Assembly (NCBI RefSeq): GCF_900520355.1
Contig: NZ_LS999521.1
Coordinates: forward strand, 186,001-250,000
Length of the DNA: 64,000 nt
DNA from: Acinetobacter calcoaceticus
GTDB taxonomy: Bacteria > Pseudomonadota > Gammaproteobacteria > Pseudomonadales > Moraxellaceae
Direction: 5' to 3'
In this document: in pieces, positions 1 to 64,000 of the stretch
Numbering within the stretch: position 1 is the first letter of the stretch
Layout: every line of letters begins with the position of its first letter
Notes under the pieces: generated by a model
The model's database searches: none
Seen by the model: only the letters and a program-made list of their open reading frames with translations
Told to the model about the DNA's origin: nothing
Made by a program: the position numbers and the translations under genes

Positions 1-384
1 ACCGAAATCATTTGCAGTGGCTTCTCTTTTTGTACGGTTAAATGCTCCTGATAAATAGAGCGAGGTATTTGGAATAAAGTATTCACCAGTAATACCTACA
101 GAACTAAATTCGAGTTTTCCAGAATCTTCATCATCTTCTAGTTTGCTATATGCATAGCCTAGTCCAATATTTGAAGATTTATTTAGAAATGCAGCTTCTG
201 CTAAAGGATATGTTTTTGTTTCAACTGGATTAAAATAATATTTGCCGTTAATACCGAAGCTATTATTTTCTCCCCCATCCATATCTGTAAATTCGTACAT
301 TGTACCAACTTCAGTTTGATAGGCATTTGCATTGAAAGCACATGTGGCGGTAAGGATTGCGAATAAAATATTTGATTTTTTCAT
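1..384 (-). CDS. Putative porin, 5' end only (runs off the window)
   Basis: Reading the minus strand from the ATG at 384 gives an open frame to the window edge, about 128 codons. It starts with a signal peptide (MKKSNILFAILTATCAFNANA) and continues with alternating hydrophobic and polar strands typical of an outer-membrane beta-barrel. The mature N-terminus (YQTEVGTMYEFTD) and a later PLAEAAFLN block closely match the porin at 23462-24367, so both belong to the same Acinetobacter-type putative porin family. The substrate cannot be told from sequence. The C-terminus lies outside the window. Confidence 0.75.
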   Translation of the reverse strand, partial: MKKSNILFAILTATCAFNANAYQTEVGTMYEFTDMDGGENNSFGINGKYYFNPVETKTYPLAEAAFLNKSSNIGLGYAYSKLEDDEDSGKLEFSSVGITGEYFIPNTSLYLSGAFNRTKREATANDFG

Positions 385-591
385 GAGAAAAACTCTAGTA
401 ATGAATGTTATAAAGTTATTAAGATTTTAAGTTGTTAATTTTAATATATTTTTATGATATTAATCAATAATATTATATCTACTTATCTTTTTTAGAGTGA
501 TAAAAATCAATAAGTTTTAGTCCTTTTGTTTGGGAATGACAAGCTATGCTAAAATAATCGACTGTTTATCTGCTTTTATGGGAACACTCGC

Positions 592-1687
592 GTGGAAATT
601 AATCCTTATCTAAACCAATTGAAAGACTTAACTGATCGTAGCCAAACACTACGGGGGTATCTTTGACTACGATCTAAAGAAAGAACGTTTAGAAGAAGTT
701 TTACGTGAGTTAGAAGACCCTGCAATCTGGAGCGATCAAAGTCGTGCTCAGGCTATGGCCAAAGAAAAGGGCGAGCTTGAAAATGTCATTAATGTGTTAG
801 ACGGTTTAGCAACACAGCTTGAAGATGCAAAAGCAATGCTAGATTTGGCCGTAGAAGCCGATGATGAAAGCCTGCTTGAAGACGTTCAGTCTGAGCTTGG
901 TGCTGCCGAAGATGAACTGGCTAAACTTGAATTCCGTCGTATGTTTAGTAATCCAATGGACCCAAATCCTTGCTATGTCGAGATTCAATCGGGTTCAGGT
1001 GGTACAGAAGCACAAGACTGGGCATCTATGCTGTTACGTATGTATATGCGCTGGATTGAACGTCACGGTTTTAAAGCAGAACTTATGGAAGTATCTGACG
1101 GTGATGTGGCTGGTATCAAGTCTGCAACGATTCGTGTTGAAGGTGAATATGCCTATGGTTGGTTACGTACCGAATCAGGTGTACATCGTCTAGTTCGTAA
1201 ATCACCATTTGATAGCGGTAACCGCCGTCATACCTCATTCTCTGCGGTATTTATTTCACCGGAAGTTGACGACAATATTGAAATTGATATCAATCCGTCT
1301 GATGTTCGTACCGATACTTACCGTGCATCGGGTGCGGGTGGTCAGCACATTAACAAAACTGATTCGGCAGTACGTTTAACTCACATGCCAACAGGTATTG
1401 TGGTGGCATGTCAGAACCAGCGTTCACAACATGCTAACCGTGACCATGCATGGAAACAGTTACGTGCGAAGTTGTATGAATTGGAAATGCAAAAACGTAA
1501 TGAAGCAGCTCAAGCTCTAGAAGACTCGAAGTCTGATATTGGTTGGGGAAGCCAGATTCGTTCGTATGTATTAGATGATTCACGTATTAAAGATTTACGT
1601 ACGGGTGTTGAAAACTCTAATACGGGTGCTGTTCTTGATGGTGACCTTGACCGCTTTATTGAGGCGAGTTTAAAACAAGGTTTATAA
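592..1687 (+). CDS. prfB: Peptide chain release factor 2, with programmed +1 frameshift
   Basis: RF2 recognises UGA and UAA stop codons and triggers peptide release. The reading frame starts at GTG 592, runs 24 codons to an in-frame TGA at 664-666, and continues in the +1 frame from GAC at 665. This is the classic autoregulatory frameshift of RF2: a Shine-Dalgarno-like G run (653-657), TAT, then CTT TGA C. The product is about 364 residues, as in Escherichia coli. Visible motifs are the SPF anticodon-like specificity tripeptide (KSPFDS) and the catalytic GGQ loop ([14 protein letters not shown]). Translation beginning at 755 would lose the N-terminal domain and is not the true start. Confidence 0.95.
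661..666 (+). promoter_or_regulatory. RF2 programmed +1 frameshift site
   Basis: CTT followed by TGA C, with GGGGG at 653-657 as the internal Shine-Dalgarno-like stimulator three bases before CTT. Low RF2 leads to slow UGA decoding and slippage into the +1 frame, which restores RF2. The zero frame ends here and the downstream frame is in perfect register with the rest of prfB. Confidence 0.93.
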
Positions 1688-1752
1688 GAGTCTGATGAAC
1701 TTTTAGTTTAAATACAGTTCATCTATGAATATGTAGGACTCTTGGATTTTTA
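1687..1752 (+). terminator. Probable prfB terminator (nested hairpin)
   Basis: Just after the prfB stop, AAGAGTC pairs with GACTCTT near 1737-1743. Inside it GATGAAC pairs with GTTCATC, and a T-rich tail follows. The nested long stem is unusual but fits a rho-independent terminator. Confidence 0.5.
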
Positions 1753-1803
1753 GCGATTAAAACGGCAAAGCAGTTCAGTACTTAAATGTTAATCGAAAAA
1801 ATA

Positions 1804-1857
1804 CGATATCAATATCGAAAAAAATAGATATGAATATCGAAAAAATGCGATATGATG
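1804..1857 (+). promoter_or_regulatory. Phased operator repeats upstream of the ArsR-type gene
   Basis: Three half-site copies (CGATAT, AGATAT, CGATAT) begin at 1804, 1826 and 1848, exactly 22 bases apart. The first two are each followed by an inverted ATATCG arm (CGATAT-CA-ATATCG and AGATAT-GA-ATATCG). They sit about 55-105 bases before the ATG of the ArsR-family gene, so they are probably its own operators. Confidence 0.55.
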
Positions 1858-1909
1858 TTTTTGAAATGCTGAACAAAGCTTTGTTCGTTTAAAAAGACGT
1901 GTTGAGCCT

Positions 1910-2212
1910 ATGGATATTGATGCAATTAGCAAAGCCCTTTCCAATCCTCTGCGCAGGCAAATTTTGCAATGGTTAAAAGAACCTGAACATTATTTACCTG
2001 TAGAAGAATGTGGCGGTAGTTTTGAGAAGGGTGTTTGCGCAGGTCATATTGAACGTTTGGGTGAAGTAGCTCAGTCTACAATGTCTAATCATTTGTCTGT
2101 GTTACAGCAGGCGGGGCTTATTCAGGTCCAAAAATATGGTCAATGGTCTTATTTTTCACGTAACGAAGCTTTGATTCAGCAATATATCGAACATTTAAAA
2201 CAAACACTTTAA
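1910..2212 (+). CDS. ArsR/SmtB-family transcriptional repressor
   Basis: A 100-residue winged-helix protein. The N-terminal SNPLRRQILQWL and the recognition region STMSNHLSVLQQAGLI are characteristic of ArsR-type repressors. Two cysteines (positions about 34 and 43, in ECGGSFEKGVCAGH) could sense metal or electrophiles. The gene lies 28 bases before an Old Yellow Enzyme gene on the same strand, so it likely autoregulates and controls that enzyme through the phased repeats at 1804-1857. The ligand is unknown; reactive electrophile sensing is an inference from the partner gene. Confidence 0.82.
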   Translation: MDIDAISKALSNPLRRQILQWLKEPEHYLPVEECGGSFEKGVCAGHIERLGEVAQSTMSNHLSVLQQAGLIQVQKYGQWSYFSRNEALIQQYIEHLKQTL

Positions 2213-2240
2213 CTATACTAAAGTGTAAGTCGAGGCGATT

Positions 2241-3299
2241 ATGGCTGAACTCAATACTCCTTTAACGGTTGGTGATTTTGAAATTAAAAATCGACTAGTT
2301 ATGGCTCCACTAACACGTGCGCGTAGTGGTGAAAGTCGAGTACCTAACGATTTAATGGTGGAATATTATCAACAACGTGCAAATGCTGGTCTGATTCTGA
2401 CTGAAGCAACAGTGATTGGTTCAAAAACTGTGGGTTATGCAGAAACTCCAGGGTTATGGTCACAAGAGCAAGCACAGGCTTGGAATAAGATTATTGAGGC
2501 AGTTCATGCTCAAGGTTCGAAAATTGTAGCTCAACTTTGGCATGTGGGACGTATTTCGCATCCTGAACTTTTAGAAGGTGATACACCTGTTGCGCCGAGT
2601 GCGATTCAGCCTGCTGGTGAAGTGAGTTTGTTACGCCCTAAACGTCCATATGTGAAGCCGCGTGCACTTTCAATTGAAGAAATTAAAGAGGTCGTTGCTC
2701 AATATAAACATTCAGCAGAATTGGCTAAGGTTGCTGGTTTTGATGGCGTTGAGTTACATGCCGCTAATGGTTATTTAATTGACCAGTTCCTTCAAAGCAA
2801 TACCAACCAACGTAATGATGAGTACGGTGGTCCGATTGAAAATCGCGCTCGTTTATTATTAGAAGTGATTGACGCATTTATTGAAGTGTGGGGCGCTGGC
2901 CGAGTAGGTGTACATATTGCACCACGTGGTGATTCACACGATATGGGTGATGAAAATCCGTTAGCGACATTTGGTTTTGTCGTTGAGCAATTGAATCAAC
3001 GTAATGTTGCTTTCATTTTCTCTCGTGAATATGAAGCTGCTGACAGTATTAGTCCTCAACTTCGTGAAAAATTTAATGGTGTATGGATTGCCAACGAAAA
3101 CCTAACTCCAGAATCTGCAAAACGTATCTTGCGTGATGGTGGGGCTGACGCTGTATCTTTTGGTAAAGCTTATATTGCAAATCCGGACCTGTTGCAGCGT
3201 TTAGAGCAAAACTTACCTTTAAATGAGCTTCAACCTACTACTTTATATGCTAAAGGTGCGGAAGGTTACACAGATTATCCAGCGTTGGAAGCTTCATAA
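2241..3299 (+). CDS. Alkene reductase, Old Yellow Enzyme family (NemA/XenB type)
   Basis: An FMN-dependent TIM-barrel enzyme of 352 residues that reduces activated C=C bonds or nitro groups with NAD(P)H. Typical motifs are present: the N-terminal MAPLTRARS, LWHVGRISHP, the substrate-binding HAANGYLIDQFLQ with His and Asn, and NQRNDEYGG followed by ENRARLL. It follows the ArsR-type repressor in what looks like a two-gene operon, and a terminator follows at 3376. The physiological substrate (N-ethylmaleimide, nitrate esters, nitroaromatics, enones) cannot be told from sequence. Confidence 0.88.
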   Translation: MAELNTPLTVGDFEIKNRLVMAPLTRARSGESRVPNDLMVEYYQQRANAGLILTEATVIGSKTVGYAETPGLWSQEQAQAWNKIIEAVHAQGSKIVAQLWHVGRISHPELLEGDTPVAPSAIQPAGEVSLLRPKRPYVKPRALSIEEIKEVVAQYKHSAELAKVAGFDGVELHAANGYLIDQFLQSNTNQRNDEYGGPIENRARLLLEVIDAFIEVWGAGRVGVHIAPRGDSHDMGDENPLATFGFVVEQLNQRNVAFIFSREYEAADSISPQLREKFNGVWIANENLTPESAKRILRDGGADAVSFGKAYIANPDLLQRLEQNLPLNELQPTTLYAKGAEGYTDYPALEAS

Positions 3300-3375
3300 A
3301 ATAGTATTAAATATTTAAAGATTTACTAATTGCTGATCTTGTTAGTTTATGAGCTCAGTAAATAGCTTTTCTTAT

Positions 3376-3417
3376 AAATGGTAGAGTTTCAGTATAGAAG
3401 CTCTGCCATTTTTTTTA
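3376..3417 (+). terminator. Rho-independent terminator after the OYE gene
   Basis: The arm AAATGGTAGAGTTTC (3376-3390) pairs with GAAGCTCTGCCATTT (3398-3412) around a short loop, using two G-U pairs, and is followed by a T run. Confidence 0.75.
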
Positions 3418-3470
3418 TCTATGTTATATTTTCCCCAGTTTTTAAACTTTGATTATTTGAGGCAAACCGC

Positions 3471-4763
3471 TTGGCGACCCCATTTTGGTACAACACCGCA
3501 CTTCATTTATTAAAACCTTTTTATCGCTGGCGAATAAAAAAACGTGCAGAAAACCAGCAATTGTATGATCAGGAATGTCTAGAAAGATTTGGACCGTTTG
3601 AATCTCCTAAAAATGTGCGAGCGATTTGGTTCCATGCCGTTTCGGTCGGAGAAACAAATGCTGCGCAGCCATTAATAGAACATTATCTTAAACTTGGGCA
3701 GCCTGTTTTAGTCACCAATACCACTAAAACAGGGCAGGCCCGTGCCAAATCATTATTTTTAAAACCACCTTATCTAGACTTATTTCAAGCGGTCTATTTG
3801 CCAGTGGACCAGAAGCATTCGGTGAAAGAGTTTTTTGAATTATATCAGCCTCGATTGTTAGCATTAGTTGAAACAGAACTTTGGCCAAATTTAATTGATC
3901 AGGCCAAGCAACAGCATGTGCCTTGTTTATTATTAAATGCACGCTTGTCGGAAAAATCGGCTAAAGGATATGGGCGAGTTGCGGGGCTAACGGCAGGAAT
4001 GCTCAAAAACCTTGATTGGGTCTTGGCACAAGATGCTGCGACTCGACAACGCTATGTGGAACTTGGTTTAGATCAACAAAAAAGTCAGGTGGTTGGAAAT
4101 ATTAAATTTGATATTCACGCCCCAGAAACATTTGTAAATCAGGCAGCACAATTACGCCAGCAATGGTATTTGGGGCAACGTAAAGTTCTGACAATTGCCA
4201 GTACACATGCACCCGAAGAACAGCAAATTTTGCAGGTACTTCAGCCTTATTTAAAGTCAGATCCAGATTTAGTTTGTATTGTGGTGCCACGTCATCCTGA
4301 ACGGTTTGATGAAGTATTTGAAATTTGCCAAAACTTAGATTTAGTGACTCATCGTAGAAGTATGAATCATGGCATTCATGCAAGTACGCAGGTTTATTTA
4401 GCCGATAGTATGGGGGAGCTTTGGTTATGGTATGCCTTAAGTCAGGTGTGCTTTGTGGGGGGATCGCTTAATGAGCCAGGTGGTGGGCACAATATTTTAG
4501 AGCCTATGGTTTTAAATGTGCCGACAGTCATTGGACCACGTTATTTTAATTTCCAAACGATTGTTGATGAATTCATTGATGAAAATGGTGTGCTGATTGC
4601 TCAAGATGCTGAGCAAGTTGTAGCAATCTGGATGGCTTGCTTAGCTGAACCTGATGACGCTCAGCAAGTGGTAGAGCAAGCGCATAAAGTTTTACATCGC
4701 AATAAAGGTTCTTTGCAAAAACATATTGGGATAATTAACAGATATCTAGCCGAAAAATCATGA
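3471..4763 (+). CDS. waaA: 3-deoxy-D-manno-octulosonic acid transferase
   Basis: WaaA (KdtA) transfers Kdo from CMP-Kdo to lipid A precursor at the inner face of the cytoplasmic membrane. The 430-residue protein has the N-terminal membrane anchor, WFHAVSVGETNAA, VTNTTKTGQARA and a C-terminal GGGHNILEP donor-binding motif of the GT-B family. The start is TTG at 3471, with GAGG about 10 bases upstream; the protein N-terminus is of normal length from there. The stop overlaps the start of rsmE by four bases, so the two are co-translated. Confidence 0.93.
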   Translation: MATPFWYNTALHLLKPFYRWRIKKRAENQQLYDQECLERFGPFESPKNVRAIWFHAVSVGETNAAQPLIEHYLKLGQPVLVTNTTKTGQARAKSLFLKPPYLDLFQAVYLPVDQKHSVKEFFELYQPRLLALVETELWPNLIDQAKQQHVPCLLLNARLSEKSAKGYGRVAGLTAGMLKNLDWVLAQDAATRQRYVELGLDQQKSQVVGNIKFDIHAPETFVNQAAQLRQQWYLGQRKVLTIASTHAPEEQQILQVLQPYLKSDPDLVCIVVPRHPERFDEVFEICQNLDLVTHRRSMNHGIHASTQVYLADSMGELWLWYALSQVCFVGGSLNEPGGGHNILEPMVLNVPTVIGPRYFNFQTIVDEFIDENGVLIAQDAEQVVAIWMACLAEPDDAQQVVEQAHKVLHRNKGSLQKHIGIINRYLAEKS

Positions 4764-5467
4764 ATATCGTTTTATTAGAACCAGAAGATGTTCAATCAGA
4801 CACGTGGTTAATTCACTCAAAACGCCAATTACAGCATTTACGTGAACACCTTGATATTGCGGTTGGAGATCAGCTTAAGGTTGGGATTCGAAATGGTGCG
4901 CGATATGTCACTGAAATTGTTTCTATCACAGAACAAAAGGTAGATGTACGCCCAGTTTGCGAAGAAATAGTACCTGCAAAACTTCCAGTACATTTAATTG
5001 TAGCTTTGCCAAGACCTAAAGTTTTACGCCGTTTAATGATGGATAGTGTGACTTTAGGTGTTGAAAAAATTAGTCTGATTCATAGTTATCGGGTCGATAA
5101 AAGCTATTGGCAGACTCCATTTTTGCAGCAAATCGACAACTATGTGACTTTGGGGCTTGAGCAAGCAGGGGACACGATTGTTCCTGAAATTCAAATTTAT
5201 AAACGCTTTAAGCCTTTTGTTGAAGATGTTTTGCCGAGCTTAATTTCAAAAGAAATACCTGCCTATGTGGCGCATCCTTATGCTGAGCAGAGCATGCCAA
5301 CCCATATTAGCCATGCTTGTAGTATTGTGGTCGGACCCGAAGGTGGTTTTATCCCTTATGAGGTTGATTTGCTCACAAAAAACGGCTGCCAAGCTGTGAG
5401 CTTAGGCAACCGTATTTTAAGAACTGAAACGTCTATTTCTTATATTTTAGGTCGTCTCTTTAGTTGA
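4760..5467 (+). CDS. rsmE: 16S rRNA (uracil-1498-N3)-methyltransferase
   Basis: RsmE methylates U1498 in the decoding region of 16S rRNA using S-adenosylmethionine. The 235-residue protein carries the SPOUT trefoil-knot signatures VGPEGGF and LGNRILRTETS near the C-terminus, and an N-terminal PUA-like domain (HLREHLDIAVGDQLKV). It overlaps waaA by four bases at its start. At its 3' end it overlaps the convergent MscS gene by about 21 bases. Confidence 0.93.
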   Translation: MNIVLLEPEDVQSDTWLIHSKRQLQHLREHLDIAVGDQLKVGIRNGARYVTEIVSITEQKVDVRPVCEEIVPAKLPVHLIVALPRPKVLRRLMMDSVTLGVEKISLIHSYRVDKSYWQTPFLQQIDNYVTLGLEQAGDTIVPEIQIYKRFKPFVEDVLPSLISKEIPAYVAHPYAEQSMPTHISHACSIVVGPEGGFIPYEVDLLTKNGCQAVSLGNRILRTETSISYILGRLFS

Positions 5468-6427
5468 TGCTTCAGGGTTTAAAAGCGGCTGATTCGCAGC
5501 CATTTTTAATTCCTGAATTGGGTAAGGAATATTAATACCATGCATACTAAAAGCCTGTTTTACTTGAGCTTGAATTGTACTCGTAGATGAAGACATATCA
5601 GTTTCAGTTGTATCAACCCACCAACGTACAGTTAGGTTAACCGAGAAATCTGCTAAAGCTGTGACGTTAACAGAGAAGGCTGGCTGACTAAGTACATTTC
5701 GGTCATTATTAAGAATATCTAAAATAATCTGTTTGGCCTTTTGTTCATCATCGTCATATCCAATTCCGACCACAAACTCGCAGCGTCGTTGTTGATAAGC
5801 AGTATTTACAGTTAAAGCACTCGTATAAACAGTTGCGTTTGGAATGACAATACGACGACCATCTGGCGAACGTAAGAATGTTGCACGAATCTGAATATCT
5901 TCAACAGTTCCTTCAAGTGAGTTCACCACGATTGAGTCGCCAATACGGAATGGCTCACTTAATAAAATTAAAATACCTGACAGTAAGTTCTGAAAAATAT
6001 CTTTAAATGCGAAACCAATTGCGACCGAACCAATCCCTAATGCGCTCATTAATTGGCCTGGAGTAAACCCTGGAATCATGATGACTAATGCAATTAAGAA
6101 ACCAAAAAATAAAATTGCTGTACTACCTACGCGGTTCAATACCAGAACTAGATTTTGACGAGTATAAGATCGGTTTTCTAAGGTTTTACGAACAAAGAAT
6201 TTAAATAATTTGGTGAGTAGCCAAAAAATAACAAAGACGATGATTGCAATACAAATATAAGGCACACGTTCCCAGAAGCTATCCACAATTTTATCAATTG
6301 TGGTATAGGCATCATGATACTTTTCAGTATGGGCCAAAACCGTTTGAGTGGTTTTAGTCCCAGCCTCTTGCAAAAGTTCGCCTGTATTTTTTGCGACATC
6401 CGTTAAGGATTTTTGTTCATCAGCCAC
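5447..6427 (-). CDS. Small-conductance mechanosensitive channel, MscS family
   Basis: A 326-residue inner-membrane protein. After a cytoplasmic N-terminal segment there are three membrane segments (about residues 50-75, 95-115 and 125-155). The third is the glycine/alanine-rich pore helix (LMSALGIGSVAIGFAFKDIFQNLLSGI), followed by the MscS beta domain (FRIGDSIVVNSLEGTVEDI) and the conserved RSPDGRRIVIPN. It releases solutes on hypo-osmotic shock. It is monocistronic, convergent with rsmE and overlapping it at the 3' end. Confidence 0.9.
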   Translation of the reverse strand: MADEQKSLTDVAKNTGELLQEAGTKTTQTVLAHTEKYHDAYTTIDKIVDSFWERVPYICIAIIVFVIFWLLTKLFKFFVRKTLENRSYTRQNLVLVLNRVGSTAILFFGFLIALVIMIPGFTPGQLMSALGIGSVAIGFAFKDIFQNLLSGILILLSEPFRIGDSIVVNSLEGTVEDIQIRATFLRSPDGRRIVIPNATVYTSALTVNTAYQQRRCEFVVGIGYDDDEQKAKQIILDILNNDRNVLSQPAFSVNVTALADFSVNLTVRWWVDTTETDMSSSTSTIQAQVKQAFSMHGINIPYPIQELKMAANQPLLNPEASTKETT

Positions 6428-6541
6428 GATAAGTCTCTATTAAAAAAAGTTTATGAAAGCGATGATCGGCTTTCATTATAGTAGGAGATAAAATGTGCGC
6501 CTACTATAATGAGTTCATCTGAATAATAAAGTGTTTTTTAA

Positions 6542-7117
6542 TTAAAAGTATTCCGTTCCTTTTTGTAAGATTTGTGACGGTGTTTCTAGAGTATCGGTCC
6601 CTGAGAAATAGTAAAAAATTCCTGCTGTTGAAATGAGGCTAATTAAAATAGCCACTAAAATAAGCCAAGCCATAAGTTTTTCTATAAACGTTGATGGTCG
6701 AACAGGACCATACTGATTGGTACCTGCTGTACCTGAGGCAAGCAGTAAATAAATCATAAAGAAGAACTGAATAACTGGAATGAATAACAGTAATCCCATC
6801 CAGCCACTCTTATTTAAATCATGCAGACGTCGAACAACGAGAACAATATTTAAATAAATCAAGAAGACCGAAAAAGCCCAGACCACTAAAGCACTGAGGC
6901 CAGAAAGAGAACTATAAAATTCAAAATTAAACAGATTACTTGAAAGCTGAAAACTTCCAAAAAATGAGGCCAAAATAAGATAACCTACAAGGGTGACTAA
7001 ATAAATTAGTCCATATCCACCTAAATAGCTCATACGATTAAAGCGACCATGAATTGAAAAAGGACTATCTTTAAAAGGGAGCTGGGGTGGGCGTGAAGAG
7101 GTTGTTTGGGCAAACAT
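6542..7117 (-). CDS. DUF805 inner-membrane protein
   Basis: A 191-residue protein with four predicted membrane segments. It contains the family pattern of an aromatic/arginine start (FSIHGRFNRMSYLGGYG) and VRRLHDLNKSGWMGLLLFIPVIQF, followed by NQYGPVRP. DUF805 proteins (E. coli YhaH/YhaI are members) have no firmly known function. It lies upstream of the MscS gene on the same strand with a gap of about 115 bases, so they may be transcribed separately. Confidence 0.82.
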   Translation of the reverse strand: MFAQTTSSRPPQLPFKDSPFSIHGRFNRMSYLGGYGLIYLVTLVGYLILASFFGSFQLSSNLFNFEFYSSLSGLSALVVWAFSVFLIYLNIVLVVRRLHDLNKSGWMGLLLFIPVIQFFFMIYLLLASGTAGTNQYGPVRPSTFIEKLMAWLILVAILISLISTAGIFYYFSGTDTLETPSQILQKGTEYF

Positions 7118-7289
7118 ATTATTTTATTCCTGTGCTCGATATGAGAGACAAAATAATCTTTGTTGATGATCAAAACCATCAAATCTTGAAAAAATTATAA
7201 AAGTAAAAGCTATAGACAAATGTTTTAAATCAACTTAATTTTATAAAAATGTTCACAATTTCGTATGCTTGAGTAAGTGGTTAATATAT

Positions 7290-7316
7290 GACCAAAGTCG
7301 CATTGTTTGGACTTTG
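7290..7316 (+). promoter_or_regulatory. Candidate CrbR (acetate response) operator upstream of acs
   Basis: GACCAAAGTC at 7290-7299 is followed after ten bases by the inverted arm GACTTTG at 7310-7316, so CAAAGTC and GACTTTG form a dyad. The same ten-base word GACCAAAGTC occurs at 18248-18257, upstream of yjcH-actP, the other expected CrbR target in this window. The assignment to CrbR is inference. The region 7118-7411 holds nothing else clear. Confidence 0.45.
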
Positions 7317-7411
7317 AAAGAGTCATCATACTGCAAAGGCATGCAAATAAGATCCAGTAAAATAATAGCCACAGTCTCGAGATGGGATGCACAAGATCAA
7401 GGAAGTTGCGT

Positions 7412-9361
7412 ATGAATGAGATCTATCCAGTACCAGAGGAATTTAAAAAAACAGCTCGTACTGTTGAAGCAGACTACTTTAAACGTTATCAACACTCTAT
7501 CGAGAGCCCAGATGAGTTCTGGGCAGAGCAAGCTAAAATTGTCGATTGGATAAAGCCATTTACCCAAGTTAAAAATACGAGTTTTGACAAAGACAATTTC
7601 AAAATTGAATGGTTTGCCGATGGTGAGTTGAACGTGTCAGCAAATTGCCTAGACAGGCATCTTAAAGAACATCCTCATAAACCTGCAATTATTTGGGAAG
7701 GTGACCATCCTTCTCGCCATAAAATCGTTTCTTATAAAGAATTACACGATGAAGTCTGCCGCTTTGCTAACGTTTTAAAGAAATATGGCATTGGTAAGGG
7801 TGATCGTGTTGTGCTCTATATGCCAATGGTCACTGAAGCTGCAATTGCCATGTTAGCCTGTGCCCGTATTGGCGCAGTTCACTGTGTGGTATTTGGTGGT
7901 TTCTCACCAGACTCTTTAGCAAGTCGTATTGAAGACAGCCAAGCTAAACTTGTGATTACAGCAGACTCGAGCCTACGTGCGGGTAAGTTGTTACCACTCA
8001 AAGAAAATGTTGATTTGGCTTTAGCGTTACCCGGCACTGAATGCGTTGAAAATGTGATTGTGGTTTACCGTAATGCGAACCCAATTGAAATGAAACCGGG
8101 CCGTGATTTGTGGTATCACCTCGTTATCATGGAAGTTGATGCGAACTGTCCGCCAGAGCCTATGAAGGCAGAAGATCCTTTATTTATTCTCTATACTTCT
8201 GGTTCAACAGGTAAACCAAAAGGGGTCTTGCATACCACTGGTGGTTATCTGGTTTATGTGACAAGTACATTTAAAGAAGTTTTTGATTTAAAACAAGATG
8301 ATGTGTATTGGTGTACAGCCGATGTAGGCTGGATTACAGGACATAGTTATCTCCTCTATGGACCGCTGGCAAATGGCACCACGACTTTAATGTTTGAGGG
8401 GGTGCCTCAATACCCAACATGGGCACGTCTTGGTCATGTGGTCGACAAGCACAAAGTCTCTATTTTATATACGGCTCCAACCGCGATTCGCGCCATGATG
8501 CGAGAAGGTGATTCATTTGTGCGTGAAAGTAACCGCAGCAGCTTGCGTTTACTCGGTTCGGTCGGTGAGCCTATTAACCCTGAAGCTTGGAACTGGTACT
8601 ACAACGTGGTCGGTGAAGGCCGCTGTCCAATTGTTGATACATGGTGGCAAACTGAGACAGGTGGTATTTTAATTGCACCGTTACCAGGTGCAACCGCGCT
8701 AAAACCCGGTTCGGCAACACGTCCGTTATTTGGTATTCAGCCAGCAATTGTAGATGGTGAAGGCAATGAGCTAGAAGGTGCCGTAGAAGGTAATTTAGTT
8801 ATTAAAGATTCATGGCCCGGCCAGATGCGTACCATTTGGGGTGACCCAGATCGCTTTATTGAAGCTTACTTCTCGACCTTTAAAAATACTTATTTTACAG
8901 GTGATGGTGCTCGCCGTGATGAAGATGGCTATTACTGGATTACGGGCCGCGTAGATGATGTTTTAAACGTTTCAGGTCACCGTCTGGGTACGGCTGAAAT
9001 TGAAAGTGCTTTGGTGTCGCATGAATCAGTAGCAGAAGCTGCGGTGGTGGGGATGCCACACGAGATTAAAGGACAGGGTATTTGTACTTTCGTGACTTTG
9101 CAGGCTGGTGTACCTGAGTCAGAAGAGTTGCGTAAAGAGTTAATTAACTGGGTACGTAAAGTGCTTGGACCAGTGGCTTCGCCAGATGCACTACACTGGG
9201 CACCAGCATTACCTAAAACGCGTTCTGGAAAAATCATGCGCCGTATTTTAAGAAAAATCGCGGCAAATGAGTTAGATAGTTTGGGAGATACTTCAACCTT
9301 GGCTGAGCCAGCTGTGGTAGATCAGTTAATTGCAACGGTCTATCCAGATAAGCAAAAGTAA
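7412..9361 (+). CDS. acs: Acetyl-CoA synthetase
   Basis: Acs activates acetate to acetyl-CoA through acetyl-AMP. From the ATG at 7412 (AAGGAAG six bases upstream) the protein has 649 residues, the normal length; the earlier in-frame ATG at 7382 lacks such a site. The adenylation signature [11 protein letters not shown], the WWQTETGG motif and the C-terminal [11 protein letters not shown], with the lysine normally controlled by acetylation, are all present. Downstream lie the matching permease genes yjcH-actP and the presumed regulators at 12824 and 14674, making this an acetate-use region. Confidence 0.96.
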
Positions 9362-9366
9362 AATTT

Positions 9367-9392
9367 AAAAAAAGCCCCGTTTGGGGCTTTTT
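9367..9392 (+). terminator. Terminator after acs
   Basis: AAAAGCCCC, a GTTT loop and GGGGCTTTT followed by more T: a perfect rho-independent hairpin six bases after the acs stop. It could act in both directions and also serve the convergent hydrolase gene. Confidence 0.88.
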
Positions 9393-9397
9393 ATTTT

Positions 9398-9940
9398 TTA
9401 ATGTTTTTCTAAAAACTCTGCTGTGCTTTGTACATCAGCAAACATGCTTAATGCAGCTAAAAAGGCATTTTGTACGTCTTCAGCTTTCACGATTTTACCG
9501 TTGAAGGTTAAATCGCGGGTAGCTGTTGCATCGCCAATTAATATAGGTTCATAGCCACGTTCTTTTGCAGCTCGGGTTCCTGAATCAATACAAATATGTG
9601 TCATCATGCCTGTAATAACAAGTTGCTCAATTTGATATGCTTTTAAAAGTTCATCTAAATTGGTTTCTAAAAAACTATTTGGATAATGCTTTATCACGAT
9701 CAATGAATCACTGCCAGCATTGAGTTCAGAGTGAAGCAAAACACCGTCGGTATTTTCTTGAAAGAAGCTGGCCTGTGGTGGGCTAATATGTTGCACATAA
9801 ATGATTGGGAGATTTTTCTCGCTAAAATATTGTTCGAGCTGCTTTATTTTTTCTAAGGCTTGATCAGGTTGTACCAATTCCATTTTGCCATTTGTAAAAT
9901 AATCATTTTGTACGTCGATAATTATCAATGCTTGTTTCAT
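9398..9940 (-). CDS. Isochorismatase-family cysteine hydrolase
   Basis: A 180-residue alpha/beta hydrolase of the isochorismatase-like fold. Visible family features are the N-terminal ALIIIDVQNDYF with the catalytic Asp, and GMMTHICIDSGTRAA with the nucleophilic Cys. I take the ATG at 9940 because it gives the standard MKQALIIIDVQ start and has AGAGTGAT upstream; a longer frame to 9991 adds residues with no similarity to the family. It is divergent from an Lrp/AsnC regulator that probably controls it. The substrate is unknown. Confidence 0.85.
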   Translation of the reverse strand: MKQALIIIDVQNDYFTNGKMELVQPDQALEKIKQLEQYFSEKNLPIIYVQHISPPQASFFQENTDGVLLHSELNAGSDSLIVIKHYPNSFLETNLDELLKAYQIEQLVITGMMTHICIDSGTRAAKERGYEPILIGDATATRDLTFNGKIVKAEDVQNAFLAALSMFADVQSTAEFLEKH

Positions 9941-10045
9941 GAGATCACTCTTGTTCATATGAGATAAAACAAGGTTATTCTCTACTGGCAAAATCGGCTA
10001 TAGTCAGATGAAAGCATTACCGCCAGTTTTCTTTCGCCATGAAAA

Positions 10046-10459
10046 ATGTATATTGAATTAGACCCGATTGATCTAAAAATTATTGCATTGCTCAAACAAG
10101 ATTCCCGTCTGACAAATAAAGAAATTGGGCAACGTGTCCACCGGACAGGACAGGCAGTAGGAGCCAGAATTGCTCAGTTGATGGATGCAGGTGTCATTAA
10201 AAATTACACCATTGCCGTTCAATACAACCATAAACAATTTATTCATTTGCATTTAAATGAACAACGCGCATTTGAAGAAATTGAAAATTTAGTCAAGCAA
10301 TATGAACAAATAGATGAATGCTTTAAAGTCATGGGAAACGCGTGTTATATGATCGTCAGCCATTTCGAACCCGCAGCATTAAATGAATTTATTGAGAAAC
10401 TTTCAAAATGGTGTCGCTATTCGGTTGAAACAGTCATTCGAGAGGTTGAGAAATCTTAA
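10046..10459 (+). CDS. Lrp/AsnC-family transcriptional regulator
   Basis: A 137-residue protein with the N-terminal AsnC-type helix-turn-helix (DPIDLKIIALLKQDSRLTNK, then RTGQAVGARIAQLMDAGVI) and a C-terminal region with the size of a RAM ligand-binding domain. It is divergent from the isochorismatase-family gene, with about 105 bases between the two starts, so it is the likely regulator of that gene and itself. The effector is not evident. Confidence 0.82.
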   Translation: MYIELDPIDLKIIALLKQDSRLTNKEIGQRVHRTGQAVGARIAQLMDAGVIKNYTIAVQYNHKQFIHLHLNEQRAFEEIENLVKQYEQIDECFKVMGNACYMIVSHFEPAALNEFIEKLSKWCRYSVETVIREVEKS

Positions 10460-10552
10460 AAAATAAAGGCTCCAAGCCGAGTCTTGGAGCCAATAAGTGT
10501 TTATTTTTAATTTATTGTTTTTATTGTCTTGCGCTGCTTTAACTGAAGTTTT

Positions 10553-11665
10553 TTAGGCTGATTTGGCTTGAATTTCTATCTCCTTTTCTTGTTGAAGTTC
10601 TAATTGGCGCACAAGAGGTAGAACTTTTTCCCCAAAATATTCTACCTCTTCAATGAAATGTAAAAATCCAGAAAGAATCAAATCAACACCTACATCTTTA
10701 AGAGCCACAATACGCTCTGCAATTTGCTGGGGTGTACCAATTAAATTGGTTTTAAAACCATCGTTATATTGCACTAGATCTTCAAAACTTGATTTCGCCC
10801 AGTTACCTTGTTGCTCTGGTGAAGCTGCACCTGCTTCACGTGTTGCATCGCCAAACGCATTTACCGCTTCGGTGTTGGCTTTATCAATAATTTCTTGAAG
10901 TACCGTTTTTGCTTCTTCTTCGGTATCTCTGGCAATAATGAAGGCATTTACCCCAATTTTGACATGGTGGTTGTTGGCTTTTGCTTTGGTACGAATGTCT
11001 TCGACTTGTTTTTGAATCTCTTCTACTGTATTCCCGTTGGTGAAATACCAGTCAGAAACACGTGAGGCCATGTCACGTGCAGCACGGGAACTACCACCCT
11101 GAAACACTTCTATATAAGGTTTTTGCAGAGGTTTGGGTTTAAGTGTGTAGTTTTGAAATTGGTAGTATTTACCATCGAAGCTATAGTTGTCTGTAGTCCA
11201 GATTCCTTTTAGCGTACGGATAAATTCTTCAGAGCGGACGTAGCGTTCATCATGCTCTGGCCACTCTTCCCCAATCGCATCAAATTCCCCTCTAAACCAG
11301 CCACTTACTACATTAATGGCAATACGGCCTTCGGTTAAATAATCAATGGTTGCAAGTTGCTTTGCTGCGAGTACTGGTTTCCATGGGCCGGGCAGAATTG
11401 CAGCAATGACCTTAAGTTTTTCAGTTTTTGCAAGTAATGCATGACTGAAACTGACTGACTCATGCTGATTTTCTGCCCCATAGCCCGCCGTAAAACGAAT
11501 TTGGGTGAGTGCATATTCAAAACCATTGTTTTCGGCAGCTTGTGCAAGGCGAACATTGTAGTCATAACTCCAGTCTGTACGCTGTTCGATGTTACTCACG
11601 ACAAGGCCACCGCTCACATTTGGTACCCAATAAGCAAATTTAATCGGCTGTTGTAATTGCGTCAT
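10553..11665 (-). CDS. sfnG: FMNH2-dependent dimethylsulfone monooxygenase
   Basis: SfnG oxidises dimethylsulfone to methanesulfinate with reduced flavin, releasing sulfur for growth under sulfate limitation. The 370-residue luciferase-like protein has FAYWVPNVSGGLVVS, INVVSGWFRGEFDAIGEEWP and EVFQGGSSRAARDMASRVSD, typical of the SfnG/SsuD/MsuD group. The start at 11665 is preceded by GGGAGAA eight bases away. It lies 44 bases downstream of the flavin reductase gene on the same strand, so the two form an oxygenase/reductase operon. SsuD-type substrate range cannot be fully excluded. Confidence 0.87.
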   Translation of the reverse strand: MTQLQQPIKFAYWVPNVSGGLVVSNIEQRTDWSYDYNVRLAQAAENNGFEYALTQIRFTAGYGAENQHESVSFSHALLAKTEKLKVIAAILPGPWKPVLAAKQLATIDYLTEGRIAINVVSGWFRGEFDAIGEEWPEHDERYVRSEEFIRTLKGIWTTDNYSFDGKYYQFQNYTLKPKPLQKPYIEVFQGGSSRAARDMASRVSDWYFTNGNTVEEIQKQVEDIRTKAKANNHHVKIGVNAFIIARDTEEEAKTVLQEIIDKANTEAVNAFGDATREAGAASPEQQGNWAKSSFEDLVQYNDGFKTNLIGTPQQIAERIVALKDVGVDLILSGFLHFIEEVEYFGEKVLPLVRQLELQQEKEIEIQAKSA

Positions 11666-11709
11666 GGTGCGTTCTCCCAATTCGTTATTTTTATTTAGGC
11701 ATATTGCGG

Positions 11710-12447
11710 TTAGGCAACATGCGTTAATGATTTGCCAGTCTTATGATGCAAACGAGATTCTGCTGCATCAAGATTTGGTACCGCTGCTGAAGGAAGAACT
11801 TCTTCTTGTTCAATCTGTTTATTAATCCCTAACTCTTGGTTCGCTTGCTGAGATTTAGATTTGATGACTTCAGCACGCTTACCTTTTGCTGGCGCCCATT
11901 CTAAAATTGGTAATGCACGAGCCACAGCTAAGGTAATGCGGTCAGATAACTGCTCACTTTTCACTGTGTATTCAGGAGTAAAGTCTCGATCTGTCGCATA
12001 TACCCCAATTGGTAAAGTTTGTGCTTGGAAGAAGCTAAACAATGGGCGTAGTTGATGCTCAAGTACAAGCGCATGACGATCACTACCGCCTGATGCTGCT
12101 AAAAGTACAGGCACATCAACTAATGCAGTTTGTTCAACAAAATCGAAGAAATGTTTAAAAAGACCTGTGAAAGAAGCACGGTAAACAGGTGTGCCAACAA
12201 TTAAAGCATCTGCTGCTTCAACCGCTGCAAGATCGTCTTGTACACGTTGTGGAAGTTGGTTGCGATAAAATGCGCCGCCTAATAAAGGCCCAATTTCGCT
12301 TAATTTAATGAAATGAACTTTAATATCGATTGCTTCAGATAATTCATCAAGAATGGCTTGAACCAGACTTTCCGTTTTAGATGGGGTATTTAAGCCACCA
12401 GAAACAGCAACAATATTCAAAGGTTTTGGTGATGAGATACCAGTCAT
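11710..12447 (-). CDS. msuE: NADPH-dependent FMN reductase (MsuE/SsuE type)
   Basis: A 245-residue flavodoxin-fold reductase with the nucleotide-binding VAVSGGLNTPSKTESLVQ and a GTPVYRASFTGLFKHFFDFV signature typical of MsuE/SsuE. It supplies FMNH2 to SfnG, whose gene follows 44 bases downstream. It has a charged C-terminal tail of about 50 residues (SKSQQANQELGINKQIEQEE) beyond the SsuE core, as in MsuE. No sfnR-type sigma-54 activator is in the window. Confidence 0.85.
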   Translation of the reverse strand: MTGISSPKPLNIVAVSGGLNTPSKTESLVQAILDELSEAIDIKVHFIKLSEIGPLLGGAFYRNQLPQRVQDDLAAVEAADALIVGTPVYRASFTGLFKHFFDFVEQTALVDVPVLLAASGGSDRHALVLEHQLRPLFSFFQAQTLPIGVYATDRDFTPEYTVKSEQLSDRITLAVARALPILEWAPAKGKRAEVIKSKSQQANQELGINKQIEQEEVLPSAAVPNLDAAESRLHHKTGKSLTHVA

Positions 12448-12823
12448 AATTTGGTTCCTAAGCCTAAAAAAGGTGATTGGACCTATTAATCAACAACGAC
12501 GGTAAACTGTAAAATAACGAAATTGGTCAACCTTATCTGTTTTAAATATAAAAGATAAATAGTGGATTTTTATACTTTTTTTCTTAATTAAGTAACTGTT
12601 TTTATTCTATATAATTATTGGTGATATATTTTTTATAATAAAAAGGAAGCTTATATAAAAAACAGATTAATTTTGATTAAAAGTTAAAAAACATCTGAAA
12701 ATTTTTGCTAAGTTCTGCATTTATCAACATTTTGCATAAAAATGGATAAGATGAACGTATCTTTCATCTAAATAGTAGGGTTACAATAGGCCATAATTAT
12801 GCTCAAGATTACTTTAATCGCTT
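12448..12823. other. Divergent intergenic region, msuE and the response regulator gene
   Basis: 376 bases, strongly AT-rich between 12540 and 12720, lying between divergent promoters. I see no convincing hairpin, riboswitch or open frame. It probably holds the promoters of both genes. Confidence 0.5.
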
Positions 12824-13474
12824 ATGAATATTTTAATCGTTGATGATCATCCTTTGTTTCGTCATGCTTTAATTCAAGCAGTACGTTATAGCCTGCCACA
12901 GGCACAAATTCATGAAACAGCTTCGGTTGATGAGTTTTATGAGCGTTTGGAAAATGGGGCAGAACCTGATCTGGTATTGCTCGATTTAAATTTACCGGGT
13001 GCTTCAGGCTTTTCTGCTTTGGTTTATGTGCGAGCACAGTATCCAGCTATTCCAATTATTGTGGTTTCTGCACATGAAGAAACTTCAATCATTCAGCGTG
13101 CGATTGCACATGGCGCGATGGGTTATATTCCTAAATCTGCTCATCCAAGTCATATTGGTGAAGCGATTCGTCAAGTCTTAGAAGGTGATATCTGGTTACC
13201 ACCTAACTTGCCATCTAACCTTAATCTTGACCCGAGAGCGGCAGAGGAAACTGCTTTAGCTGAACGTATTCAATCTTTAACACCACAGCAGTTCCGTGTT
13301 TTGATGATGGTTGCGGAAGGCTTGTTAAATAAACAGATTGCCTACGAGCTAGATGTTTCAGAAGCAACGATTAAAGCCCATGTGACAGCCATCTTTAGAA
13401 AATTGGGTGTACAAAACCGAACACAGGCTGTACTGGCCATTAGTGCATTAAATATTGAAGATAGAAAAATCTAA
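12824..13474 (+). CDS. NarL/LuxR-type response regulator, CrbR/ErdR-like
   Basis: A 216-residue response regulator with a receiver domain (acidic pair D7-D8, phosphoacceptor D54 in VLLDLNLPG, S82, K104) and a C-terminal LuxR helix-turn-helix (LTPQQFRVLMMVAEGLLNKQ, then VSEATIKAHVTAIFRKL). Its neighbour at 14674 is a transporter-fused hybrid kinase of the CrbS/MxtR type, and acs and yjcH-actP flank them. In Vibrio and Pseudomonas that kinase and a regulator of this type switch on acs. I infer that this is the CrbR equivalent. Confidence 0.85.
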   Translation: MNILIVDDHPLFRHALIQAVRYSLPQAQIHETASVDEFYERLENGAEPDLVLLDLNLPGASGFSALVYVRAQYPAIPIIVVSAHEETSIIQRAIAHGAMGYIPKSAHPSHIGEAIRQVLEGDIWLPPNLPSNLNLDPRAAEETALAERIQSLTPQQFRVLMMVAEGLLNKQIAYELDVSEATIKAHVTAIFRKLGVQNRTQAVLAISALNIEDRKI

Positions 13475-13480
13475 AATTAA

Positions 13481-13507
13481 AAAAAAGACCTCAATTGAGG
13501 TCTTTTT
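13481..13507. terminator. Bidirectional terminator
   Basis: AAAGACCTC, an AATT loop and GAGGTCTTT form a perfect nine-base stem with an A run on one side and T on the other, between the convergent regulator gene and the gene at 13519. Confidence 0.88.
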
Positions 13508-13518
13508 ATATGTGTGAA

Positions 13519-14286
13519 TTAAGCAAGGCAATCTTGTTTTGGGGTTAGGCTGTCGCAGTACAATGGGTTGAGTGCACATTGCAAATCATCAATCTGTTCT
13601 TGAGTCACATAACCTTTCGTTTTTAAATATTCAGCCACGCGGTCATCGCGAAGACTTAAGAACGCCGCATCATAAACACCCAAATCAACAAACAGGGCAG
13701 CGGTTTCAAGGCTATTAAATCGATCTAGAAAAATATCATTGCCATACATTAAGAAGATATGGTCGAGTTTTGCTTTTGCATCAACATGTAGACGTTCAGC
13801 AAGTTGATCGGGATGAGTCTTAATAAAGAGTAAGTCAGAGAGTTCATCAAACTGAGTCATGTCTAACTGATTTTCTCCAAGTTTGACATGGCCAAGCCAA
13901 GCTTTAAAAACAAGTACAGCTCCACCGCGAAGTAGCATACTCCAGATTTGATGACGCGTATCGTGATCAAGGTTTTCGCTTTCAGAGGTAAGGACCTGTA
14001 AGAATTTCTCTTCTTGTTGGCCTAATTTATCAAATAATCCTAAACCTTGCGGGTGATAGGCTGCTGGAGCAAATACATCAAAATTCAAATCATGAAAAAT
14101 ATTAAGTGCCAAAGGAACAGCACATTGATAAATCGTATTTAATGCCTTGATATGTGCTTCATTCAGTTTGCTATTGGGAAAAATACTTTGCCAATCTAAT
14201 TCAGGAAGTAAAGCATTGGCACTATATTGACGATAAAACTGTTGAGATGAGAGTTGGTTTTGTGGGCTGTTATCAGAAATATTCAT
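13519..14286 (-). CDS. Hypothetical protein, about 255 residues
   Basis: I do not recognise a family. The product is soluble, rich in Leu, Asp and Phe and mostly helical, with no signal peptide or membrane segment. Recognisable blocks are QFYRQYSANALLPELDWQSI, SMLLRGGAVLVFKAWLGHVK and a Cys-containing end (DLQCALNPLYCDSLTPKQDC). The ATG at 14286 has AAAGGAT eight bases upstream and is preferred over 14304. It lies between the response regulator and the hybrid kinase of the acetate system, so a link to that regulon is possible but unproven. Confidence 0.7.
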   Translation of the reverse strand: MNISDNSPQNQLSSQQFYRQYSANALLPELDWQSIFPNSKLNEAHIKALNTIYQCAVPLALNIFHDLNFDVFAPAAYHPQGLGLFDKLGQQEEKFLQVLTSESENLDHDTRHQIWSMLLRGGAVLVFKAWLGHVKLGENQLDMTQFDELSDLLFIKTHPDQLAERLHVDAKAKLDHIFLMYGNDIFLDRFNSLETAALFVDLGVYDAAFLSLRDDRVAEYLKTKGYVTQEQIDDLQCALNPLYCDSLTPKQDCLA

Positions 14287-14630
14287 GGCAATTATCCTTT
14301 GCATTAATTCGTGAGCAGGGGTGCTTAATATAGAAGTTGGTTAAAAAATGGTTATACATTTATTTAATGCGTTTGGAATAGTTATGTGTCATCAAGAATG
14401 CAAGTAGAATAAGACTAAAGTCGTATATGGTGGCTTTATGTATATAATAATTTTAAAAAACAAATGCTTATTAAATTGTAACTAGGTGTACACGTGTTCA
14501 CTTACAAAAAAGGTGGGCTTTGCCATAGGAAAAAGGGCATTGGAAAGTTTGGTCAATTATTTCTTGGATAAAAGTAGACTTTTTGAGCAGTTCTGCCTAT
14601 TGGCTTAAATTAAACCTATAACTTTTGCCA
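14287..14630. other. Intergenic stretch between the hypothetical gene and the kinase
   Basis: About 345 bases with no open frame that I can support. The minus-strand word TGACCAAACTT near 14545-14555 resembles the GACCAAAGTC motif upstream of acs and yjcH, but with mismatches. The promoter of the hypothetical gene should lie here. Confidence 0.4.
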
Positions 14631-14666
14631 AAAATCTCTCCCAAACCTATAAAAAAGCTGGGAGAG
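14631..14666 (-). terminator. Terminator of the hybrid kinase gene
   Basis: CTCTCCCA at 14636-14643 pairs with TGGGAGAG at 14659-14666. On the minus strand the stem is followed by ATTTTT, matching termination of the kinase transcript. Confidence 0.75.
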
Positions 14667-14673
14667 AAAATAT

Positions 14674-17600
14674 TTAATCTGCCGCGCTGGCAATTTTAAG
14701 CCCAGATAACCAAGCTCTTAATGAAGCTGGTTTAAGCGGTTTTTTGAGTAAAACAATATTAAGTTCTTTCAATTGTTGAGGTAACTCTGGATGGGAGTCA
14801 GCTGTAATCAGGGCAACTGGAACATCATGCTGTCGATTTTGCAAAATAAAATCGACGCCGAGTTGATTGTTATTCAAGTGTTGGTCGATGAGCCAGACCT
14901 GAATATTTTCCTTTTGAATAATCTCAAGCGCCTGTTCTGGTTCAGTGGCTTTAAATACTTGATATCCCCATCGACCGAGTAAACTACTCATACCTTCTAA
15001 AATAGTTTCATCGTTGTCTAAACACAAAATTCGATAGGCTTTGGTTTTTAATGGCACTGTCTGGACGGTTGGGATGATCACTTTTGGCGCTTCTACGACT
15101 GGAACTTCAATCATAAAGCATGAGCCTTTATCGAGCTGCGAATAGACATGAACAGGGTAATTCAACAAACTTGTCATACGCTGCACAATAGCAAGTCCTA
15201 AGCCTAGGCCCTGCTCACCCCAAGGTGATAAATGTCCACAGCGCTCGAATTCTTGAAACAGTTTAATTCGCTGTTCTTCTGCAATTCCAGGGCCTGTATC
15301 CCACACACCAATGCGAATATGACCTGACTTTTGCGCCGAGCGTAGAACGCCTACAATCACTCGGCCTTTGGCTGTATAGCGCAAAGCATTGCTGACAAAG
15401 TTCTGAATAATACGTCGAATCCATTGTGGATCTGTATCAATCCAGAATGATACATCGTGAACTTTGAGTGAAATATTTCGCTGAGCAGCAATTGATTTAA
15501 ACTGTAGTTCAAGATCACTGAGTAAATCATGCAAAGGATAAGGCTGTCTTTTTGGCTGTATGCTACCGCCTTCTAAACGTGCAATATCGAGTAGGGCAGA
15601 GAGCATACTTTCCGCACCATATAGAGCACGGTCAAGTTGTTGTAGAGTCTGACGGTCTTCTTCTGTCGCAATGCTTTGTTCAAGAACGGTACTAAAGAGG
15701 CGAGCCGCATGCATTGGCTGTAATAAATCATGACTTGCCGCAGCAATGAAACGGCTTTTTGACATATTGGCCATATCGGCCTGTTCACGTGCAAGCTGTT
15801 GTTCTGTTAAAGCACCGGCAAGCTGTTGGGTTCGGTCTTTTACCCGGGCTTCAAGTATTGCCTCATTGGTACGGAAGGGCGTAATGTCGGCGAAGGTTGT
15901 GACAAAGCCGCCGCCTGAAATCGGGTTACCACGCATTTGAATAACCCGACCATCTTTACGGATACGCTCAAATTCATGAGCACTTCCAACTTTCATCCAG
16001 TGCAAACGTTTGCGTACATGTTCTTCGACTGAACCGGGGCCACATTCGCCTCGCTCAGCGTTATAACGAATCAGGTCGGCAATTGGACAGCCGACGTACA
16101 CTAAGTCTTTTGGATATCCAAACAGTTTTAAATATTGGTTATTCCACGCCACCAGACACATATTTTTATCGACTACACTCACCCCTTGGGTCATATGGTC
16201 AATCATAGTCATGAGCAAGTTCTGGTTAAAACGTTGCCATTGTGAGGCTTGGTCCAAAATATTAGCCACTTGGCCCAACGCCAGACCATTATTGATCATT
16301 GCTGTAGTGAGCAAAGTACGGGCAGAGGCAGCGCCGATAATGCCGGCTAGATATTGCTCGGTAAAACGCCACCACATGCCATTCGCAATGCTATTTTCAT
16401 TCAATATTAAATGATTTTGCTCACAAAAGTTTTCAAATGCTTGGGTTGTTGGCTGTTCACCTGTAATTCTTTTAGCAAGGGCGAACAGATCACCTACTTT
16501 TAAACGTGCTGCATCGTGGGGTAAATAGGTTAAATCGGTAGATGTATGCGGTGAAGGTAGCGGTTTTGTTTCATAATAGAAAAAGCTTTCTGCCTGAATT
16601 TGCTCAGCCACGCTTGGCCGATAAATTTTTGAAATCCAGATATATAAAAGAATATTTAAACCGAGAGACCAAATAACGCCATGTGTTAAGGGTGCAAATG
16701 ATTCAAAACCAAAAAGTGACTCTGGACGTAACCCATTAATTCCTAAAGGGCCGAAAAGTAAAATGTGTTGAGCAGTTTCCTGATAGGTTTCTGGCAAGCT
16801 ACGTAAAATAGTTGGGACGAGTAAAGTGTAGCTCCACATTAAAAATCCAACGATGAGTCCTGCATAAACACCTTGGCGACTTCCACCCCGCCAGTACAAT
16901 CCGCCAATGAGGGCCGGTGCAAACTGAGCAACAGCACTAAACGCTAATAAACCAAATACAGAAAGCTGATTAATATCATTAAAGAAATGGAAGAATAAAA
17001 AACCAAGTAGCATGACCGCTACAATGCTAATACGGCGGCTAAATTTAAGAACTTTAGGCAAATGTTTATCGTGCCGTGAAAGTAACTTAAAACGCCAGAG
17101 TGCGGGCATAATCAAGTCATTACTGAGCATGATAGACAACGCAACTGAAGAAACCAGTAACATGCCTGTCGATGCAGAGAACCCCCCTAAAAAGGCAAGT
17201 AAGGCGAGCCACTCTTGGTTATAGCTCAGTGGTAAGGACAACACTGCAACATCAGGTACAGTCAGAAACTTTGGCGCCGCATGTAAGGCCCAGCTTGCAA
17301 TCGGAATAATAGCTAAAATCGTTAAAATCAGATAAGCCGCAAACCATTTACGTGCACCACGAATATGCTTTTCATCACGTAATTCTACAACCGCGACATG
17401 AAACTGACGTGGTAAGCAGATAATTGCTAAACCTGCCAATAATGTCTGAATCCAGAATGTTTCAGGCACTCCAAAGAGTTGAACTTCCTGAAAGGTTTGG
17501 TTCACATCGGCTGTAACTTGTACAAGGTTTGCTGGTGTTTCAAAAATAAAAAATAAAGCGACGCAAATAAGTGCGAATAATTTTACAAAAGATTCAAATG

Positions 17601-18171
17601 CGACGGCTAACATGAGGCCGCCATGTTGCTCGGTATTTGCAATTTGCCTTGTACCAAAAATCATTGCCAAAATAGCCAGTACACTGGTTAAAAGCAAAAC
17701 ACTATTGGTGGTTGTATGAATATGAGCATTCTGTTCCATAATGACAGAAGTACTTAACGCAATCGCACGTAGCTGTAAGGCAAGATAGGGAATAATTGCG
17801 ATTACAGCCAAAATAGTCACTAGTGATGCCAATACCCCACTTTTCCCATAACGTGCCGCAACAAAGTCAGCAATAGATGAGATGGCGTGGTGTTGACGTA
17901 CCCGACCTAAACGCCGCCAAATGTCATAACCGAACCAGACAAATAAGAGAGGACCTAAGTAAATAGGCAAGAAAATGACGCCTTCTCGGACAGCTGCTCC
18001 AGTCGCGCCGTAAAAAGTCCATGATGAACAGTAAACGCCTAGTGTTAAGCTGAACAAGAACATGCGGCCACGTGTACTCAGACGGCTGGCATGCTTTTCA
18101 CCAAAAAAAGCACAAACAAATAAGAGTGCTATATAAAGGGTGAGTACCCCAATAATCAGCCAGCTGTTCAT
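14674..18171 (-). CDS. Transporter-fused hybrid sensor histidine kinase, CrbS/MxtR type
   Basis: A protein of about 1165 residues. The first 500 residues form a sodium:solute symporter (SLC5-like) domain with about 13 membrane segments. After a linker come a PAS domain (about 640-770; VVDKNMCLVAWNNQYLKLFG), a HisKA domain (SHDLLQPMHAARLF, His near 814), an HATPase domain (NFVSNALRYT, DTGPGIAEEQ, GLGLGLAIVQRM) and a C-terminal receiver (LIDQHLNN, Asp near 1096). This matches CrbS/MxtR kinases that control acetyl-CoA synthetase genes. I chose ATG 18171; a GTG at 18180 is also possible. It is divergent from yjcH-actP. Confidence 0.9.
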   Translation of the reverse strand: MNSWLIIGVLTLYIALLFVCAFFGEKHASRLSTRGRMFLFSLTLGVYCSSWTFYGATGAAVREGVIFLPIYLGPLLFVWFGYDIWRRLGRVRQHHAISSIADFVAARYGKSGVLASLVTILAVIAIIPYLALQLRAIALSTSVIMEQNAHIHTTTNSVLLLTSVLAILAMIFGTRQIANTEQHGGLMLAVAFESFVKLFALICVALFFIFETPANLVQVTADVNQTFQEVQLFGVPETFWIQTLLAGLAIICLPRQFHVAVVELRDEKHIRGARKWFAAYLILTILAIIPIASWALHAAPKFLTVPDVAVLSLPLSYNQEWLALLAFLGGFSASTGMLLVSSVALSIMLSNDLIMPALWRFKLLSRHDKHLPKVLKFSRRISIVAVMLLGFLFFHFFNDINQLSVFGLLAFSAVAQFAPALIGGLYWRGGSRQGVYAGLIVGFLMWSYTLLVPTILRSLPETYQETAQHILLFGPLGINGLRPESLFGFESFAPLTHGVIWSLGLNILLYIWISKIYRPSVAEQIQAESFFYYETKPLPSPHTSTDLTYLPHDAARLKVGDLFALAKRITGEQPTTQAFENFCEQNHLILNENSIANGMWWRFTEQYLAGIIGAASARTLLTTAMINNGLALGQVANILDQASQWQRFNQNLLMTMIDHMTQGVSVVDKNMCLVAWNNQYLKLFGYPKDLVYVGCPIADLIRYNAERGECGPGSVEEHVRKRLHWMKVGSAHEFERIRKDGRVIQMRGNPISGGGFVTTFADITPFRTNEAILEARVKDRTQQLAGALTEQQLAREQADMANMSKSRFIAAASHDLLQPMHAARLFSTVLEQSIATEEDRQTLQQLDRALYGAESMLSALLDIARLEGGSIQPKRQPYPLHDLLSDLELQFKSIAAQRNISLKVHDVSFWIDTDPQWIRRIIQNFVSNALRYTAKGRVIVGVLRSAQKSGHIRIGVWDTGPGIAEEQRIKLFQEFERCGHLSPWGEQGLGLGLAIVQRMTSLLNYPVHVYSQLDKGSCFMIEVPVVEAPKVIIPTVQTVPLKTKAYRILCLDNDETILEGMSSLLGRWGYQVFKATEPEQALEIIQKENIQVWLIDQHLNNNQLGVDFILQNRQHDVPVALITADSHPELPQQLKELNIVLLKKPLKPASLRAWLSGLKIASAAD

Positions 18172-18247
18172 ATGACTCACATGATTAAAACCTTGTGCCT
18201 ATCATACCGCAAGCAGAAACAAAGCTATAAATTGATTAAATTTTAAC

Positions 18248-18257
18248 GACCAAAGTC
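18248..18257 (+). promoter_or_regulatory. Second copy of the candidate acetate-response motif
   Basis: GACCAAAGTC, identical to the word at 7290-7299 before acs, lies 97 bases upstream of the yjcH ATG in the space shared with the divergent kinase gene. Unlike the acs copy it has no matching inverted arm at the same spacing. Confidence 0.4.
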
Positions 18258-18353
18258 TAAGTTACGAATTACACGTAATTTTGCTAACTTTAATCCTGAG
18301 AAACTACTATTAAAAAAGTGGCCAAGGCTGGACACAGGGCAAGGAGTTTGGTT

Positions 18354-18686
18354 ATGGATCAGAACCAAGTAGAACAGATTCTACACAATCCAAAGTTTCA
18401 AAAGATGGTCAAGAAAAAAAGTGCATTAAGTTGGACGCTCACAGTCATCATGTTAGTGCTTTATGTGGGCTTTATGCTACTTGTGGGCTACAACAAAGAA
18501 TTTTTGATGAGTTCATTTAGTGGTGGTGTAACGACATGGGGAATCCCGCTAGGTTTAGGAATTATTGTTTTATCTTTCCTACTATGTGGCGTGTATTCTT
18601 TTATCGCGAATAGGACCCTTGACCAGTTGAGTGAAGAAGCGTTGAAGGAAGTTGAAGCCATCGCGCATGAGAAAGGACTACACTAA
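18354..18686 (+). CDS. yjcH: DUF485 membrane protein, partner of acetate permease
   Basis: A 110-residue inner-membrane protein with two membrane segments (about 25-50 and 65-90) and the DUF485 N-terminus ([20 protein letters not shown]). yjcH genes classically precede actP. The ATG at 18354 has AAGGAG seven bases upstream, which rules against the earlier in-frame start at 18318. The stop at 18684-18686 lies one base before the actP ATG, so the pair is translationally coupled. Confidence 0.92.
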
Positions 18687-18687
18687 T

Positions 18688-20403
18688 ATGAAATGGAATT
18701 CATTAAAGGCGAAAGTCTTGCTGACAGCAGCATCGCTATATTCAACGGTAGCTATGGCGGGTCCTGACTTAGGTGAAGCTGAGCAACAGGCGACTAACTG
18801 GCATGCCATCATCATGTTCTTAATTTTTGTTGGTTTCACTTTGTTTATTACCAAGTGGGCTGCAAAACAAACCCAATCAACACAAGATTTCTATACCGCA
18901 GGGGGTGGCATCAGCGGTTTCCAGAATGGTTTGGCAATTGCTGGTGACTATATGTCTGCCGCATCCTTCCTTGGTATTTCTGCGCTGGTATTTAGTTCGG
19001 GCTTTGATGGCTTACTTTATTCTCTTGGGTTTATGGTGGGTTGGCCAATCGTTTTATTCTTGGTTGCAGAGCGTTTGCGTAACCTTGGTAAATATAACCT
19101 TTCAGATGTAGTTTCATTTCGTCTTGAAGAAAAACCAGTACGTACTTTAGCTGCGGTCAGTTCGCTTGTTGTTGTGGCATTTTATCTTATTGCTCAAATG
19201 GTAGGTGCTGGCCAGCTCATCAAATTACTATTTGGTTTGAACTACAATATTGCTGTCGTCATCGTTGGTTTATTAATGATGGCCTATGTGATTTTTGGTG
19301 GCATGTTGGCAACCACATGGGTACAAATTATCAAAGCGGTCATGTTACTCAGTGGCGCAACCTTCATGGCATTCATGGTGATGAAAGCAGTCGGTTTCAG
19401 CTTCAGCAATATGTTTAGCCAATCAATTGAAGTTTTTAGTAAAGTACACGATGTCAGCTTGACCGATGCTGCAAAAATTATGGGACCAGGTAAACTTGCG
19501 GCAAATCCGATTGATGCCTTGTCTCTGGGTCTAGCATTAATGTTTGGTACAGCAGGTCTACCGCACATCCTTATGCGTTTCTTTACAGTAAAAGATGCGA
19601 AAGAAGCTCGTAAATCAGTTGTAGTTGCGACAGGTTTTATTGGTTACTTCTATCTTCTAACTTTCATTATTGGTTTTGGTGCGATTCTTTTCGTTTCAAA
19701 CAACCCGCAGTTCCTTGATGTTGCAAAAATGGCAATGACAGGCAAACTTGAGCTTGTTGGTGGTAACAATATGGCAGCCGTGCATTTAAGTGACGCTTTA
19801 GGCGGTGACTTATTCATGGGCTTCATTTCAGCAGTAGCGTTCGCGACTATTCTTGCTGTTGTTGCTGGTTTAACACTTTCAGGTGCATCTGCAATTTCGC
19901 ATGACTTATACGCTAACGTATTTAAGAAAGGCAAAACTACACCAGCTTCTGAACTTCGTATGTCAAAAATTGCGACACTTGGTTTAGCTATTTTTGCCAT
20001 GATTTTGGGTATTTTGTTTGAAAAGCAAAACGTCGCTTTCATGGTGGGCTTAGCGTTCTCTGTCGCGTGTTGTGCAAACTTTCCGGTTCTTGTTCTTTCA
20101 ATGTTCTGGAAAGGCTTAACGACTCGTGGGGCAGTTATTGGTGGTGTTGTTGGGCTTCTAATGGCAGTGACATTAATTATTCTTTCTAAAGCAGTTTGGG
20201 TCGATACCTTAAAAATTTCGGATACACCAATTAATCCATTCAATGGTCCTGCATTATTCGCAATGCCATTGTCTTTCTTTTGCTGTTGGTTATTCTCGGT
20301 TACTGACAACTCTACGCGTGCTAAAAAAGAGCGCGCTGCTTTCGATGCTCAGTATGTTCGCTCAATGACAGGTATTGGAGCATCTGGTGCCTCGGATCAC
20401 TAA
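18688..20403 (+). CDS. actP: Cation/acetate symporter
   Basis: ActP imports acetate and related short acids using a cation gradient. The 571-residue protein has a cleavable-looking N-terminal segment (ending STVAMAG) followed by about 13 membrane segments of the SSS family. Typical pieces are [20 protein letters not shown] and [24 protein letters not shown]. It starts one base after yjcH at ATG 18688, with AAAGGAC upstream. The operon is divergent from the CrbS-like kinase that probably controls it. Confidence 0.95.
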
Positions 20404-20426
20404 GCGCAATATTGCTATCTAATTTT

Positions 20427-20453
20427 TGAAAAAAGTCCTACGGGGCTTTTTTT
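20427..20453 (+). terminator. Terminator after actP
   Basis: AAAAAAGTCC, a TACG tetraloop and GGGCTTTTTT, followed by more T: a rho-independent hairpin 25 bases after the actP stop. Confidence 0.85.
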
Positions 20454-20574
20454 ATGCTTATTTAATTTCCAATTTAGGGCTTAGATATTAATAAAGAATA
20501 ACTTGTTTGCCTTGTTTTGTGTACAGTATGATTTGCTAGACCTCAAAAAGCATAATGAAACAAGGAAAATAATA

Positions 20575-21267
20575 ATGCGATCTATCATCGAGTTCTGGGC
20601 GAGCTTTCGATTGCTACCTTCTGCATGGTTGCTACTTGTGCAATTTATCTTACTCATTTTGGCTATGCTGACTTTTCATGATGTATTTTACCGCACCCTA
20701 ACATGGGCTTTAGGAGTGCTGGCCTTACTCATTATTGCCAAGGTTATTCGTCAAACCCCAATGTTTACTTTTCTCGGGTTAACATTTGTCAGTGGGGCGA
20801 TTATATCCTCGGTATTTATTTTATTAGGATATGGAAATTTATACGTTCAGGTTTTTGCGCATGGTTGTGAAGCGCTAGCGTATTTTTCAGCAGCTTATGG
20901 CTTATTTCGTTATATGTTTGCCGATCAGTATTTAACAAGAGATGAGCTGTTTGCAGCAGCAGCAGTCTTTACGCTTATCGCATGGGGGTTTGCATTTTTA
21001 TATAACATTTGTCAGCTTATTCTTCCGTCTAGCTTTCAAAATCCAAATAACGTGCACCACTTACAAACTTGGTTAGATTTATTATTTTTAAGCTTTAGTT
21101 TGCAGTCGGCTACAGGCTTGTCTGATTTAATGCCCCTTAGCCCACCAGCACGCGTTTTAGCCATGCTCCAAATGTTCTGTGGCGTCATGTATTTAGCTTT
21201 AATTGTGACTCGATTAATTGCTTTACAATATATTACCCACCTCCCTAAAAAAAATTCAGATAAATAA
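20575..21267 (+). CDS. Membrane protein resembling a two-helix ion channel with altered filter
   Basis: A 230-residue protein with six or seven hydrophobic segments. The C-terminal part (LLFLSFSLQSATGLSDLMPL, then a long hydrophobic helix ending ALIVTRLIAL) has the layout of a potassium-channel pore loop plus inner helix, where the usual TVGYGDxxP filter reads ATGLSDLMP. The ATG at 20575 has AAGGAAA upstream and begins MRSIIEFWASF; the longer frame from 20503 is unlikely. Function is unknown. Ion conduction is doubtful given the missing GYG. Confidence 0.65.
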   Translation: MRSIIEFWASFRLLPSAWLLLVQFILLILAMLTFHDVFYRTLTWALGVLALLIIAKVIRQTPMFTFLGLTFVSGAIISSVFILLGYGNLYVQVFAHGCEALAYFSAAYGLFRYMFADQYLTRDELFAAAAVFTLIAWGFAFLYNICQLILPSSFQNPNNVHHLQTWLDLLFLSFSLQSATGLSDLMPLSPPARVLAMLQMFCGVMYLALIVTRLIALQYITHLPKKNSDK

Positions 21268-21434
21268 TGTAGAAGGTGTTTTAATTTATTTACACCTTTG
21301 TAACTGCAATATTCTTTAAGTTTAATTAGAGTATTATCGGCTTTCTCAATTGAAAGGCCTAACTTCGTTCATTCTATGAATATCTTATCGGCATTTAAGC
21401 CTGTCACTCGTCATTAAAATAACATGGAGGATTT

Positions 21435-23402
21435 ATGCCTTCCAAACAACCCGGTTGGTTCGCAAACGTTAATCCTAACGTATTTTTTGGTACGGTCATT
21501 ATTATTGCTCTGTTCTTAGCAGTTGTTGTGATCGCTCCGAGTTCTTTTGAACTTTTAACGCAACACTTGAAACAATGGATCACTGACTCGTTTAGCTGGT
21601 TTTATGTTTTATCTGTTGCTTTCTTTCTCATCTTATTGATTTATATCGCCTGTTCATCAATTGGACGTATTAAATTAGGCCCCGACCATAGTCAACCTGA
21701 TTATAATAATGGGTCTTGGTTTGCCATGCTGTTCACCGCAGGTATGGGAATTGGCTTAATGTTCTTCGGTGTTGCTGAACCCGTTATGCATTACGTTACT
21801 CCCCCGAGCGGTGACGCACAAACAATTGATGCGGCCCAGCAAGCGCTAAGAGTTACCTTTTTCCACTGGGGGCTACATGCTTGGGCGATTTATGCTTTAG
21901 TGGGATTGGCTTTAGCTTACTTTGCCTATAGACATAATTTACCTTTAAAGACACGTTCTGCACTTTATCCTCTCATCGGTAAAAAGATTTACGGCCCACT
22001 GGGCGATAGTATTGATATTTTTGCAACGATAGGAACTGTATTTGGTGTCGCAACATCTCTTGGTTTTGGGGTAACCCAGATCAATTCCGGTTTGCATTAT
22101 TTATTTGGTGTCGAGCAAAGTACCCATGTTCAAGTTTTACTCATTATTTTCGTTAGTATTTTAGCATCTTTATCTGTTTTTTTAGGTCTAGATAAAGGTG
22201 TAAAACGCCTATCAGAAATAAACTTGGTTTTAGCTGTAATTCTCTTAGTATTTATTTTTATTGCCGGCCCAAGCATTTATTTGCTCCAGACAACCATTCA
22301 AAACACTGGGCAATATATTTCTAATCTTTTTACCATGACATTCAATTTATATGCTTATCAGCCAAATGGATGGATTGGTGGTTGGACAATTTTGTACTGG
22401 GCTTGGTGGATTTCTTGGTCACCATTCGTGGGAATGTTTATTGCCAGAGTGTCGCGTGGTCGTACCATTCGAGAATTTATTGTTGGGGTTTTGCTTATTC
22501 CAACAGGCTTCACCATCATCTGGATGGGCTTTTTAGGAAATGCTGCGCTATTTAGTATTATTCATGAGCATCAAACAACTTTAATTCAGGCTGTTCAACA
22601 AGATTCGTCAGTTGCATTATTTGAATTTCTAAATCATTTACCTTTCTCTGGGGTAATGAATGTCTTGGCAACTGTTTTAGTGGTTTTATTTTTTGTCACC
22701 TCCGCTGACTCTGGTGCATTAGTGACCGACTATTTAACTGCAAAAACAGAAAATTCGCCAACATGGCAACGTCTGTTCTGGACAGTACTGATGGCTCTAC
22801 TCGCTATTATTTTATTGTTGGTAGGAGGTTTGGCTGCACTTCAATCTTCAATCATTATGAGCGCACTCCCATTTACAGTCGTCATGCTATTTATGAGTTG
22901 GGGGTTAATAAAGGCGCTGCATCTTGATGTCACTAAAATGACTGCTATTCAAGAAGCGAGAATTACACCGCGCGCTATTCATAATCCGCGGAGCTGGCAA
23001 CAGCGTCTGGGATTAATCATGCACTATCCTCATAGTGAAGCAGAAGTAAAACAGTATATTGAAAAGCAGGTGAGCGGTGCTTTTGAAAATATTAAACATG
23101 AGTTTAGACGCCGTCATCTGGAAGTTTCAATTAGTCAACTTGAAGATGGTATGCAGCTTAGAGTAGACCATCATCATGAAATTAATTTTATTTATAAAGT
23201 TGTTTCACGTGAAACATTACCGCCAAGTTTTCTTATGGGACGTACTGAAGCGGAAGATGGACAATACTTTCAGGCAGAAGTCTTTTTACGAGAGGGCGGT
23301 CAGAACTATGATGTGATGGATTGGACTCAAGAAGATTTAATTCAGGACATTATTGATCAATATGAACGTCATCTGTATTTCTTAAATATTGTACGAAGCT
23401 AA
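21435..23402 (+). CDS. betT: BCCT-family choline/betaine transporter
   Basis: A 655-residue transporter of the betaine/choline/carnitine family with 12 membrane segments. Seen directly are GMGIGLMFFGVAEPVMHY, the tryptophan-rich WTILYWAWWISWSPFVGMFI and a long cytoplasmic C-terminal domain of about 150 residues, which in BetT-type proteins senses osmotic strength. GGAGG precedes the ATG at 21435. The choline dehydrogenase genes betABI are not beside it, so betT versus another betaine carrier remains an assumption. Confidence 0.85.
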   Translation: MPSKQPGWFANVNPNVFFGTVIIIALFLAVVVIAPSSFELLTQHLKQWITDSFSWFYVLSVAFFLILLIYIACSSIGRIKLGPDHSQPDYNNGSWFAMLFTAGMGIGLMFFGVAEPVMHYVTPPSGDAQTIDAAQQALRVTFFHWGLHAWAIYALVGLALAYFAYRHNLPLKTRSALYPLIGKKIYGPLGDSIDIFATIGTVFGVATSLGFGVTQINSGLHYLFGVEQSTHVQVLLIIFVSILASLSVFLGLDKGVKRLSEINLVLAVILLVFIFIAGPSIYLLQTTIQNTGQYISNLFTMTFNLYAYQPNGWIGGWTILYWAWWISWSPFVGMFIARVSRGRTIREFIVGVLLIPTGFTIIWMGFLGNAALFSIIHEHQTTLIQAVQQDSSVALFEFLNHLPFSGVMNVLATVLVVLFFVTSADSGALVTDYLTAKTENSPTWQRLFWTVLMALLAIILLLVGGLAALQSSIIMSALPFTVVMLFMSWGLIKALHLDVTKMTAIQEARITPRAIHNPRSWQQRLGLIMHYPHSEAEVKQYIEKQVSGAFENIKHEFRRRHLEVSISQLEDGMQLRVDHHHEINFIYKVVSRETLPPSFLMGRTEAEDGQYFQAEVFLREGGQNYDVMDWTQEDLIQDIIDQYERHLYFLNIVRS

Positions 23403-23414
23403 TATTTAGGCATT

Positions 23415-23441
23415 AAAAAGGACTCAATTGAGTCCTTTTTT
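23415..23441. terminator. Bidirectional terminator between betT and the porin gene
   Basis: AAAAAGGACTC, an AATT loop and GAGTCCTTTTT form a perfect 11-base stem between convergent genes. Confidence 0.9.
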
Positions 23442-23461
23442 AATTCGATTTCTAAATTAAA

Positions 23462-24367
23462 TTAGAAACGGAATTTAGTATTTAAGCCGATAGTTTGTGT
23501 ATCGTAGCTAGTAGAAGCATTTTTAACGTCAGCTTTCATGTACGATGCACCAACTGCTAAAGCTGGAGTAATGAAGTAGTTTACGTTACCACCCCAAGCT
23601 TGACGGAATTCACCAAGTTCATTACCTTTGATGTCAGCTACGCCATCGTTACCCACGAAAGATGCGCCAACACTTAACTTAGGAGTTAAGTAAAGGTCAG
23701 TTTTTAAACCGTATTGGTTTTCTTCACCGAAAGCACCAGCAGCTTCAAAACCAATTGCCATGTTAGTTCCATCGATTGGACCTACATATTTAGCACGTGC
23801 TGTAATAGCATCTTGGTCATCTTGAATCGCAGCAGTTTGGTTTACAGCAGAGTAGATACCGTTGCTGATGATGCCAAAGTTGTCTAAAGCGAATTGGTTA
23901 GCAACACTTGTATAACCAACAGTCATCAAGAAGTTAGGTAACAACATAGCACCAACTTCTAATGCATAACGGTCACCGTTGTCATCTTTAGAGAAGTTGT
24001 TTTTACCATCAACATCAGTGTGGTTGTAAGTTGCGCTAGCATATACAGGAAGGTAAGGTGTAGGAACGTAAGCCTCACCTTTAACACCGTAAGTACCAAC
24101 GTGGTAGTTTACGTTGTTTTGGTCATACTGTTGGTAGCTATAGCCTACAGATACGTTAGAAGCTTGGTTCAAGAAAGCCGCTTCAGCTAAAGGACCTTTA
24201 GTGGTATCAACATTTTTTAAATAGTATGTACCAGCAACGTCACCAGTGAAGTTTTTATCATTTGCAGTTGTGTCAACATATTCAGATTGACCTTGAACTT
24301 CAAATTGATAAGCATGAGCACCGGTCATGGCTAATAATACAGCAGTGGCTAAACCAAGTTTTTTCAT
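23462..24367 (-). CDS. Putative porin
   Basis: A 301-residue outer-membrane protein. It has a signal peptide (MKKLGLATAVLLAMTGAHA), beta-barrel-like alternation, and a C-terminal phenylalanine (TKFRF) typical of barrel assembly signals. The N-terminal region matches the partial porin at 1-384 (for example PLAEAAFLN and the spacing of YxxEVxG), so the two are paralogues. The ATG at 24367 has GGAAA upstream; the longer frame from 24388 would spoil the signal peptide. The substrate is unknown. Confidence 0.83.
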   Translation of the reverse strand: MKKLGLATAVLLAMTGAHAYQFEVQGQSEYVDTTANDKNFTGDVAGTYYLKNVDTTKGPLAEAAFLNQASNVSVGYSYQQYDQNNVNYHVGTYGVKGEAYVPTPYLPVYASATYNHTDVDGKNNFSKDDNGDRYALEVGAMLLPNFLMTVGYTSVANQFALDNFGIISNGIYSAVNQTAAIQDDQDAITARAKYVGPIDGTNMAIGFEAAGAFGEENQYGLKTDLYLTPKLSVGASFVGNDGVADIKGNELGEFRQAWGGNVNYFITPALAVGASYMKADVKNASTSYDTQTIGLNTKFRF

Positions 24368-24929
24368 AATCATTTCCAGCAATAACAAGAGATAAAGCTG
24401 GGGTCATTGTATTGTAACAATTTATGAAGTCAATAATGAAAAAAAGGAATGTTAAAGATATTTGACACTTATGTAAAAAATGGTGAAAAACTAATCAAAT
24501 GAAAAGTAAATTGTCAACCTGATAAAAAAATGAACATTTACAAGAGACTAATAATTATATTTCATAAGGAATTTAGTAGTAAATGTTTAAAAGTTATTAC
24601 AATCATAATTGGAAAAATAGATTACATTAATCGGTTTTAACATTAATAAAAGTATAATATTGTTTACAGAGTGGATAAAAAATCACCTATTTCTTATCAA
24701 ATTAGTATTATTTTGAGTAATAGTTAACGATATTTAGATTAGTTTAACTAAAAAATTTAACTATTTTTAGTTATTATATAAGGGAATAAAATAAAAGAAA
24801 TCTCTATTTTAAATTGAAAAAACGATTAAATTTTAAATTCTGATTAATTTAATCGGCTTTACAAAAGTAGAGATAAGTCACATAATTTAAATGCAAAGTT
24901 CACTGCCTAACGTTTTTAGGATTTAAAGT

Positions 24930-25004
24930 GCTTTCCCAGATACGATGTGCATAGCACATCAGATTTTATGAGCTCAGCTTTCCCCAAGGTTGAGCTTTTT
25001 TTTT
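24930..25004 (+). ncRNA. Candidate small RNA 3' end with intrinsic terminator
   Basis: A perfect hairpin (GATGTGC, ATA loop, GCACATC; 24944-24960) is followed by a second stem (AGCTCA with TGAGCT, 24971-24995) and nine T. No open frame ends nearby: the porin gene runs the other way and the next plus-strand gene begins at 25379. The terminator therefore has no coding gene to serve. The 5' end is unknown. Confidence 0.4.
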
Positions 25005-25070
25005 ATCTATAAGAAAATCTTAAAATTATAATAACAATTACATGAAATTTAGTTAAAAAAATATTAGGCC

Positions 25071-25122
25071 AAAAAGAACCCAGCTTAAAGCTGGGCAGTG
25101 GATGCTGGGAGAATTGCATCCA
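25071..25122 (-). ncRNA. Candidate minus-strand small RNA or orphan terminator
   Basis: Read on the minus strand, TGGATGC pairs with GCATCCA (25099-25105 and 25116-25122). Then comes a perfect 17-base palindrome (CCCAGCTTTAAGCTGGG, 25079-25095) followed by TTCTTTTT, as in an intrinsic terminator. No minus-strand gene lies upstream within the gap, so a non-coding transcript is a reasonable reading. The 5' end is unknown. Confidence 0.35.
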
Positions 25123-25340
25123 AGAGGATAACTAAATACGTTTTACTATCATTGCTAAATATTTTTAATCTGTAAAATAGAGTTTTTTCATAAAAGTAAT
25201 TTAATTTTTCGATACAGTTTATTATTTAAGCTTACTAAAATGTAGGAACCGTATAATTATTAAACGAGAAATGAAGGGTTTATTGATGAAATTCTAGTTA
25301 TTAAAATGCTAGGATGGATTTAAGCCTAATTTATATAGTC

Positions 25341-25364
25341 GTAAAAATGTCAGGACATTTACGG
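25341..25364 (+). promoter_or_regulatory. Leader dyad before the diguanylate cyclase gene
   Basis: CGTAAAAATGTC and GACATTTACG form a hairpin with a two-base bulge, ending just before the GGAG that lies about 12 bases ahead of ATG 25379. It may be a binding site or a leader hairpin. It does not match a c-di-GMP riboswitch that I can recognise. Confidence 0.3.
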
Positions 25365-25378
25365 AGTACGAGCTAGAA

Positions 25379-27088
25379 ATGTCAGGATTACGTTCAGAGC
25401 ACATCAGTAATCGACTGTTCTTTTTTATGCTGGTTATTATTTTGTCCCTATTATTCATGGCAATACCACTTATTGTGGGAAGCTATCAGGATTATATAAA
25501 AACTAGACAAGCCTTAGCCGAAATAAAAAGTTTAAGAGCGGTAGCCGATATTGCCTATAAAATTTCTAAGGAGCGTGCTCCAGCTAATAAAATGATGTCG
25601 AGTAGGCCTGATAATTTATTGAAAAATCAGCAAGAATTAAAAAAATTTCGTTTAATTGTTGATGCGCAAATTGATACAAGCATTCTTATCTTAAAACAAG
25701 CCGGTTATATTTCATTAGCAAATGAGCTGCAAACCAACTTTAAAGAAAATCTTAAACAAGCTCGACGTGTCGTTGATTATTACGGTGAAACTTCATATGA
25801 AGCGAGAACTTCCGTCCAAATGGATAATGCTATTTTGGGGATGTTTGGAGTATGGGATAATTGTAGAGAAATACTGCAAAAATTGATGTTGCAGCTAAAA
25901 AGTAAAGATAGCCGTATTTCTAATTACTTTACGCTGATTATAGTCCTGACCGATATGCGAGATCAGGCGGGGCGGATGGCATCTAATATTATTGCTCCTG
26001 TGAGCTTTAATGAAGAAATTCCAAGTAATAATCGTGCACGTTCCTTGCAAACTCAGCATCAATCTAAATATTTATGGATTTTGGTTGATACCTTGCAGCC
26101 GGAACAGGCAAAGACTCCTAAATACCGTCGGTTATATTCCCAAGTGAAATCAGAATTTATAGATAAAGGTATTCCGATTGTAGAAAAGTTATTAGAAGAA
26201 AGCCAAAAAGGAGAGCCATATTATTTAAATGGCACTCAATTGACAGAAGCAATCGTGGGTAAATTTACCACTGTGGTTGATTTACAAAGTTATATTCTTG
26301 ATGAAAGTGTAGTGATTGCATCTCAAGAAAATGTAATTGCTCGAAATGGTTTTCTTTTGACTTTATTAATTTCTTTAATTTCTTTAGCCACAGCGTTACT
26401 TACGCTTAATTATGCGCAAAGAAGAGTGTTTTCTCCTTTAATAAAAGCAAGAACTTTAATTTTAGATTTATCGCATAGTTCTAATCATTGGACAGATGAG
26501 ATGAATGTAACAACAAAAGGTGAATTTCTTTCCCTATTTGAAGCGATTGATCGATTACAGCGTATGTTGCAACAACGCGATGCTTTTGAATTTCAATTAA
26601 AGAATATTGCTAATACTGATCCATTAACTGGTGTGTCCAACCGTCTAGCTTTATCTGAATATTTAAAAATTGTTGAAAGCTATCCTCAAAAATTTACCCA
26701 GACCTGTTTAATGATTATAGATATAGATCGTTTTAAACAGGTGAATGACCAATATGGGCATATTGTGGGTGACCATGTCATTGTCAGTATTGCCGAGCAA
26801 TTAAAGCAAAATATCCGAAGTTCGGATTTAATTATTCGTTATGGTGGAGATGAATTTTTAATATTGTTAGAGCAGGTGCAATTTGTAGATGCTCGCCTTT
26901 TAGCAGAAAAAATTCGTAATGCTATTTCTTTAGAAGAAATTGATTTATCTGGTTCAGATGAAAAATTGCATGTGTCTGTCAGTATTGGTTTTGCAATAGG
27001 AGCGACGAGTTGGATAGAGCTTTTAGAGAAAGCTGACCGTTCGCTATTAAAAGCTAAAGCCCGAGGGCGGAATGTAGTTGAGGGGTAA
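25379..27088 (+). CDS. Membrane-bound diguanylate cyclase (GGDEF)
   Basis: A 569-residue protein predicted to make cyclic di-GMP. A membrane helix (about 12-35) precedes a helical periplasmic sensor region of roughly 290 residues. A second membrane helix (about 325-345) and a short linker lead to a GGDEF domain (about 405-565). The active site reads RYGGDEFLILLEQ, and the inhibitory RxxD site (RSSD) lies five residues before it, so both catalysis and feedback control look intact. There is no EAL domain. It is monocistronic, ending at a terminator shared with uvrA. Confidence 0.9.
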   Translation: MSGLRSEHISNRLFFFMLVIILSLLFMAIPLIVGSYQDYIKTRQALAEIKSLRAVADIAYKISKERAPANKMMSSRPDNLLKNQQELKKFRLIVDAQIDTSILILKQAGYISLANELQTNFKENLKQARRVVDYYGETSYEARTSVQMDNAILGMFGVWDNCREILQKLMLQLKSKDSRISNYFTLIIVLTDMRDQAGRMASNIIAPVSFNEEIPSNNRARSLQTQHQSKYLWILVDTLQPEQAKTPKYRRLYSQVKSEFIDKGIPIVEKLLEESQKGEPYYLNGTQLTEAIVGKFTTVVDLQSYILDESVVIASQENVIARNGFLLTLLISLISLATALLTLNYAQRRVFSPLIKARTLILDLSHSSNHWTDEMNVTTKGEFLSLFEAIDRLQRMLQQRDAFEFQLKNIANTDPLTGVSNRLALSEYLKIVESYPQKFTQTCLMIIDIDRFKQVNDQYGHIVGDHVIVSIAEQLKQNIRSSDLIIRYGGDEFLILLEQVQFVDARLLAEKIRNAISLEEIDLSGSDEKLHVSVSIGFAIGATSWIELLEKADRSLLKAKARGRNVVEG

Positions 27089-27116
27089 AAAAGCCGGAAA
27101 TGATTTCCGGCTTTTT
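27088..27116. terminator. Bidirectional terminator between the cyclase gene and uvrA
   Basis: AAAAAGCCGGAAA, a TGA loop and TTTCCGGCTTTTT: a perfect 13-base stem immediately after the cyclase stop. Confidence 0.9.
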
Positions 27117-27126
27117 ATTCAATAAA

Positions 27127-29958
27127 TTACTTCAACATCGGTTTTAAGAAACGACCTGTATGTGAAATCTCAACCTCAGCCACTTGTTCAGGTGTGCCTT
27201 CGGCAATGATCATCCCGCCGCCTGAACCACCTTCAGGACCTAAGTCGACAACCCAGTCAGCTGTTTTAATCACGTCTAGGTTATGTTCAATCACTACAAT
27301 AGTATTACCCTTGTTGCGTAGCTCATGCAAAATGTCGAGTAGTTTTGCAATATCATGGAAATGAAGACCTGTGGTTGGCTCATCCAAGATATATAAGGTT
27401 TTACCCGTATCTCGTTTTGCTAACTCACGCGCTAGTTTCACACGTTGTGCTTCACCACCAGAAAGTGTAGTTGCAGCTTGACCTAAGCGAATATAACCGA
27501 GACCCACTTGAGTTAAGGTTTCTAAACGACGATGAATGACTGGAATTGCACTAAAGAATTCGGCAGCATCTTCAACGGTCATTTCTAAAACATCAGAAAT
27601 GTTTTTGCCTTTATAGCCCACTTCAAGTGTTTCACGATTGTAGCGTTTGCCATGGCATGCATCGCAAGGCACATACATGTCTGGCAAGAAGTGCATCGCA
27701 ACTTTAATCATGCCGTCGCCTTCACACGCTTCACAGCGTCCACCTTTAACGTTAAATGAGAAACGTCCTGCGCTGTAACCACGGGCTTTTGCTTCTGGTG
27801 TTTGGGCAAATAATTCACGGATTGGGGTAAATAGTCCTGTATAGGTCGCAGGGTTAGAGCGTGGCGTACGACCAATTGGACTTTGGTCAATATCAACGAC
27901 TTTATCAAGATGTTGAAGACCATCAATTGCATCAAATTTTTCAGCAGTTAAAGTCGTTGCACCATTAAGTTGTGTCGCTGCTAAAGGTAGCAAAGTACGG
28001 TTAATCAGCGTCGATTTACCTGAACCTGAAACGCCAGTCACACAAGTCATAATGCCGAGTGGAATGGTTAAATCGACATTTTTTAGGTTATGACCGCTCG
28101 CACCTGAAAGTTTGATGAACTCGTCTGGACGTGGCGATTGAGTCCGTTGTTTTGGTATCTCAATTTTGCGTTTGCCTGAAAGATATTGACCTGTGAGCGA
28201 GTCAGGATGGTTAGCCAATTCATCATAAGTTCCTTCGGCAATAATCACCCCACCATGAATACCTGCGCCTGGACCAATATCAATAATATGGTCGGCTGCA
28301 CGAATTGCATCTTCATCGTGTTCAACAACCAGTACCGTATTACCTAAATCACGCAAGCGAATTAAGGTTTGTAGTAGACGGTCATTATCACGTTGATGTA
28401 GACCGATCGATGGTTCATCAAGTACATACATCACACCCATTAAACCCGCACCAATTTGTGATGCTAAACGGATACGCTGTGCTTCACCGCCCGATAACGT
28501 TTCGGCAGAACGGGCCAGACTTAAATAGTTCAGACCAACGCTCACCAAGAAGTGTAGACGTTCACGAATCTCTTTAAAGATTTTATCTGCAATTTCGCCT
28601 TTGGCACCTTCCAGATTTAAGTCTTGATAGTAGTTTTCGGCATCACCAATCGACATGCGGGTAATGTCGGCAATGGTTTTGTCTTTAACACGAACGTTGC
28701 GGGAAATTTCATTTAGGCGTGAGCCATCACATGCGTCACAAGCTGCGTTAGATAAATATTGAGCTAAATCATCGCGGACATAGTTACTTTCAGTTTCACG
28801 GTAACGACGTTCCAGATGCGGCAAAATTCCTTCAAAAGGTTGTACACGTGTGTGTTTTCGTCCACGTTCATCCATATAACTTAAATCGATTTTTTCTTTG
28901 CCCGTACCTTGTAAAAATTTCTTTTGAGTATCTTTATCTAACTGGTTCCACGGTGTATCCAGTTGAAAACCAAAATGATCAGCAACTTTTTGTAGCATTG
29001 AGTAATAGTAAGGACGCTGACGATCCCAACCACGAATTGCTCCTTCACTAATCGCAAGATCAGGAGTTGGAATTAATTTCTCAGAGCTAAAGTGACTGCG
29101 TGTACCTAATCCATCACAAACAGGGCAGGCACCGAATGGATTGTTAAATGAAAATAAACGTGGTTCGAGTTCTGCCACAGCACGATCACATTCAGGACAT
29201 GAATGTTTTGCAGAAAAAACGCGATCAGGATGTTCACCATTCATCCATGATAAAACTGCAATATCACTACCTAAACGTAACGCGGTTTCAAATGATTCAG
29301 CAATACGGTTACCTAAGTCTTCACGTACTTTAAAACGGTCAACTACAACTTCAATAGTGTGCTTTTTCTTTTTGTCGAGTTCTGGTGGCGTATCAATATC
29401 AATGATTTCGCCATCAACACGTGCTCTTACAAAGCCTTGACCTTGTAATTGTTCGAACAAATTACTGTATTCACCTTTACGTTCACGAACCACTGGGGCA
29501 AGCAACATAAGCGATGTGCCTTCCGCCAGCGTTTTTACCGCATCTACCATTTCAGAAATAGTTTGCGCAACCATCGGTAAATCATGCTCAGGGCAATAAG
29601 GCGTACCGACACGAGCGTAAAGCAAACGCAAATAGTCATAAATTTCGGTAATGGTACCGACAGTTGAGCGGGGGTTGTGACTGGTAGATTTTTGCTCAAT
29701 CGCAATGGCTGGAGACAGACCTTCAATCGAGTCTACTTCAGGCTTTTCCATTTGCGATAAAAACTGACGGGCATAGGCCGAAAGTGATTCGACGTAACGG
29801 CGTTGTCCTTCGGCATAGAGGGTATCGAAGGCAAGAGAAGATTTTCCTGAACCTGATAACCCCGTAATTACCACAAATTTGTCGCGTGGAATATCGAGTG
29901 ACACATTTTTTAAATTATGGGTACGTGCGCCTCGAATACGGATATGACTTTGGCTCAT
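27127..29958 (-). CDS. uvrA: Excinuclease ABC subunit A
   Basis: UvrA is the damage-recognition ATPase of nucleotide excision repair. The 943-residue protein has two ABC ATPase modules with Walker [13 protein letters not shown] and [10 protein letters not shown], two signatures ([28 protein letters not shown]), and the zinc-binding cysteines in [21 protein letters not shown] and CDACHG. The start at 29958 gives the standard [18 protein letters not shown], with GAGA upstream; the earlier in-frame ATG at 29970 is less likely. No SOS box was clearly identified upstream. Confidence 0.96.
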
Positions 29959-30217
29959 AAAACATCTCAATAAGTATTGATGAAAATTTAGTTGTTGATC
30001 GATCAGCTATGTGTTGCACGGCTATTTAGAAACAACAGACCATATATGATAACGATTTAAAATTGTTCAAGTGGTATAAAATGATTTAAAGCGACAAATT
30101 GTGACGGTTAAACGACAATCGACAAAATTTGTTTAATTTTTCAGGTTGTATTTTTAACACTCATCACTTTAGATTTCCACTTTAAGTCACAAACAAAATG
30201 AAGCAACATAATTTTAC

Positions 30218-30232
30218 TAGACGACTGGTCTA
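30218..30232 (+). promoter_or_regulatory. TetR-type operator
   Basis: TAGACGACTGGTCTA: TAGAC and GTCTA arms around five bases, 22 bases before the TetR gene start. The TAGAC/GTCTA dyad recalls NemR-type operators. It probably mediates autoregulation of the TetR gene and the oxidoreductase that follows. Confidence 0.6.
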
Positions 30233-30253
30233 ATAGTGGGTTAGTCTGTTTGC

Positions 30254-30856
30254 ATGAAACGACTAAATAAAAGCGAAACCACCCGTCAACATATTTTGGA
30301 TACCAGTTTTGAGCTGGTATTACACAAAGGTTTTGTCGGTGTCGGTTTGCAAGAAATCTTAAAAGCGTGTGACGTACCTAAAGGTTCGTTCTACCACTAC
30401 TTTGCTTCGAAAGAGGCATTTGGCTGTGCTTTGCTAGAGCAATACATGGCTGACTATAAAGTGCGTATGGAACAACTTTGGCAGCACAGTGAGCAAAGTG
30501 CCCACGCTCGTTTAATGGCGTTATGGCAGGCATGGATTGATGATCCGGTAAATGGTAGCTGGGCTGAAAATTGCCTGATTGTGAAACTGGCAGCCGAAGT
30601 TTCTGACTTATCGGAAGATATGCGTCAAATTCTCAATGACGGTGTGCACAAATTAACGCAACGTTTGGCTTTGCTACTCAAAGAAGGCCAACAAGAAGGA
30701 TCAATTCCAAAATATATTGACCCTTTGAAAACTGCCCAAGTGATGTATCAGTTATGGTTAGGTGCAGCTTTACTCACAAAATTGTCGCAAGACAAAGCGC
30801 ATCTACATCTAGCTTTAGAAACCACCCAACAACTCTTAAAACCGATAGAGGAATAA
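30254..30856 (+). CDS. TetR/AcrR-family repressor
   Basis: A 200-residue regulator. The N-terminal helix-turn-helix (TRQHILDTSFELVLHKGFVG, then EILKACDVPKGSFYHYFASK) is typical of the NemR/AcuR-like branch. The C-terminal ligand-binding half contains one prominent cysteine (SWAENCLIVKLAAE), at a position reminiscent of the electrophile-sensing cysteine of NemR. The stop is four bases before the oxidoreductase start, so the pair is one operon, controlled by the TAGAC dyad at 30218. Confidence 0.86.
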   Translation: MKRLNKSETTRQHILDTSFELVLHKGFVGVGLQEILKACDVPKGSFYHYFASKEAFGCALLEQYMADYKVRMEQLWQHSEQSAHARLMALWQAWIDDPVNGSWAENCLIVKLAAEVSDLSEDMRQILNDGVHKLTQRLALLLKEGQQEGSIPKYIDPLKTAQVMYQLWLGAALLTKLSQDKAHLHLALETTQQLLKPIEE

Positions 30857-30859
30857 AGC

Positions 30860-31837
30860 ATGCGAAGTATTATCCATGGTAATTTTGGCGAACCTGTAGA
30901 CGTTTTAGAGCAGGCGGATATGCCAAAGCTAGAACCAAAAGCAGGCGAAGTACGTATTAAAACGATCATGTCTCCAATCCATAACCATGACGTGTGGACA
31001 GTACGTGGAAGTTATGGCTACAAGCCTACTTTACCTGCTATTGGTGGTAGTGAAGCTGTTGGTATTGTTGATGCATTGGGTGAAGGCGTTACTCATGTAC
31101 AGGTAGGGCAACGTATTGCAGTTGCAGCTGTTCATGGCAGTTGGGCTGAATACTTTATTGCACCAGCTCAGGGTCTTATTCCATTAAATAATGAAATTGA
31201 TGATGAAACAGCGGCGCAGCTGATTGGTATGCCAATTAGTGCCCTCATGCTGTTGGACTTTGTAAATGTTCAACCGGGTCAATGGTTAATTCAAAACACA
31301 GCGAATGGTGCAGTAGGTAAAACGGTTGCCATGATTGCGCAGGCACGTGGTTTACCTGTGATTAATCTGGTTCGTCGTACTGATGCAATTGCAGAGATGC
31401 AAGCATTAGGCATTCAACATGTTGTAGCAACCGATCAGCCTAACTGGAAAGAGCAAGTTAAACAGATTCATGGGGACCAACCTTTAATTGCGGGTGTGGA
31501 CTCGATTGGCGGAAGTGCAAGTGGTGAAATGCTTAACTTGCTCAGTGAAAATAGCCTATTAGTTTCATTTGGAAGCATGACAGGTGAAACCATGCAAATT
31601 TCATCGGGTGATCTCATCTTTAAACAAGCAACTGTAAAAGGTTTCTGGGCAAGTGTGGTCAACAAAGAAATGCCAGCAGAACGTAAAAAAGAGCTTATTG
31701 TCGAGTTATTAACGTTAGCGACTCAGAAAAAATTAATCCTTCCTGTAGAAGGCGTTTTTAGTTTTGATGAGATTAAAACTGCTGCCCAAAGAGCAACTCA
31801 AGGTGCTCGCCAAGGCAAAGTATTGTTAAAGCCGTAA
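30860..31837 (+). CDS. MDR-family NADPH:quinone / enoyl reductase-like oxidoreductase
   Basis: A 325-residue medium-chain dehydrogenase/reductase. The N-terminal GroES-like domain has no zinc ligand set, and the nucleotide-binding domain reads QNTANGAVGKTVAMIAQARG, which fits the quinone or 2-enoyl reductases better than zinc alcohol dehydrogenases. It is coupled to the TetR-type regulator, so it probably removes a reactive carbonyl or quinone that the regulator senses. The exact substrate is unknown. Confidence 0.82.
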   Translation: MRSIIHGNFGEPVDVLEQADMPKLEPKAGEVRIKTIMSPIHNHDVWTVRGSYGYKPTLPAIGGSEAVGIVDALGEGVTHVQVGQRIAVAAVHGSWAEYFIAPAQGLIPLNNEIDDETAAQLIGMPISALMLLDFVNVQPGQWLIQNTANGAVGKTVAMIAQARGLPVINLVRRTDAIAEMQALGIQHVVATDQPNWKEQVKQIHGDQPLIAGVDSIGGSASGEMLNLLSENSLLVSFGSMTGETMQISSGDLIFKQATVKGFWASVVNKEMPAERKKELIVELLTLATQKKLILPVEGVFSFDEIKTAAQRATQGARQGKVLLKP

Positions 31838-31843
31838 AATACT

Positions 31844-31873
31844 AAAAGATCAGTCGAGAGACTGATCTTTTTT
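31844..31873 (+). terminator. Terminator after the oxidoreductase gene
   Basis: AAAAGATCAGTC, a GAGA loop and GACTGATCTTTTTTT form a strong intrinsic terminator. Confidence 0.88.
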
Positions 31874-31903
31874 TAATATCTTTAAAATAAAAAGGAAAAT
31901 CGT

Positions 31904-32257
31904 ATGATCGGACAAGTTTTAGTGGGTTTAATTGCAATATTACATGTCTATATTTTAGTGTTAGAGATGTTTTTGTGGGATAAGCCCTATGGCATGAAAG
32001 CCTTTGGAAATAATGCAGAAAAAGCAAAACTCACCAAAGTAATGGCACAAAACCAAGGGCTTTATAATGGCTTTTTGGCTGCGGGTTTGTTTTGGTCTTT
32101 ATTGGCAGATGCACCGTTTGCGACATCCATTGCTAACTTCTTTTTAGGCTGTGTACTCATTGCAGGTATTTACGGTGGACTAACAGCCAGTAAAAAGATT
32201 ATTTATATTCAGGCAGTTCCCGCATTGATTGCGTTGCTTGCTGTTAATTTTCTCTGA
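31904..32257 (+). CDS. DUF1304 membrane protein
   Basis: A 117-residue protein with four membrane segments and the DUF1304 core (HVYILVLEMFLWDKPYGMKA, then NQGLYNGFLAAGLFWSLLA). Function is unknown. AAAAGGAAAA precedes the ATG. It is followed after about 50 bases by another small membrane protein, so they may form one transcript. Confidence 0.85.
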   Translation: MIGQVLVGLIAILHVYILVLEMFLWDKPYGMKAFGNNAEKAKLTKVMAQNQGLYNGFLAAGLFWSLLADAPFATSIANFFLGCVLIAGIYGGLTASKKIIYIQAVPALIALLAVNFL

Positions 32258-32309
32258 AAAGCGCACAATACAGCGTTTTGATATGGAAATGACCAGATAG
32301 GATCGGCGC

Positions 32310-32651
32310 ATGTGGGCGTTATTTTTAAAATGTATGTTGGGGGCAGGGGTTGTTCTCGTCATTTCGATTTTATCGAAAAGTAAGGCATTTTATATTGCAG
32401 GTTTAGTTCCGCTTTTTCCTACATTCGCTTTGATTGCTCATGTGATTGTTTATCAGCAAAAAGGAGCTGAGGCTTTACAGAAAACAGCTCTGTTTGGCCT
32501 ATGGTCACTTATTCCATATGCCATTTATTTAGTGGCGGTCTATGTACTTGCAACGCGTATGTCGATGTGGTTATGTCTAGGTTTGGCAACACTGTGTTGG
32601 GTAGTTGCCGCGGCAGGTTTAATTTATGGCTGGCAGTCGTTTCAGCATTAA
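32310..32651 (+). CDS. GlpM-family small membrane protein
   Basis: A 113-residue protein with four membrane segments (about 3-20, 26-48, 58-82 and 85-107). LFLKCMLGAGVVLVISILSK, a central AGLVPLFPTFALIAH and the overall size match the GlpM/YdgC family, linked in Pseudomonas to alginate production. AGGAT precedes the start. The biochemical role is unknown. Confidence 0.75.
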   Translation: MWALFLKCMLGAGVVLVISILSKSKAFYIAGLVPLFPTFALIAHVIVYQQKGAEALQKTALFGLWSLIPYAIYLVAVYVLATRMSMWLCLGLATLCWVVAAAGLIYGWQSFQH

Positions 32652-32695
32652 AAAAGATTAAGAGAGAACCCTTAATCTTTTAAATTTAAATATGT

Positions 32696-33499
32696 TTATG
32701 ATTCAATAACGCGGGTTCTAAGCATGCCTTCAACTAAATTGATCATTTTTTTACGAGAAAGAATTCGAGGCAGTTGAGACGTTAAATAATTGCTATAACC
32801 TACAACAAGAGTCGGTTTATTTTTATCTAATGCTGCAACCGTCACAGACACAACATCATCAACTGTCGAACTTTTCATACCGCTGGTATCGGCATTTGCG
32901 ACCTGAGAAAAATTGGTTTCTGTATTTCCTGGGCAAACCGCTAGAAACTTAACACCTGAAGATGCATATTCTCCTGCCAGCGCCTCAGTAAATTGCAATA
33001 CGTAAGATTTACTCGCACCATAAACAGCGATATAGGGTAATGGCTGAAACGCACCTGTCGATGAAATATTAATCATGATGCCTTTTTTGTTAGCAAGCAT
33101 ATGAGGCAGAAATAAATAACATAAAGACGTTACGCTACTGATATTCAGCGTGATCATTTCTTGATAGGTAGCTACAGATTGATCTAGAAATTTAGTCCAT
33201 TTTCCAAATCCTGCGTTGTTAATTAAAATTTCTACTGATAATTTTCTAGCTTGTACTTCATCAAATAAGGTTTGTGCTGAATTTGGTTGAGCTAAATCTA
33301 AAACGATCACCTCAACAGTCACGTTATATTTTTTTCTAAGTTCATCGGCTAAATCATTCAGCTTTTGCTCGGACCGCGCCGTTAGAATTAAATTAATCCC
33401 TAAAGATGCAAGTTTTTGTGTATAGGCTTTGCCTATTCCTGAAGATGCTCCAGTAATTAATGCTGTTGAATTTTTGAAGGTAGAAAGATGAGCACTCAT
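32696..33499 (-). CDS. Short-chain dehydrogenase/reductase
   Basis: A 267-residue SDR enzyme with the cofactor motif ALITGASSGIGKAYTQKLA, the structural LINNAGFG, the catalytic Ser in MINISSTGAF and the YxxxK pair in YGASKSY. The cofactor loop with arginine after the second strand (TARSEQK) suggests NADPH. It lies downstream of a MerR-family gene and is preceded by a MerR-type promoter at 33529-33560, so its expression probably responds to that regulator's ligand. Confidence 0.88.
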   Translation of the reverse strand: MSAHLSTFKNSTALITGASSGIGKAYTQKLASLGINLILTARSEQKLNDLADELRKKYNVTVEVIVLDLAQPNSAQTLFDEVQARKLSVEILINNAGFGKWTKFLDQSVATYQEMITLNISSVTSLCYLFLPHMLANKKGIMINISSTGAFQPLPYIAVYGASKSYVLQFTEALAGEYASSGVKFLAVCPGNTETNFSQVANADTSGMKSSTVDDVVSVTVAALDKNKPTLVVGYSNYLTSQLPRILSRKKMINLVEGMLRTRVIES

Positions 33500-33528
33500 T
33501 TTATTGGTCCCTAATAACAGAAGTTATT

Positions 33529-33560
33529 ACGATAAACCTTGTCCCTAAGGGCAGAGTCAA
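33529..33560 (-). promoter_or_regulatory. MerR-type promoter/operator before the SDR gene
   Basis: On the minus strand a -35 TTGACT (33555-33560) and a -10-like TTTATCGT are separated by 18-20 bases, longer than the usual 17. The spacer holds a dyad centred on CCCTTAGGG with CTTG and CAAG outer arms. A dyad in an overlong spacer is the hallmark of MerR-controlled promoters. Confidence 0.65.
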
Positions 33561-33602
33561 GCACTCATTTTGAAAGCTATTTTCATATTTTAATAAGCTG
33601 TT

Positions 33603-33974
33603 TTAGGCAGAAATTTTATTGGTAATATAAGTTTGAATAATCTCATTCTCCAGTTGCTTTAAATCTTCTTGTAAACGCGTTAATGCTGCTTTTTGCTCAA
33701 TAATTTGTTGATTCTTTTTCTGAATGAGCTGTTGTGCAACTTCTACAGGAAATCGATTATTTTTATATTTTAAAGCTGATAAGTCATACAGTTCTAAAAG
33801 GCTAAATCCGACAGCTTGCGCGAGGCGAATCATCTTAACCGACTGAACATCAATCGCTTCATAAATACGATAATTTCCCTTTCTTTTTGCCACAGGTAGT
33901 AAGCCTAATTTCTCATAATGCCGAATGGCTTTAGGAGTGGCTCCAGTTAAAGATGCTAATTCGCCGATATACAT
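33603..33974 (-). CDS. MerR-family transcriptional regulator
   Basis: A 123-residue regulator with the N-terminal MerR helix-turn-helix (MYIGELASLTGATPKAIRHY, EKLGLL) and a C-terminal dimerisation coiled coil (about 80-115). There is no cysteine set for metal binding, so it is likely a sensor of organic compounds or stress. It sits directly upstream of the SDR gene, which has a MerR-type promoter. Confidence 0.87.
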   Translation of the reverse strand: MYIGELASLTGATPKAIRHYEKLGLLPVAKRKGNYRIYEAIDVQSVKMIRLAQAVGFSLLELYDLSALKYKNNRFPVEVAQQLIQKKNQQIIEQKAALTRLQEDLKQLENEIIQTYITNKISA

Positions 33975-34040
33975 ATCTGTCTCATATTTTATTGAAAATC
34001 GATCAGCGTATTGAACAATCTGATCAATTCATTTGAAGTT

Positions 34041-34715
34041 TTAAATATGATCTAAACCTAACCATTGTCTTTGGTGGTAGGCGCTATCCCAAAATAACCA
34101 CTCAAGTTTTGCGCCCATAGTGTAAGCAGCATGCATTTTTTCTAAAGTGTCTGCATCGCAACGTGCCGCAACTTTATCTACTGTCGCAATCACATTACGA
34201 ACGGCTGTATGAAACTCTTCACCAGCATAGGTGTCTACCCATGCTTGATACGGGTTGTTCGGAACCGATTTGCTCACAATATCTTTACCGACTTCGGCAT
34301 AAATCCAGAAACAGGGTAAAAGTGCGGCAAGCACAACAGGATAGCTTTCAGACCAAGCAGTTGCGGTTAAAAATGAAGTGTAATGGTGGCCTGCCAACGT
34401 TAATGGCGTATTTTTAAATTCTTCTTTGGTTACGCCAAAGTTTTTCATGAAGTCATCATGCAAACTGCGTTCAACCACAATCGCAATTTTGGCTGCGTCT
34501 GAAAATTGCATAATATCGTCAGCATCAAAAGCCTTTGCTGCTGCAACAGCAAGCACACGACCATAGGCCACTAAATATTGGGCATCCTGAATTACATAAT
34601 GACAAAAAGCTTCTTTATCTAAAGTTCCATTGGCAAGTTCCTGATTAAAAGGCAGGTCGAGAATTTTTTGATATAAATTTAGATTACGTTGCCAGAGTTC
34701 TTGAGAAAAAAGCAT
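34041..34715 (-). CDS. tenA: Aminopyrimidine aminohydrolase / thiaminase II
   Basis: TenA hydrolyses thiamine breakdown products such as aminomethyl-HMP so that the pyrimidine can be re-used. The 224-residue helical protein has the family pieces NQELANGTLDKEAFCHYVIQ, QDAQYLVAYGRVLA, the catalytic Cys in LLPCFWIYAEVG and YAGEEFHTAVRNV. GGAATGA precedes the start. No thiamine riboswitch is visible upstream, and no other thiamine genes are in the window. Confidence 0.9.
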   Translation of the reverse strand: MLFSQELWQRNLNLYQKILDLPFNQELANGTLDKEAFCHYVIQDAQYLVAYGRVLAVAAAKAFDADDIMQFSDAAKIAIVVERSLHDDFMKNFGVTKEEFKNTPLTLAGHHYTSFLTATAWSESYPVVLAALLPCFWIYAEVGKDIVSKSVPNNPYQAWVDTYAGEEFHTAVRNVIATVDKVAARCDADTLEKMHAAYTMGAKLEWLFWDSAYHQRQWLGLDHI

Positions 34716-34977
34716 AAAATCATTCCATTTAAAATAAGACAGCTGAACCGGATTTTAAATCAATTTTAAAATACAAAAATAATAATGATAGATATATCGC
34801 AAGAAAATATTTAATACGATTAACAAGTTAATAAAGAATTATAAATTTCTTATTTAACATAGGGATAAAGTAAGTGTAATAACGGCACAAAACGACATCA
34901 TTTTATGGTGAATTATCGATATAATAACCGCGTTTTTAAAGAAAGATTAAGTTTAATTCTTGGCATAGGTCTGATCC

Positions 34978-36060
34978 ATGAAGCATTTCCGATTTTCGAT
35001 ATTTTTTACGGTGGTGTGTTTAGCACTATCCGCGTATTGGGGTTTTACCCATGGACCTGAAGCGGGCATGTCTACCATGCTTAAAGCTTTAACAATTACA
35101 GCCATTTTAGCTGTAATGGAGGTTTCTCTATCTTTTGACAATGCTGTTGTCAATGCATCGGTTCTGCGTAATTGGGATCCTTTCTGGAAAATGCTATTTT
35201 TGACGGTGGGTATTTTAATCGCCGTTTTTGGTATGCGTTTAATTTTCCCAGTGGCGATTGTTGCTGTAACCGCGGATATGGGAATGATTGAAGTGGCCAA
35301 ATTGGCACTCAACGATCCAAAAACGTATTCTGAACGCTTAATGGCCCACCACGCCGAGATTTCTGCTTTTGGTGGAACATTCCTATTATTGGTTTTCTTA
35401 AACTTCTTTTTTGATGAAGAAAAAGAAACTCATTGGTTCAGATGGCTTGAAGCTAAACTTTCTAGCTTAGCTAGCGTACCAGCAATGTCTGTTTTTATTG
35501 CTCTCATTGCGATGTTAATTATGGCAGCCAATGTTGATGAATCGCAGCGCCTTGTTGTGACTATGGCAGGTATTTGGGGCATTGTAGTTTATATTGGTGT
35601 AGAAGTATTAAGCCATATGTTAGGCGGTGAACCTGAAATTGATGAAGATGGCAATGCCGTTATGAAAGATGGATCAGGCGCTGCTTCTGGTGTAGTTAAG
35701 GCGGGTATCGGCGGTTTCTTATACCTAGAAGTGTTAGATGCATCTTTTAGTTTTGACGGCGTGATTGGTGCTTTTGCGATTACGAGCGATGTTGTCGTGA
35801 TTATGCTTGGTCTTGCAATTGGTGCTATTTTTGTCCGTTCAATGACAGTTTATCTTGTTGAAAAAGGCACGCTAGATGCGTATGTGTTCTTGGAACATGG
35901 CGCACATTATGCCATTGGTGCTTTAGCATTCATTATGATTGCAAGTGGTACAGGCGTACATGTACCAGAAGTGGTAACTGGTTTAATTGGTGTAGCATTT
36001 ATTGTTTGGGCGGTATTTGCTTCAATTCAATATAGTAAACGCCATCCACATTCGTCTTAA
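34978..36060 (+). CDS. DUF475 membrane protein, TerC superfamily
   Basis: A 360-residue inner-membrane protein with eight or nine membrane segments. The two acidic motifs of the TerC superfamily are present (MEVSLSFDNAVVNASVLRNW near the N-terminus and EVLDASFSFDGVIGAFAIT in the second half). They suggest a divalent-metal transporter or metal-linked function, with manganese efflux known for relatives. A hydrophilic acidic loop (GGEPEIDEDGNAVMKDG) separates the halves. It is monocistronic with its own terminator. Confidence 0.85.
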   Translation: MKHFRFSIFFTVVCLALSAYWGFTHGPEAGMSTMLKALTITAILAVMEVSLSFDNAVVNASVLRNWDPFWKMLFLTVGILIAVFGMRLIFPVAIVAVTADMGMIEVAKLALNDPKTYSERLMAHHAEISAFGGTFLLLVFLNFFFDEEKETHWFRWLEAKLSSLASVPAMSVFIALIAMLIMAANVDESQRLVVTMAGIWGIVVYIGVEVLSHMLGGEPEIDEDGNAVMKDGSGAASGVVKAGIGGFLYLEVLDASFSFDGVIGAFAITSDVVVIMLGLAIGAIFVRSMTVYLVEKGTLDAYVFLEHGAHYAIGALAFIMIASGTGVHVPEVVTGLIGVAFIVWAVFASIQYSKRHPHSS

Positions 36061-36084
36061 GCTAATTTTCAGTAAAGATGTTTA

Positions 36085-36117
36085 AAATAAAGAGGCTAAA
36101 TGCCTCTTTATTTTTTT
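36085..36117 (+). terminator. Terminator after the DUF475 gene
   Basis: AAATAAAGAGGC, a TAAAT loop and GCCTCTTTATTT followed by T form a strong hairpin. Confidence 0.85.
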
Positions 36118-36207
36118 AAGCTGAAATCGTTAATTTAAATAAGGTGTCCCGTCTTTTTAGAAACGAATCGGCTTATAATTTGCCTAGTTTGATAAACGTG
36201 TATTGAT

Positions 36208-37572
36208 ATGATGAATGCTTTGGAACGTCGCTCAACTTTTGCCTTAAGTAGTATTTTTGCGCTACGCATGTTGGGTTTGTTCATGATTATTCCTGTCTTT
36301 TCTGTAGTCGGGCAGTCATATCAATATGCGACTCCAGCACTCATTGGTTTGGCTGTAGGTGTCTATGGTTTAAGTCAGGCTATTTTACAGATTCCCTTTA
36401 GCCTGCTTGCTGACCGCTTTAGCCGTAAACCTCTCGTGGTGCTTGGCCTATTACTCTTTGCACTTGGTGGTGCAATTGCCGGTTTATCTGACACGATTTA
36501 TGGCGTAATTATTGGCCGTGCGATTGCGGGTGCAGGTGCTGTTTCGGCAGTGGTCATGGCACTTCTTGCCGATGTCACGCGCGAAGAACAACGTACTAAA
36601 GCCATGGCAGCCATGGGCATGAGTATTGGCTTGTCTTTTGTGGTGGCTTTTAGTCTAGGGCCTTGGCTCACAAGCCTTGTAGGCATTTCTGGCTTATTCT
36701 TTGTCACGACCATTATGGGTTTAATCGCGATTTTGATGTTATTGCTTGTGCCTAAAGTGACCCGTCATCATCGTAATTATCAGCAAGGCTACATGGCGCA
36801 GCTTAAGCAAGTGATTCAAATGGGTGATTTAAACCGTTTGCATGTTTCGGTTTTTTCATTGCACTTACTGCTCACAGCCATGTTTATTTATGTGCCTTCA
36901 CAGCTCATCGAGTTTGCGCATATTCCTTTAGCCAGTCATGGTTTGGTATATCTGCCACTCTTGGTGATTAGTCTGTTTTTTGCATTTCCCAGCATTATCG
37001 TGGCTGAAAAATATCGCAAAATGCGAGGTATTTTCTTAACGGCAATTACAGGGATTATTGCAGGTTTGCTGTTACTCATATTTGGTTATCAATCAAAATA
37101 TGTATTGCTCGCAGGCCTCGGTATTTTCTTCATTGCCTTTAATGTGATGGAAGCATTATTGCCATCGTGGTTATCAAAATGTGCGCCAATCCAGTCAAAA
37201 GCAACTGCTATGGGTGTAAATGCCAGTAGTCAGTTTTTAGGTGCTTTTTTTGGGGGCACACTTGGTGGACAACTATTGATGTTACATAATACTGCGATGG
37301 GATGGAGTGTCTTAGCAGGGATTGCTATAATATGGCTGCTAATTAGTTTTGGTTTAGCTCAGCCGCGGTATTTGTCATCTATTGTGTTGCCATTACCGCA
37401 AGTGCAACAGGTGAATGAGTGGACCACACAGCTATTGGCAATTCGTGGTATTGAAGAAGTTGTGGTGATGCCTGACCAGCAAGTTGCTTATATTAAAGTC
37501 GATAAACAGTCACTTGATGAGGCTGCGCGACGTGATTTAACGCAGTTGTTCGGTAAAGAGGTAGCCATTTAA
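36208..37572 (+). CDS. MFS transporter of the YajR type
   Basis: A 454-residue major facilitator with 12 membrane segments and a cytoplasmic C-terminal ferredoxin-like (YAM) domain of about 65 residues (from VNEWTTQLLAIRGIEEVVVM). The YajR motif A region (LLADRFSRKPLVVLGLLLFA) is present. Whether it exports drugs is not known; YajR is a proton-driven member of unclear substrate. ATG 36208 and ATG 36211 are both possible starts. It precedes ssb by about 50 bases. Confidence 0.87.
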   Translation: MMNALERRSTFALSSIFALRMLGLFMIIPVFSVVGQSYQYATPALIGLAVGVYGLSQAILQIPFSLLADRFSRKPLVVLGLLLFALGGAIAGLSDTIYGVIIGRAIAGAGAVSAVVMALLADVTREEQRTKAMAAMGMSIGLSFVVAFSLGPWLTSLVGISGLFFVTTIMGLIAILMLLLVPKVTRHHRNYQQGYMAQLKQVIQMGDLNRLHVSVFSLHLLLTAMFIYVPSQLIEFAHIPLASHGLVYLPLLVISLFFAFPSIIVAEKYRKMRGIFLTAITGIIAGLLLLIFGYQSKYVLLAGLGIFFIAFNVMEALLPSWLSKCAPIQSKATAMGVNASSQFLGAFFGGTLGGQLLMLHNTAMGWSVLAGIAIIWLLISFGLAQPRYLSSIVLPLPQVQQVNEWTTQLLAIRGIEEVVVMPDQQVAYIKVDKQSLDEAARRDLTQLFGKEVAI

Positions 37573-37623
37573 GCATAACTCTTATAAAGTAAAACATAGA
37601 AATGTATAGGATGAAGACAGCTA

Positions 37624-38220
37624 ATGCGTGGTGTAAATAAGGTTATTTTGGTTGGTACTTTGGGTCGTGATCCTGAAACAAAAACTTTTCCAAATGGGGG
37701 CTCGTTGACTCAATTTTCAATCGCGACAAGTGAAGCTTGGACCGATAAAACTTCGGGTGAACGTAAAGAACAAACAGAATGGCACCGTATTGTTTTGCAT
37801 AACCGTTTAGGGGAAATTGCTCAGCAGTTTTTACGTAAAGGTTCTAAGGTTTATATTGAAGGTTCATTACGTACGCGTCAGTGGACTGATCAAAATGGCC
37901 AAGAGCGCTATACAACAGAAATTCGTGGCGAACAGATGCAAATGTTAGATGGTCGTCAACAAGGTGAACAAGGTCTCGCTGGCGGTAATGATTTTAATCA
38001 ACCGCGTTTTAACGCACCTCAACAAGGTGGCAATGGTTATCAAAATAATAATAACCAAGGCGGTGGTTATAACCAAAATAGTGGTGGCGGCTATGGCAGT
38101 AACCCAGCTGGTTTTGGTAATGGTGGAAACAGTAACCCACAATCTGGTGGTTTTGCTCCAAAAGCTTCACAACAGCCTGCGTCTGCACCAGCTGATTTAG
38201 ACGACGATTTACCGTTCTGA
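37624..38220 (+). CDS. ssb: Single-stranded DNA-binding protein
   Basis: SSB coats single-stranded DNA during replication, recombination and repair. The 198-residue protein has an OB-fold N-terminus ([20 protein letters not shown]), a low-complexity Gly/Asn/Gln linker (about 120-170) and the acidic tip DDDLPF that recruits partner proteins. It is intact and marks the left boundary of the genomic island that begins right after its stop. Confidence 0.96.
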
Positions 38221-38237
38221 GATACACTAGAGATATA

Positions 38238-38327
38238 GTTTTGTAAATTTTATAAAATTATTCTTTATTAATAGGTAGTTATGAAAGAAATTTACAGATA
38301 CTAGAAATGGTTCTGTAAATTTTTTTA
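38238..38327. repeat. TGTAAATTT repeat cluster at the island's left end
   Basis: GTTTTGTAAATTTTATAA begins near 38238 and GTTCTGTAAATTTTTTTA near 38310; they match at 15 of 18 positions. Between them lies the inverted copy AAATTTACAGA (38288-38298), which forms a perfect 11-base inverted repeat with TCTGTAAATTT (38312-38322), 13 bases apart. The hairpin plus T run could be the ssb terminator. The clustered repeats right before the recombinase genes also fit recombinase binding sites. Confidence 0.5.
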
Positions 38328-38375
38328 CTTCTAATTTATTATATTTAATACTTAGACTTTTTGTTAAATTTAACC

Positions 38376-39602
38376 ATGATGTCTGTTAAAAGATTTGTAA
38401 TGAGTAGTGGTGAGCGATTTGCTGTTCTTTTGGATAGTAATGGTGTTCCTATGACTTACCCAAATTTATATACGATCATTCATTTAAGAAATCGTGGTCA
38501 ATCAATCAATACAATTTCAGCTCTTTTAGAAGATATTAAGTTGCTTTTCCAGTTGTTAGATAATTTAGGAATTGACTTGGAACAAAGGGTAAAAAGTAAA
38601 GATTTTTTGAAATTAAATGAAATCGAAGCTATAGCAAATTTAGCTAGTTTCAGTCGTAGTCGATTAGATGGAATGGCTTCAAATAAAAAAATTATAAATT
38701 TTCCCAAAAGTAATAACAGAGAGCGATCTAGAGCAAAACTGGTTGCTACTCAGGATTATGTGTCCAAACAATTAATATATAGGCGTTTAACTAATTTTGC
38801 TGAATATATTGGATGGTTAGAGACGTATTTTCATTCATCAGCAATAACAAGTACAAAACGTTTCTTAACATCTCGTAGACCTCAAAAATCCATGGATACT
38901 CAGTCTGAATATAAGTCCTTTGATAGTGAGCAATTACATAAAATTTTAAAGGCAGTTGATCCTGATACTCAGAATCGTATTTGGGTTTCAGATTACATTA
39001 CTTATAGAAATGAGCTGATTATCTATTTATTTTTATATCTTGGATGTCGTAAAGGCGAATTATTGAATTTAAAAATTACAGATATAACATCTCATCAAGA
39101 TGGCACTGTATATCTTACTATAAGACGTAATGCTCATGATGGGAGTGATTCTAGATTGTATCAACCATTGGTTAAAACTAGAAGTAGATCAATTGCAGTC
39201 AATCAAAACCTAAAGAAGAAATTAGAAACTTATATTTTAAGTTATAGATCAACCGTGTCGAATGCAGAACTTACGGACTATTTGATCTTATCACACAAAG
39301 GACAGCCACTCTCGATCACTGCTCTAGATAAAATTCTCTCTCAAATTTCGAGAACCGTTTTATTTAATGTACATGCACATGCATTTAGACATACTTGGAA
39401 TGATAAATATTCTGAGAAATCGCAAAATCTAGTGTCATCAGGTAGAACTACTGAATCTCAAGTTGAAAATGATCGTGCTTATCTGATGGGTTGGATACCA
39501 AATTCTCAAAGTGCGAGAAGATATTCTAGACGTGCAGAAAATAAAAGAGCTATAGAAGTTGGTTTAAGTATCCAAGAAAAATTTGAGGATGGAAATGAAT
39601 AA
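38376..39602 (+). CDS. Tyrosine recombinase, first of three
   Basis: A site-specific integrase of 408 residues. The catalytic domain contains the first Arg in LGCRKGELLNLKI, HAHAFRHTWNDK (His and Arg of HxxR), GWIPNSQSARRYSRR with the likely nucleophilic Tyr, and a SAM-like N-terminal region (about 1-130). I take ATG 38376 because it has an acceptable leader; a TTG at 38361 is possible. Its stop overlaps the next recombinase by eight bases. Integrases in such trios act together to move the element. Confidence 0.85.
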   Translation: MMSVKRFVMSSGERFAVLLDSNGVPMTYPNLYTIIHLRNRGQSINTISALLEDIKLLFQLLDNLGIDLEQRVKSKDFLKLNEIEAIANLASFSRSRLDGMASNKKIINFPKSNNRERSRAKLVATQDYVSKQLIYRRLTNFAEYIGWLETYFHSSAITSTKRFLTSRRPQKSMDTQSEYKSFDSEQLHKILKAVDPDTQNRIWVSDYITYRNELIIYLFLYLGCRKGELLNLKITDITSHQDGTVYLTIRRNAHDGSDSRLYQPLVKTRSRSIAVNQNLKKKLETYILSYRSTVSNAELTDYLILSHKGQPLSITALDKILSQISRTVLFNVHAHAFRHTWNDKYSEKSQNLVSSGRTTESQVENDRAYLMGWIPNSQSARRYSRRAENKRAIEVGLSIQEKFEDGNE

Positions 39603-41151
39603 ATCACTTCTAGTCGATAGTTTCGATAAATCAAAAAATACCTTTATCTCATTCAAAGGATATGAATTTCATGTTTTTGATAACAAATGGTTTTTGGATA
39701 TTAATGCAACTTTAAAGTTAAATTATGTAAACTTCTTGAAAGAAGATGTGAAATACGATGTTCTATTAACTCTAAGTAATTTTGCTCAGTATTCTTCAAG
39801 TTCTCATACTGCTAATATGAATAAATATATTGCAAAGTATGTTGAGATTACACAGCAAGATCATTTCTCAGTTGAAGGCCTTTTAAATTATAAAAATTTT
39901 TATTCGTCAAAAAAAGATGAATACAAAGTAGCAATGCTACGAGTTTTTTTGAAAAAACTATATGACTTGGGTTATTCCTCAGTAGATGATGAAATTTACG
40001 ATTTAATGGATTCATGGAGATTAAGTGGCAATGAAAAAGGAGCAGCAGTTCTTTCCCTTGATCCAGATGAAGGCCCATTTAGTCCATTTGAATTTCAAGC
40101 AATTATCACTAGAACCAACGAATATTTAGCAGAAAAAAAGATTTCTTATTATGAGGCTGCTTTAATTCGTATTTTCTGTGCGACTGGTAGACGACCAATC
40201 CAAATTGCTGGATTAAAGGTTAAAGACCTATACATGACTGATAAGTATAATTTTAGTGATAAAAAAGAAGTTCATATACTTAATATCCCAAAAGCTAAAG
40301 TTAGAGGCGCTAGTGGCTTCCGATTTACTTTTAGTGAAGTAGGAATTCGTGAAAGTATTGCGAAAATTTTATTTGAGCATATTCAAATTCTAAAGCAGAG
40401 ACTAACTAAACAGATAAAGCGAGAGTTATCTGAACAGGAGCTTGCAGAGCTACCCCTATTCTATGATTTTGAGAAATTAACTAATCTGGATTGGGGAAAT
40501 CAAAATGAAATTTTAGAAATTTTGACAAATGAAATCATTCATATGCCGACCAATGAATTAACCCAATTATTAAAAGGGGCGGTAAGCAAGCTTGGTATCC
40601 GCTCTAGGGAAACTGGTCAACCAATATACATTAATGCATATCGGTTTCGTTACACGCTTGGAACAAATGCTGCTCGACAGAAAGCAGGCGTAAATGTCAT
40701 TGCAAAGCTGTTAGATCATCATGACACCCAGAATGCACATTGCTATGTACAAAGTGTTCCTGAAATTGCACAGCAAATATCATCCATCATGGATGAGAAC
40801 TTACGCAAATATGCAGATGCTTTTCAAGGAAAAGTTGTTAGTGATGAGACTGAGGCTCACTTACAAGTTAAAGATGCGAATCGAATATCTTGTGTAGAAC
40901 AGGACTGTGATGTTGGCTCATGTGGAACACATCAATATTGTAGAGATCATGCGCCTGTAGCATGTTACCTATGTAGTAAATTTATGCCATGGGCAAAAGC
41001 CCCTCATCAGCTTGTTTTAGAAATGTTAATAAAAGAGCGAGATGATCTAATAACAATGGGTTGTAGCCTTGAGGTTGCTTCCGTGAATGATCGAGCTATT
41101 ATTGCTGTTCAGCAAGTAATTGATGCTTGTCGGGAGTTTAATCATGGATAA
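39595..41151 (+). CDS. Tyrosine recombinase, second of three (GmtY-like)
   Basis: A 518-residue recombinase. The catalytic half holds FCATGRRPIQIAGLK (Arg), AYRFRYTLGTNAARQ, where Tyr replaces the usual His of HxxR, and LLDHHDTQNAHCYVQ with the His and nucleophilic Tyr. The C-terminal 80 residues are cysteine-rich (CVEQDCDVGSCGTHQYC, CYLCSKF), as seen in Tn554-like TnpA/TnpB partners. It overlaps the flanking recombinase genes by eight bases at each end (ATGAATAA, ATGGATAA). From memory the layout fits the Gamma-Mobile-Trio recombinase GmtY; no search was possible. Confidence 0.75.
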   Translation: MNKSLLVDSFDKSKNTFISFKGYEFHVFDNKWFLDINATLKLNYVNFLKEDVKYDVLLTLSNFAQYSSSSHTANMNKYIAKYVEITQQDHFSVEGLLNYKNFYSSKKDEYKVAMLRVFLKKLYDLGYSSVDDEIYDLMDSWRLSGNEKGAAVLSLDPDEGPFSPFEFQAIITRTNEYLAEKKISYYEAALIRIFCATGRRPIQIAGLKVKDLYMTDKYNFSDKKEVHILNIPKAKVRGASGFRFTFSEVGIRESIAKILFEHIQILKQRLTKQIKRELSEQELAELPLFYDFEKLTNLDWGNQNEILEILTNEIIHMPTNELTQLLKGAVSKLGIRSRETGQPIYINAYRFRYTLGTNAARQKAGVNVIAKLLDHHDTQNAHCYVQSVPEIAQQISSIMDENLRKYADAFQGKVVSDETEAHLQVKDANRISCVEQDCDVGSCGTHQYCRDHAPVACYLCSKFMPWAKAPHQLVLEMLIKERDDLITMGCSLEVASVNDRAIIAVQQVIDACREFNHG

Positions 41152-43267
41152 TTTAATATATTTCCCATCTGTTAAAATCCAGTCTCCTTACTCCGAAATT
41201 AAGCGGTTCATTGACTTTGTTAAACAGTTATCAGAGTTAAATGAAGATATTAAATTCTATGAGAATTATTGGAAAGGCGAAGTAAACTTTGTCAAAACAG
41301 GCATCTCATCCAAAGATAGATCACCCGAAAATCTTTTGCACAATTCAATTCTAGAATTTGCCAAGGCGTATGTTAAGTATCAAAGAATTAATCGTAAGTT
41401 AAAAACTCAAGATACGATTCTAGCAATTCGGGCAATAGAACAAATATGTTTATATCGATATGGTGAAGTTGATTTAACTAAATTGATTATTGCTGATTTT
41501 GACTTGGCTGCTGAAAATACAAAGGAAAATTATAAAGCAAGCTCTGCTTACCATGTGGGAAGACACCTAAAGATTCTTTTAGACTTTCTTCGCCAATTAA
41601 AAATAGTTGATTTACCAGAATGGAAAAATCCAATTAAAAAAAGTGCTGATAAGTCAATTGTGCTAGATAAGAAGTCAGAGGAATATCGAGCATCTAAACT
41701 TCCTGATGAGAACGCTATTTTTGCATTAGCAGATATTTTCTCACGAAAAGATTCCGAGTTGTCAGATAGAGATATTTTTGTCACCAGTGCTGTAAGTCTG
41801 CTTCTAGCTGCGCCTGAACGAGCATCAGAGCTGTTTTTTCTAAAATATAATTGTATCCATGAGGAAGAAGTTCAAACGTTTTCTAAGAGCAATTTAGGTC
41901 TTCTAACAGATAGCTCTAATATTGAGAAAGTATTAGGTATTAGGTGGTATGCACAAAAAAATTATGGGTATGATATTAAATATATCCCAAGTGTCATGAT
42001 TCCAACAGTCAAACGAGCCATTCAGCGTTTGATTAAGATGTCAGAAAAGCCAAGACGTTTAGCATATTTAATTGAGACAAGTGATAAATTTCCTAGACAT
42101 GAACTTTGCCCTGATATTGCTGATGATAAGTTACTTAGTTGTGCAGAGGTTTTAAGAGCGATGGGATTTGATGAATCCTTATATTCATCTACTGTACAAG
42201 CACGGGATGCAGCTTTAAGTTTTTTATGCTCTAGGAAAATACCAAGTGAGGATTATGTAGTTAGTTTAGAGGACTTGAATATAATTTTGCGTAATAGATT
42301 ACCGAAGGGCTTTCCTTATGTACCTTTTAAGACTGGTAATGGGGTTCAGGTTAAATGGTCAGAAGCTTTATTTTGTGGTTTTGTAAATCAATTTCATTCT
42401 AATAAATTAACTATATTGTCAGAGTTATGGATGCCGAAGGTTGGTACTTTAGGTGAAGATTTATCTCCAACCAGAAAAAAGCTACGTGGAAAAGATAAGT
42501 TATCAAATGTGCGATCTATTTTTCAGCGGTGGGGACATGGCAATTACAGTATGACAACTCATCAATTTCGGCATTTATTGAATACCATAGCAAATACGAA
42601 TGGAATGGATAACTTATTACTCGCTAAATGGTCAGGACGAGCTGATATGAAGCAAAATCGAGTATATGACCATACCACGGTTGAAAATCGTAATTATGGC
42701 TTAATCCAAATGCAGAAAAATGAGGTCGGTACAGTAAAGACCGATAGTACATTTACATTTCAGATTTCTACACCTCGCACTCTACAGGAGCTAAATACCA
42801 AAACAACATTGTCCATGCACACTACGGAGTTTGGACTTTGTACACATTCATATATTGATGAACCCTGCCTAAAATATAGAAACTGTCTCAACTGTACCGA
42901 ACATGTGTGTATCAAAGGTGATGCAGAAAAGAAAAAGCGGCTTCAAGATCGACTAAAAAAAGAAAAAATCCTATGGGTAAAGGATAAGGAGGCAGTTAGT
43001 AAGAATGTTACTGGTGCAACAGTCTGGTTGGAGATGAGAGAACTAACGATTAAACGTTGTGAAAAGATGATTGCACTATTGGATGATCCAAGCATTCCTT
43101 ATGGTACACCTTTAAGTCTCCCCCCTTCTGAAGATGTCACTCATCTTGATTTAGCGTATCAAAAGGCAGGTCGTAAACGCATCCCCGTTATTGAGAATAC
43201 TCAACGTAGACAGATTGAAAAGCAGCAAGTTTTGCATGACTCTTTGTTGTTGGATTTATGGAGTTAA
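41144..43267 (+). CDS. Tyrosine recombinase, third of three (GmtZ-like)
   Basis: A large, 707-residue recombinase. The N-terminal 200 residues are helical. The catalytic part has LLAAPERASELFFLKY (Arg), MTTHQFRHLLNTIAN (HxxR), AKWSGRADMKQNRVYDH with Trp and Tyr, and a C-terminal cysteine cluster (CTHSYIDEPCLKYRNCLNC). GGGAG lies eight bases ahead of ATG 41144, which overlaps the previous gene. Size, position and cysteine cluster recall Tn554 TnpB and the integrase GmtZ of Gamma-Mobile-Trio islands; the GMT name is inference. Confidence 0.75.
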   Translation: MDNLIYFPSVKIQSPYSEIKRFIDFVKQLSELNEDIKFYENYWKGEVNFVKTGISSKDRSPENLLHNSILEFAKAYVKYQRINRKLKTQDTILAIRAIEQICLYRYGEVDLTKLIIADFDLAAENTKENYKASSAYHVGRHLKILLDFLRQLKIVDLPEWKNPIKKSADKSIVLDKKSEEYRASKLPDENAIFALADIFSRKDSELSDRDIFVTSAVSLLLAAPERASELFFLKYNCIHEEEVQTFSKSNLGLLTDSSNIEKVLGIRWYAQKNYGYDIKYIPSVMIPTVKRAIQRLIKMSEKPRRLAYLIETSDKFPRHELCPDIADDKLLSCAEVLRAMGFDESLYSSTVQARDAALSFLCSRKIPSEDYVVSLEDLNIILRNRLPKGFPYVPFKTGNGVQVKWSEALFCGFVNQFHSNKLTILSELWMPKVGTLGEDLSPTRKKLRGKDKLSNVRSIFQRWGHGNYSMTTHQFRHLLNTIANTNGMDNLLLAKWSGRADMKQNRVYDHTTVENRNYGLIQMQKNEVGTVKTDSTFTFQISTPRTLQELNTKTTLSMHTTEFGLCTHSYIDEPCLKYRNCLNCTEHVCIKGDAEKKKRLQDRLKKEKILWVKDKEAVSKNVTGATVWLEMRELTIKRCEKMIALLDDPSIPYGTPLSLPPSEDVTHLDLAYQKAGRKRIPVIENTQRRQIEKQQVLHDSLLLDLWS

Positions 43268-43268
43268 C

Positions 43269-43688
43269 ATGTCACAACATTTAACGGATCAGAATATTCA
43301 AGATATTGTTGAAATTCTTGATTATTGGCCACCAAATGAAAAGTTAACATGGGAGCGATTATGCAAAGCGATTGAAGTACAACTAGAACTTGTGCCTGCA
43401 CCAACTCGTCAAACCCTACAGAAATTTGCAAGAATTAAGAATGCTTATGATCTAGGGAAAAAATCTCCAACAGCTTTAAAAATATTGAAATCAAAGCAAC
43501 AAAAACTTCCTGCGAGCTTGAAAATTGCTCAAGCTAAAATTGAGGCTTTGGAAGCTAAGAATGCCAGATTGGAAAAAGAAAACGCTATGTTGTTAGAACA
43601 GTTTGTAGTGTGGCAATACAATGCTCATAAGTATGGATTAAGTATTGCTAAATTGAATGAGCCGATGAACAAAAAAAGTTCGGATTGA
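43269..43688 (+). CDS. Small coiled-coil partner of the recombinases (GmtX-like)
   Basis: A 139-residue basic protein beginning one base after the stop of the third recombinase, with TGGAG six bases upstream. The first 80 residues look like a compact helical domain (LDYWPPNEKLTWERLCKAIE). Residues about 85-115 form a heptad coiled coil (KIAQAKIEALEAKNARLEKE). No enzyme motif is visible. A small protein at this place parallels TnpC of Tn554 and GmtX of GMT islands, which assist recombination. That role here is inferred from position. Confidence 0.65.
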   Translation: MSQHLTDQNIQDIVEILDYWPPNEKLTWERLCKAIEVQLELVPAPTRQTLQKFARIKNAYDLGKKSPTALKILKSKQQKLPASLKIAQAKIEALEAKNARLEKENAMLLEQFVVWQYNAHKYGLSIAKLNEPMNKKSSD

Positions 43689-43775
43689 TTTTAAAAAGTA
43701 AATTATTACACCGCTTAAAAGTGGTATCTGAGTCATATCTTACAAAAATTCGATAAATATCATCAACAGCCATAT

Positions 43776-44090
43776 TTATTGCTCTTTTGATTCTTCAAAC
43801 ACACCTTTTGAGTTTAAAAGCATGTGTTTGATCGGTTGACCAGTTAACTGAGCAATATCCAAAAGATCACAAGTCATTTGTTGCCCTAGTTGCTCACGCC
43901 GAGCAGCTTTAACGATTTCCTGCATGTTTTGAAATTCTTCAAAGCTCAGAACAACAGCTTCGGGCGTATTATTCATACAAACAAAAACAGGTTTATGGCT
44001 ATCTTTGATACATTGAACAATTTTGCTCCAAGATTTGCGCACATCAGTCGCAGAAACAATTGCACCGTTTATAAAAGTTAATCTATCCAT
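43776..44090 (-). CDS. Orphan Phd/YefM-type antitoxin
   Basis: A 104-residue protein. The N-terminal half (IVSATDVRKSWSKIVQCIKD, then KPVFVCMNNTPEAVVLSFEE) has the Phd/YefM antitoxin fold pattern of a DNA-binding antitoxin. No toxin gene lies beside it: only 87 bases separate it from the recombinase operon, and upstream there is a gene-free gap. It may be an orphan antitoxin, a regulator or an anti-addiction factor. It is transcribed against the flanking genes. Confidence 0.7.
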   Translation of the reverse strand: MDRLTFINGAIVSATDVRKSWSKIVQCIKDSHKPVFVCMNNTPEAVVLSFEEFQNMQEIVKAARREQLGQQMTCDLLDIAQLTGQPIKHMLLNSKGVFEESKEQ

Positions 44091-44411
44091 ATCTAAGACC
44101 TTATACTTTATTTCAAAGATACTCTAAGCATTAGTGATTTAATTTAATTCTTAGTCACCGACTTGAAACAAGAATGAGCGGTAGGGTGGAACAGGAATCA
44201 GTGGTAGGTTTATGCTTGAATATAAATCTAGGTTTTGGTCATTGTACTGCCTCTAACATATTCAATAATCATTAGAAAATGACCTAAACTTTTTATAGAT
44301 TTATTATCGCAATTTCTTTACATTTTCTATAATGAAAAATGTAATTTTGAATCTTATTCCGAATGTAAAAAAATAAATTTTAAATTGTGCAAATTAAAAA
44401 TAGGGAAATCT
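44091..44411. other. Gap between antitoxin and ATPase genes, with probable IS end remnant
   Basis: About 320 bases. The stretch 44171-44208 contains two similar 15-mers, AGAATGAGCGGTAGG and GGAATCAGTGGTAGG, 23 bases apart. Repeats of the form GAATnAGnGGT are typical of IS21-family ends, so this may be the scar of a lost insertion sequence. The rest is AT-rich and should contain the promoters of the two divergent genes. A 34-codon frame at 44174 lacks coding character. Confidence 0.4.
44171..44208. repeat. Imperfect 15-base direct repeats
   Basis: AGAATGAGCGGTAGG (44171-44185) and GGAATCAGTGGTAGG (44194-44208) agree at 12 of 15 positions with a 23-base period. They resemble the multiple terminal repeats of IS21-family elements, but no transposase remains. 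Confidence 0.55.
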
Positions 44412-46625
44412 ATGCTTACTGGAATTTATATAAATAACGTTGCCACTTACAATGTACCAACACAATTAGACGGTTTAAAGCAGATAAATTTTATATTTGG
44501 GGCAAATGGGTCTGGAAAAACTACAATTGGTAGAGTTATAGATCAATCATCAGGCTACACACATTGTTTACTTCAATGGTTTGGTGAGGAACCAATAAAA
44601 ACTCTCGTCTATAATAAAGATTTTATTGATCGTAATTTCAATCAAGAAAATACCGTTAAAGGAGTTTTTACCCTAGGTGACGATCAAGTTGAGGCAGAAC
44701 GTCAAATTGCTTTATTACGCCCACAAATCGATAAAGCAAAGAATGATATACGTGGGTTAAACATTCAACTTAATGGTGAAGCCAACCAAGGTGGTAAAGT
44801 CGCTGAGAAAGCAGCATTAGACCCTGAAATTCAAGCAAAATGTTGGCAAAAAAAACAAAAGTATGACTCATATTTTCAGGACGCTTTTACTGGATTTAGA
44901 AATAGTGCAGAAAGATTTAAAGATAAAATTCTATTGGAAAAACAAATAAATACATCAATTCTTTTATCATTAGAAGAGTTAAAAGAGAAAGCCTCTACAA
45001 TATTTTCAAGTAACGTCGAAAAATACAATCTTATTTCAGCTTTTAATGCTTCTACACTTGTTGGAGTAGAAGCAAACCCGATTTTACAAAGAATAATTAT
45101 TGGTAATCAAGATGTTAATATCTCTAAGCTCATAGAAACTATAGGTAATAGTGATTGGGTTAAACAGGGCCGTGAACATTTTGAAAAAAGTTACCCCCAA
45201 TGCCCTTTTTGCCAACAAATAACTCCACCAAGTTTTTCTGATGAATTACTTCAATTTTTTAGTGAAACATATGAGCAGGAAGTAGGGATTGTTGAACAAC
45301 TATTTAGGCAATATCTAGACACATCTGAAATAGTATTAAATGCAATTCAATTCATAAGTAGTCAAAATACACCTTTTTTAGAAATAGAGCTTTTTCAAGC
45401 AGAAGCTCAAATACTCAATGAGCGCTTGGAGCGAAACAAGGGCATCTTACAAAGGAAATTGTCAGAACCGAGCCTAAAAGTTTCTCTAGAACCATTAGAA
45501 CCCATTATTAGTAAAATCTTAGATCTGATCCAAGATGCAAATCAAAACATTATGCTACACAATCAAGTTGTCCACAACCTCGCGACTGAAAAGCAGAACC
45601 TTACAAATCAAGTTTGGAAATACATTATAAATGAGTTAGATAGTGACTTAAGTACTTATTTACAAAATAAGGCGAGACTCGAATCCACCATTACTGGAAT
45701 GAACAATAGCTTAATACAAAAAAGAGAAATTTTAGATAATTTAGAAGCCCGACTAAAAGTATTTGAAAAGAAAGCTACGTCAACAATACCGACAGTAAAT
45801 GAAATAAACGATCTTCTCAAATCATTCGGCTTTACTTCATTTTATATAAACCGTGTAGATGAACAAGGCCATTATAGAATTTGCCGAGCAAATGGAGATG
45901 ATGCTAGCCGATCTTTGAGTGAAGGTGAAAAGACATTTATAACTTTCCTCTATTTTTATTCACTTATAAAAGGCTCCCATTCTTCATCAGGAATTACCGA
46001 AAATAGAATTGTAGTCTTTGATGACCCTATTTCTAGTTTAGATAGTGATATTCTCTATATTGTAAGCAGCCTCATAAAGCGTGTATTTGATCATGTTCGC
46101 ACTAAAAATACTTTGATTAAACAAGTTTTTGTTTTGACCCATAACGTTTATTTTCATAAAGAAATTACTTTTAATAACAAACGAAGTCAGAATCAAATCA
46201 TAAGTGATGAAACCTTTTGGATGGTCAAGAAAAATTCTAGCGGATCTACTATTGAAAAATGCTCTGAGAACCCTATTCGTTCAGCCTATGAACTACTCTG
46301 GTCAGATATAAAAACCAATAATCAGTCAAACCTAACTATTCAGAATACATTACGTCGAATTCTTGAAAACTATTTCACAATGTGGGGTGGTATGAAAAAA
46401 GATGAAATTTGTGATCTTTTTGAAGGAAATGAAAAGCTAATTTGTCAGTCGTTATTTGCATGGGTCAATGATGGTTCACATTCAATCCATGATGATCTGT
46501 ATATTAACCACGGGCAACAAACTAATGAATCCTATTTATCTGTTTTTAAAGAGATTTTTCATAGGTCTGGTCAATCAGGTCATTATCAAATGATGACAGG
46601 TAGTTTAACAGATGGTATGTCTTGA
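44412..46625 (+). CDS. RloC/PrrC-like anticodon-nuclease ATPase
   Basis: A 737-residue protein predicted to be a phage-defence anticodon nuclease. It has an ABC-type ATPase head with Walker A (FGANGSGKTTIGRV, about 29-42), a long helical insert with a CPFC zinc-hook-like motif (about 264-267), signature LSEGEK (about 502-507) and Walker B VVFDDPISSLDSD (about 534-546). The C-terminus holds an Arg-x3-Glu (RRILE, about 648-652) and a His (NDGSH, about 690), matching the Arg-Glu-His triad of PrrC and RloC. RloC senses DNA damage and cuts tRNA. The tRNA target here is unknown. ATG 44412 is preferred over TTG 44385. Confidence 0.75.
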   Translation: MLTGIYINNVATYNVPTQLDGLKQINFIFGANGSGKTTIGRVIDQSSGYTHCLLQWFGEEPIKTLVYNKDFIDRNFNQENTVKGVFTLGDDQVEAERQIALLRPQIDKAKNDIRGLNIQLNGEANQGGKVAEKAALDPEIQAKCWQKKQKYDSYFQDAFTGFRNSAERFKDKILLEKQINTSILLSLEELKEKASTIFSSNVEKYNLISAFNASTLVGVEANPILQRIIIGNQDVNISKLIETIGNSDWVKQGREHFEKSYPQCPFCQQITPPSFSDELLQFFSETYEQEVGIVEQLFRQYLDTSEIVLNAIQFISSQNTPFLEIELFQAEAQILNERLERNKGILQRKLSEPSLKVSLEPLEPIISKILDLIQDANQNIMLHNQVVHNLATEKQNLTNQVWKYIINELDSDLSTYLQNKARLESTITGMNNSLIQKREILDNLEARLKVFEKKATSTIPTVNEINDLLKSFGFTSFYINRVDEQGHYRICRANGDDASRSLSEGEKTFITFLYFYSLIKGSHSSSGITENRIVVFDDPISSLDSDILYIVSSLIKRVFDHVRTKNTLIKQVFVLTHNVYFHKEITFNNKRSQNQIISDETFWMVKKNSSGSTIEKCSENPIRSAYELLWSDIKTNNQSNLTIQNTLRRILENYFTMWGGMKKDEICDLFEGNEKLICQSLFAWVNDGSHSIHDDLYINHGQQTNESYLSVFKEIFHRSGQSGHYQMMTGSLTDGMS

Positions 46626-46842
46626 TTAGAAATAGTTTTAGTTTTGAATGCAAAATACTGGATATAGTATTCAACTTATGAAAATGCGATATTCCATTTG
46701 ATGTTTGTGAAAGTGACTTATTTTATATTTTTGTGTTAAATATTAGCCACTTAAATATCATTTTTTCAGATATTTTTATTTTTTAATTAACATTATTCTA
46801 CAATTTGTTAGTATTGATTAAATTTTTATTTTGAGATCTCAT
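46626..46842. other. AT-rich spacer between the two cargo units
   Basis: About 215 bases without a gene. It probably contains the promoter of the helicase operon. A ten-base palindrome TGAGATCTCA lies just before ATG 46843. Confidence 0.4.
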
Positions 46843-48972
46843 ATGATAGATGTGATCCATGGAACAACAGATAAACCTGTTACATCAAAACAGCTTCAAG
46901 ATGCTGTTCAACAAATAAAAGAATTAGATGGAACTTTATATTTAGGTTATCCAATTATAGGTACTGTTGATGGTGCCTATGAAATAGATGCACTTTTAAC
47001 GTCTCCTCAACATGGAATTATTGCCTTTATTTTGGTTGAAGGGACTGAATTACCAGAAGATATATTAGATATACAAGACACGTGTTTTACGATGTTGTCT
47101 GCAAAGCTTATTCAATACAAAGAGCTTTTAAAAAGAAGGCAACTGGATGTAGATGTACGAGTTTTAACATTTTCACCAGCCGTATCAAATGGTCAAGAAA
47201 GCCTTGAAGAAGATAGTCTTATAATTACACAAGCTTCATCTTTAACTAATTATCTTAAAAATGAACAATTCGATAATTCTGAAAAATATAAGCAGATTGT
47301 AAGTGCTATTCAAGCTGTTTCAAAAGTAAAAGTAGGAAAAAAAAGGAATCCGCAACAACCCAACTCTAGAGGGGCTAAATTAGTAAAGCTAGATCAATCT
47401 ATTACAAATTTAGATTTACAACAAAGTAAAGCCGTACTTGAAACAGTTAATGGTGTTCAGCGTATTAGGGGATTAGCAGGTTCAGGAAAAACTATTGTTT
47501 TAGCTAGAAAAGTGGCTTATTTACATGCTAAAAATCCTGATTGGAAGATAGCGGTTACTTTTAATACAAGATCATTAAAAAAGCAATTTGAAACTTTGAT
47601 AACAAGTTTTGTTTATGAGCAAACTAATGAACTCCCCGACTTCGAAAAAATTAAAATTATTCATGCTTGGGGCAGTCCCTCTATGGAAGGGGTGTACTAC
47701 AATTCCTCATTAGCAACAAATTCAAAATATTATGATTTCCGAACTGCAAAAATGTTTAGACGACCATCTGATCAAAATGAGTTTGATTTTGCGTGTAAGT
47801 CTTTATTAGATCAAAAACAGTCATTCCCGACTTTATATGATCTGATCTTAATTGATGAAGCTCAAGATTTTGCACCATCTTTTTTACAGCTCTGCTATAA
47901 GCTTTTGGATAAAAATAAACGACTTATATACGCATATGACGAGTTGCAAACACTTTCAGAGAGTTCAATGCCTAACCCTGAAGATATTTGGGGGAAAGAT
48001 GAACAAGGGCGACCTTTGGTCAGTTTAAACACTAATGATGGTGAGCCTGAAAGAGATATTATTCTTGATACTTGTTATAGAAATCCTAGACCAGTACTAA
48101 CTTCAGCGCATGCTTTAGGTTTTGGTATATATCGTAAAGTTCCTGAAGGTAAGCTGCCTTTAGTGCAAATGTTTGATTATGCTCCTCTCTGGAATGATAT
48201 TGGATATGAAGTCGTTGAAGGTAACTTAACTGAAGGTGAAAAAGTACGTTTGGCGAGGACGCTTAAATCAAGCCCTGACTTTTTAGAGAATCATTCAGAA
48301 ATTGATGATTTAATAGAGTTTAGGACATTCAATACAGAAGAAGAACAGATTAAGTATTTGGTAGCTTCAATTAAGAAAGATATTGAAGAAAATGAGTTAA
48401 AGCCTGAAGACATTATGATAATTCATCCAAATGCTTTAACTGCTAGAGATAAATTTGGTCCAGCTAGGTATGGCTTATATGACGAAGGGATTAACTCAAA
48501 TCTGGCAGGTGTAACGATTTCTCCTGATGATTTTTCACAAGATGATAGTGTTACATTTACCTCCATTTTTCGGGCAAAAGGTAATGAAGCGCCAATGGTT
48601 TATGTGATCAATGCTGACTATTGTGCTCAAGGTATTGGACTGGCAACAAAAAGGAATATTCTTTTTACAGCTATGACGAGAACTAAAGCATGGTTGAGGG
48701 TATTTGGCGTTGGTTCTGGTATGAAAATTTTGGAAGACGAATTTCAGGAAGTAAAAAGAAATAACTTTTCACTTTCATTCACATATCCAACGGAAGAACA
48801 GAGACAACATTTAAGAATTGTGAACAGGGATTTATCAGATAAAGATAAAAAAAGAATTCAAGCTAGGAGAAAATTCTTAGAAAACTTGATTAAGGATTTA
48901 GATGAAGGTGTTCTTCATAAAGAGGATTTAGACCCAGATGTATTACAAAGATTTAAAGATATTTTTGGGTGA
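46843..48972 (+). CDS. SF1 (UvrD/PIF1-like) helicase with degenerate nuclease-like N-terminus
   Basis: A 709-residue protein. The N-terminal 160 residues resemble a NERD/PD-(D/E)xK fold (YEIDALLTSPQHGIIAFILVEG), but where the usual ExK lysine should stand there is Glu-Gly, so nuclease activity is doubtful. The rest is a superfamily 1 helicase: Walker A RGLAGSGKTIVLARK (about 208-222), motif II LIDEAQDF (about 336-343), the conserved FRAKGNEAPMVYVIN and the terminal arginine-finger region NILFTAMTRTKAW. It is followed after six bases by a small partner gene. ATG 46843 is preferred over TTG 46831. A phage-defence role is inferred from island context. Confidence 0.75.
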   Translation: MIDVIHGTTDKPVTSKQLQDAVQQIKELDGTLYLGYPIIGTVDGAYEIDALLTSPQHGIIAFILVEGTELPEDILDIQDTCFTMLSAKLIQYKELLKRRQLDVDVRVLTFSPAVSNGQESLEEDSLIITQASSLTNYLKNEQFDNSEKYKQIVSAIQAVSKVKVGKKRNPQQPNSRGAKLVKLDQSITNLDLQQSKAVLETVNGVQRIRGLAGSGKTIVLARKVAYLHAKNPDWKIAVTFNTRSLKKQFETLITSFVYEQTNELPDFEKIKIIHAWGSPSMEGVYYNSSLATNSKYYDFRTAKMFRRPSDQNEFDFACKSLLDQKQSFPTLYDLILIDEAQDFAPSFLQLCYKLLDKNKRLIYAYDELQTLSESSMPNPEDIWGKDEQGRPLVSLNTNDGEPERDIILDTCYRNPRPVLTSAHALGFGIYRKVPEGKLPLVQMFDYAPLWNDIGYEVVEGNLTEGEKVRLARTLKSSPDFLENHSEIDDLIEFRTFNTEEEQIKYLVASIKKDIEENELKPEDIMIIHPNALTARDKFGPARYGLYDEGINSNLAGVTISPDDFSQDDSVTFTSIFRAKGNEAPMVYVINADYCAQGIGLATKRNILFTAMTRTKAWLRVFGVGSGMKILEDEFQEVKRNNFSLSFTYPTEEQRQHLRIVNRDLSDKDKKRIQARRKFLENLIKDLDEGVLHKEDLDPDVLQRFKDIFG

Positions 48973-48978
48973 TTGAAT

Positions 48979-49644
48979 ATGCCTTTAACTCCTTCAGATA
49001 TTATCAATGAAATTAGAGCCATAGATGAGCTTTTCTTTAAGAATAGTTTAATTGATAAATATAATAGTTATTCGTTAAAAGAGCATCCTGAAAATAAAAC
49101 AGAGATATGTATTTCATCATGTAAAGATATTTCCTTTACTTTATCGTCTATGAGCTATAAAGATTTATATGATGAATCTTATAAAAGGAACCTTTTTAAT
49201 TACTTAATGTTAGATGGAGCAATCATCCAATTAAATTATTTATTTAATAAAAATAAAATTTATAAACATCGATTAGCCTATTTACCAAATCCAAATATGG
49301 AAGCTTTTCAGCATGAACCAGATATTTATATTGAGCAACCAATGTATGCTGAAATTATAGAGCCTTCTATAGTTCCAGTTCCAATTAGGTTTGATTATGA
49401 TGAAACGGCATTTGAGGAGTTTAACCATCCAAAAAGCCACTTAACATTAGGTCAATATAAAAATTGTAGAATTGCTACAAGTTCACCTGTATCACCTCTA
49501 GTTTTTATCGATTTTGTTCTTAGAAGTTTTTATAACACTGCATACAAAAGCTATAACCAAGGCATTCGATATCCGAAAAGGTTTTTTGAGCCTACTATTA
49601 CGGAAGGTGAAAAAAGTTTTCTACATATGAATATGATTAGATAA
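48979..49644 (+). CDS. DUF2290-like partner protein of the helicase
   Basis: A 221-residue protein with no enzyme motif that I recognise. The C-terminal half contains HPKSHLTLGQYKNCRIATSS, VSPLVFIDFVLRSFYNTAYK and a following basic stretch, which I recall as the hallmark of DUF2290. It begins six bases after the helicase stop with GGGTGA ahead of ATG 48979, so it is co-transcribed. DUF2290 proteins of unknown function occur next to such helicases elsewhere. The family name is from memory and needs a profile search. Confidence 0.65.
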   Translation: MPLTPSDIINEIRAIDELFFKNSLIDKYNSYSLKEHPENKTEICISSCKDISFTLSSMSYKDLYDESYKRNLFNYLMLDGAIIQLNYLFNKNKIYKHRLAYLPNPNMEAFQHEPDIYIEQPMYAEIIEPSIVPVPIRFDYDETAFEEFNHPKSHLTLGQYKNCRIATSSPVSPLVFIDFVLRSFYNTAYKSYNQGIRYPKRFFEPTITEGEKSFLHMNMIR

Positions 49645-50371
49645 ATAAACCTATCCTAAAATCTTTAATTTAAAAATTTTATTTGATAAAATTAAGTAAA
49701 ACAGTGGTCTAAAATTCTCAATCCATCCTTGGAATAAAAATCTGTTAGTTCTTCAACTTTTAGAAGACTTAATTGTTTCTGAATTTCTTCTATGCGTTTT
49801 TTGAGAAGGAAGTTTTCTCTGAACTATAGAATTTTTTTAGATGCGAAAATACATAAACAGCGTGCAATATTCCTTTATTATTTTGAGGTTCATGTTTCCA
49901 AGGAAAATAAATATTTTTATTTGTTGAGAGATAAAAATCATATTTTTTTCTAATAATGATAGTAGAAAATGCATAGTTTCATGAATGGGTTAAGTACCAA
50001 ATATTGTGCTTAACAGGATACATCTTCCAATCAAAAATTACCTGTCTCGAAATCATTGACCACTGAATTAGTCTGTATACAACCAAGCATCCACTAATCA
50101 GGCAAATCTAAAGATTTGTGTCTGGATCTATTACAAGGTGTTATGTGTAAGCAGATAGCCAATCAAAGTGGATTATGAATTGATTCCAATGTTGTGAATT
50201 ACAGGATCATTACTCGGCTCGTCATTCTTATGAATACATCCTCTAAAAATAGTAAATTTTTAAAGGATTAGCTATATATTTTAACAATATACTTAACGTT
50301 TATTTATCAAGCAATTGAATTAAAATAACTATTATTTTATTGGTGTATATATCCGTTCTAATCAAAGTTTC
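49645..50371. other. Decayed right end of the island
   Basis: About 730 bases without an intact gene. It contains a frameshifted minus-strand coding remnant (49692-49978) and, around 50110-50230, a plus-strand stretch translating to a helix-turn-helix-like LLQGVMCKQIANQSGL interrupted by stops. The right island junction should lie here; I see AGTAAATTTTTAAAGG near 50248, a weak echo of the left-end repeat. Confidence 0.45.
49692..49978 (-). pseudogene. Frameshifted C-terminal gene remnant
   Basis: On the minus strand, coding-like sequence (IIIRKKYDFYLSTNKNIYFP, WKHEPQNNKGILHAVYVFSH) runs up to an AAAA tract. It then continues in another frame (NFLLKKRIEEIQKQLSLLKV, EELTDFYSKDGLRILDHCFT) to a stop at 49692. 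Joining the frames with one extra or missing base gives about 95 credible residues and a helical end. No start codon remains. The family is not recognised. Confidence 0.35.
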
Positions 50372-50400
50372 AAAAAAGGCGAGTTTATCTCGCCTTTTTT
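50372..50400. terminator. Bidirectional terminator at the right island border
   Basis: AAAAAAGGCGAG, a TTTAT loop and CTCGCCTTTTTT. On the minus strand it ends the azlD transcript. It is the first clearly native element after the island. Confidence 0.85.
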
Positions 50401-50401
50401 A

Positions 50402-50725
50402 TTACTCAATTCCAAGTAAACGTAAAAGTGCGGTACCAGCGGCTGCCAAACAAATCACCAATAATAGAGGCACTTTTTTCCAGACCAAGAAAAGCGCTAA
50501 CCCAACACCAAAAATACGCGCGAAACCAGCGAAATGTTGGCCTTCAAAGAGTGTCGTGGTCACTGCAATAGCGCACAGCAAAACAGTTGCGCCGTTTGAC
50601 AATAAAACTTGGTATTTTTCAGAAAAAGTAAACTTGGCACCTAAATGAAAACCAGCAAAACGAATGCTGTAAGTACCGAGTGCAAGTAAGGCTATACCTA
50701 AAATAATGAGTAATTGTTGATTCAT
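50402..50725 (-). CDS. azlD: AzlD-type branched-chain amino acid exporter subunit
   Basis: A 107-residue protein with four membrane segments and the AzlD layout (ALGTYSIRFAGFHLGAKFTF, then LPLLLVICLAAAGTALLRLL-like end). AzlC and AzlD together export branched-chain amino acids and analogues. Its start overlaps the azlC stop by four bases, so the two genes are translationally coupled. It is the first backbone gene to the right of the island. Confidence 0.85.
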   Translation of the reverse strand: MNQQLLIILGIALLALGTYSIRFAGFHLGAKFTFSEKYQVLLSNGATVLLCAIAVTTTLFEGQHFAGFARIFGVGLALFLVWKKVPLLLVICLAAAGTALLRLLGIE

Positions 50726-51390
50726 TTCTTTCTCCCAAATATTAAACCAAAAAGAGAAATTAAAATTGGAAGTCCTGAGGCTAAAAAGGGTGTGGTGATC
50801 AGGGCTAAAGTTGCGCCAGAAAATGCAGCTCTTCGCGTAAATTTATTCTTTAAAGCAGAAAAAGTAAGAGCAATTAAAATGGCGGGGAAAATTGCATCTA
50901 GCCCAAATGTTTTTGGGTCTGGAATAGCAGTTCCAATAAAATAACCAGCGGTTACACCGAGTGGCCAACTGAGCATAATGCATATACCACACAACCAATA
51001 AGCAGCTTTTTTAGTTTCAAAATCAGGTTGTGCCATGCCAAACAAAACACTTTCATCGTTCATGATATGGCAGCCGAAATAACGTAAATATTTACCTCTG
51101 ATTAATTCATTGACCGCAATTCCAAAAGGTAAATGCCTTAAATTGACCAATAGACCTGCAATTGCAGCTGCAATCGGACTACCGCCTACCGCTAAAAAAC
51201 CAATAAAGATAAATTCAGCAGTTCCTGCAAGTACAAAAATCGATAAGCAAAGTGGAATCCACAAGGGGAGGCCATAGCTCGCGGCAAGAGAACCTAAAGA
51301 CATTCCAACTACACTGGTTGCCAGACACACAAAGAAAATTGAGCGAGTGGTGTCTTTACTAAGTTTCTTAATGAGAGAGTATGTGGTCAT
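50722..51390 (-). CDS. azlC: AzlC-family amino acid exporter subunit
   Basis: A 222-residue protein with six or seven membrane segments. Family pieces are the early GMSLGSLAASYGLPLWIPLC and INLRHLPFGIAV-like LVNLRHLPFGIAVNELIRGK. I take ATG 51390 because a -10 TATAAT on the minus strand at 51416-51421 makes the upstream in-frame ATG at 51417 unlikely to be transcribed with a leader. It is divergent from an XRE-cupin regulator with overlapping promoters, so that protein is the probable regulator. Confidence 0.85.
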   Translation of the reverse strand: MTTYSLIKKLSKDTTRSIFFVCLATSVVGMSLGSLAASYGLPLWIPLCLSIFVLAGTAEFIFIGFLAVGGSPIAAAIAGLLVNLRHLPFGIAVNELIRGKYLRYFGCHIMNDESVLFGMAQPDFETKKAAYWLCGICIMLSWPLGVTAGYFIGTAIPDPKTFGLDAIFPAILIALTFSALKNKFTRRAAFSGATLALITTPFLASGLPILISLFGLIFGRKK

Positions 51391-51400
51391 AGCATGATAT

Positions 51401-51469
51401 AACGAACGATTTTCCATTATAATGAATAAGTCTGATTGTTTTGTCAAAATGAACGATCGTTTTTTATAT
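51401..51469. promoter_or_regulatory. Overlapping divergent promoters and operator, azlC / XRE gene
   Basis: Plus strand: TTGTCA at 51441-51446 and TTATAT at 51464-51469 with a 17-base spacer containing the perfect palindrome AACGATCGTT (51452-51461). Minus strand: TTGACA (51442-51447) and TATAAT (51416-51421) direct azlC, with a long 20-base spacer; CATTAT at 17 bases is an alternative -10. A related half-site, AACGAACGAT, lies at 51401-51410. Confidence 0.65.
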
Positions 51470-51485
51470 AGAACGGGTGTGTTGA

Positions 51486-52034
51486 ATGTCTCAGCCAATT
51501 CAAATTATTGCCAAAGGTTTAACTCGTGAGCGCCAAAGAGTAGGGCTTTCATTGGCAGAGGTTGCTCGTCGTGCAGGTGTCGCCAAATCTACACTTTCAC
51601 AATTAGAGGCAGGCCAAGGTAACCCAAGTATTGAAACCTTATGGGCGCTTTGTGTTGCGCTAAATATTCCATTTGCACGTCTGATGGAAGAGCCTAGCAA
51701 TCAGGTACAAGTGATTCGTTGCGGCGAGGGTCCAACAGTGAGTTCAGAGATTGCCAATTACAAGGCAATTTTACTGGCGAATTGTCCGCCTCATGCACGT
51801 CGAGATGTGTATCTACTCATTGTTGAGCCTGGCGAAGACCGTCTTTCTGAACCCCATCCAGTTGGTTCTGTAGAGCACATTATTGTGGTTGAGGGCAAAG
51901 CCTTGGTTGGCTTAATTGATGAAGCTGTTGAGCTCGGTGTTGGAGATTATATTTGTTACCCTGCCGATCAAAAACATATATTTAGAGCCTTAGAAAAGGG
52001 TACAAAAGCTTTATTAATTTCTGAACAAAATTAA
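51486..52034 (+). CDS. XRE-family regulator with cupin domain
   Basis: A 182-residue regulator. The N-terminal helix-turn-helix (GLTRERQRVGLSLAEVARRA, then STLSQLEAGQGNPSIETLWA) is followed by a C-terminal cupin beta-barrel (about 110-180; SEPHPVGSVEHIIVVEGKAL) that likely binds a small effector. It is divergent from azlCD, and the palindrome AACGATCGTT lies inside its own promoter, which suggests self-repression and control of the exporter. The mRNA leader is very short. Confidence 0.88.
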   Translation: MSQPIQIIAKGLTRERQRVGLSLAEVARRAGVAKSTLSQLEAGQGNPSIETLWALCVALNIPFARLMEEPSNQVQVIRCGEGPTVSSEIANYKAILLANCPPHARRDVYLLIVEPGEDRLSEPHPVGSVEHIIVVEGKALVGLIDEAVELGVGDYICYPADQKHIFRALEKGTKALLISEQN

Positions 52035-52138
52035 AGAATTTTAAACTGATTAAATTAAAACTTATTTATTATTTAAAATAAAAACCATTTACCAGCATCC
52101 CATACAAAAAGAGCCAATTTTGCGTATAAATTTTGCAA

Positions 52139-52192
52139 TTGGCTCTCTCTTTTATTACAAAAATGGCTCTCGTTTCTTGACTGCCGAAACGA
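52139..52192 (+). promoter_or_regulatory. MocR-type operator upstream of gabP
   Basis: TGGCTCTC occurs at 52140-52147 and 52164-52171, exactly 24 bases apart, followed by CGTTTC and GAAACG arms around a TTGACTGCC core. An inverted GAGCCAATT copy lies at 52111-52119. The same pair of repeats at the same spacing precedes gabT, and MocR/GabR proteins typically bind direct repeats. The rest of the gap 52035-52355 holds no other clear element. Confidence 0.6.
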
Positions 52193-52355
52193 CAAATTAA
52201 AGCCATTGGAAGTATGCATACGGAAGCGCCGGATAAGCTCAGTGAATTTTCTGTTTTAGAAATTGGGCAGAACGGCTAAATTTTTAGGGGATATTTTTTG
52301 GCTTCGGAGGTTTTCCGAGACTAGCCGATATCCTCCATATATTAAGGAAAATGAT

Positions 52356-53798
52356 ATGGCAGCTCATCAAAATGGTTCTGAAGCCAATCACTCCCAAAGT
52401 TTAAAACATGGACTCAAATCACGGCACCTGACGATGATCTCGATTGCAGGGGTTATTGGTGGTTCTCTATTCGTGGGCTCGGGTAGCATTATTTACAATA
52501 CGGGACCTGTAGTTTTTCTAACCTATGCTTTGGGTGGTTTACTCGTTTGGTTCATCATGCGTATGTTAGGCGAGATGGCTGTTTTAAACCCTGACAGTGG
52601 CTCTTTTTCAACTTATGCTGACCGCGCGATTGGCCGTTGGGCAGGTTTTTCAATCGGCTGGTTGTACTGGTGTACGCTCGCAATGCTCATGGGGTGGGAA
52701 GCCTATGTGGCAGGTAAAATTTTAAACAATTGGTTCCCATTTATACCAATCTGGGCCTATATGGTCGTGGTCATTGTTGCATTGGTCGCAGTCAATTTAC
52801 AAAATGTGAAAAATTATGGTGAATTCGAGTTCTGGTTCGCCCTTATCAAAGTTATCGCGATTGTTATTTTCCTTGTGATTGGTAGTTTGGCCATCATGCA
52901 TTTGTGGCCTTGGGGTAATCCAGCTGCTTCTGGTATTAGTAACTTAACCTCTCAAGGCTTTATGCCAAATGGAGGATCATCCGTCATTACCGCTTTGCTT
53001 GGGGTCATGTTTGCCTATATTGGTGCTGAAATTGTGACTGTAGCAGCAGCAGAATCAGAAAACCCATCTAAGGAAATTCGTAAAGCTTCTAACTCGGTTG
53101 TTTGGCGAATTATTTTGTTCTATGTTGGTTCAATGTTTGTCGCGGTATGCTTAATTCCTCACAACAATGAACTTTTGAAAGATTCGACGTGGGGAACCTA
53201 TAGCGTGACTTTGTCGGCACTTGGGATTCCGGGGGCTCGCCATATTGTGAATTTTGTGGTGTTAACGTCGGTATGTAGTTGCTTTAACTCAGCACTTTAC
53301 ACGTGTTCACGTATGTTATTTTCGTTGGCTAAACGTGGCGATGCACCGAAAAGTTTTGGTTCAGTAAACAGTAAAAGCAGCCCGTGGGTTGGTGTGATTG
53401 TGTCATGCTTTTTCTCTGTGATTGCCGTGGTTTTAACTGCAACCAAGAGCATGGACGTTTATGACTTTTTCATGCTAACCACAGGTGCAGCGACATTGTA
53501 TGTCTATTTGACTATTGCTTATTCACAGCTCCGTATGCGTAAAAAACTAGAAGCTGAAGGCGTCAAAATTGACTTTAAAATGTGGATGTTTCCTTTCCTG
53601 ACTTATGTGGTGATCTTTGCAATTATTGGTGCAATTCTCACCATGTTGATTGAAGGCACATATTTTAAAGAAGTGATTTACACCACAGCATTGTTCGGCA
53701 TTATTGTATTTTTTGGAATATTGTCGGAAAAACTGGGTTGGGGCAAAGACCGTAGACAGACTCATTTAACCCATAACCATGAAGAAAAGTTGGTTTAG
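52356..53798 (+). CDS. gabP: GABA permease
   Basis: GabP imports 4-aminobutyrate. The 480-residue APC-family permease has 12 membrane segments, with the N-terminal signature GLKSRHLTMISIAGVIGGSL and FVGSGSIIYNTGPV, and ESENPSKEIRKASNSVVWRI in the middle loop. The ATG at 52356 has AAGGAA six bases upstream; the longer frame from 52263 is not supported. The MocR-type operator upstream and the gabT-gabD operon nearby support GABA as the substrate. Confidence 0.88.
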   Translation: MAAHQNGSEANHSQSLKHGLKSRHLTMISIAGVIGGSLFVGSGSIIYNTGPVVFLTYALGGLLVWFIMRMLGEMAVLNPDSGSFSTYADRAIGRWAGFSIGWLYWCTLAMLMGWEAYVAGKILNNWFPFIPIWAYMVVVIVALVAVNLQNVKNYGEFEFWFALIKVIAIVIFLVIGSLAIMHLWPWGNPAASGISNLTSQGFMPNGGSSVITALLGVMFAYIGAEIVTVAAAESENPSKEIRKASNSVVWRIILFYVGSMFVAVCLIPHNNELLKDSTWGTYSVTLSALGIPGARHIVNFVVLTSVCSCFNSALYTCSRMLFSLAKRGDAPKSFGSVNSKSSPWVGVIVSCFFSVIAVVLTATKSMDVYDFFMLTTGAATLYVYLTIAYSQLRMRKKLEAEGVKIDFKMWMFPFLTYVVIFAIIGAILTMLIEGTYFKEVIYTTALFGIIVFFGILSEKLGWGKDRRQTHLTHNHEEKLV

Positions 53799-53813
53799 TA
53801 TTTTTGAAACAAT

Positions 53814-53841
53814 AAGAGCCTCTCGATGAGGCTCTTTTTTT
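53814..53841. terminator. Bidirectional terminator between gabP and the MocR gene
   Basis: AAGAGCCTC, a TCGAT loop and GAGGCTCTT followed by a T run, between convergent genes. Confidence 0.88.
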
Positions 53842-53865
53842 ATTCAGCAGAACGAGATTAAAGAA

Positions 53866-55365
53866 TCAATTTAGTGTTGATACGCCTGCTTCGCGTAAGC
53901 ACTGGAGCAAGACACCAAATGCCATCACCATGTCTTTTTCATTAACACAGGCAAAGCCCATCAGTAAGCCACGCTGGGCGTGTGCATGAGATTGCATGTA
54001 GTACTGCGAAAGTGGGCGAACTTTGACACCACGCTCAAGTGCAGTGGCTGCAATCGCCACATCATCGCAATGAGCTGGTAGTTTTAAAACCAGATGCAAA
54101 CCCGCAGCTTCATCATAATCATGGATAAATTCTGCCCCCAGATAGCGTTTAATCAAGCTGACCAAGTAATCACGGCGTTTGCCATAAAGTAGACGCATAC
54201 GACGAATGTGTGCTTCGTAGTAACCTTCGCGAATAAATTCAGCTAATGCTTTTTGTTCGAGTAAATGTCCACCACGGTACAACTCTGCTGCCACAATCCG
54301 TAGCGGAGAAAAGAGCGGTTTAGGCACCACCAAATAACCAATTCTTAGAGATGGATAAATGGTTTTACTAAACGTGCCCATGTACAGCACAGGTGCATCA
54401 TTTTCTAGGCCCTGTAAAGACGGATAAGGTTGGCCCGAGAAACGGAACTCACTGTCGTAATCATCTTCTACAATCCAGCTATTGTGCTGACGGGCAATCT
54501 CAATCAATTTGCGTCGACGATCTAGGCTTAAATGTGAGCCAAGCGGATATTGGTGTGAGGGTGTGACAAAAATGAGTTTAGGTGGTTTAACCGGATTTTC
54601 TTCAGGGATAATGCCTTCGGCATCGACTGGCATGGGCTGAATATCAACGCCATTAATACGTAGCATGTTGCGCATTCCCCAATACCCCGGATCTTCAATC
54701 CAGATGCGATCACCAATATCGCTGAGTGCACGTGAAACTAAATCAATCGCTTGGTGAATACCTTCGGTAATAATAATCTGGTCGGCATCGCACTGGACTG
54801 AACGGGCAACCCGTAAGTAGTCTGCCAATGCACTTCGAAGTTCGATACATCCGCCCGCGTTGCTATAGATAAGGCGGTTAATGTCTGGCTCACGGCTTAA
54901 TTTTGCTTGAATACGGCTAAAAATATGATGTGGGAACTCAGTGACATCAGGTGCGCCAGGCACAAATGCACCCCATTGATGTGGAGATGCTGCGGCATAG
55001 CCTAATAAATTTGAACCACGCTGTGATAGCGCATAAGAGTTTTGAACATGTGGTTTTGAAACTGTTTTCTTTTCATTTTTTGTATTTAAAAAGCTTTCGG
55101 GTAGCTTCTCTGCAACCCATGTGCCGTGTCCTGTACGTGCTTCTAAGTAACCTTCCGCTTGTAGTTGTTCGTAGGCAGTAAGAACTGTATTTCTTGAAAC
55201 ATGAATTTCACTGGCCAAATCCCGTGAAGCAGGCAAACGCGTTTTGGATTGAACCACTCCATCAATAATGGCAGCGCGTAGACAACGAAAAAGTCGCTGA
55301 TGGAGTTTACCTTCGATGTCCTGTTGGAGCCGTTGTAACAAATGATCTCCAAGTAAACTACGCAA
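53866..55365 (-). CDS. MocR/GabR-type regulator with aminotransferase domain
   Basis: A 499-residue fusion of a GntR winged-helix domain (about 15-85; RLPASRDLASEIHVSRNTVL) to a fold-type I aminotransferase-like domain (about 125-490) with the PLP lysine in MGTFSKTIYPSLRIGY. Such proteins (GabR, PdxR) sense GABA or pyridoxal phosphate and switch on gab or pdx genes. The start is TTG 55365, supported by AGGAGAG upstream. Its ribosome site overlaps the gabT operator, so it probably represses itself. The gab neighbours favour GabR. Confidence 0.88.
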   Translation of the reverse strand: MRSLLGDHLLQRLQQDIEGKLHQRLFRCLRAAIIDGVVQSKTRLPASRDLASEIHVSRNTVLTAYEQLQAEGYLEARTGHGTWVAEKLPESFLNTKNEKKTVSKPHVQNSYALSQRGSNLLGYAAASPHQWGAFVPGAPDVTEFPHHIFSRIQAKLSREPDINRLIYSNAGGCIELRSALADYLRVARSVQCDADQIIITEGIHQAIDLVSRALSDIGDRIWIEDPGYWGMRNMLRINGVDIQPMPVDAEGIIPEENPVKPPKLIFVTPSHQYPLGSHLSLDRRRKLIEIARQHNSWIVEDDYDSEFRFSGQPYPSLQGLENDAPVLYMGTFSKTIYPSLRIGYLVVPKPLFSPLRIVAAELYRGGHLLEQKALAEFIREGYYEAHIRRMRLLYGKRRDYLVSLIKRYLGAEFIHDYDEAAGLHLVLKLPAHCDDVAIAATALERGVKVRPLSQYYMQSHAHAQRGLLMGFACVNEKDMVMAFGVLLQCLREAGVSTLN

Positions 55366-55417
55366 TTGGCTCTCTCCTACAGTTAAAAAATGGCTCTCGT
55401 CAGTTGCCGCCAGACGA
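55366..55417. promoter_or_regulatory. MocR-type operator between the regulator and gabT
   Basis: TGGCTCTC at 55367-55374 and 55391-55398, 24 bases apart, followed by CTCGTC and GACGAG arms around TTGCCGCC. This mirrors the gabP operator in repeat, spacing and position, although the arm bases differ, with matching changes on both sides. Confidence 0.65.
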
Positions 55418-55521
55418 GCGAAATTACATGCATAGGCAGTTGTTGTAAAGCACCCTGAAAATTAAGCACAGGATGTAAAAAACCAAAGCTGCAACTGATG
55501 ATGAAAATATGAGGGAATCAA

Positions 55522-56814
55522 ATGGATAATCAACATTCTGCACTTAACGCACGTAAACAGCAAGCAACTCCACGTGGTGTAGGCGTGATGTGTCAGTGGT
55601 ACGCTGAAAAAGCTGAAAATGCCACGCTTTGGGACAAGGAAGGCAACCAATTTATCGACTTTGCTGGTGGTATCGCGGTTTTAAATACAGGCCATCGCCA
55701 CCCTAAAGTGATTGCAGCGGTAACTGAACAACTCACTAAATTTACGCATACTGCCTATCAAGTAACACCTTATGAGAGCTATGTCGCTTTAGCTGAGCGT
55801 ATTAATGAACGTGCACCAATTGCAGGACCTGCCAAGTCTGCTTTTTTCACAACAGGTGCAGAAGCAGTTGAAAATGCTGTGAAGATTGCTCGTTGTTACA
55901 CTGGTCGTCACGGCATTATCACTTTTGGTAATGGTTTCCACGGTCGTTCATTTATGACCATGGCGATGACAGGAAAAACAGCGCCTTACAAACGCGACTT
56001 TGGTGTTATGCCAGCAGGTGTGTTCCATGCGCGTTATCCAGTGCCTGCTAAAGGTATTTCGGTTGATGCAGCGATTGAAAGTGTTGAAGATATTTTCAGT
56101 GAAGATATTGCACCACATGATGTTGCAGCGATTGTGCTTGAGCCAGTACAAGGTGAAGGCGGCTTTCATGTTGTACCTGCCGAGTTCTTAAAACGTTTAC
56201 GCGCTATTTGCGATAAGCACGGTATTTTACTTGTAGCTGACGAAGTTCAGTCTGGTTTTGCACGTACTGGTAAATTGTTTGCAATGAACCATTACGAGAC
56301 CAAAGCTGACTTGATCACCATGGCGAAAAGCTTAGGTGGTGGTTTCCCAATTTCGGGTGTGGTTGGCCGTGCAGAAGTGATGGATGCACCAAACCCAGGT
56401 GGATTAGGTGGTACTTATGCAGGTAGCCCGATTGCGGTTGCTGCTGCACACGCAGTTATTGATGCGATTGAAGAAGAAAACTTATGCGACCGTGCAAATG
56501 AGCTAGGCGCTGAGTTGGTTGTTTCGCTTAAAGACATTCAGCAAGCAACAGGCAATGTAGTGACTGATATTCGTGCATTAGGATCAATGGTTGCAGTAGA
56601 ACTAGAAACTGCCGAACAAGCAAAAGTTGTACAAAACTATGCAATGGAAAACGGGTTGTTACTTCTGACTTGTGGTAAATACGGTAATGTAATTCGTTTC
56701 TTATATCCATTAACCATTCCTGCTGAGCAATTCCGTCAAGGCCTTGATATCCTGAAACAAGGTTTTGCGGCACTCAAGGCGGGTAGTGCAAAAGCAATGG
56801 AGCAATCTGCATGA
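55522..56814 (+). CDS. gabT: 4-aminobutyrate aminotransferase
   Basis: GabT transfers the amino group of GABA to 2-oxoglutarate, giving succinic semialdehyde. The 430-residue class III aminotransferase has FFTTGAEAVENAVKIAR, the PLP-phosphate and ring contacts in LVADEVQSGFARTG, and the PLP lysine in ITMAKSLGGGFPISGV. GAGGGA precedes ATG 55522. The stop overlaps the gabD start by four bases, making one operon under the MocR-type operator at 55366. Confidence 0.94.
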   Translation: MDNQHSALNARKQQATPRGVGVMCQWYAEKAENATLWDKEGNQFIDFAGGIAVLNTGHRHPKVIAAVTEQLTKFTHTAYQVTPYESYVALAERINERAPIAGPAKSAFFTTGAEAVENAVKIARCYTGRHGIITFGNGFHGRSFMTMAMTGKTAPYKRDFGVMPAGVFHARYPVPAKGISVDAAIESVEDIFSEDIAPHDVAAIVLEPVQGEGGFHVVPAEFLKRLRAICDKHGILLVADEVQSGFARTGKLFAMNHYETKADLITMAKSLGGGFPISGVVGRAEVMDAPNPGGLGGTYAGSPIAVAAAHAVIDAIEEENLCDRANELGAELVVSLKDIQQATGNVVTDIRALGSMVAVELETAEQAKVVQNYAMENGLLLLTCGKYGNVIRFLYPLTIPAEQFRQGLDILKQGFAALKAGSAKAMEQSA

Positions 56815-58259
56815 TTCAAAATAATTTGCAGTATTTATTAACACACCCTGATATTTCATTAGAAGCGCCTGCATCAAATGACTATATCGAGGTAAATGAT
56901 GCTGCTACGGGTGAAACTTTGGCATGGGTGAAAACCTATGACCGTGCAGGGGTTGAAGCCGCAATTAACCGTTCAGCAAAAGCGCAAGCTGCTTGGAAAA
57001 AACAAACTGCCTTGGTTCGTGCTGATGTGTTATTGGCATGGTACAACCTCATGCTTGAGCACAAAGAAAATCTGGCTCAAATTTTAACGGCTGAGCAAGG
57101 TAAACCATTGGCAGAAGCACGTGGTGAAATTGGTTATGCAGCATCATTCATTCGTTGGTTTGCTGAGCAAGCTCGCCGTGTTGATGGTGAGGTTTTAACA
57201 CCGACACTGCCAAACCAACGTTTGCTCGTGATTAAACAGGCGATTGGTGTGACTGCTGCAATTACACCGTGGAACTTCCCAGCTGCCATGATTACGCGTA
57301 AAGCGGGTCCGGCAATTGCTGCGGGGTGTTCAATGTTGGTTAAGCCAGCAGAGCAAACACCATTAACTGCCTATGCGCTTGAAGTTTTGGCGTTACAAGC
57401 AGGCTTACCAGCCGATGTTTTAATTAACATTAGCGGTGATGCGGCTGAAGTGGGCAAAACTTTATGTGAAAGCGATATCGTTCGTAAGCTCAGCTTCACG
57501 GGTTCAACACAAGTTGGTCGTATCTTGATGCAACAATGTGCGCCAACCATTAAGAAACTGTCGCTTGAGCTGGGTGGTAATGCACCAGTCGTGGTGTTTG
57601 ACGATGCCAACCTTGAACAAGCTGTTCAGGGCATTATGGCAAGCAAATATCGCAATAGCGGTCAAACCTGTGTTTGTGCGAACCGTATTTATGTTCAAGA
57701 CGGTATTTACGATGCGTTGGCAGAGCGTCTGGTTGAAGCGGTGTCTAAGCTTAAAGTCGGTGATGGACGCCAAGAAGGTTCAACTCAAGGGCCTTTAATT
57801 GATGAAGATGCGATTGCAAAAGTTCAGTCTCATATTGCAGATGCAACCGAGAAAGGTGCAACAATTCGTATCGGTGGTCAACGCTCGGCACTTGGTGGCA
57901 CATTCTTTGAACCAACAGTTTTGACTGGTGTAACACAAGACATGAAAGTGTCGAAAGAAGAAACATTTGGTCCACTTGCACCGCTATTCCGCTTTAAAAC
58001 TGAAGATGAAGCAGTAGCAATGGCGAACGATACCGAGTTTGGTTTAGCTGCTTATTTGTTTACACAAAGCACAGCTCGTCAATGGCGAGTGGGTGAAGCA
58101 CTTGAGTACGGTATGGTCGGCATTAACACGGGTGCGATTTCAAATGAAGTCGCTCCGTTTGGTGGCGTAAAACAGTCAGGTCTAGGCCGTGAAGGTTCAA
58201 AATTCGGCATTGAAGAATATGTCGAAATGAAATACCTCTGCGTAGACTTATCTGAGTAA
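56811..58259 (+). CDS. gabD: Succinate-semialdehyde dehydrogenase
   Basis: GabD oxidises succinic semialdehyde to succinate with NAD(P)+. The 482-residue aldehyde dehydrogenase has AITPWNFPAAMITRK, the catalytic Glu region LSLELGGNAPVVVFDDA, the nucleophilic Cys in YRNSGQTCVCANRIYV, and PFGGVKQSGLGREG near the end. With gabT and gabP it completes the GABA route into the TCA cycle. It is followed by a strong terminator. Confidence 0.94.
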   Translation: MIQNNLQYLLTHPDISLEAPASNDYIEVNDAATGETLAWVKTYDRAGVEAAINRSAKAQAAWKKQTALVRADVLLAWYNLMLEHKENLAQILTAEQGKPLAEARGEIGYAASFIRWFAEQARRVDGEVLTPTLPNQRLLVIKQAIGVTAAITPWNFPAAMITRKAGPAIAAGCSMLVKPAEQTPLTAYALEVLALQAGLPADVLINISGDAAEVGKTLCESDIVRKLSFTGSTQVGRILMQQCAPTIKKLSLELGGNAPVVVFDDANLEQAVQGIMASKYRNSGQTCVCANRIYVQDGIYDALAERLVEAVSKLKVGDGRQEGSTQGPLIDEDAIAKVQSHIADATEKGATIRIGGQRSALGGTFFEPTVLTGVTQDMKVSKEETFGPLAPLFRFKTEDEAVAMANDTEFGLAAYLFTQSTARQWRVGEALEYGMVGINTGAISNEVAPFGGVKQSGLGREGSKFGIEEYVEMKYLCVDLSE

Positions 58260-58260
58260 G

Positions 58261-58285
58261 GAACAAAGCGAGTTCGTTTTGTTCT
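58261..58285 (+). other. Hairpin between gabD and its terminator
   Basis: GAACAAAGCG and CGTTTTGTTC can pair just after the gabD stop with a tiny loop. It may protect the mRNA 3' end. There is no T run here, so it is not itself a terminator. Confidence 0.35.
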
Positions 58286-58324
58286 GAACGAAAACATGCA
58301 GTTATGCTGTATGTGATGTTTCAC

Positions 58325-58361
58325 AAAAACCGGTCATGCCCATTCATGACCGGTTTTTTTT
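58325..58361. terminator. Terminator after gabD
   Basis: AAAAACCGGTCATG, a CCCATT loop and CATGACCGGTTTTTTTT: a strong stem that could also end the convergent hydrolase transcript. Confidence 0.9.
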
Positions 58362-58383
58362 AAATAAGATTTCGAATTCGGAC

Positions 58384-59061
58384 TTAGCGTGCTGAGTCTA
58401 AAACTTCGCTATTTTTAATCACTTCTTGAGCTTTGGTATAGCTTTCAATCAGTAGCTGATAGGCAGGGAAAATTTGAGTATAAACTTGTGCCCATTCAAG
58501 CGCGTCATCTCGATTCCATGTTTTTTGAATTTCAGAAGCAACTGCTGCCGTATCCATAGGAACTACACCAGCTTGCACAACACGCGCTAACGTAATTTCT
58601 TCCGCCATTTTGCTATAAGTTCCTGAAGCGTCAACCACTGCAAAAACTTTATATCCTTCTGCAACTGCACTAATAGCTGGGAAAGCCATACAAACGCTGG
58701 TAATGGTCCCTGCAATAATAAGAGTCTTACGGCCAGTCGCTTTTACTGCAGCTACAAATTCAGGATTGTCCCATGCATTGATTTCACCTTTACGGGCAAC
58801 ATATTGTGCATGAGGTGCATTTGCGTGAATTTCTGGAATAAGGGGACCATTTGGACCTTGTGGAACAGAAGCGGTTGTAATTACCGGAATATTCGACAAG
58901 CTTGCGATTTTAGCTAATGCTGCTGCACGGGCACGTAATTCGGTCATTGGCATGTCTGCTACAGTTTGAAATAGACCACTTTGATGATCGATCAAAAGCA
59001 TGACTGAATCATCTGGATCGATGACTGGGCGTTGACCATTGAAATTTGCTGGAGTTGTCAT
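58384..59061 (-). CDS. YcaC-like isochorismatase-family hydrolase (copy 1)
   Basis: A 225-residue cysteine hydrolase of the YcaC group. The catalytic set can be seen: Asp in [11 protein letters not shown], Lys in [11 protein letters not shown] and Cys in [15 protein letters not shown]. It shares this layout with the protein at 61163-61789, and both lie beside LysR genes. This copy is divergent from the LysR gene at 59231 with about 170 bases between starts. The substrate of YcaC proteins is uncertain. Confidence 0.87.
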
Positions 59062-59230
59062 TGTTATATGCTCTCTTTGATGAGTGTGTAATTCATATTA
59101 CAAATAGGATAAAGGGTGAAAAATATCTAAAATAGAAATCATTGTCATATACAGAAAACAATATGGTATGTTTTATATTCAGCTTGCTGAAATGCACTGT
59201 AATTAATATGTGATATGTCAGGATTACAAA

Positions 59231-60151
59231 ATGAAAGACTTAAATGACCTCTTTTTTTTCGTAAAGATTATTGATTGCGGTGGTTTTTCGGCTGCGAGTC
59301 ACGAGTTGATGGTGACCAAGTCTTTATTAAGCCGACGTATGGTAGAGCTAGAGAATCGGCTTGGCGTGAAGTTACTCAATAGAACAACTCGCCAAGTCTC
59401 GATTACTGAGGTAGGCAAGATTTACTATCAGCACTGTAAGGCAATGCTGATTGAAGCAGAGGCAGCAGAAGAGGCGATTGAATATTTAACATCGGAACCA
59501 CGTGGCCTAATTAAATTGTCTTGTCCCACAAACTTACTGCACATTAATGTAAGTGAAATGCTTAACGAGTTTCTGGCACTTTATCCTAAAATTAAACTAC
59601 ATGTAGAAGCGACAAACCGAAGAGTCGACCTGATTGATGAAAGATTTGATTTGGCCATTCGAATCCGTCCTTTGCCTTTACCTGATAGTGATTCTATTGT
59701 TCGTGAGCTGGCTCTGGCACGACAGTTTGTTGTTGCTAGTCCTAACTTAACCAGTCGATATTTTTCAATCTCACGACCTGAGCAATTAGCCGATTGGCCT
59801 ATTTTGATGATGGAGTCTTTTGCACCTGAATATACATGGCATCTCGATTCGCAAGATAAGCAAAAAGTCACAGTAAAATGTCACCCTCGGTTCACCACTA
59901 CGGATTTAACCGCTTTAAAAAATGCCACATTACAAGGATTAGGGGTAGCAAAATTACCAGAACTTGTGGTCTATGAAGATCTCGCTAAAGGAACACTCGT
60001 GAACGTATTGCCTGAATGGCAATTTCCTCCTGAAATGATTCATTTGGTGTATACAAGCAGGCGTGGATTGTTGCCTTCAGTAAAGTTGCTCATTGATTTT
60101 CTTGTAGAAAAGTTTAAAGAACTTAAAAAGAATGCATCTGTTCTTTATTAA
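59231..60151 (+). CDS. LysR-family regulator (copy 1)
   Basis: A 306-residue LysR protein with the N-terminal helix-turn-helix (MKDLNDLFFFVKIIDCGGFS, then VTKSLLSRRMVELENRLGVK) and a substrate-binding domain. ATG 59231 has AGGA eight bases upstream, and the standard LysR start fits; the frame from GTG 59210 adds seven odd residues. It is divergent from the first YcaC-like gene and is its probable regulator. It is clearly paralogous to the LysR protein at 60169. Confidence 0.88.
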   Translation: MKDLNDLFFFVKIIDCGGFSAASHELMVTKSLLSRRMVELENRLGVKLLNRTTRQVSITEVGKIYYQHCKAMLIEAEAAEEAIEYLTSEPRGLIKLSCPTNLLHINVSEMLNEFLALYPKIKLHVEATNRRVDLIDERFDLAIRIRPLPLPDSDSIVRELALARQFVVASPNLTSRYFSISRPEQLADWPILMMESFAPEYTWHLDSQDKQKVTVKCHPRFTTTDLTALKNATLQGLGVAKLPELVVYEDLAKGTLVNVLPEWQFPPEMIHLVYTSRRGLLPSVKLLIDFLVEKFKELKKNASVLY

Positions 60152-60168
60152 AAGAAGTATTCAATGCA

Positions 60169-61158
60169 TTATGAAAATGAATAACCTTGATTACTTTCAG
60201 GCAAACGTCGCAATTCATCAATCAGCGTTTCAATGAGTTTTTCAACCACAAGACGCTGGCCTTTTCTGGACACATAAACCAGTTGTAGCATGCCAATATT
60301 TGACTTCCAGTCAGGCAGAATATGAATAAGTTTGCCTTTACGAATTTCAGATTCAACGGTTAAAAAGGGAAGGTCCGCGATTCCTAGGCCGTCCATAACG
60401 GCATAGTAAACACCTGCTAAGTCATTACTTTTTATTCGTGGTTGATAAGGCACATCAACCGATTCGCCATTGCGTGTGTTACATAAATGCCAGACATGAT
60501 TTTGCTTTTGAGTACCCAGGCTAATACTTGGAAAGTCCTGTAATTCTGAATAATTTTGGATTACTCGACCTTGGAGCAATTCAGGCGCGGCTACCAGACA
60601 ATGATCGGTTTTAATCACATCACGAACAATAAGATTTGAGTCTTCATTGGGTTCGAAATTGGTCCGAATGGCAAGGTCGATGTCATCATGCAAAATATCT
60701 ACTCGACGGCTTGTAAGTTCGAGTGATATTTCAACTTTAGGATAGGTTTTTAAAAACTGATTTAAAATTTTTCTAATTTGAAAATGCATCATCAAAGGTG
60801 GGCAACTCACTTTTACCAACCCTTGAGGTTCACTTTTTTGCTTTAATAAAACGTTTTCTGCACACTCAACTTGAGCAATAACTTTGCAGCATTCCTCATA
60901 AAACTCTTGGCCTAAATCGGTCACCTTAAAATGACGGGTGGTTCTTTGAATCAGGCTAACGTTAAATTTATTTTCAAGGTCGATAATGCGTCTGCTGAGT
61001 TTTGATTTACTAATGTTTTCGGCTTCACTGGCCGCACTAAAGCCGCCGTGCTTTACGACCAAATAGAAATAATAAAAATCATCAAAAGAGCTTATCAATT
61101 TCAGATCAATCCATTTAAATGCAAGATTAGAATGCTTAAGCATTCTAATCTTGGTCAT
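60169..61158 (-). CDS. LysR-family regulator (copy 2)
   Basis: A LysR protein of up to 329 residues, with FYYFYLVVKHGGFSAASEAE, ENISKSKLSRRIIDLENKFN and an effector domain similar to copy 1. The start is uncertain. ATG 61158 and ATG 61143 add about 20 residues before the usual LysR start, lack a ribosome site and overlap a 32-base perfect palindrome. A TTG at 61098 would give the standard N-terminus (ISSFDDFYYFY) but also lacks a good site. It follows the second YcaC-like gene on the same strand. Confidence 0.82.
   Translation of the reverse strand: MTKIRMLKHSNLAFKWIDLKLISSFDDFYYFYLVVKHGGFSAASEAENISKSKLSRRIIDLENKFNVSLIQRTTRHFKVTDLGQEFYEECCKVIAQVECAENVLLKQKSEPQGLVKVSCPPLMMHFQIRKILNQFLKTYPKVEISLELTSRRVDILHDDIDLAIRTNFEPNEDSNLIVRDVIKTDHCLVAAPELLQGRVIQNYSELQDFPSISLGTQKQNHVWHLCNTRNGESVDVPYQPRIKSNDLAGVYYAVMDGLGIADLPFLTVESEIRKGKLIHILPDWKSNIGMLQLVYVSRKGQRLVVEKLIETLIDELRRLPESNQGYSFS
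61122..61153. repeat. 32-base perfect palindrome at the LysR start
   Basis: The arm CAAGATTAGAATGCTT is followed directly by its exact complement, AAGCATTCTAATCTTG. It begins nine bases after the stop of the YcaC-like gene and covers the first codons of the longest LysR frame. No T run follows on either side, so it is not a standard terminator. It may be an operator or an mRNA hairpin. Confidence 0.7.
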
Positions 61159-61162
61159 GTCA

Positions 61163-61789
61163 TTATTTTTGCGATGTATTAAAGCTATAGCTGGTCATCA
61201 GGTTACGATAATCAGGAATATGATTTGAGAATAATGCACCTAAACCTTCTACATCATTACGCCAGTCACGATGTAATTCACATGCCATCCCGAACCAAGT
61301 CATGAGCTGAGCACCTGCTTTTGACATACGGTCCCAAGCAGCATCACGTGTTAATTCATTGAAAGTACCAGAAGCATCGGTAATCACAAACACTTCAAAG
61401 CCTTCTGCTAACGCAGCTAAAGCAGGGAATGCCACACAAACTTCGGTTACCACACCCGCAATAATCAGTTGTTTTTTACCTGTTGCTTTGACAGCTTTTA
61501 CAAAATCTTCATTGTCCCATGCATTGATTTGGCCTGGGCGTGGAATAAAAGGCGCATCTGGGAAAAGTTCTTTTAACTCTGGAACTAAAGGACCATTTGG
61601 ACCATTTTCAAAACTGGTCGTTAAAATAGTAGGTAAATTAAAATATTTTGCAGCATCGGCAAGTGCTAATACATTATTTTTAAATTTATCCGGATCGATA
61701 TCTCGAACTAAAGAAAGTAAACCTGCTTGGTGGTCAACTAAAAGAACTGCAGCATTATCCTTGTCTAAACGCACGTAATCTTGAGCCAT
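61163..61789 (-). CDS. YcaC-like isochorismatase-family hydrolase (copy 2)
   Basis: A 208-residue hydrolase with Asp in AAVLLVDHQAGLLSLV, Lys/Asp-rich RPGQINAWDNEDFVKAVK and the nucleophilic Cys in GVVTEVCVAFPALAALA. The family lysine may be replaced here: the segment reads PRPGQINAW where copy 1 has ARKGEINAW. The LysR gene follows four bases or more downstream, so the two may be co-transcribed through the palindrome. The pirin gene lies upstream, divergent. Confidence 0.87.
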   Translation of the reverse strand: MAQDYVRLDKDNAAVLLVDHQAGLLSLVRDIDPDKFKNNVLALADAAKYFNLPTILTTSFENGPNGPLVPELKELFPDAPFIPRPGQINAWDNEDFVKAVKATGKKQLIIAGVVTEVCVAFPALAALAEGFEVFVITDASGTFNELTRDAAWDRMSKAGAQLMTWFGMACELHRDWRNDVEGLGALFSNHIPDYRNLMTSYSFNTSQK

Positions 61790-62066
61790 TTTTTATTTCC
61801 TCATGTTATCAAAATGAATGATGAAAAATTATTGAGTAGGTCATCATTGCCTAAAATTATGCTAGTTGAGTTTTATGTTGTGATTAAGTCTAAAAAATAG
61901 GATTAAGAATTTTAAAAATAGGACGATCTTTTAAACTGCGTATCAAATTCTAAGATTGTCTCATATATGAAATAATGTGTTGCTAATCCTGATCTATAAA
62001 CTGCAATTATTGAGGCGTAAAATCAATCCCAGTTCAAGAAAATCCTACATATATAGGAGAGATCAG

Positions 62067-62939
62067 ATGAAGAAATTTCTTGGTGCATATCAAAATAACC
62101 AGATGCATTGGGTAGGTGATGGTTTCCCTGTATATAACCTGTTCTCTTATGACCGTTTAGGCCAAACCCTAAGCCCATTTTTGCTACTGGATTATGCAGC
62201 GCCTTATACCTTCTCACCAACGACTGAGCAACAAGGTGTAGGTTCACATCCCCACCGTGGTTTTGAAACGGTGACAATCGCCTACCAAGGTGAAGTGACG
62301 CATAAAGACTCAAGTGGTGGCGGTGGAACCATTAAAACTGGTGATGTGCAATGGATGACTGCTGGTGCAGGAGTGTTACATGAAGAGTTTCATTCTCCTG
62401 AGTTTGCAGAGCATGGCGGTCTTTTTGAAATGGTGCAATTATGGGTGAATTTACCTGCCAATTCAAAAATGACCCCTGGAAAATACCAAGCCATTGAAGC
62501 TAAAGATATTCCAGACATTGCATTAGACGAGCATGGTAGCCATTTGCGTGTTATTGCAGGTGACTATGCAGATATACAAGGTGCAGCAACTACGTTTAGT
62601 CCGTTAAATGTATGGGATGGCAAACTAGTTAAAGGCCAAAAACATACCCTTTATGTACCTGAAGGACATACAACGCTGGTTGTGGTGTTAGAAGGGGCTG
62701 TTGTGGTTAATGACTCAAACCGTCTTGAAGGTAAAACTGTTGCGATTCTATCTCGTGAAGGCGTTGAGTTCACCCTAAATGCAGAAGAAGACACCAAGTT
62801 TTTAGTGCTAACAGGTCAGCCACTCAATGAGCCGATCGAAGGTTATGGTCCATTTGTAATGAATACCAAAGCCGAGATTATGGAAGCGATTAATGATTTT
62901 AACCGTGGAAAATTTGGTTCACTCATGCAAGAAGGATAA
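62067..62939 (+). CDS. Pirin-family protein
   Basis: A 290-residue double-cupin protein. The N-terminal cupin carries the metal-binding histidines in GVGSHPHRGFETVTIAYQGE (two His) and VLHEEFHSPEFAEH (His, Glu). Bacterial pirins include quercetin dioxygenases and metabolic regulators; the exact activity is unknown. AGGAGAG precedes ATG 62067, which excludes the longer frame from 61977. It is divergent from the second YcaC-like gene, and pirin/YcaC neighbours are common in Acinetobacter-type genomes. Confidence 0.88.
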   Translation: MKKFLGAYQNNQMHWVGDGFPVYNLFSYDRLGQTLSPFLLLDYAAPYTFSPTTEQQGVGSHPHRGFETVTIAYQGEVTHKDSSGGGGTIKTGDVQWMTAGAGVLHEEFHSPEFAEHGGLFEMVQLWVNLPANSKMTPGKYQAIEAKDIPDIALDEHGSHLRVIAGDYADIQGAATTFSPLNVWDGKLVKGQKHTLYVPEGHTTLVVVLEGAVVVNDSNRLEGKTVAILSREGVEFTLNAEEDTKFLVLTGQPLNEPIEGYGPFVMNTKAEIMEAINDFNRGKFGSLMQEG

Positions 62940-62972
62940 ATTGCTCTCGAGTAGGCATTAAAGCAAAGTAAT

Positions 62973-63009
62973 AAAAAGCCCGCTATCAAGTGTGAATAGC
63001 GGGCTTTTT
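62973..63009 (+). terminator. Terminator after the pirin gene
   Basis: AAAAAGCCCGCTAT, a nine-base loop and ATAGCGGGCTTTTT: a perfect 14-base stem. Confidence 0.9.
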
Positions 63010-63370
63010 CGCTGTAAAGGTTCTATTTTTATGATGGTTGGCATTGTTGTGTCGGCATTGTTTTGTGTGATTTGCTTCTCATTATTATGGGTTAATGATA
63101 TCCCAAAAAATAACAGTTGTAAAACGAATGATATAAATATAGTTAAATTATCTTATTTTATTTAAAAGATTTTTTTTAAATTTTCAAAGAATTTAAGGTT
63201 TTATGTACTTCACTGCTATTGTAAGGAAATATAAAAAATGAATCGGATAAGAAACTAAATATTTTGTGTATAAATTCATGCAAAAAATAAAAATCTGGTA
63301 GTTTTTAATACGGTGTTTTTTTAGGGTATGAGTGATAATCAAAAAAACTCTCAAAGAATGGGACATCATT
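63010..63370. other. AT-rich intergenic region before the oxidoreductase gene
   Basis: About 360 bases without a supported gene. It contains a 14-base near tandem repeat (GGCATTGTTGTG then GGCATTGTTTTGTG, about 63041-63068) and long A/T stretches. The frames read on the minus strand here are AT-biased noise. The promoter of the next gene should lie in it. Confidence 0.45.
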
Positions 63371-64000
63371 TTGAATATCGCAATTATTGGCAGTGGAATG
63401 GCAGGTCTTGCAGCAGCAAGAATTCTGAAAGATGCAGGGCATACGATCACGATATTTGAAGCACTTCCTGGCAGGGGAATGGACAGCCATAGCATTGAGT
63501 TCGATGGTGGAATTATTGATGCGCCATTGCGTGTTATGAACCCGCATTTATGGAAGAACACGCTTAGCCTTGCTGCTCATTTAGGCATTAAAACCTTTCC
63601 GGTTCGTACTTATATGTCATGTAGCTGGTTATTTGAAGACCGTACTGAAACATGGTTAACCACATCTCGTAGCCGTATTGGTAATTTCCCGATTATTAAT
63701 AACCGTAAAGGAATCCAGCAATATGGCTGGCGCTTGGTTAAAGGGATGTTGCAATTAAAAACTGCGATTCATCAGTTCTTTAAATCTAAAAATCAAGATA
63801 TTACCCTTGCTGAATTTATTAATCAGAACGATATAGAAGAAGTATTCTGGCATGGTGTAGTAATGCCGGTTTTATATACCATTTGTACGTGTAACCCAAA
63901 AACAATTGGTGACTGGCCTGCAAAAAATTTACTTGAGTTTTTACGTCACTTAACTGATGGCGACATGTTGTTGCGTATGAAAGGTGGTACACCTGCATTT
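63371..64000 (+). CDS. FAD/NAD(P)-binding oxidoreductase, 5' part (runs off the window)
   Basis: About 210 codons, open to the window end. The start TTG 63371 gives MNIAIIGSGMAGLAAARILK, a textbook Rossmann dinucleotide-binding start followed by the acidic FEALPGRGMDSHS. GGGAC lies before it. A GTG at 63332 would add 13 residues. Later parts (FDGGIIDAPLRVMNPHLWKN) fit the amine oxidase/protoporphyrinogen oxidase-like flavoproteins. The substrate is unknown and the C-terminal half is outside the window. Confidence 0.8.
   Translation, partial: MNIAIIGSGMAGLAAARILKDAGHTITIFEALPGRGMDSHSIEFDGGIIDAPLRVMNPHLWKNTLSLAAHLGIKTFPVRTYMSCSWLFEDRTETWLTTSRSRIGNFPIINNRKGIQQYGWRLVKGMLQLKTAIHQFFKSKNQDITLAEFINQNDIEEVFWHGVVMPVLYTICTCNPKTIGDWPAKNLLEFLRHLTDGDMLLRMKGGTPAF

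What the first reader, a model, noticed from the sequence alone, without database searches (positions are those of the whole stretch)
46843..49644. Two-gene cargo: SF1 helicase with degenerate nuclease-like N-terminus plus a DUF2290-like partner
Seen: the helicase has Walker A, DEAQ and late SF1 motifs. Its N-terminus looks like a NERD/PD-(D/E)xK domain in which the ExK is changed (ILVEG). The partner starts six bases later and has no known enzyme motif. Known: helicase-nuclease proteins paired with small unknown proteins are common in anti-phage loci. Inferred: this is a self-contained defence unit in which the partner is an effector or sensor. I cannot match it to Gabija (no OLD/TOPRIM protein) or to another named system.
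Basis: partly seen in the sequence, partly recalled or inferred. Interest (0 to 1): 0.8.

Follow-up and report, generated by a model that had tools for sequence, protein, structure and literature searches.

The report
Known Helicase–DUF2290 anti-phage gene pair
These two neighbouring bacterial genes are a new copy of an already published two-gene virus-defence system (a DNA helicase plus a small protein called DUF2290), carried on a mobile island; how the system works is still unsolved, and the conservation seen here suggests the small protein is the enzyme.

Summary
The 709-aa SF1 helicase (46843-48972) and its DUF2290 partner (48979-49644) match PADLOC models "Helicase" (1141.7 bits) and "DUF2290" (258.8 bits). 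They belong to the published "Helicase + DUF2290" system, reported to inhibit T7 (passage).

The genes travel together. In one sample, own genome included, the same 9 of 398 genomes hold both families. In 75 of 80 DUF2290 loci (best 80 of 169) the helicase lies directly upstream.

The N-terminal domain models as a PD-(D/E)xK fold; Schlafen linker domains are among the tied best matches. The catalytic lysine is absent in 63 of 63 aligned sequences. DUF2290 has no convincing structural relative in two libraries, yet D79, R137, D139, H150, H154 and R164 are unchanged in 93 of 93 sequences, which suggests an enzyme.

The pair is cargo of a 12.1-kb GInt-type island at the end of ssb.

Best reading: the helicase senses foreign replicating DNA and releases DUF2290 as effector. 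Identity is near certain; the mechanism is inferred.

The parts
46843..48972 (+). SF1 (UvrD-like) helicase of the Helicase+DUF2290 system, 709 aa
   Evidence: PADLOC PDLC03002 'Helicase' 1141.7 bits; Pfam UvrD_C_2, UvrD-helicase, AAA_19 over cut-off; Walker A and DEAQD identical in 54 of 54
46843..47382 (+). N-terminal PD-(D/E)xK-like domain (residues 1-180) without the catalytic lysine
   Evidence: AlphaFold2 pLDDT 83.7, pTM 0.78; nearest PDB folds are PD-(D/E)xK nucleases and Schlafen proteins; D49 in 63 of 63, K at position 65 in 0 of 63
47419..48708 (+). SF1 helicase core (about residues 193-622)
   Evidence: Pfam ranges
48979..49644 (+). DUF2290 protein, 221 aa; proposed effector
   Evidence: PF10053 E 4.4e-48; PADLOC PDLC02999 258.8 bits; model pLDDT 87.7, pTM 0.88; D79, R137, D139, H150, H154, R164 invariant in 83 of 83 and 10 of 10 divergent members
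38219..50359 (+). GInt-type genomic island (about 12.1 kb) that carries the pair as cargo
   Evidence: empty site in related genomes; architecture and ssb site as described in PMC5385486 (passages)
38212..38218 (.). attL core CCGTTCT at the 3' end of ssb (37624-38220; PF00436 E 2.5e-36)
50353..50359 (.). attR core CCGTTCT, next to azlD (50402-50725, -)
38361..39602 (+). ginA-like tyrosine recombinase
   Evidence: Phage_integrase E 1.6e-12
39583..41151 (+). ginB-like tyrosine recombinase (true start may be later)
   Evidence: Phage_integrase 30.2 bits over cut-off, NF041502 555.6 bits
41120..43267 (+). ginC-like divergent recombinase (true start may be later)
   Evidence: weak Phage_integrase E 0.007, below cut-off; order in operon
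43191..43688 (+). ginD-like small protein (true start may be later)
   Evidence: position and size only
44385..46625 (+). Neighbouring cargo: AAA_13 ATPase, PADLOC candidate PDC-S06; not part of the two-gene system
   Evidence: PF13166 E 9.9e-175; PDLC04890 924 bits

Best explanation
The pair is a Helicase+DUF2290 (Rst_HelicaseDUF2290) anti-phage / anti-mobile-element module carried as cargo of a GInt-type island. Proposed mechanism: the SF1 helicase, with its non-catalytic PD-(D/E)xK-fold N-terminal domain, is the sensor and engages DNA intermediates of fast or foreign replication (single strands, forks). The adjacent DUF2290 protein is the effector, an enzyme built on the invariant Asp79, Arg137-x-Asp139, His150-x3-His154 and Arg164 set. 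It is held or positioned by the helicase and released on sensing, harming phage replication or the cell. Shown here: identity, exclusive pairing, co-divergence, absence of the ExK lysine, invariant polar set. Shown by others: T7 inhibition by a homologous pair, and loss of plasmid cost when the PAO1 helicase is inactivated. Inferred: which protein senses, what DUF2290 does, and what triggers it. Identity about 0.97; mechanism about 0.5.
For: Near-full-length hits to both PADLOC models, also for the divergent pairs of two unnamed Acinetobacter genomes and an E. coli plasmid. The same 9 of 398 genomes, own included, hold both families. Helicase directly upstream in 75 of 80 loci, median gap 2 nt, 73 of 74 measured gaps within 30 nt. 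Distances of the two proteins correlate, r 0.83 over 71 pairs, 0 of 2000 permutations as high. In 10 of 10 plasmid records read (of 13 with a match), a gene annotated as ATP-binding domain protein directly precedes DUF2290. K absent at the ExK position in 63 of 63 and 7 of 7 divergent sequences, so the nuclease-like domain is probably not the effector. Six polar residues of DUF2290 invariant in 93 of 93. Literature: T7-specific inhibition (PMC9122126, passages); PA1372 helicase loss abolishes pNUK73 cost and SOS induction (PMC4410645, passages and Discussion); PA1372/PA1371 assigned to this system (PMC11637435, passage).
Against: No biochemistry exists for DUF2290 in the passages read. Its fold has no convincing relative, so the enzyme reading rests on conservation alone, and invariant residues can also be structural. 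In the PAO1 work the compensatory mutations named are in PA1372 and two kinases; PA1371 is not named among them, the kinases are needed too, and the authors read the helicase effect as raised rep expression, not immunity. One full-length DUF2290 gene (L009) has no helicase nearby. Co-divergence is also expected for two genes simply inherited together.
Confidence: 0.6

Rival explanations
1. The helicase is the effector: it loads on phage or plasmid replication intermediates and blocks or unwinds them. DUF2290 is the sensor or loader that recognises a phage protein.
For: Walker A, DEAQD and late-motif residues identical in 54 of 54; T7-only range in the published test fits recognition of one phage component; DUF2290 resembles no nuclease fold in the libraries searched; in PAO1 the helicase, not PA1371, is the gene named as hit by compensatory mutations.
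Against: A pure recognition subunit facing varied phages would be expected to vary, yet DUF2290 keeps D79, R137, D139, H150, H154 and R164 in all 93 sequences checked, out to actinobacterial plasmids.
Confidence: 0.27
2. The N-terminal domain is still a nuclease with a rearranged active site, and DUF2290 is an accessory.
For: PD-(D/E)xK-like fold; D49 in 63 of 63, Q78 in 58 of 63, K or R at position 88 in 63 of 63; D49 and Q78 also 7 of 7 in divergent members.
Against: No ExK lysine in 63 of 63 and 7 of 7 sequences; E66 (62 of 63) is replaced in four of the seven most divergent ones (twice by D), and K/R88 in three.
Confidence: 0.08
3. The pair serves the island (stability, excision, replication control) or the host and is not a defence system.
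For: It sits in a mobile island and often on plasmids.
Against: It also sits on carriers with no gin-like gene annotated, such as the whole 11.4-kb pSSA3_1 record (12 features). Of four genomes with a related gin operon whose cargo I ran against PADLOC, three (G496, G424, G461) have no match to this helicase and carry other candidate defence genes. A homologous pair inhibits T7.
Confidence: 0.05

Closest known systems
Helicase + DUF2290 (Rousset et al. 2022; Rst_HelicaseDUF2290; Helicase-DUF2290)
   Same: Both proteins, gene order and spacing; PADLOC models match over nearly the full length
   Different: Different carrier (GInt-type island at ssb rather than P4-like satellite or prophage); a labelled K. 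pneumoniae helicase relative is 59% identical, but I could not confirm it is the tested strain's protein
PA1372/PA1371 of P. aeruginosa PAO1
   Same: Assigned to the same system in print (passage); PA1372 has a UvrD-like C-terminal domain and is found together with PA1371
   Different: Sequence not compared here; its known phenotype is plasmid cost, not phage resistance
Hachiman (HamAB) and AbpAB
   Same: Helicase plus nuclease pairs with DNA-damage or replication linked triggers (abstract start; passages)
   Different: Different families: no HamA, HamB, AbpA or AbpB model is among the PADLOC matches of either window protein at E up to 1
Gabija
   Same: UvrD-like helicase in a two-gene unit
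   Different: GajB models match weakly (best 21.9 bits against 1141.7) and the partner is DUF2290, not GajA
NERD+UvrD helicases (PADLOC C3a187)
   Same: Second-best PADLOC model for the helicase (61.2 bits); same domain order; in-register but weak N-terminal alignment
   Different: The NERD-type sequences used for comparison keep the ExK (E60, V61, K62 in 6 of 6), this family does not
Group III Schlafens (SLFN5/11/14)
   Different: No Schlafen core nuclease in the protein; other PD-(D/E)xK structures score as well (Cdn1 9.1, Can2 8.8); all 54 helicases also hit UvrD families, and the profile finds PcrA and UvrD1 but no Schlafen chain in the PDB at E up to 1
GInt mobile islands (Bardaji et al. 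2017)
   Same: Recombinase genes plus a small last gene, variable cargo, AT-rich 3' end, insertion at the end of ssb
   Different: Seven identical flanking bases here; the paper gives imperfect repeats of 10-17 nt. Acinetobacter is not named in its main text (0 occurrences)

Membership tests
Helicase + DUF2290 system | Helicase of the PADLOC 'Helicase' family PDLC03002 | tested here: met
   1141.7 bits, positions 1-704 of 707
Helicase + DUF2290 system | DUF2290 partner | tested here: met
   PF10053 163.8 bits against a cut-off of 25; PDLC02999 258.8 bits
Helicase + DUF2290 system | Adjacent, same strand | tested here: met
   6 nt apart
Helicase + DUF2290 system | Restricts T7 | not testable with these tools
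   Reported for a homologous pair (passage)
Gabija | GajA (OLD ATPase/TOPRIM) partner | tested here: not met
   Partner matches only DUF2290 models among 5027 PADLOC models at E up to 1
Hachiman / AbpAB | HamA/AbpA-type nuclease partner | tested here: not met
   No such model among matches of the partner at E up to 1
Active PD-(D/E)xK (NERD-type) nuclease | Fold | tested here: met
Active PD-(D/E)xK (NERD-type) nuclease | ExK catalytic lysine | tested here: not met
   K in 0 of 63 and 0 of 7 divergent sequences
Group III Schlafen | Linker domain of the Schlafen type | tested here: inconclusive
Group III Schlafen | N-terminal Schlafen core domain in the same protein | tested here: not met
   The protein starts with the linker-like domain; the only Schlafen family listed by Pfam is the helicase one
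TumE toxin family | Profile similarity (suggested by RxD...HxxxH, recalled) | tested here: not met
   hhalign E 0.13, no better than unrelated pairs at 0.10-0.35
GInt | ginABCD operon (three integrases and a small protein) | tested here: inconclusive
   Two recombinases over the Pfam cut-off, a third below it, the fourth by position only; no published gin sequence was compared
GInt | Site-specific insertion at the end of ssb with short flanking repeats | tested here: met
   CCGTTCT at both ends, uninterrupted site in relatives; ssb confirmed by PF00436
GInt | Excision as a circle | not testable with these tools
   -

The most novel reading that the evidence does not exclude
Helicase+DUF2290 is a bacterial counterpart of the linker-helicase half of group III Schlafens. 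A dead PD-(D/E)xK domain joined to an SF1 helicase forms a single-strand/fork sensor, as in SLFN11, but the Schlafen tRNA-nuclease core is replaced by a separate effector, DUF2290, which has a fold and active site not yet described.
Probability: 0.15. Interest if true: 0.75.

Novelty: new member of a known kind. Interest (0 to 1): 0.36.

Why it matters
The system is named but its mechanism is not given in any passage I read. The results turn it into a testable question: six invariant residues of DUF2290 to change one by one, and a nuclease-like domain that has lost its catalytic lysine in every sequence examined. The system also bears on plasmid biology, since the helicase of the corresponding pair in P. 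aeruginosa PAO1 is needed for the cost of a small plasmid. If the Schlafen resemblance proved to be homology, it would link a bacterial defence sensor to a human antiviral and chemotherapy-response factor.

Tried and rejected

TumE toxin family: DUF2290's RxD...HxxxH pattern recalled the TumE motif (from memory). I took TumE relatives from a genome search (14 of 185 genomes), selected seven ORFs by motif and compared profiles: background level. Rejected.

SWAVDL = YEID: I considered that the Schlafen SWAVDL signature corresponds to Y46-x-I48-D49. One paper says SWAVDL is helical (PMC12499436, passage), whereas D49 lies between two strands in the model. Dropped.

NERD membership by sequence: Pfam NERD does not hit the window protein and is not among the 25 families shown of 27 for the 54 helicases; profile comparison with six NERD-type sequences is weak (E 0.01, probability 4%) though in register.

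E66 as a replacement catalytic acid: 62 of 63 in the main alignment, but replaced in four of seven divergent members, twice by D.

Phage records: no DUF2290 match by tblastn. Viral contigs gave 5 loci, 4 with the helicase upstream, the fifth starting at a contig end. Rfam: no family at its gathering score in the island. Promoter and terminator scan: fewer sites than in shuffles.

Rows dropped: alignments used parts of the hit lists. A1: window + 65 of 120 listed (of 838). A2: window + 53 of 120 listed (of 6217; itself scored only 8000 candidates). A3: window + 62 of 71 references. A4: window + 28 listed proteins + 54 of 80 loci (recounted). Locus counts rest on the best 80 of 169 confirmed loci, so they favour closer relatives. 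The genus DNA search listed only part of its matches.
Full report
WHAT IS THERE. The window lies in a 3.93-Mb single-contig genome. The genus is Acinetobacter by inference: a same-genus genome, G538, has a contig of 274,536 bases, the length of the named A. proteolyticus contig that carries the closest pair among the GTDB loci. The helicase ORF runs from ATG 46843 to TGA 48972. The partner starts at ATG 48979, six bases on, and ends at 49644.

IDENTITY. The partner is PF10053 DUF2290 (E 4.4e-48) and the helicase has UvrD_C_2, UvrD-helicase and AAA_19 above cut-off. Against PADLOC the helicase matches 'Helicase' PDLC03002 at 1141.7 bits over nearly its whole length and the partner 'DUF2290' PDLC02999 at 258.8 bits; the next models are C3a187 (NERD+UvrD) at 61.2 bits and, for Gabija, GajB at 21.9 bits. 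This is the Helicase + DUF2290 system. Rousset et al. 2022 (PMC9122126; [quoted passage not shown] Other papers use the names Rst Helicase+DUF2290 (PMC12278908, one passage), Rst_HelicaseDUF2290 (PMC11811056, one passage) and Helicase-DUF2290 (PMC10855318, table passage). The full-text searches for DUF2290 (8 papers), HelicaseDUF2290 (3) and PA1372 (9) gave no mechanism in the passages I read; of the first two lists I did not open PMC10925250, PMC11878078, PMC8407307, PMC11291487 or PMC12390725.

THE PAIR IS ONE UNIT. Searching the same sample of 398 genomes of the phylum, own genome included, separately with DUF2290 and with the helicase profile (E up to 1e-60) returned the same 9 genomes. 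The two genes are adjacent in 8; in the ninth they lie on two contigs, the helicase piece at a contig end. From 169 confirmed DUF2290 loci in GTDB contigs the best 80 were kept. In 75 of these 80 the helicase is directly upstream on the same strand, with a median gap of 2 nt and 73 of 74 measured gaps within 30 nt. Of the five exceptions, L067 and L082 start at a contig end. L061 and L081 carry shortened DUF2290 ORFs beside genes that look, by eye, like a transposase and a resolvase. L009 has a full-length DUF2290 without a helicase. Pairwise distances of the two proteins correlate at r 0.83 over 71 pairs, 0 of 2000 permutations reaching it (maximum 0.14); shared descent alone would also give this. 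On plasmids 13 records match; in the 10 I read, a gene annotated 'ATP-binding domain-containing protein' directly precedes DUF2290. In the genus, 29 of 149 genomes match the helicase at E up to 0.001, but only 5 over its full length, at 100, 91, 47, 47 and 40% identity. The other four, read, all carry DUF2290 next to it; the pairs of two of them (G444, G474) were also run against PADLOC and matched both models.

THE PARTNER. DUF2290 gives a good model (pLDDT 87.7, pTM 0.88), but nothing in PDB or BFVD resembles it convincingly. In 83 aligned members Y60, D79, Y87, H97, R137, D139, H150, H154, C163, R164, Y185 and E211 never vary (most recounted). Among ten more divergent members D79, R137, D139, H150, H154, R164 and Y185 still never vary, H97, C163 and Y87 are kept in nine, and Y60 and E211 vary more. 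A set of Asp, Arg and His residues preserved from Acinetobacter to actinobacterial plasmids is what an active site looks like. That is inference from conservation, and structural roles are not excluded.

HOW IT LIKELY WORKS. I propose that the helicase senses DNA intermediates of foreign or fast replication and that DUF2290 is the enzymatic effector. Three lines point this way. First, T7 inhibition by a homologue. Second, in PAO1, loss of the helicase PA1372 removes the cost, SOS induction and transcriptional disturbance caused by plasmid pNUK73 and its Rep protein, while without the plasmid the helicase mutant shows no expression change (PMC4410645, passages and Discussion); PA1372/PA1371 is assigned to this system (PMC11637435, passage). 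Against this, the same paper needs two kinases as well, names no PA1371 mutation in what I read, and explains the effect by raised rep expression. Third, helicase-nuclease defence pairs such as Hachiman and AbpAB act in a comparable way (abstract start; PMC10732053, passages). The chief rival is the reverse division of labour, with DUF2290 as sensor and the helicase as effector.

THE CARRIER. Between ssb (37624-38220, PF00436) and azlD/azlC (50402-51498, PF05437 and PF03591) lies a 12.1-kb island. At least ten of 149 genus genomes show its two flanks abutting. The G450 and G532 sequences read straight through CCGTTCT, which flanks the island on both sides in the window (38212-38218 and 50353-50359). 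Recombination genes at one end, the ssb end as target, variable cargo and an AT-rich tail (49001-50000 is 27% G+C) fit the GInt islands of Bardaji et al. 2017 (PMC5385486, passages); I did not compare the genes with published gin sequences. Other Acinetobacter genomes carry a related operon joined to ssb-side sequence with other cargo. I read the cargo side of five (G496, G424, G461, G444, G435) and ran ten proteins of the first four against PADLOC: six matched a model. These are a PifA-like protein (G496), a strong and a weak type IIG-like enzyme and a weak PbeA hit (G461), a PDC-M68 candidate (G424) and an IetS-like protein (G444), the last beside a 47%-identical Helicase+DUF2290 pair. The window's AAA_13 gene (PDC-S06, 924 bits) looks independent: the pSSA3_1 plasmid carries the pair without it.

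VERDICT. Observation confirmed; identity already known; this copy and its island are a new instance. The open part is mechanism, where the invariant DUF2290 residues and the missing nuclease lysine give direct tests.

Noticed in passing
window 38212-50359: The whole 12.1-kb island is a GInt-type element inserted at the 3' end of ssb with CCGTTCT at both ends; the site is empty in at least ten of 149 genus genomes.
   Followed up: yes
L109, L110, L111, L113 (unnamed Acinetobacter genomes): Related recombinase operons joined to ssb-side sequence carry other cargo; 6 of 10 cargo proteins tested match PADLOC models (PifA-like, type IIG-like, weak PbeA, PDC-M68, IetS-like), so this may be a defence hotspot of the genus.
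   Followed up: partly
window 44385-46625: AAA_13 ATPase (PADLOC PDC-S06). A 94%-identical stretch occurs twice in genome G481, which has no full-length match to this helicase.
   Followed up: partly
window 43776-44090 (-): Phd/YefM-type antitoxin (PF02604 E 1.5e-8) with no ORF of 80 aa or more beside it that could be its toxin.
   Followed up: no
L103 6372-9243 (G444): A 47%-identical Helicase+DUF2290 pair sits in the cargo of a related island: same island type, different version of the same defence system.
   Followed up: partly
L009 7899-8660: Full-length DUF2290 gene in a Crocosphaera contig with no helicase of this family in the 16.7-kb locus.
   Followed up: no
L167 (pTHIMO01): A divergent Helicase+DUF2290 pair lies between a DNA methyltransferase gene and, a few genes on, a PglZ-domain gene, which suggests a BREX-like cluster.
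   Followed up: no
L171 (pMS32-3): DUF2290 is annotated as two ORFs in this A. pittii plasmid record, while a plasmid of nearly the same length and the same replicon cluster has it as one.
   Followed up: no
L002, L166, L172: On small Acinetobacter plasmids the pair is repeatedly next to a BrnT/BrnA toxin-antitoxin pair, and on pSSA3_1 also near tet(39).
   Followed up: no
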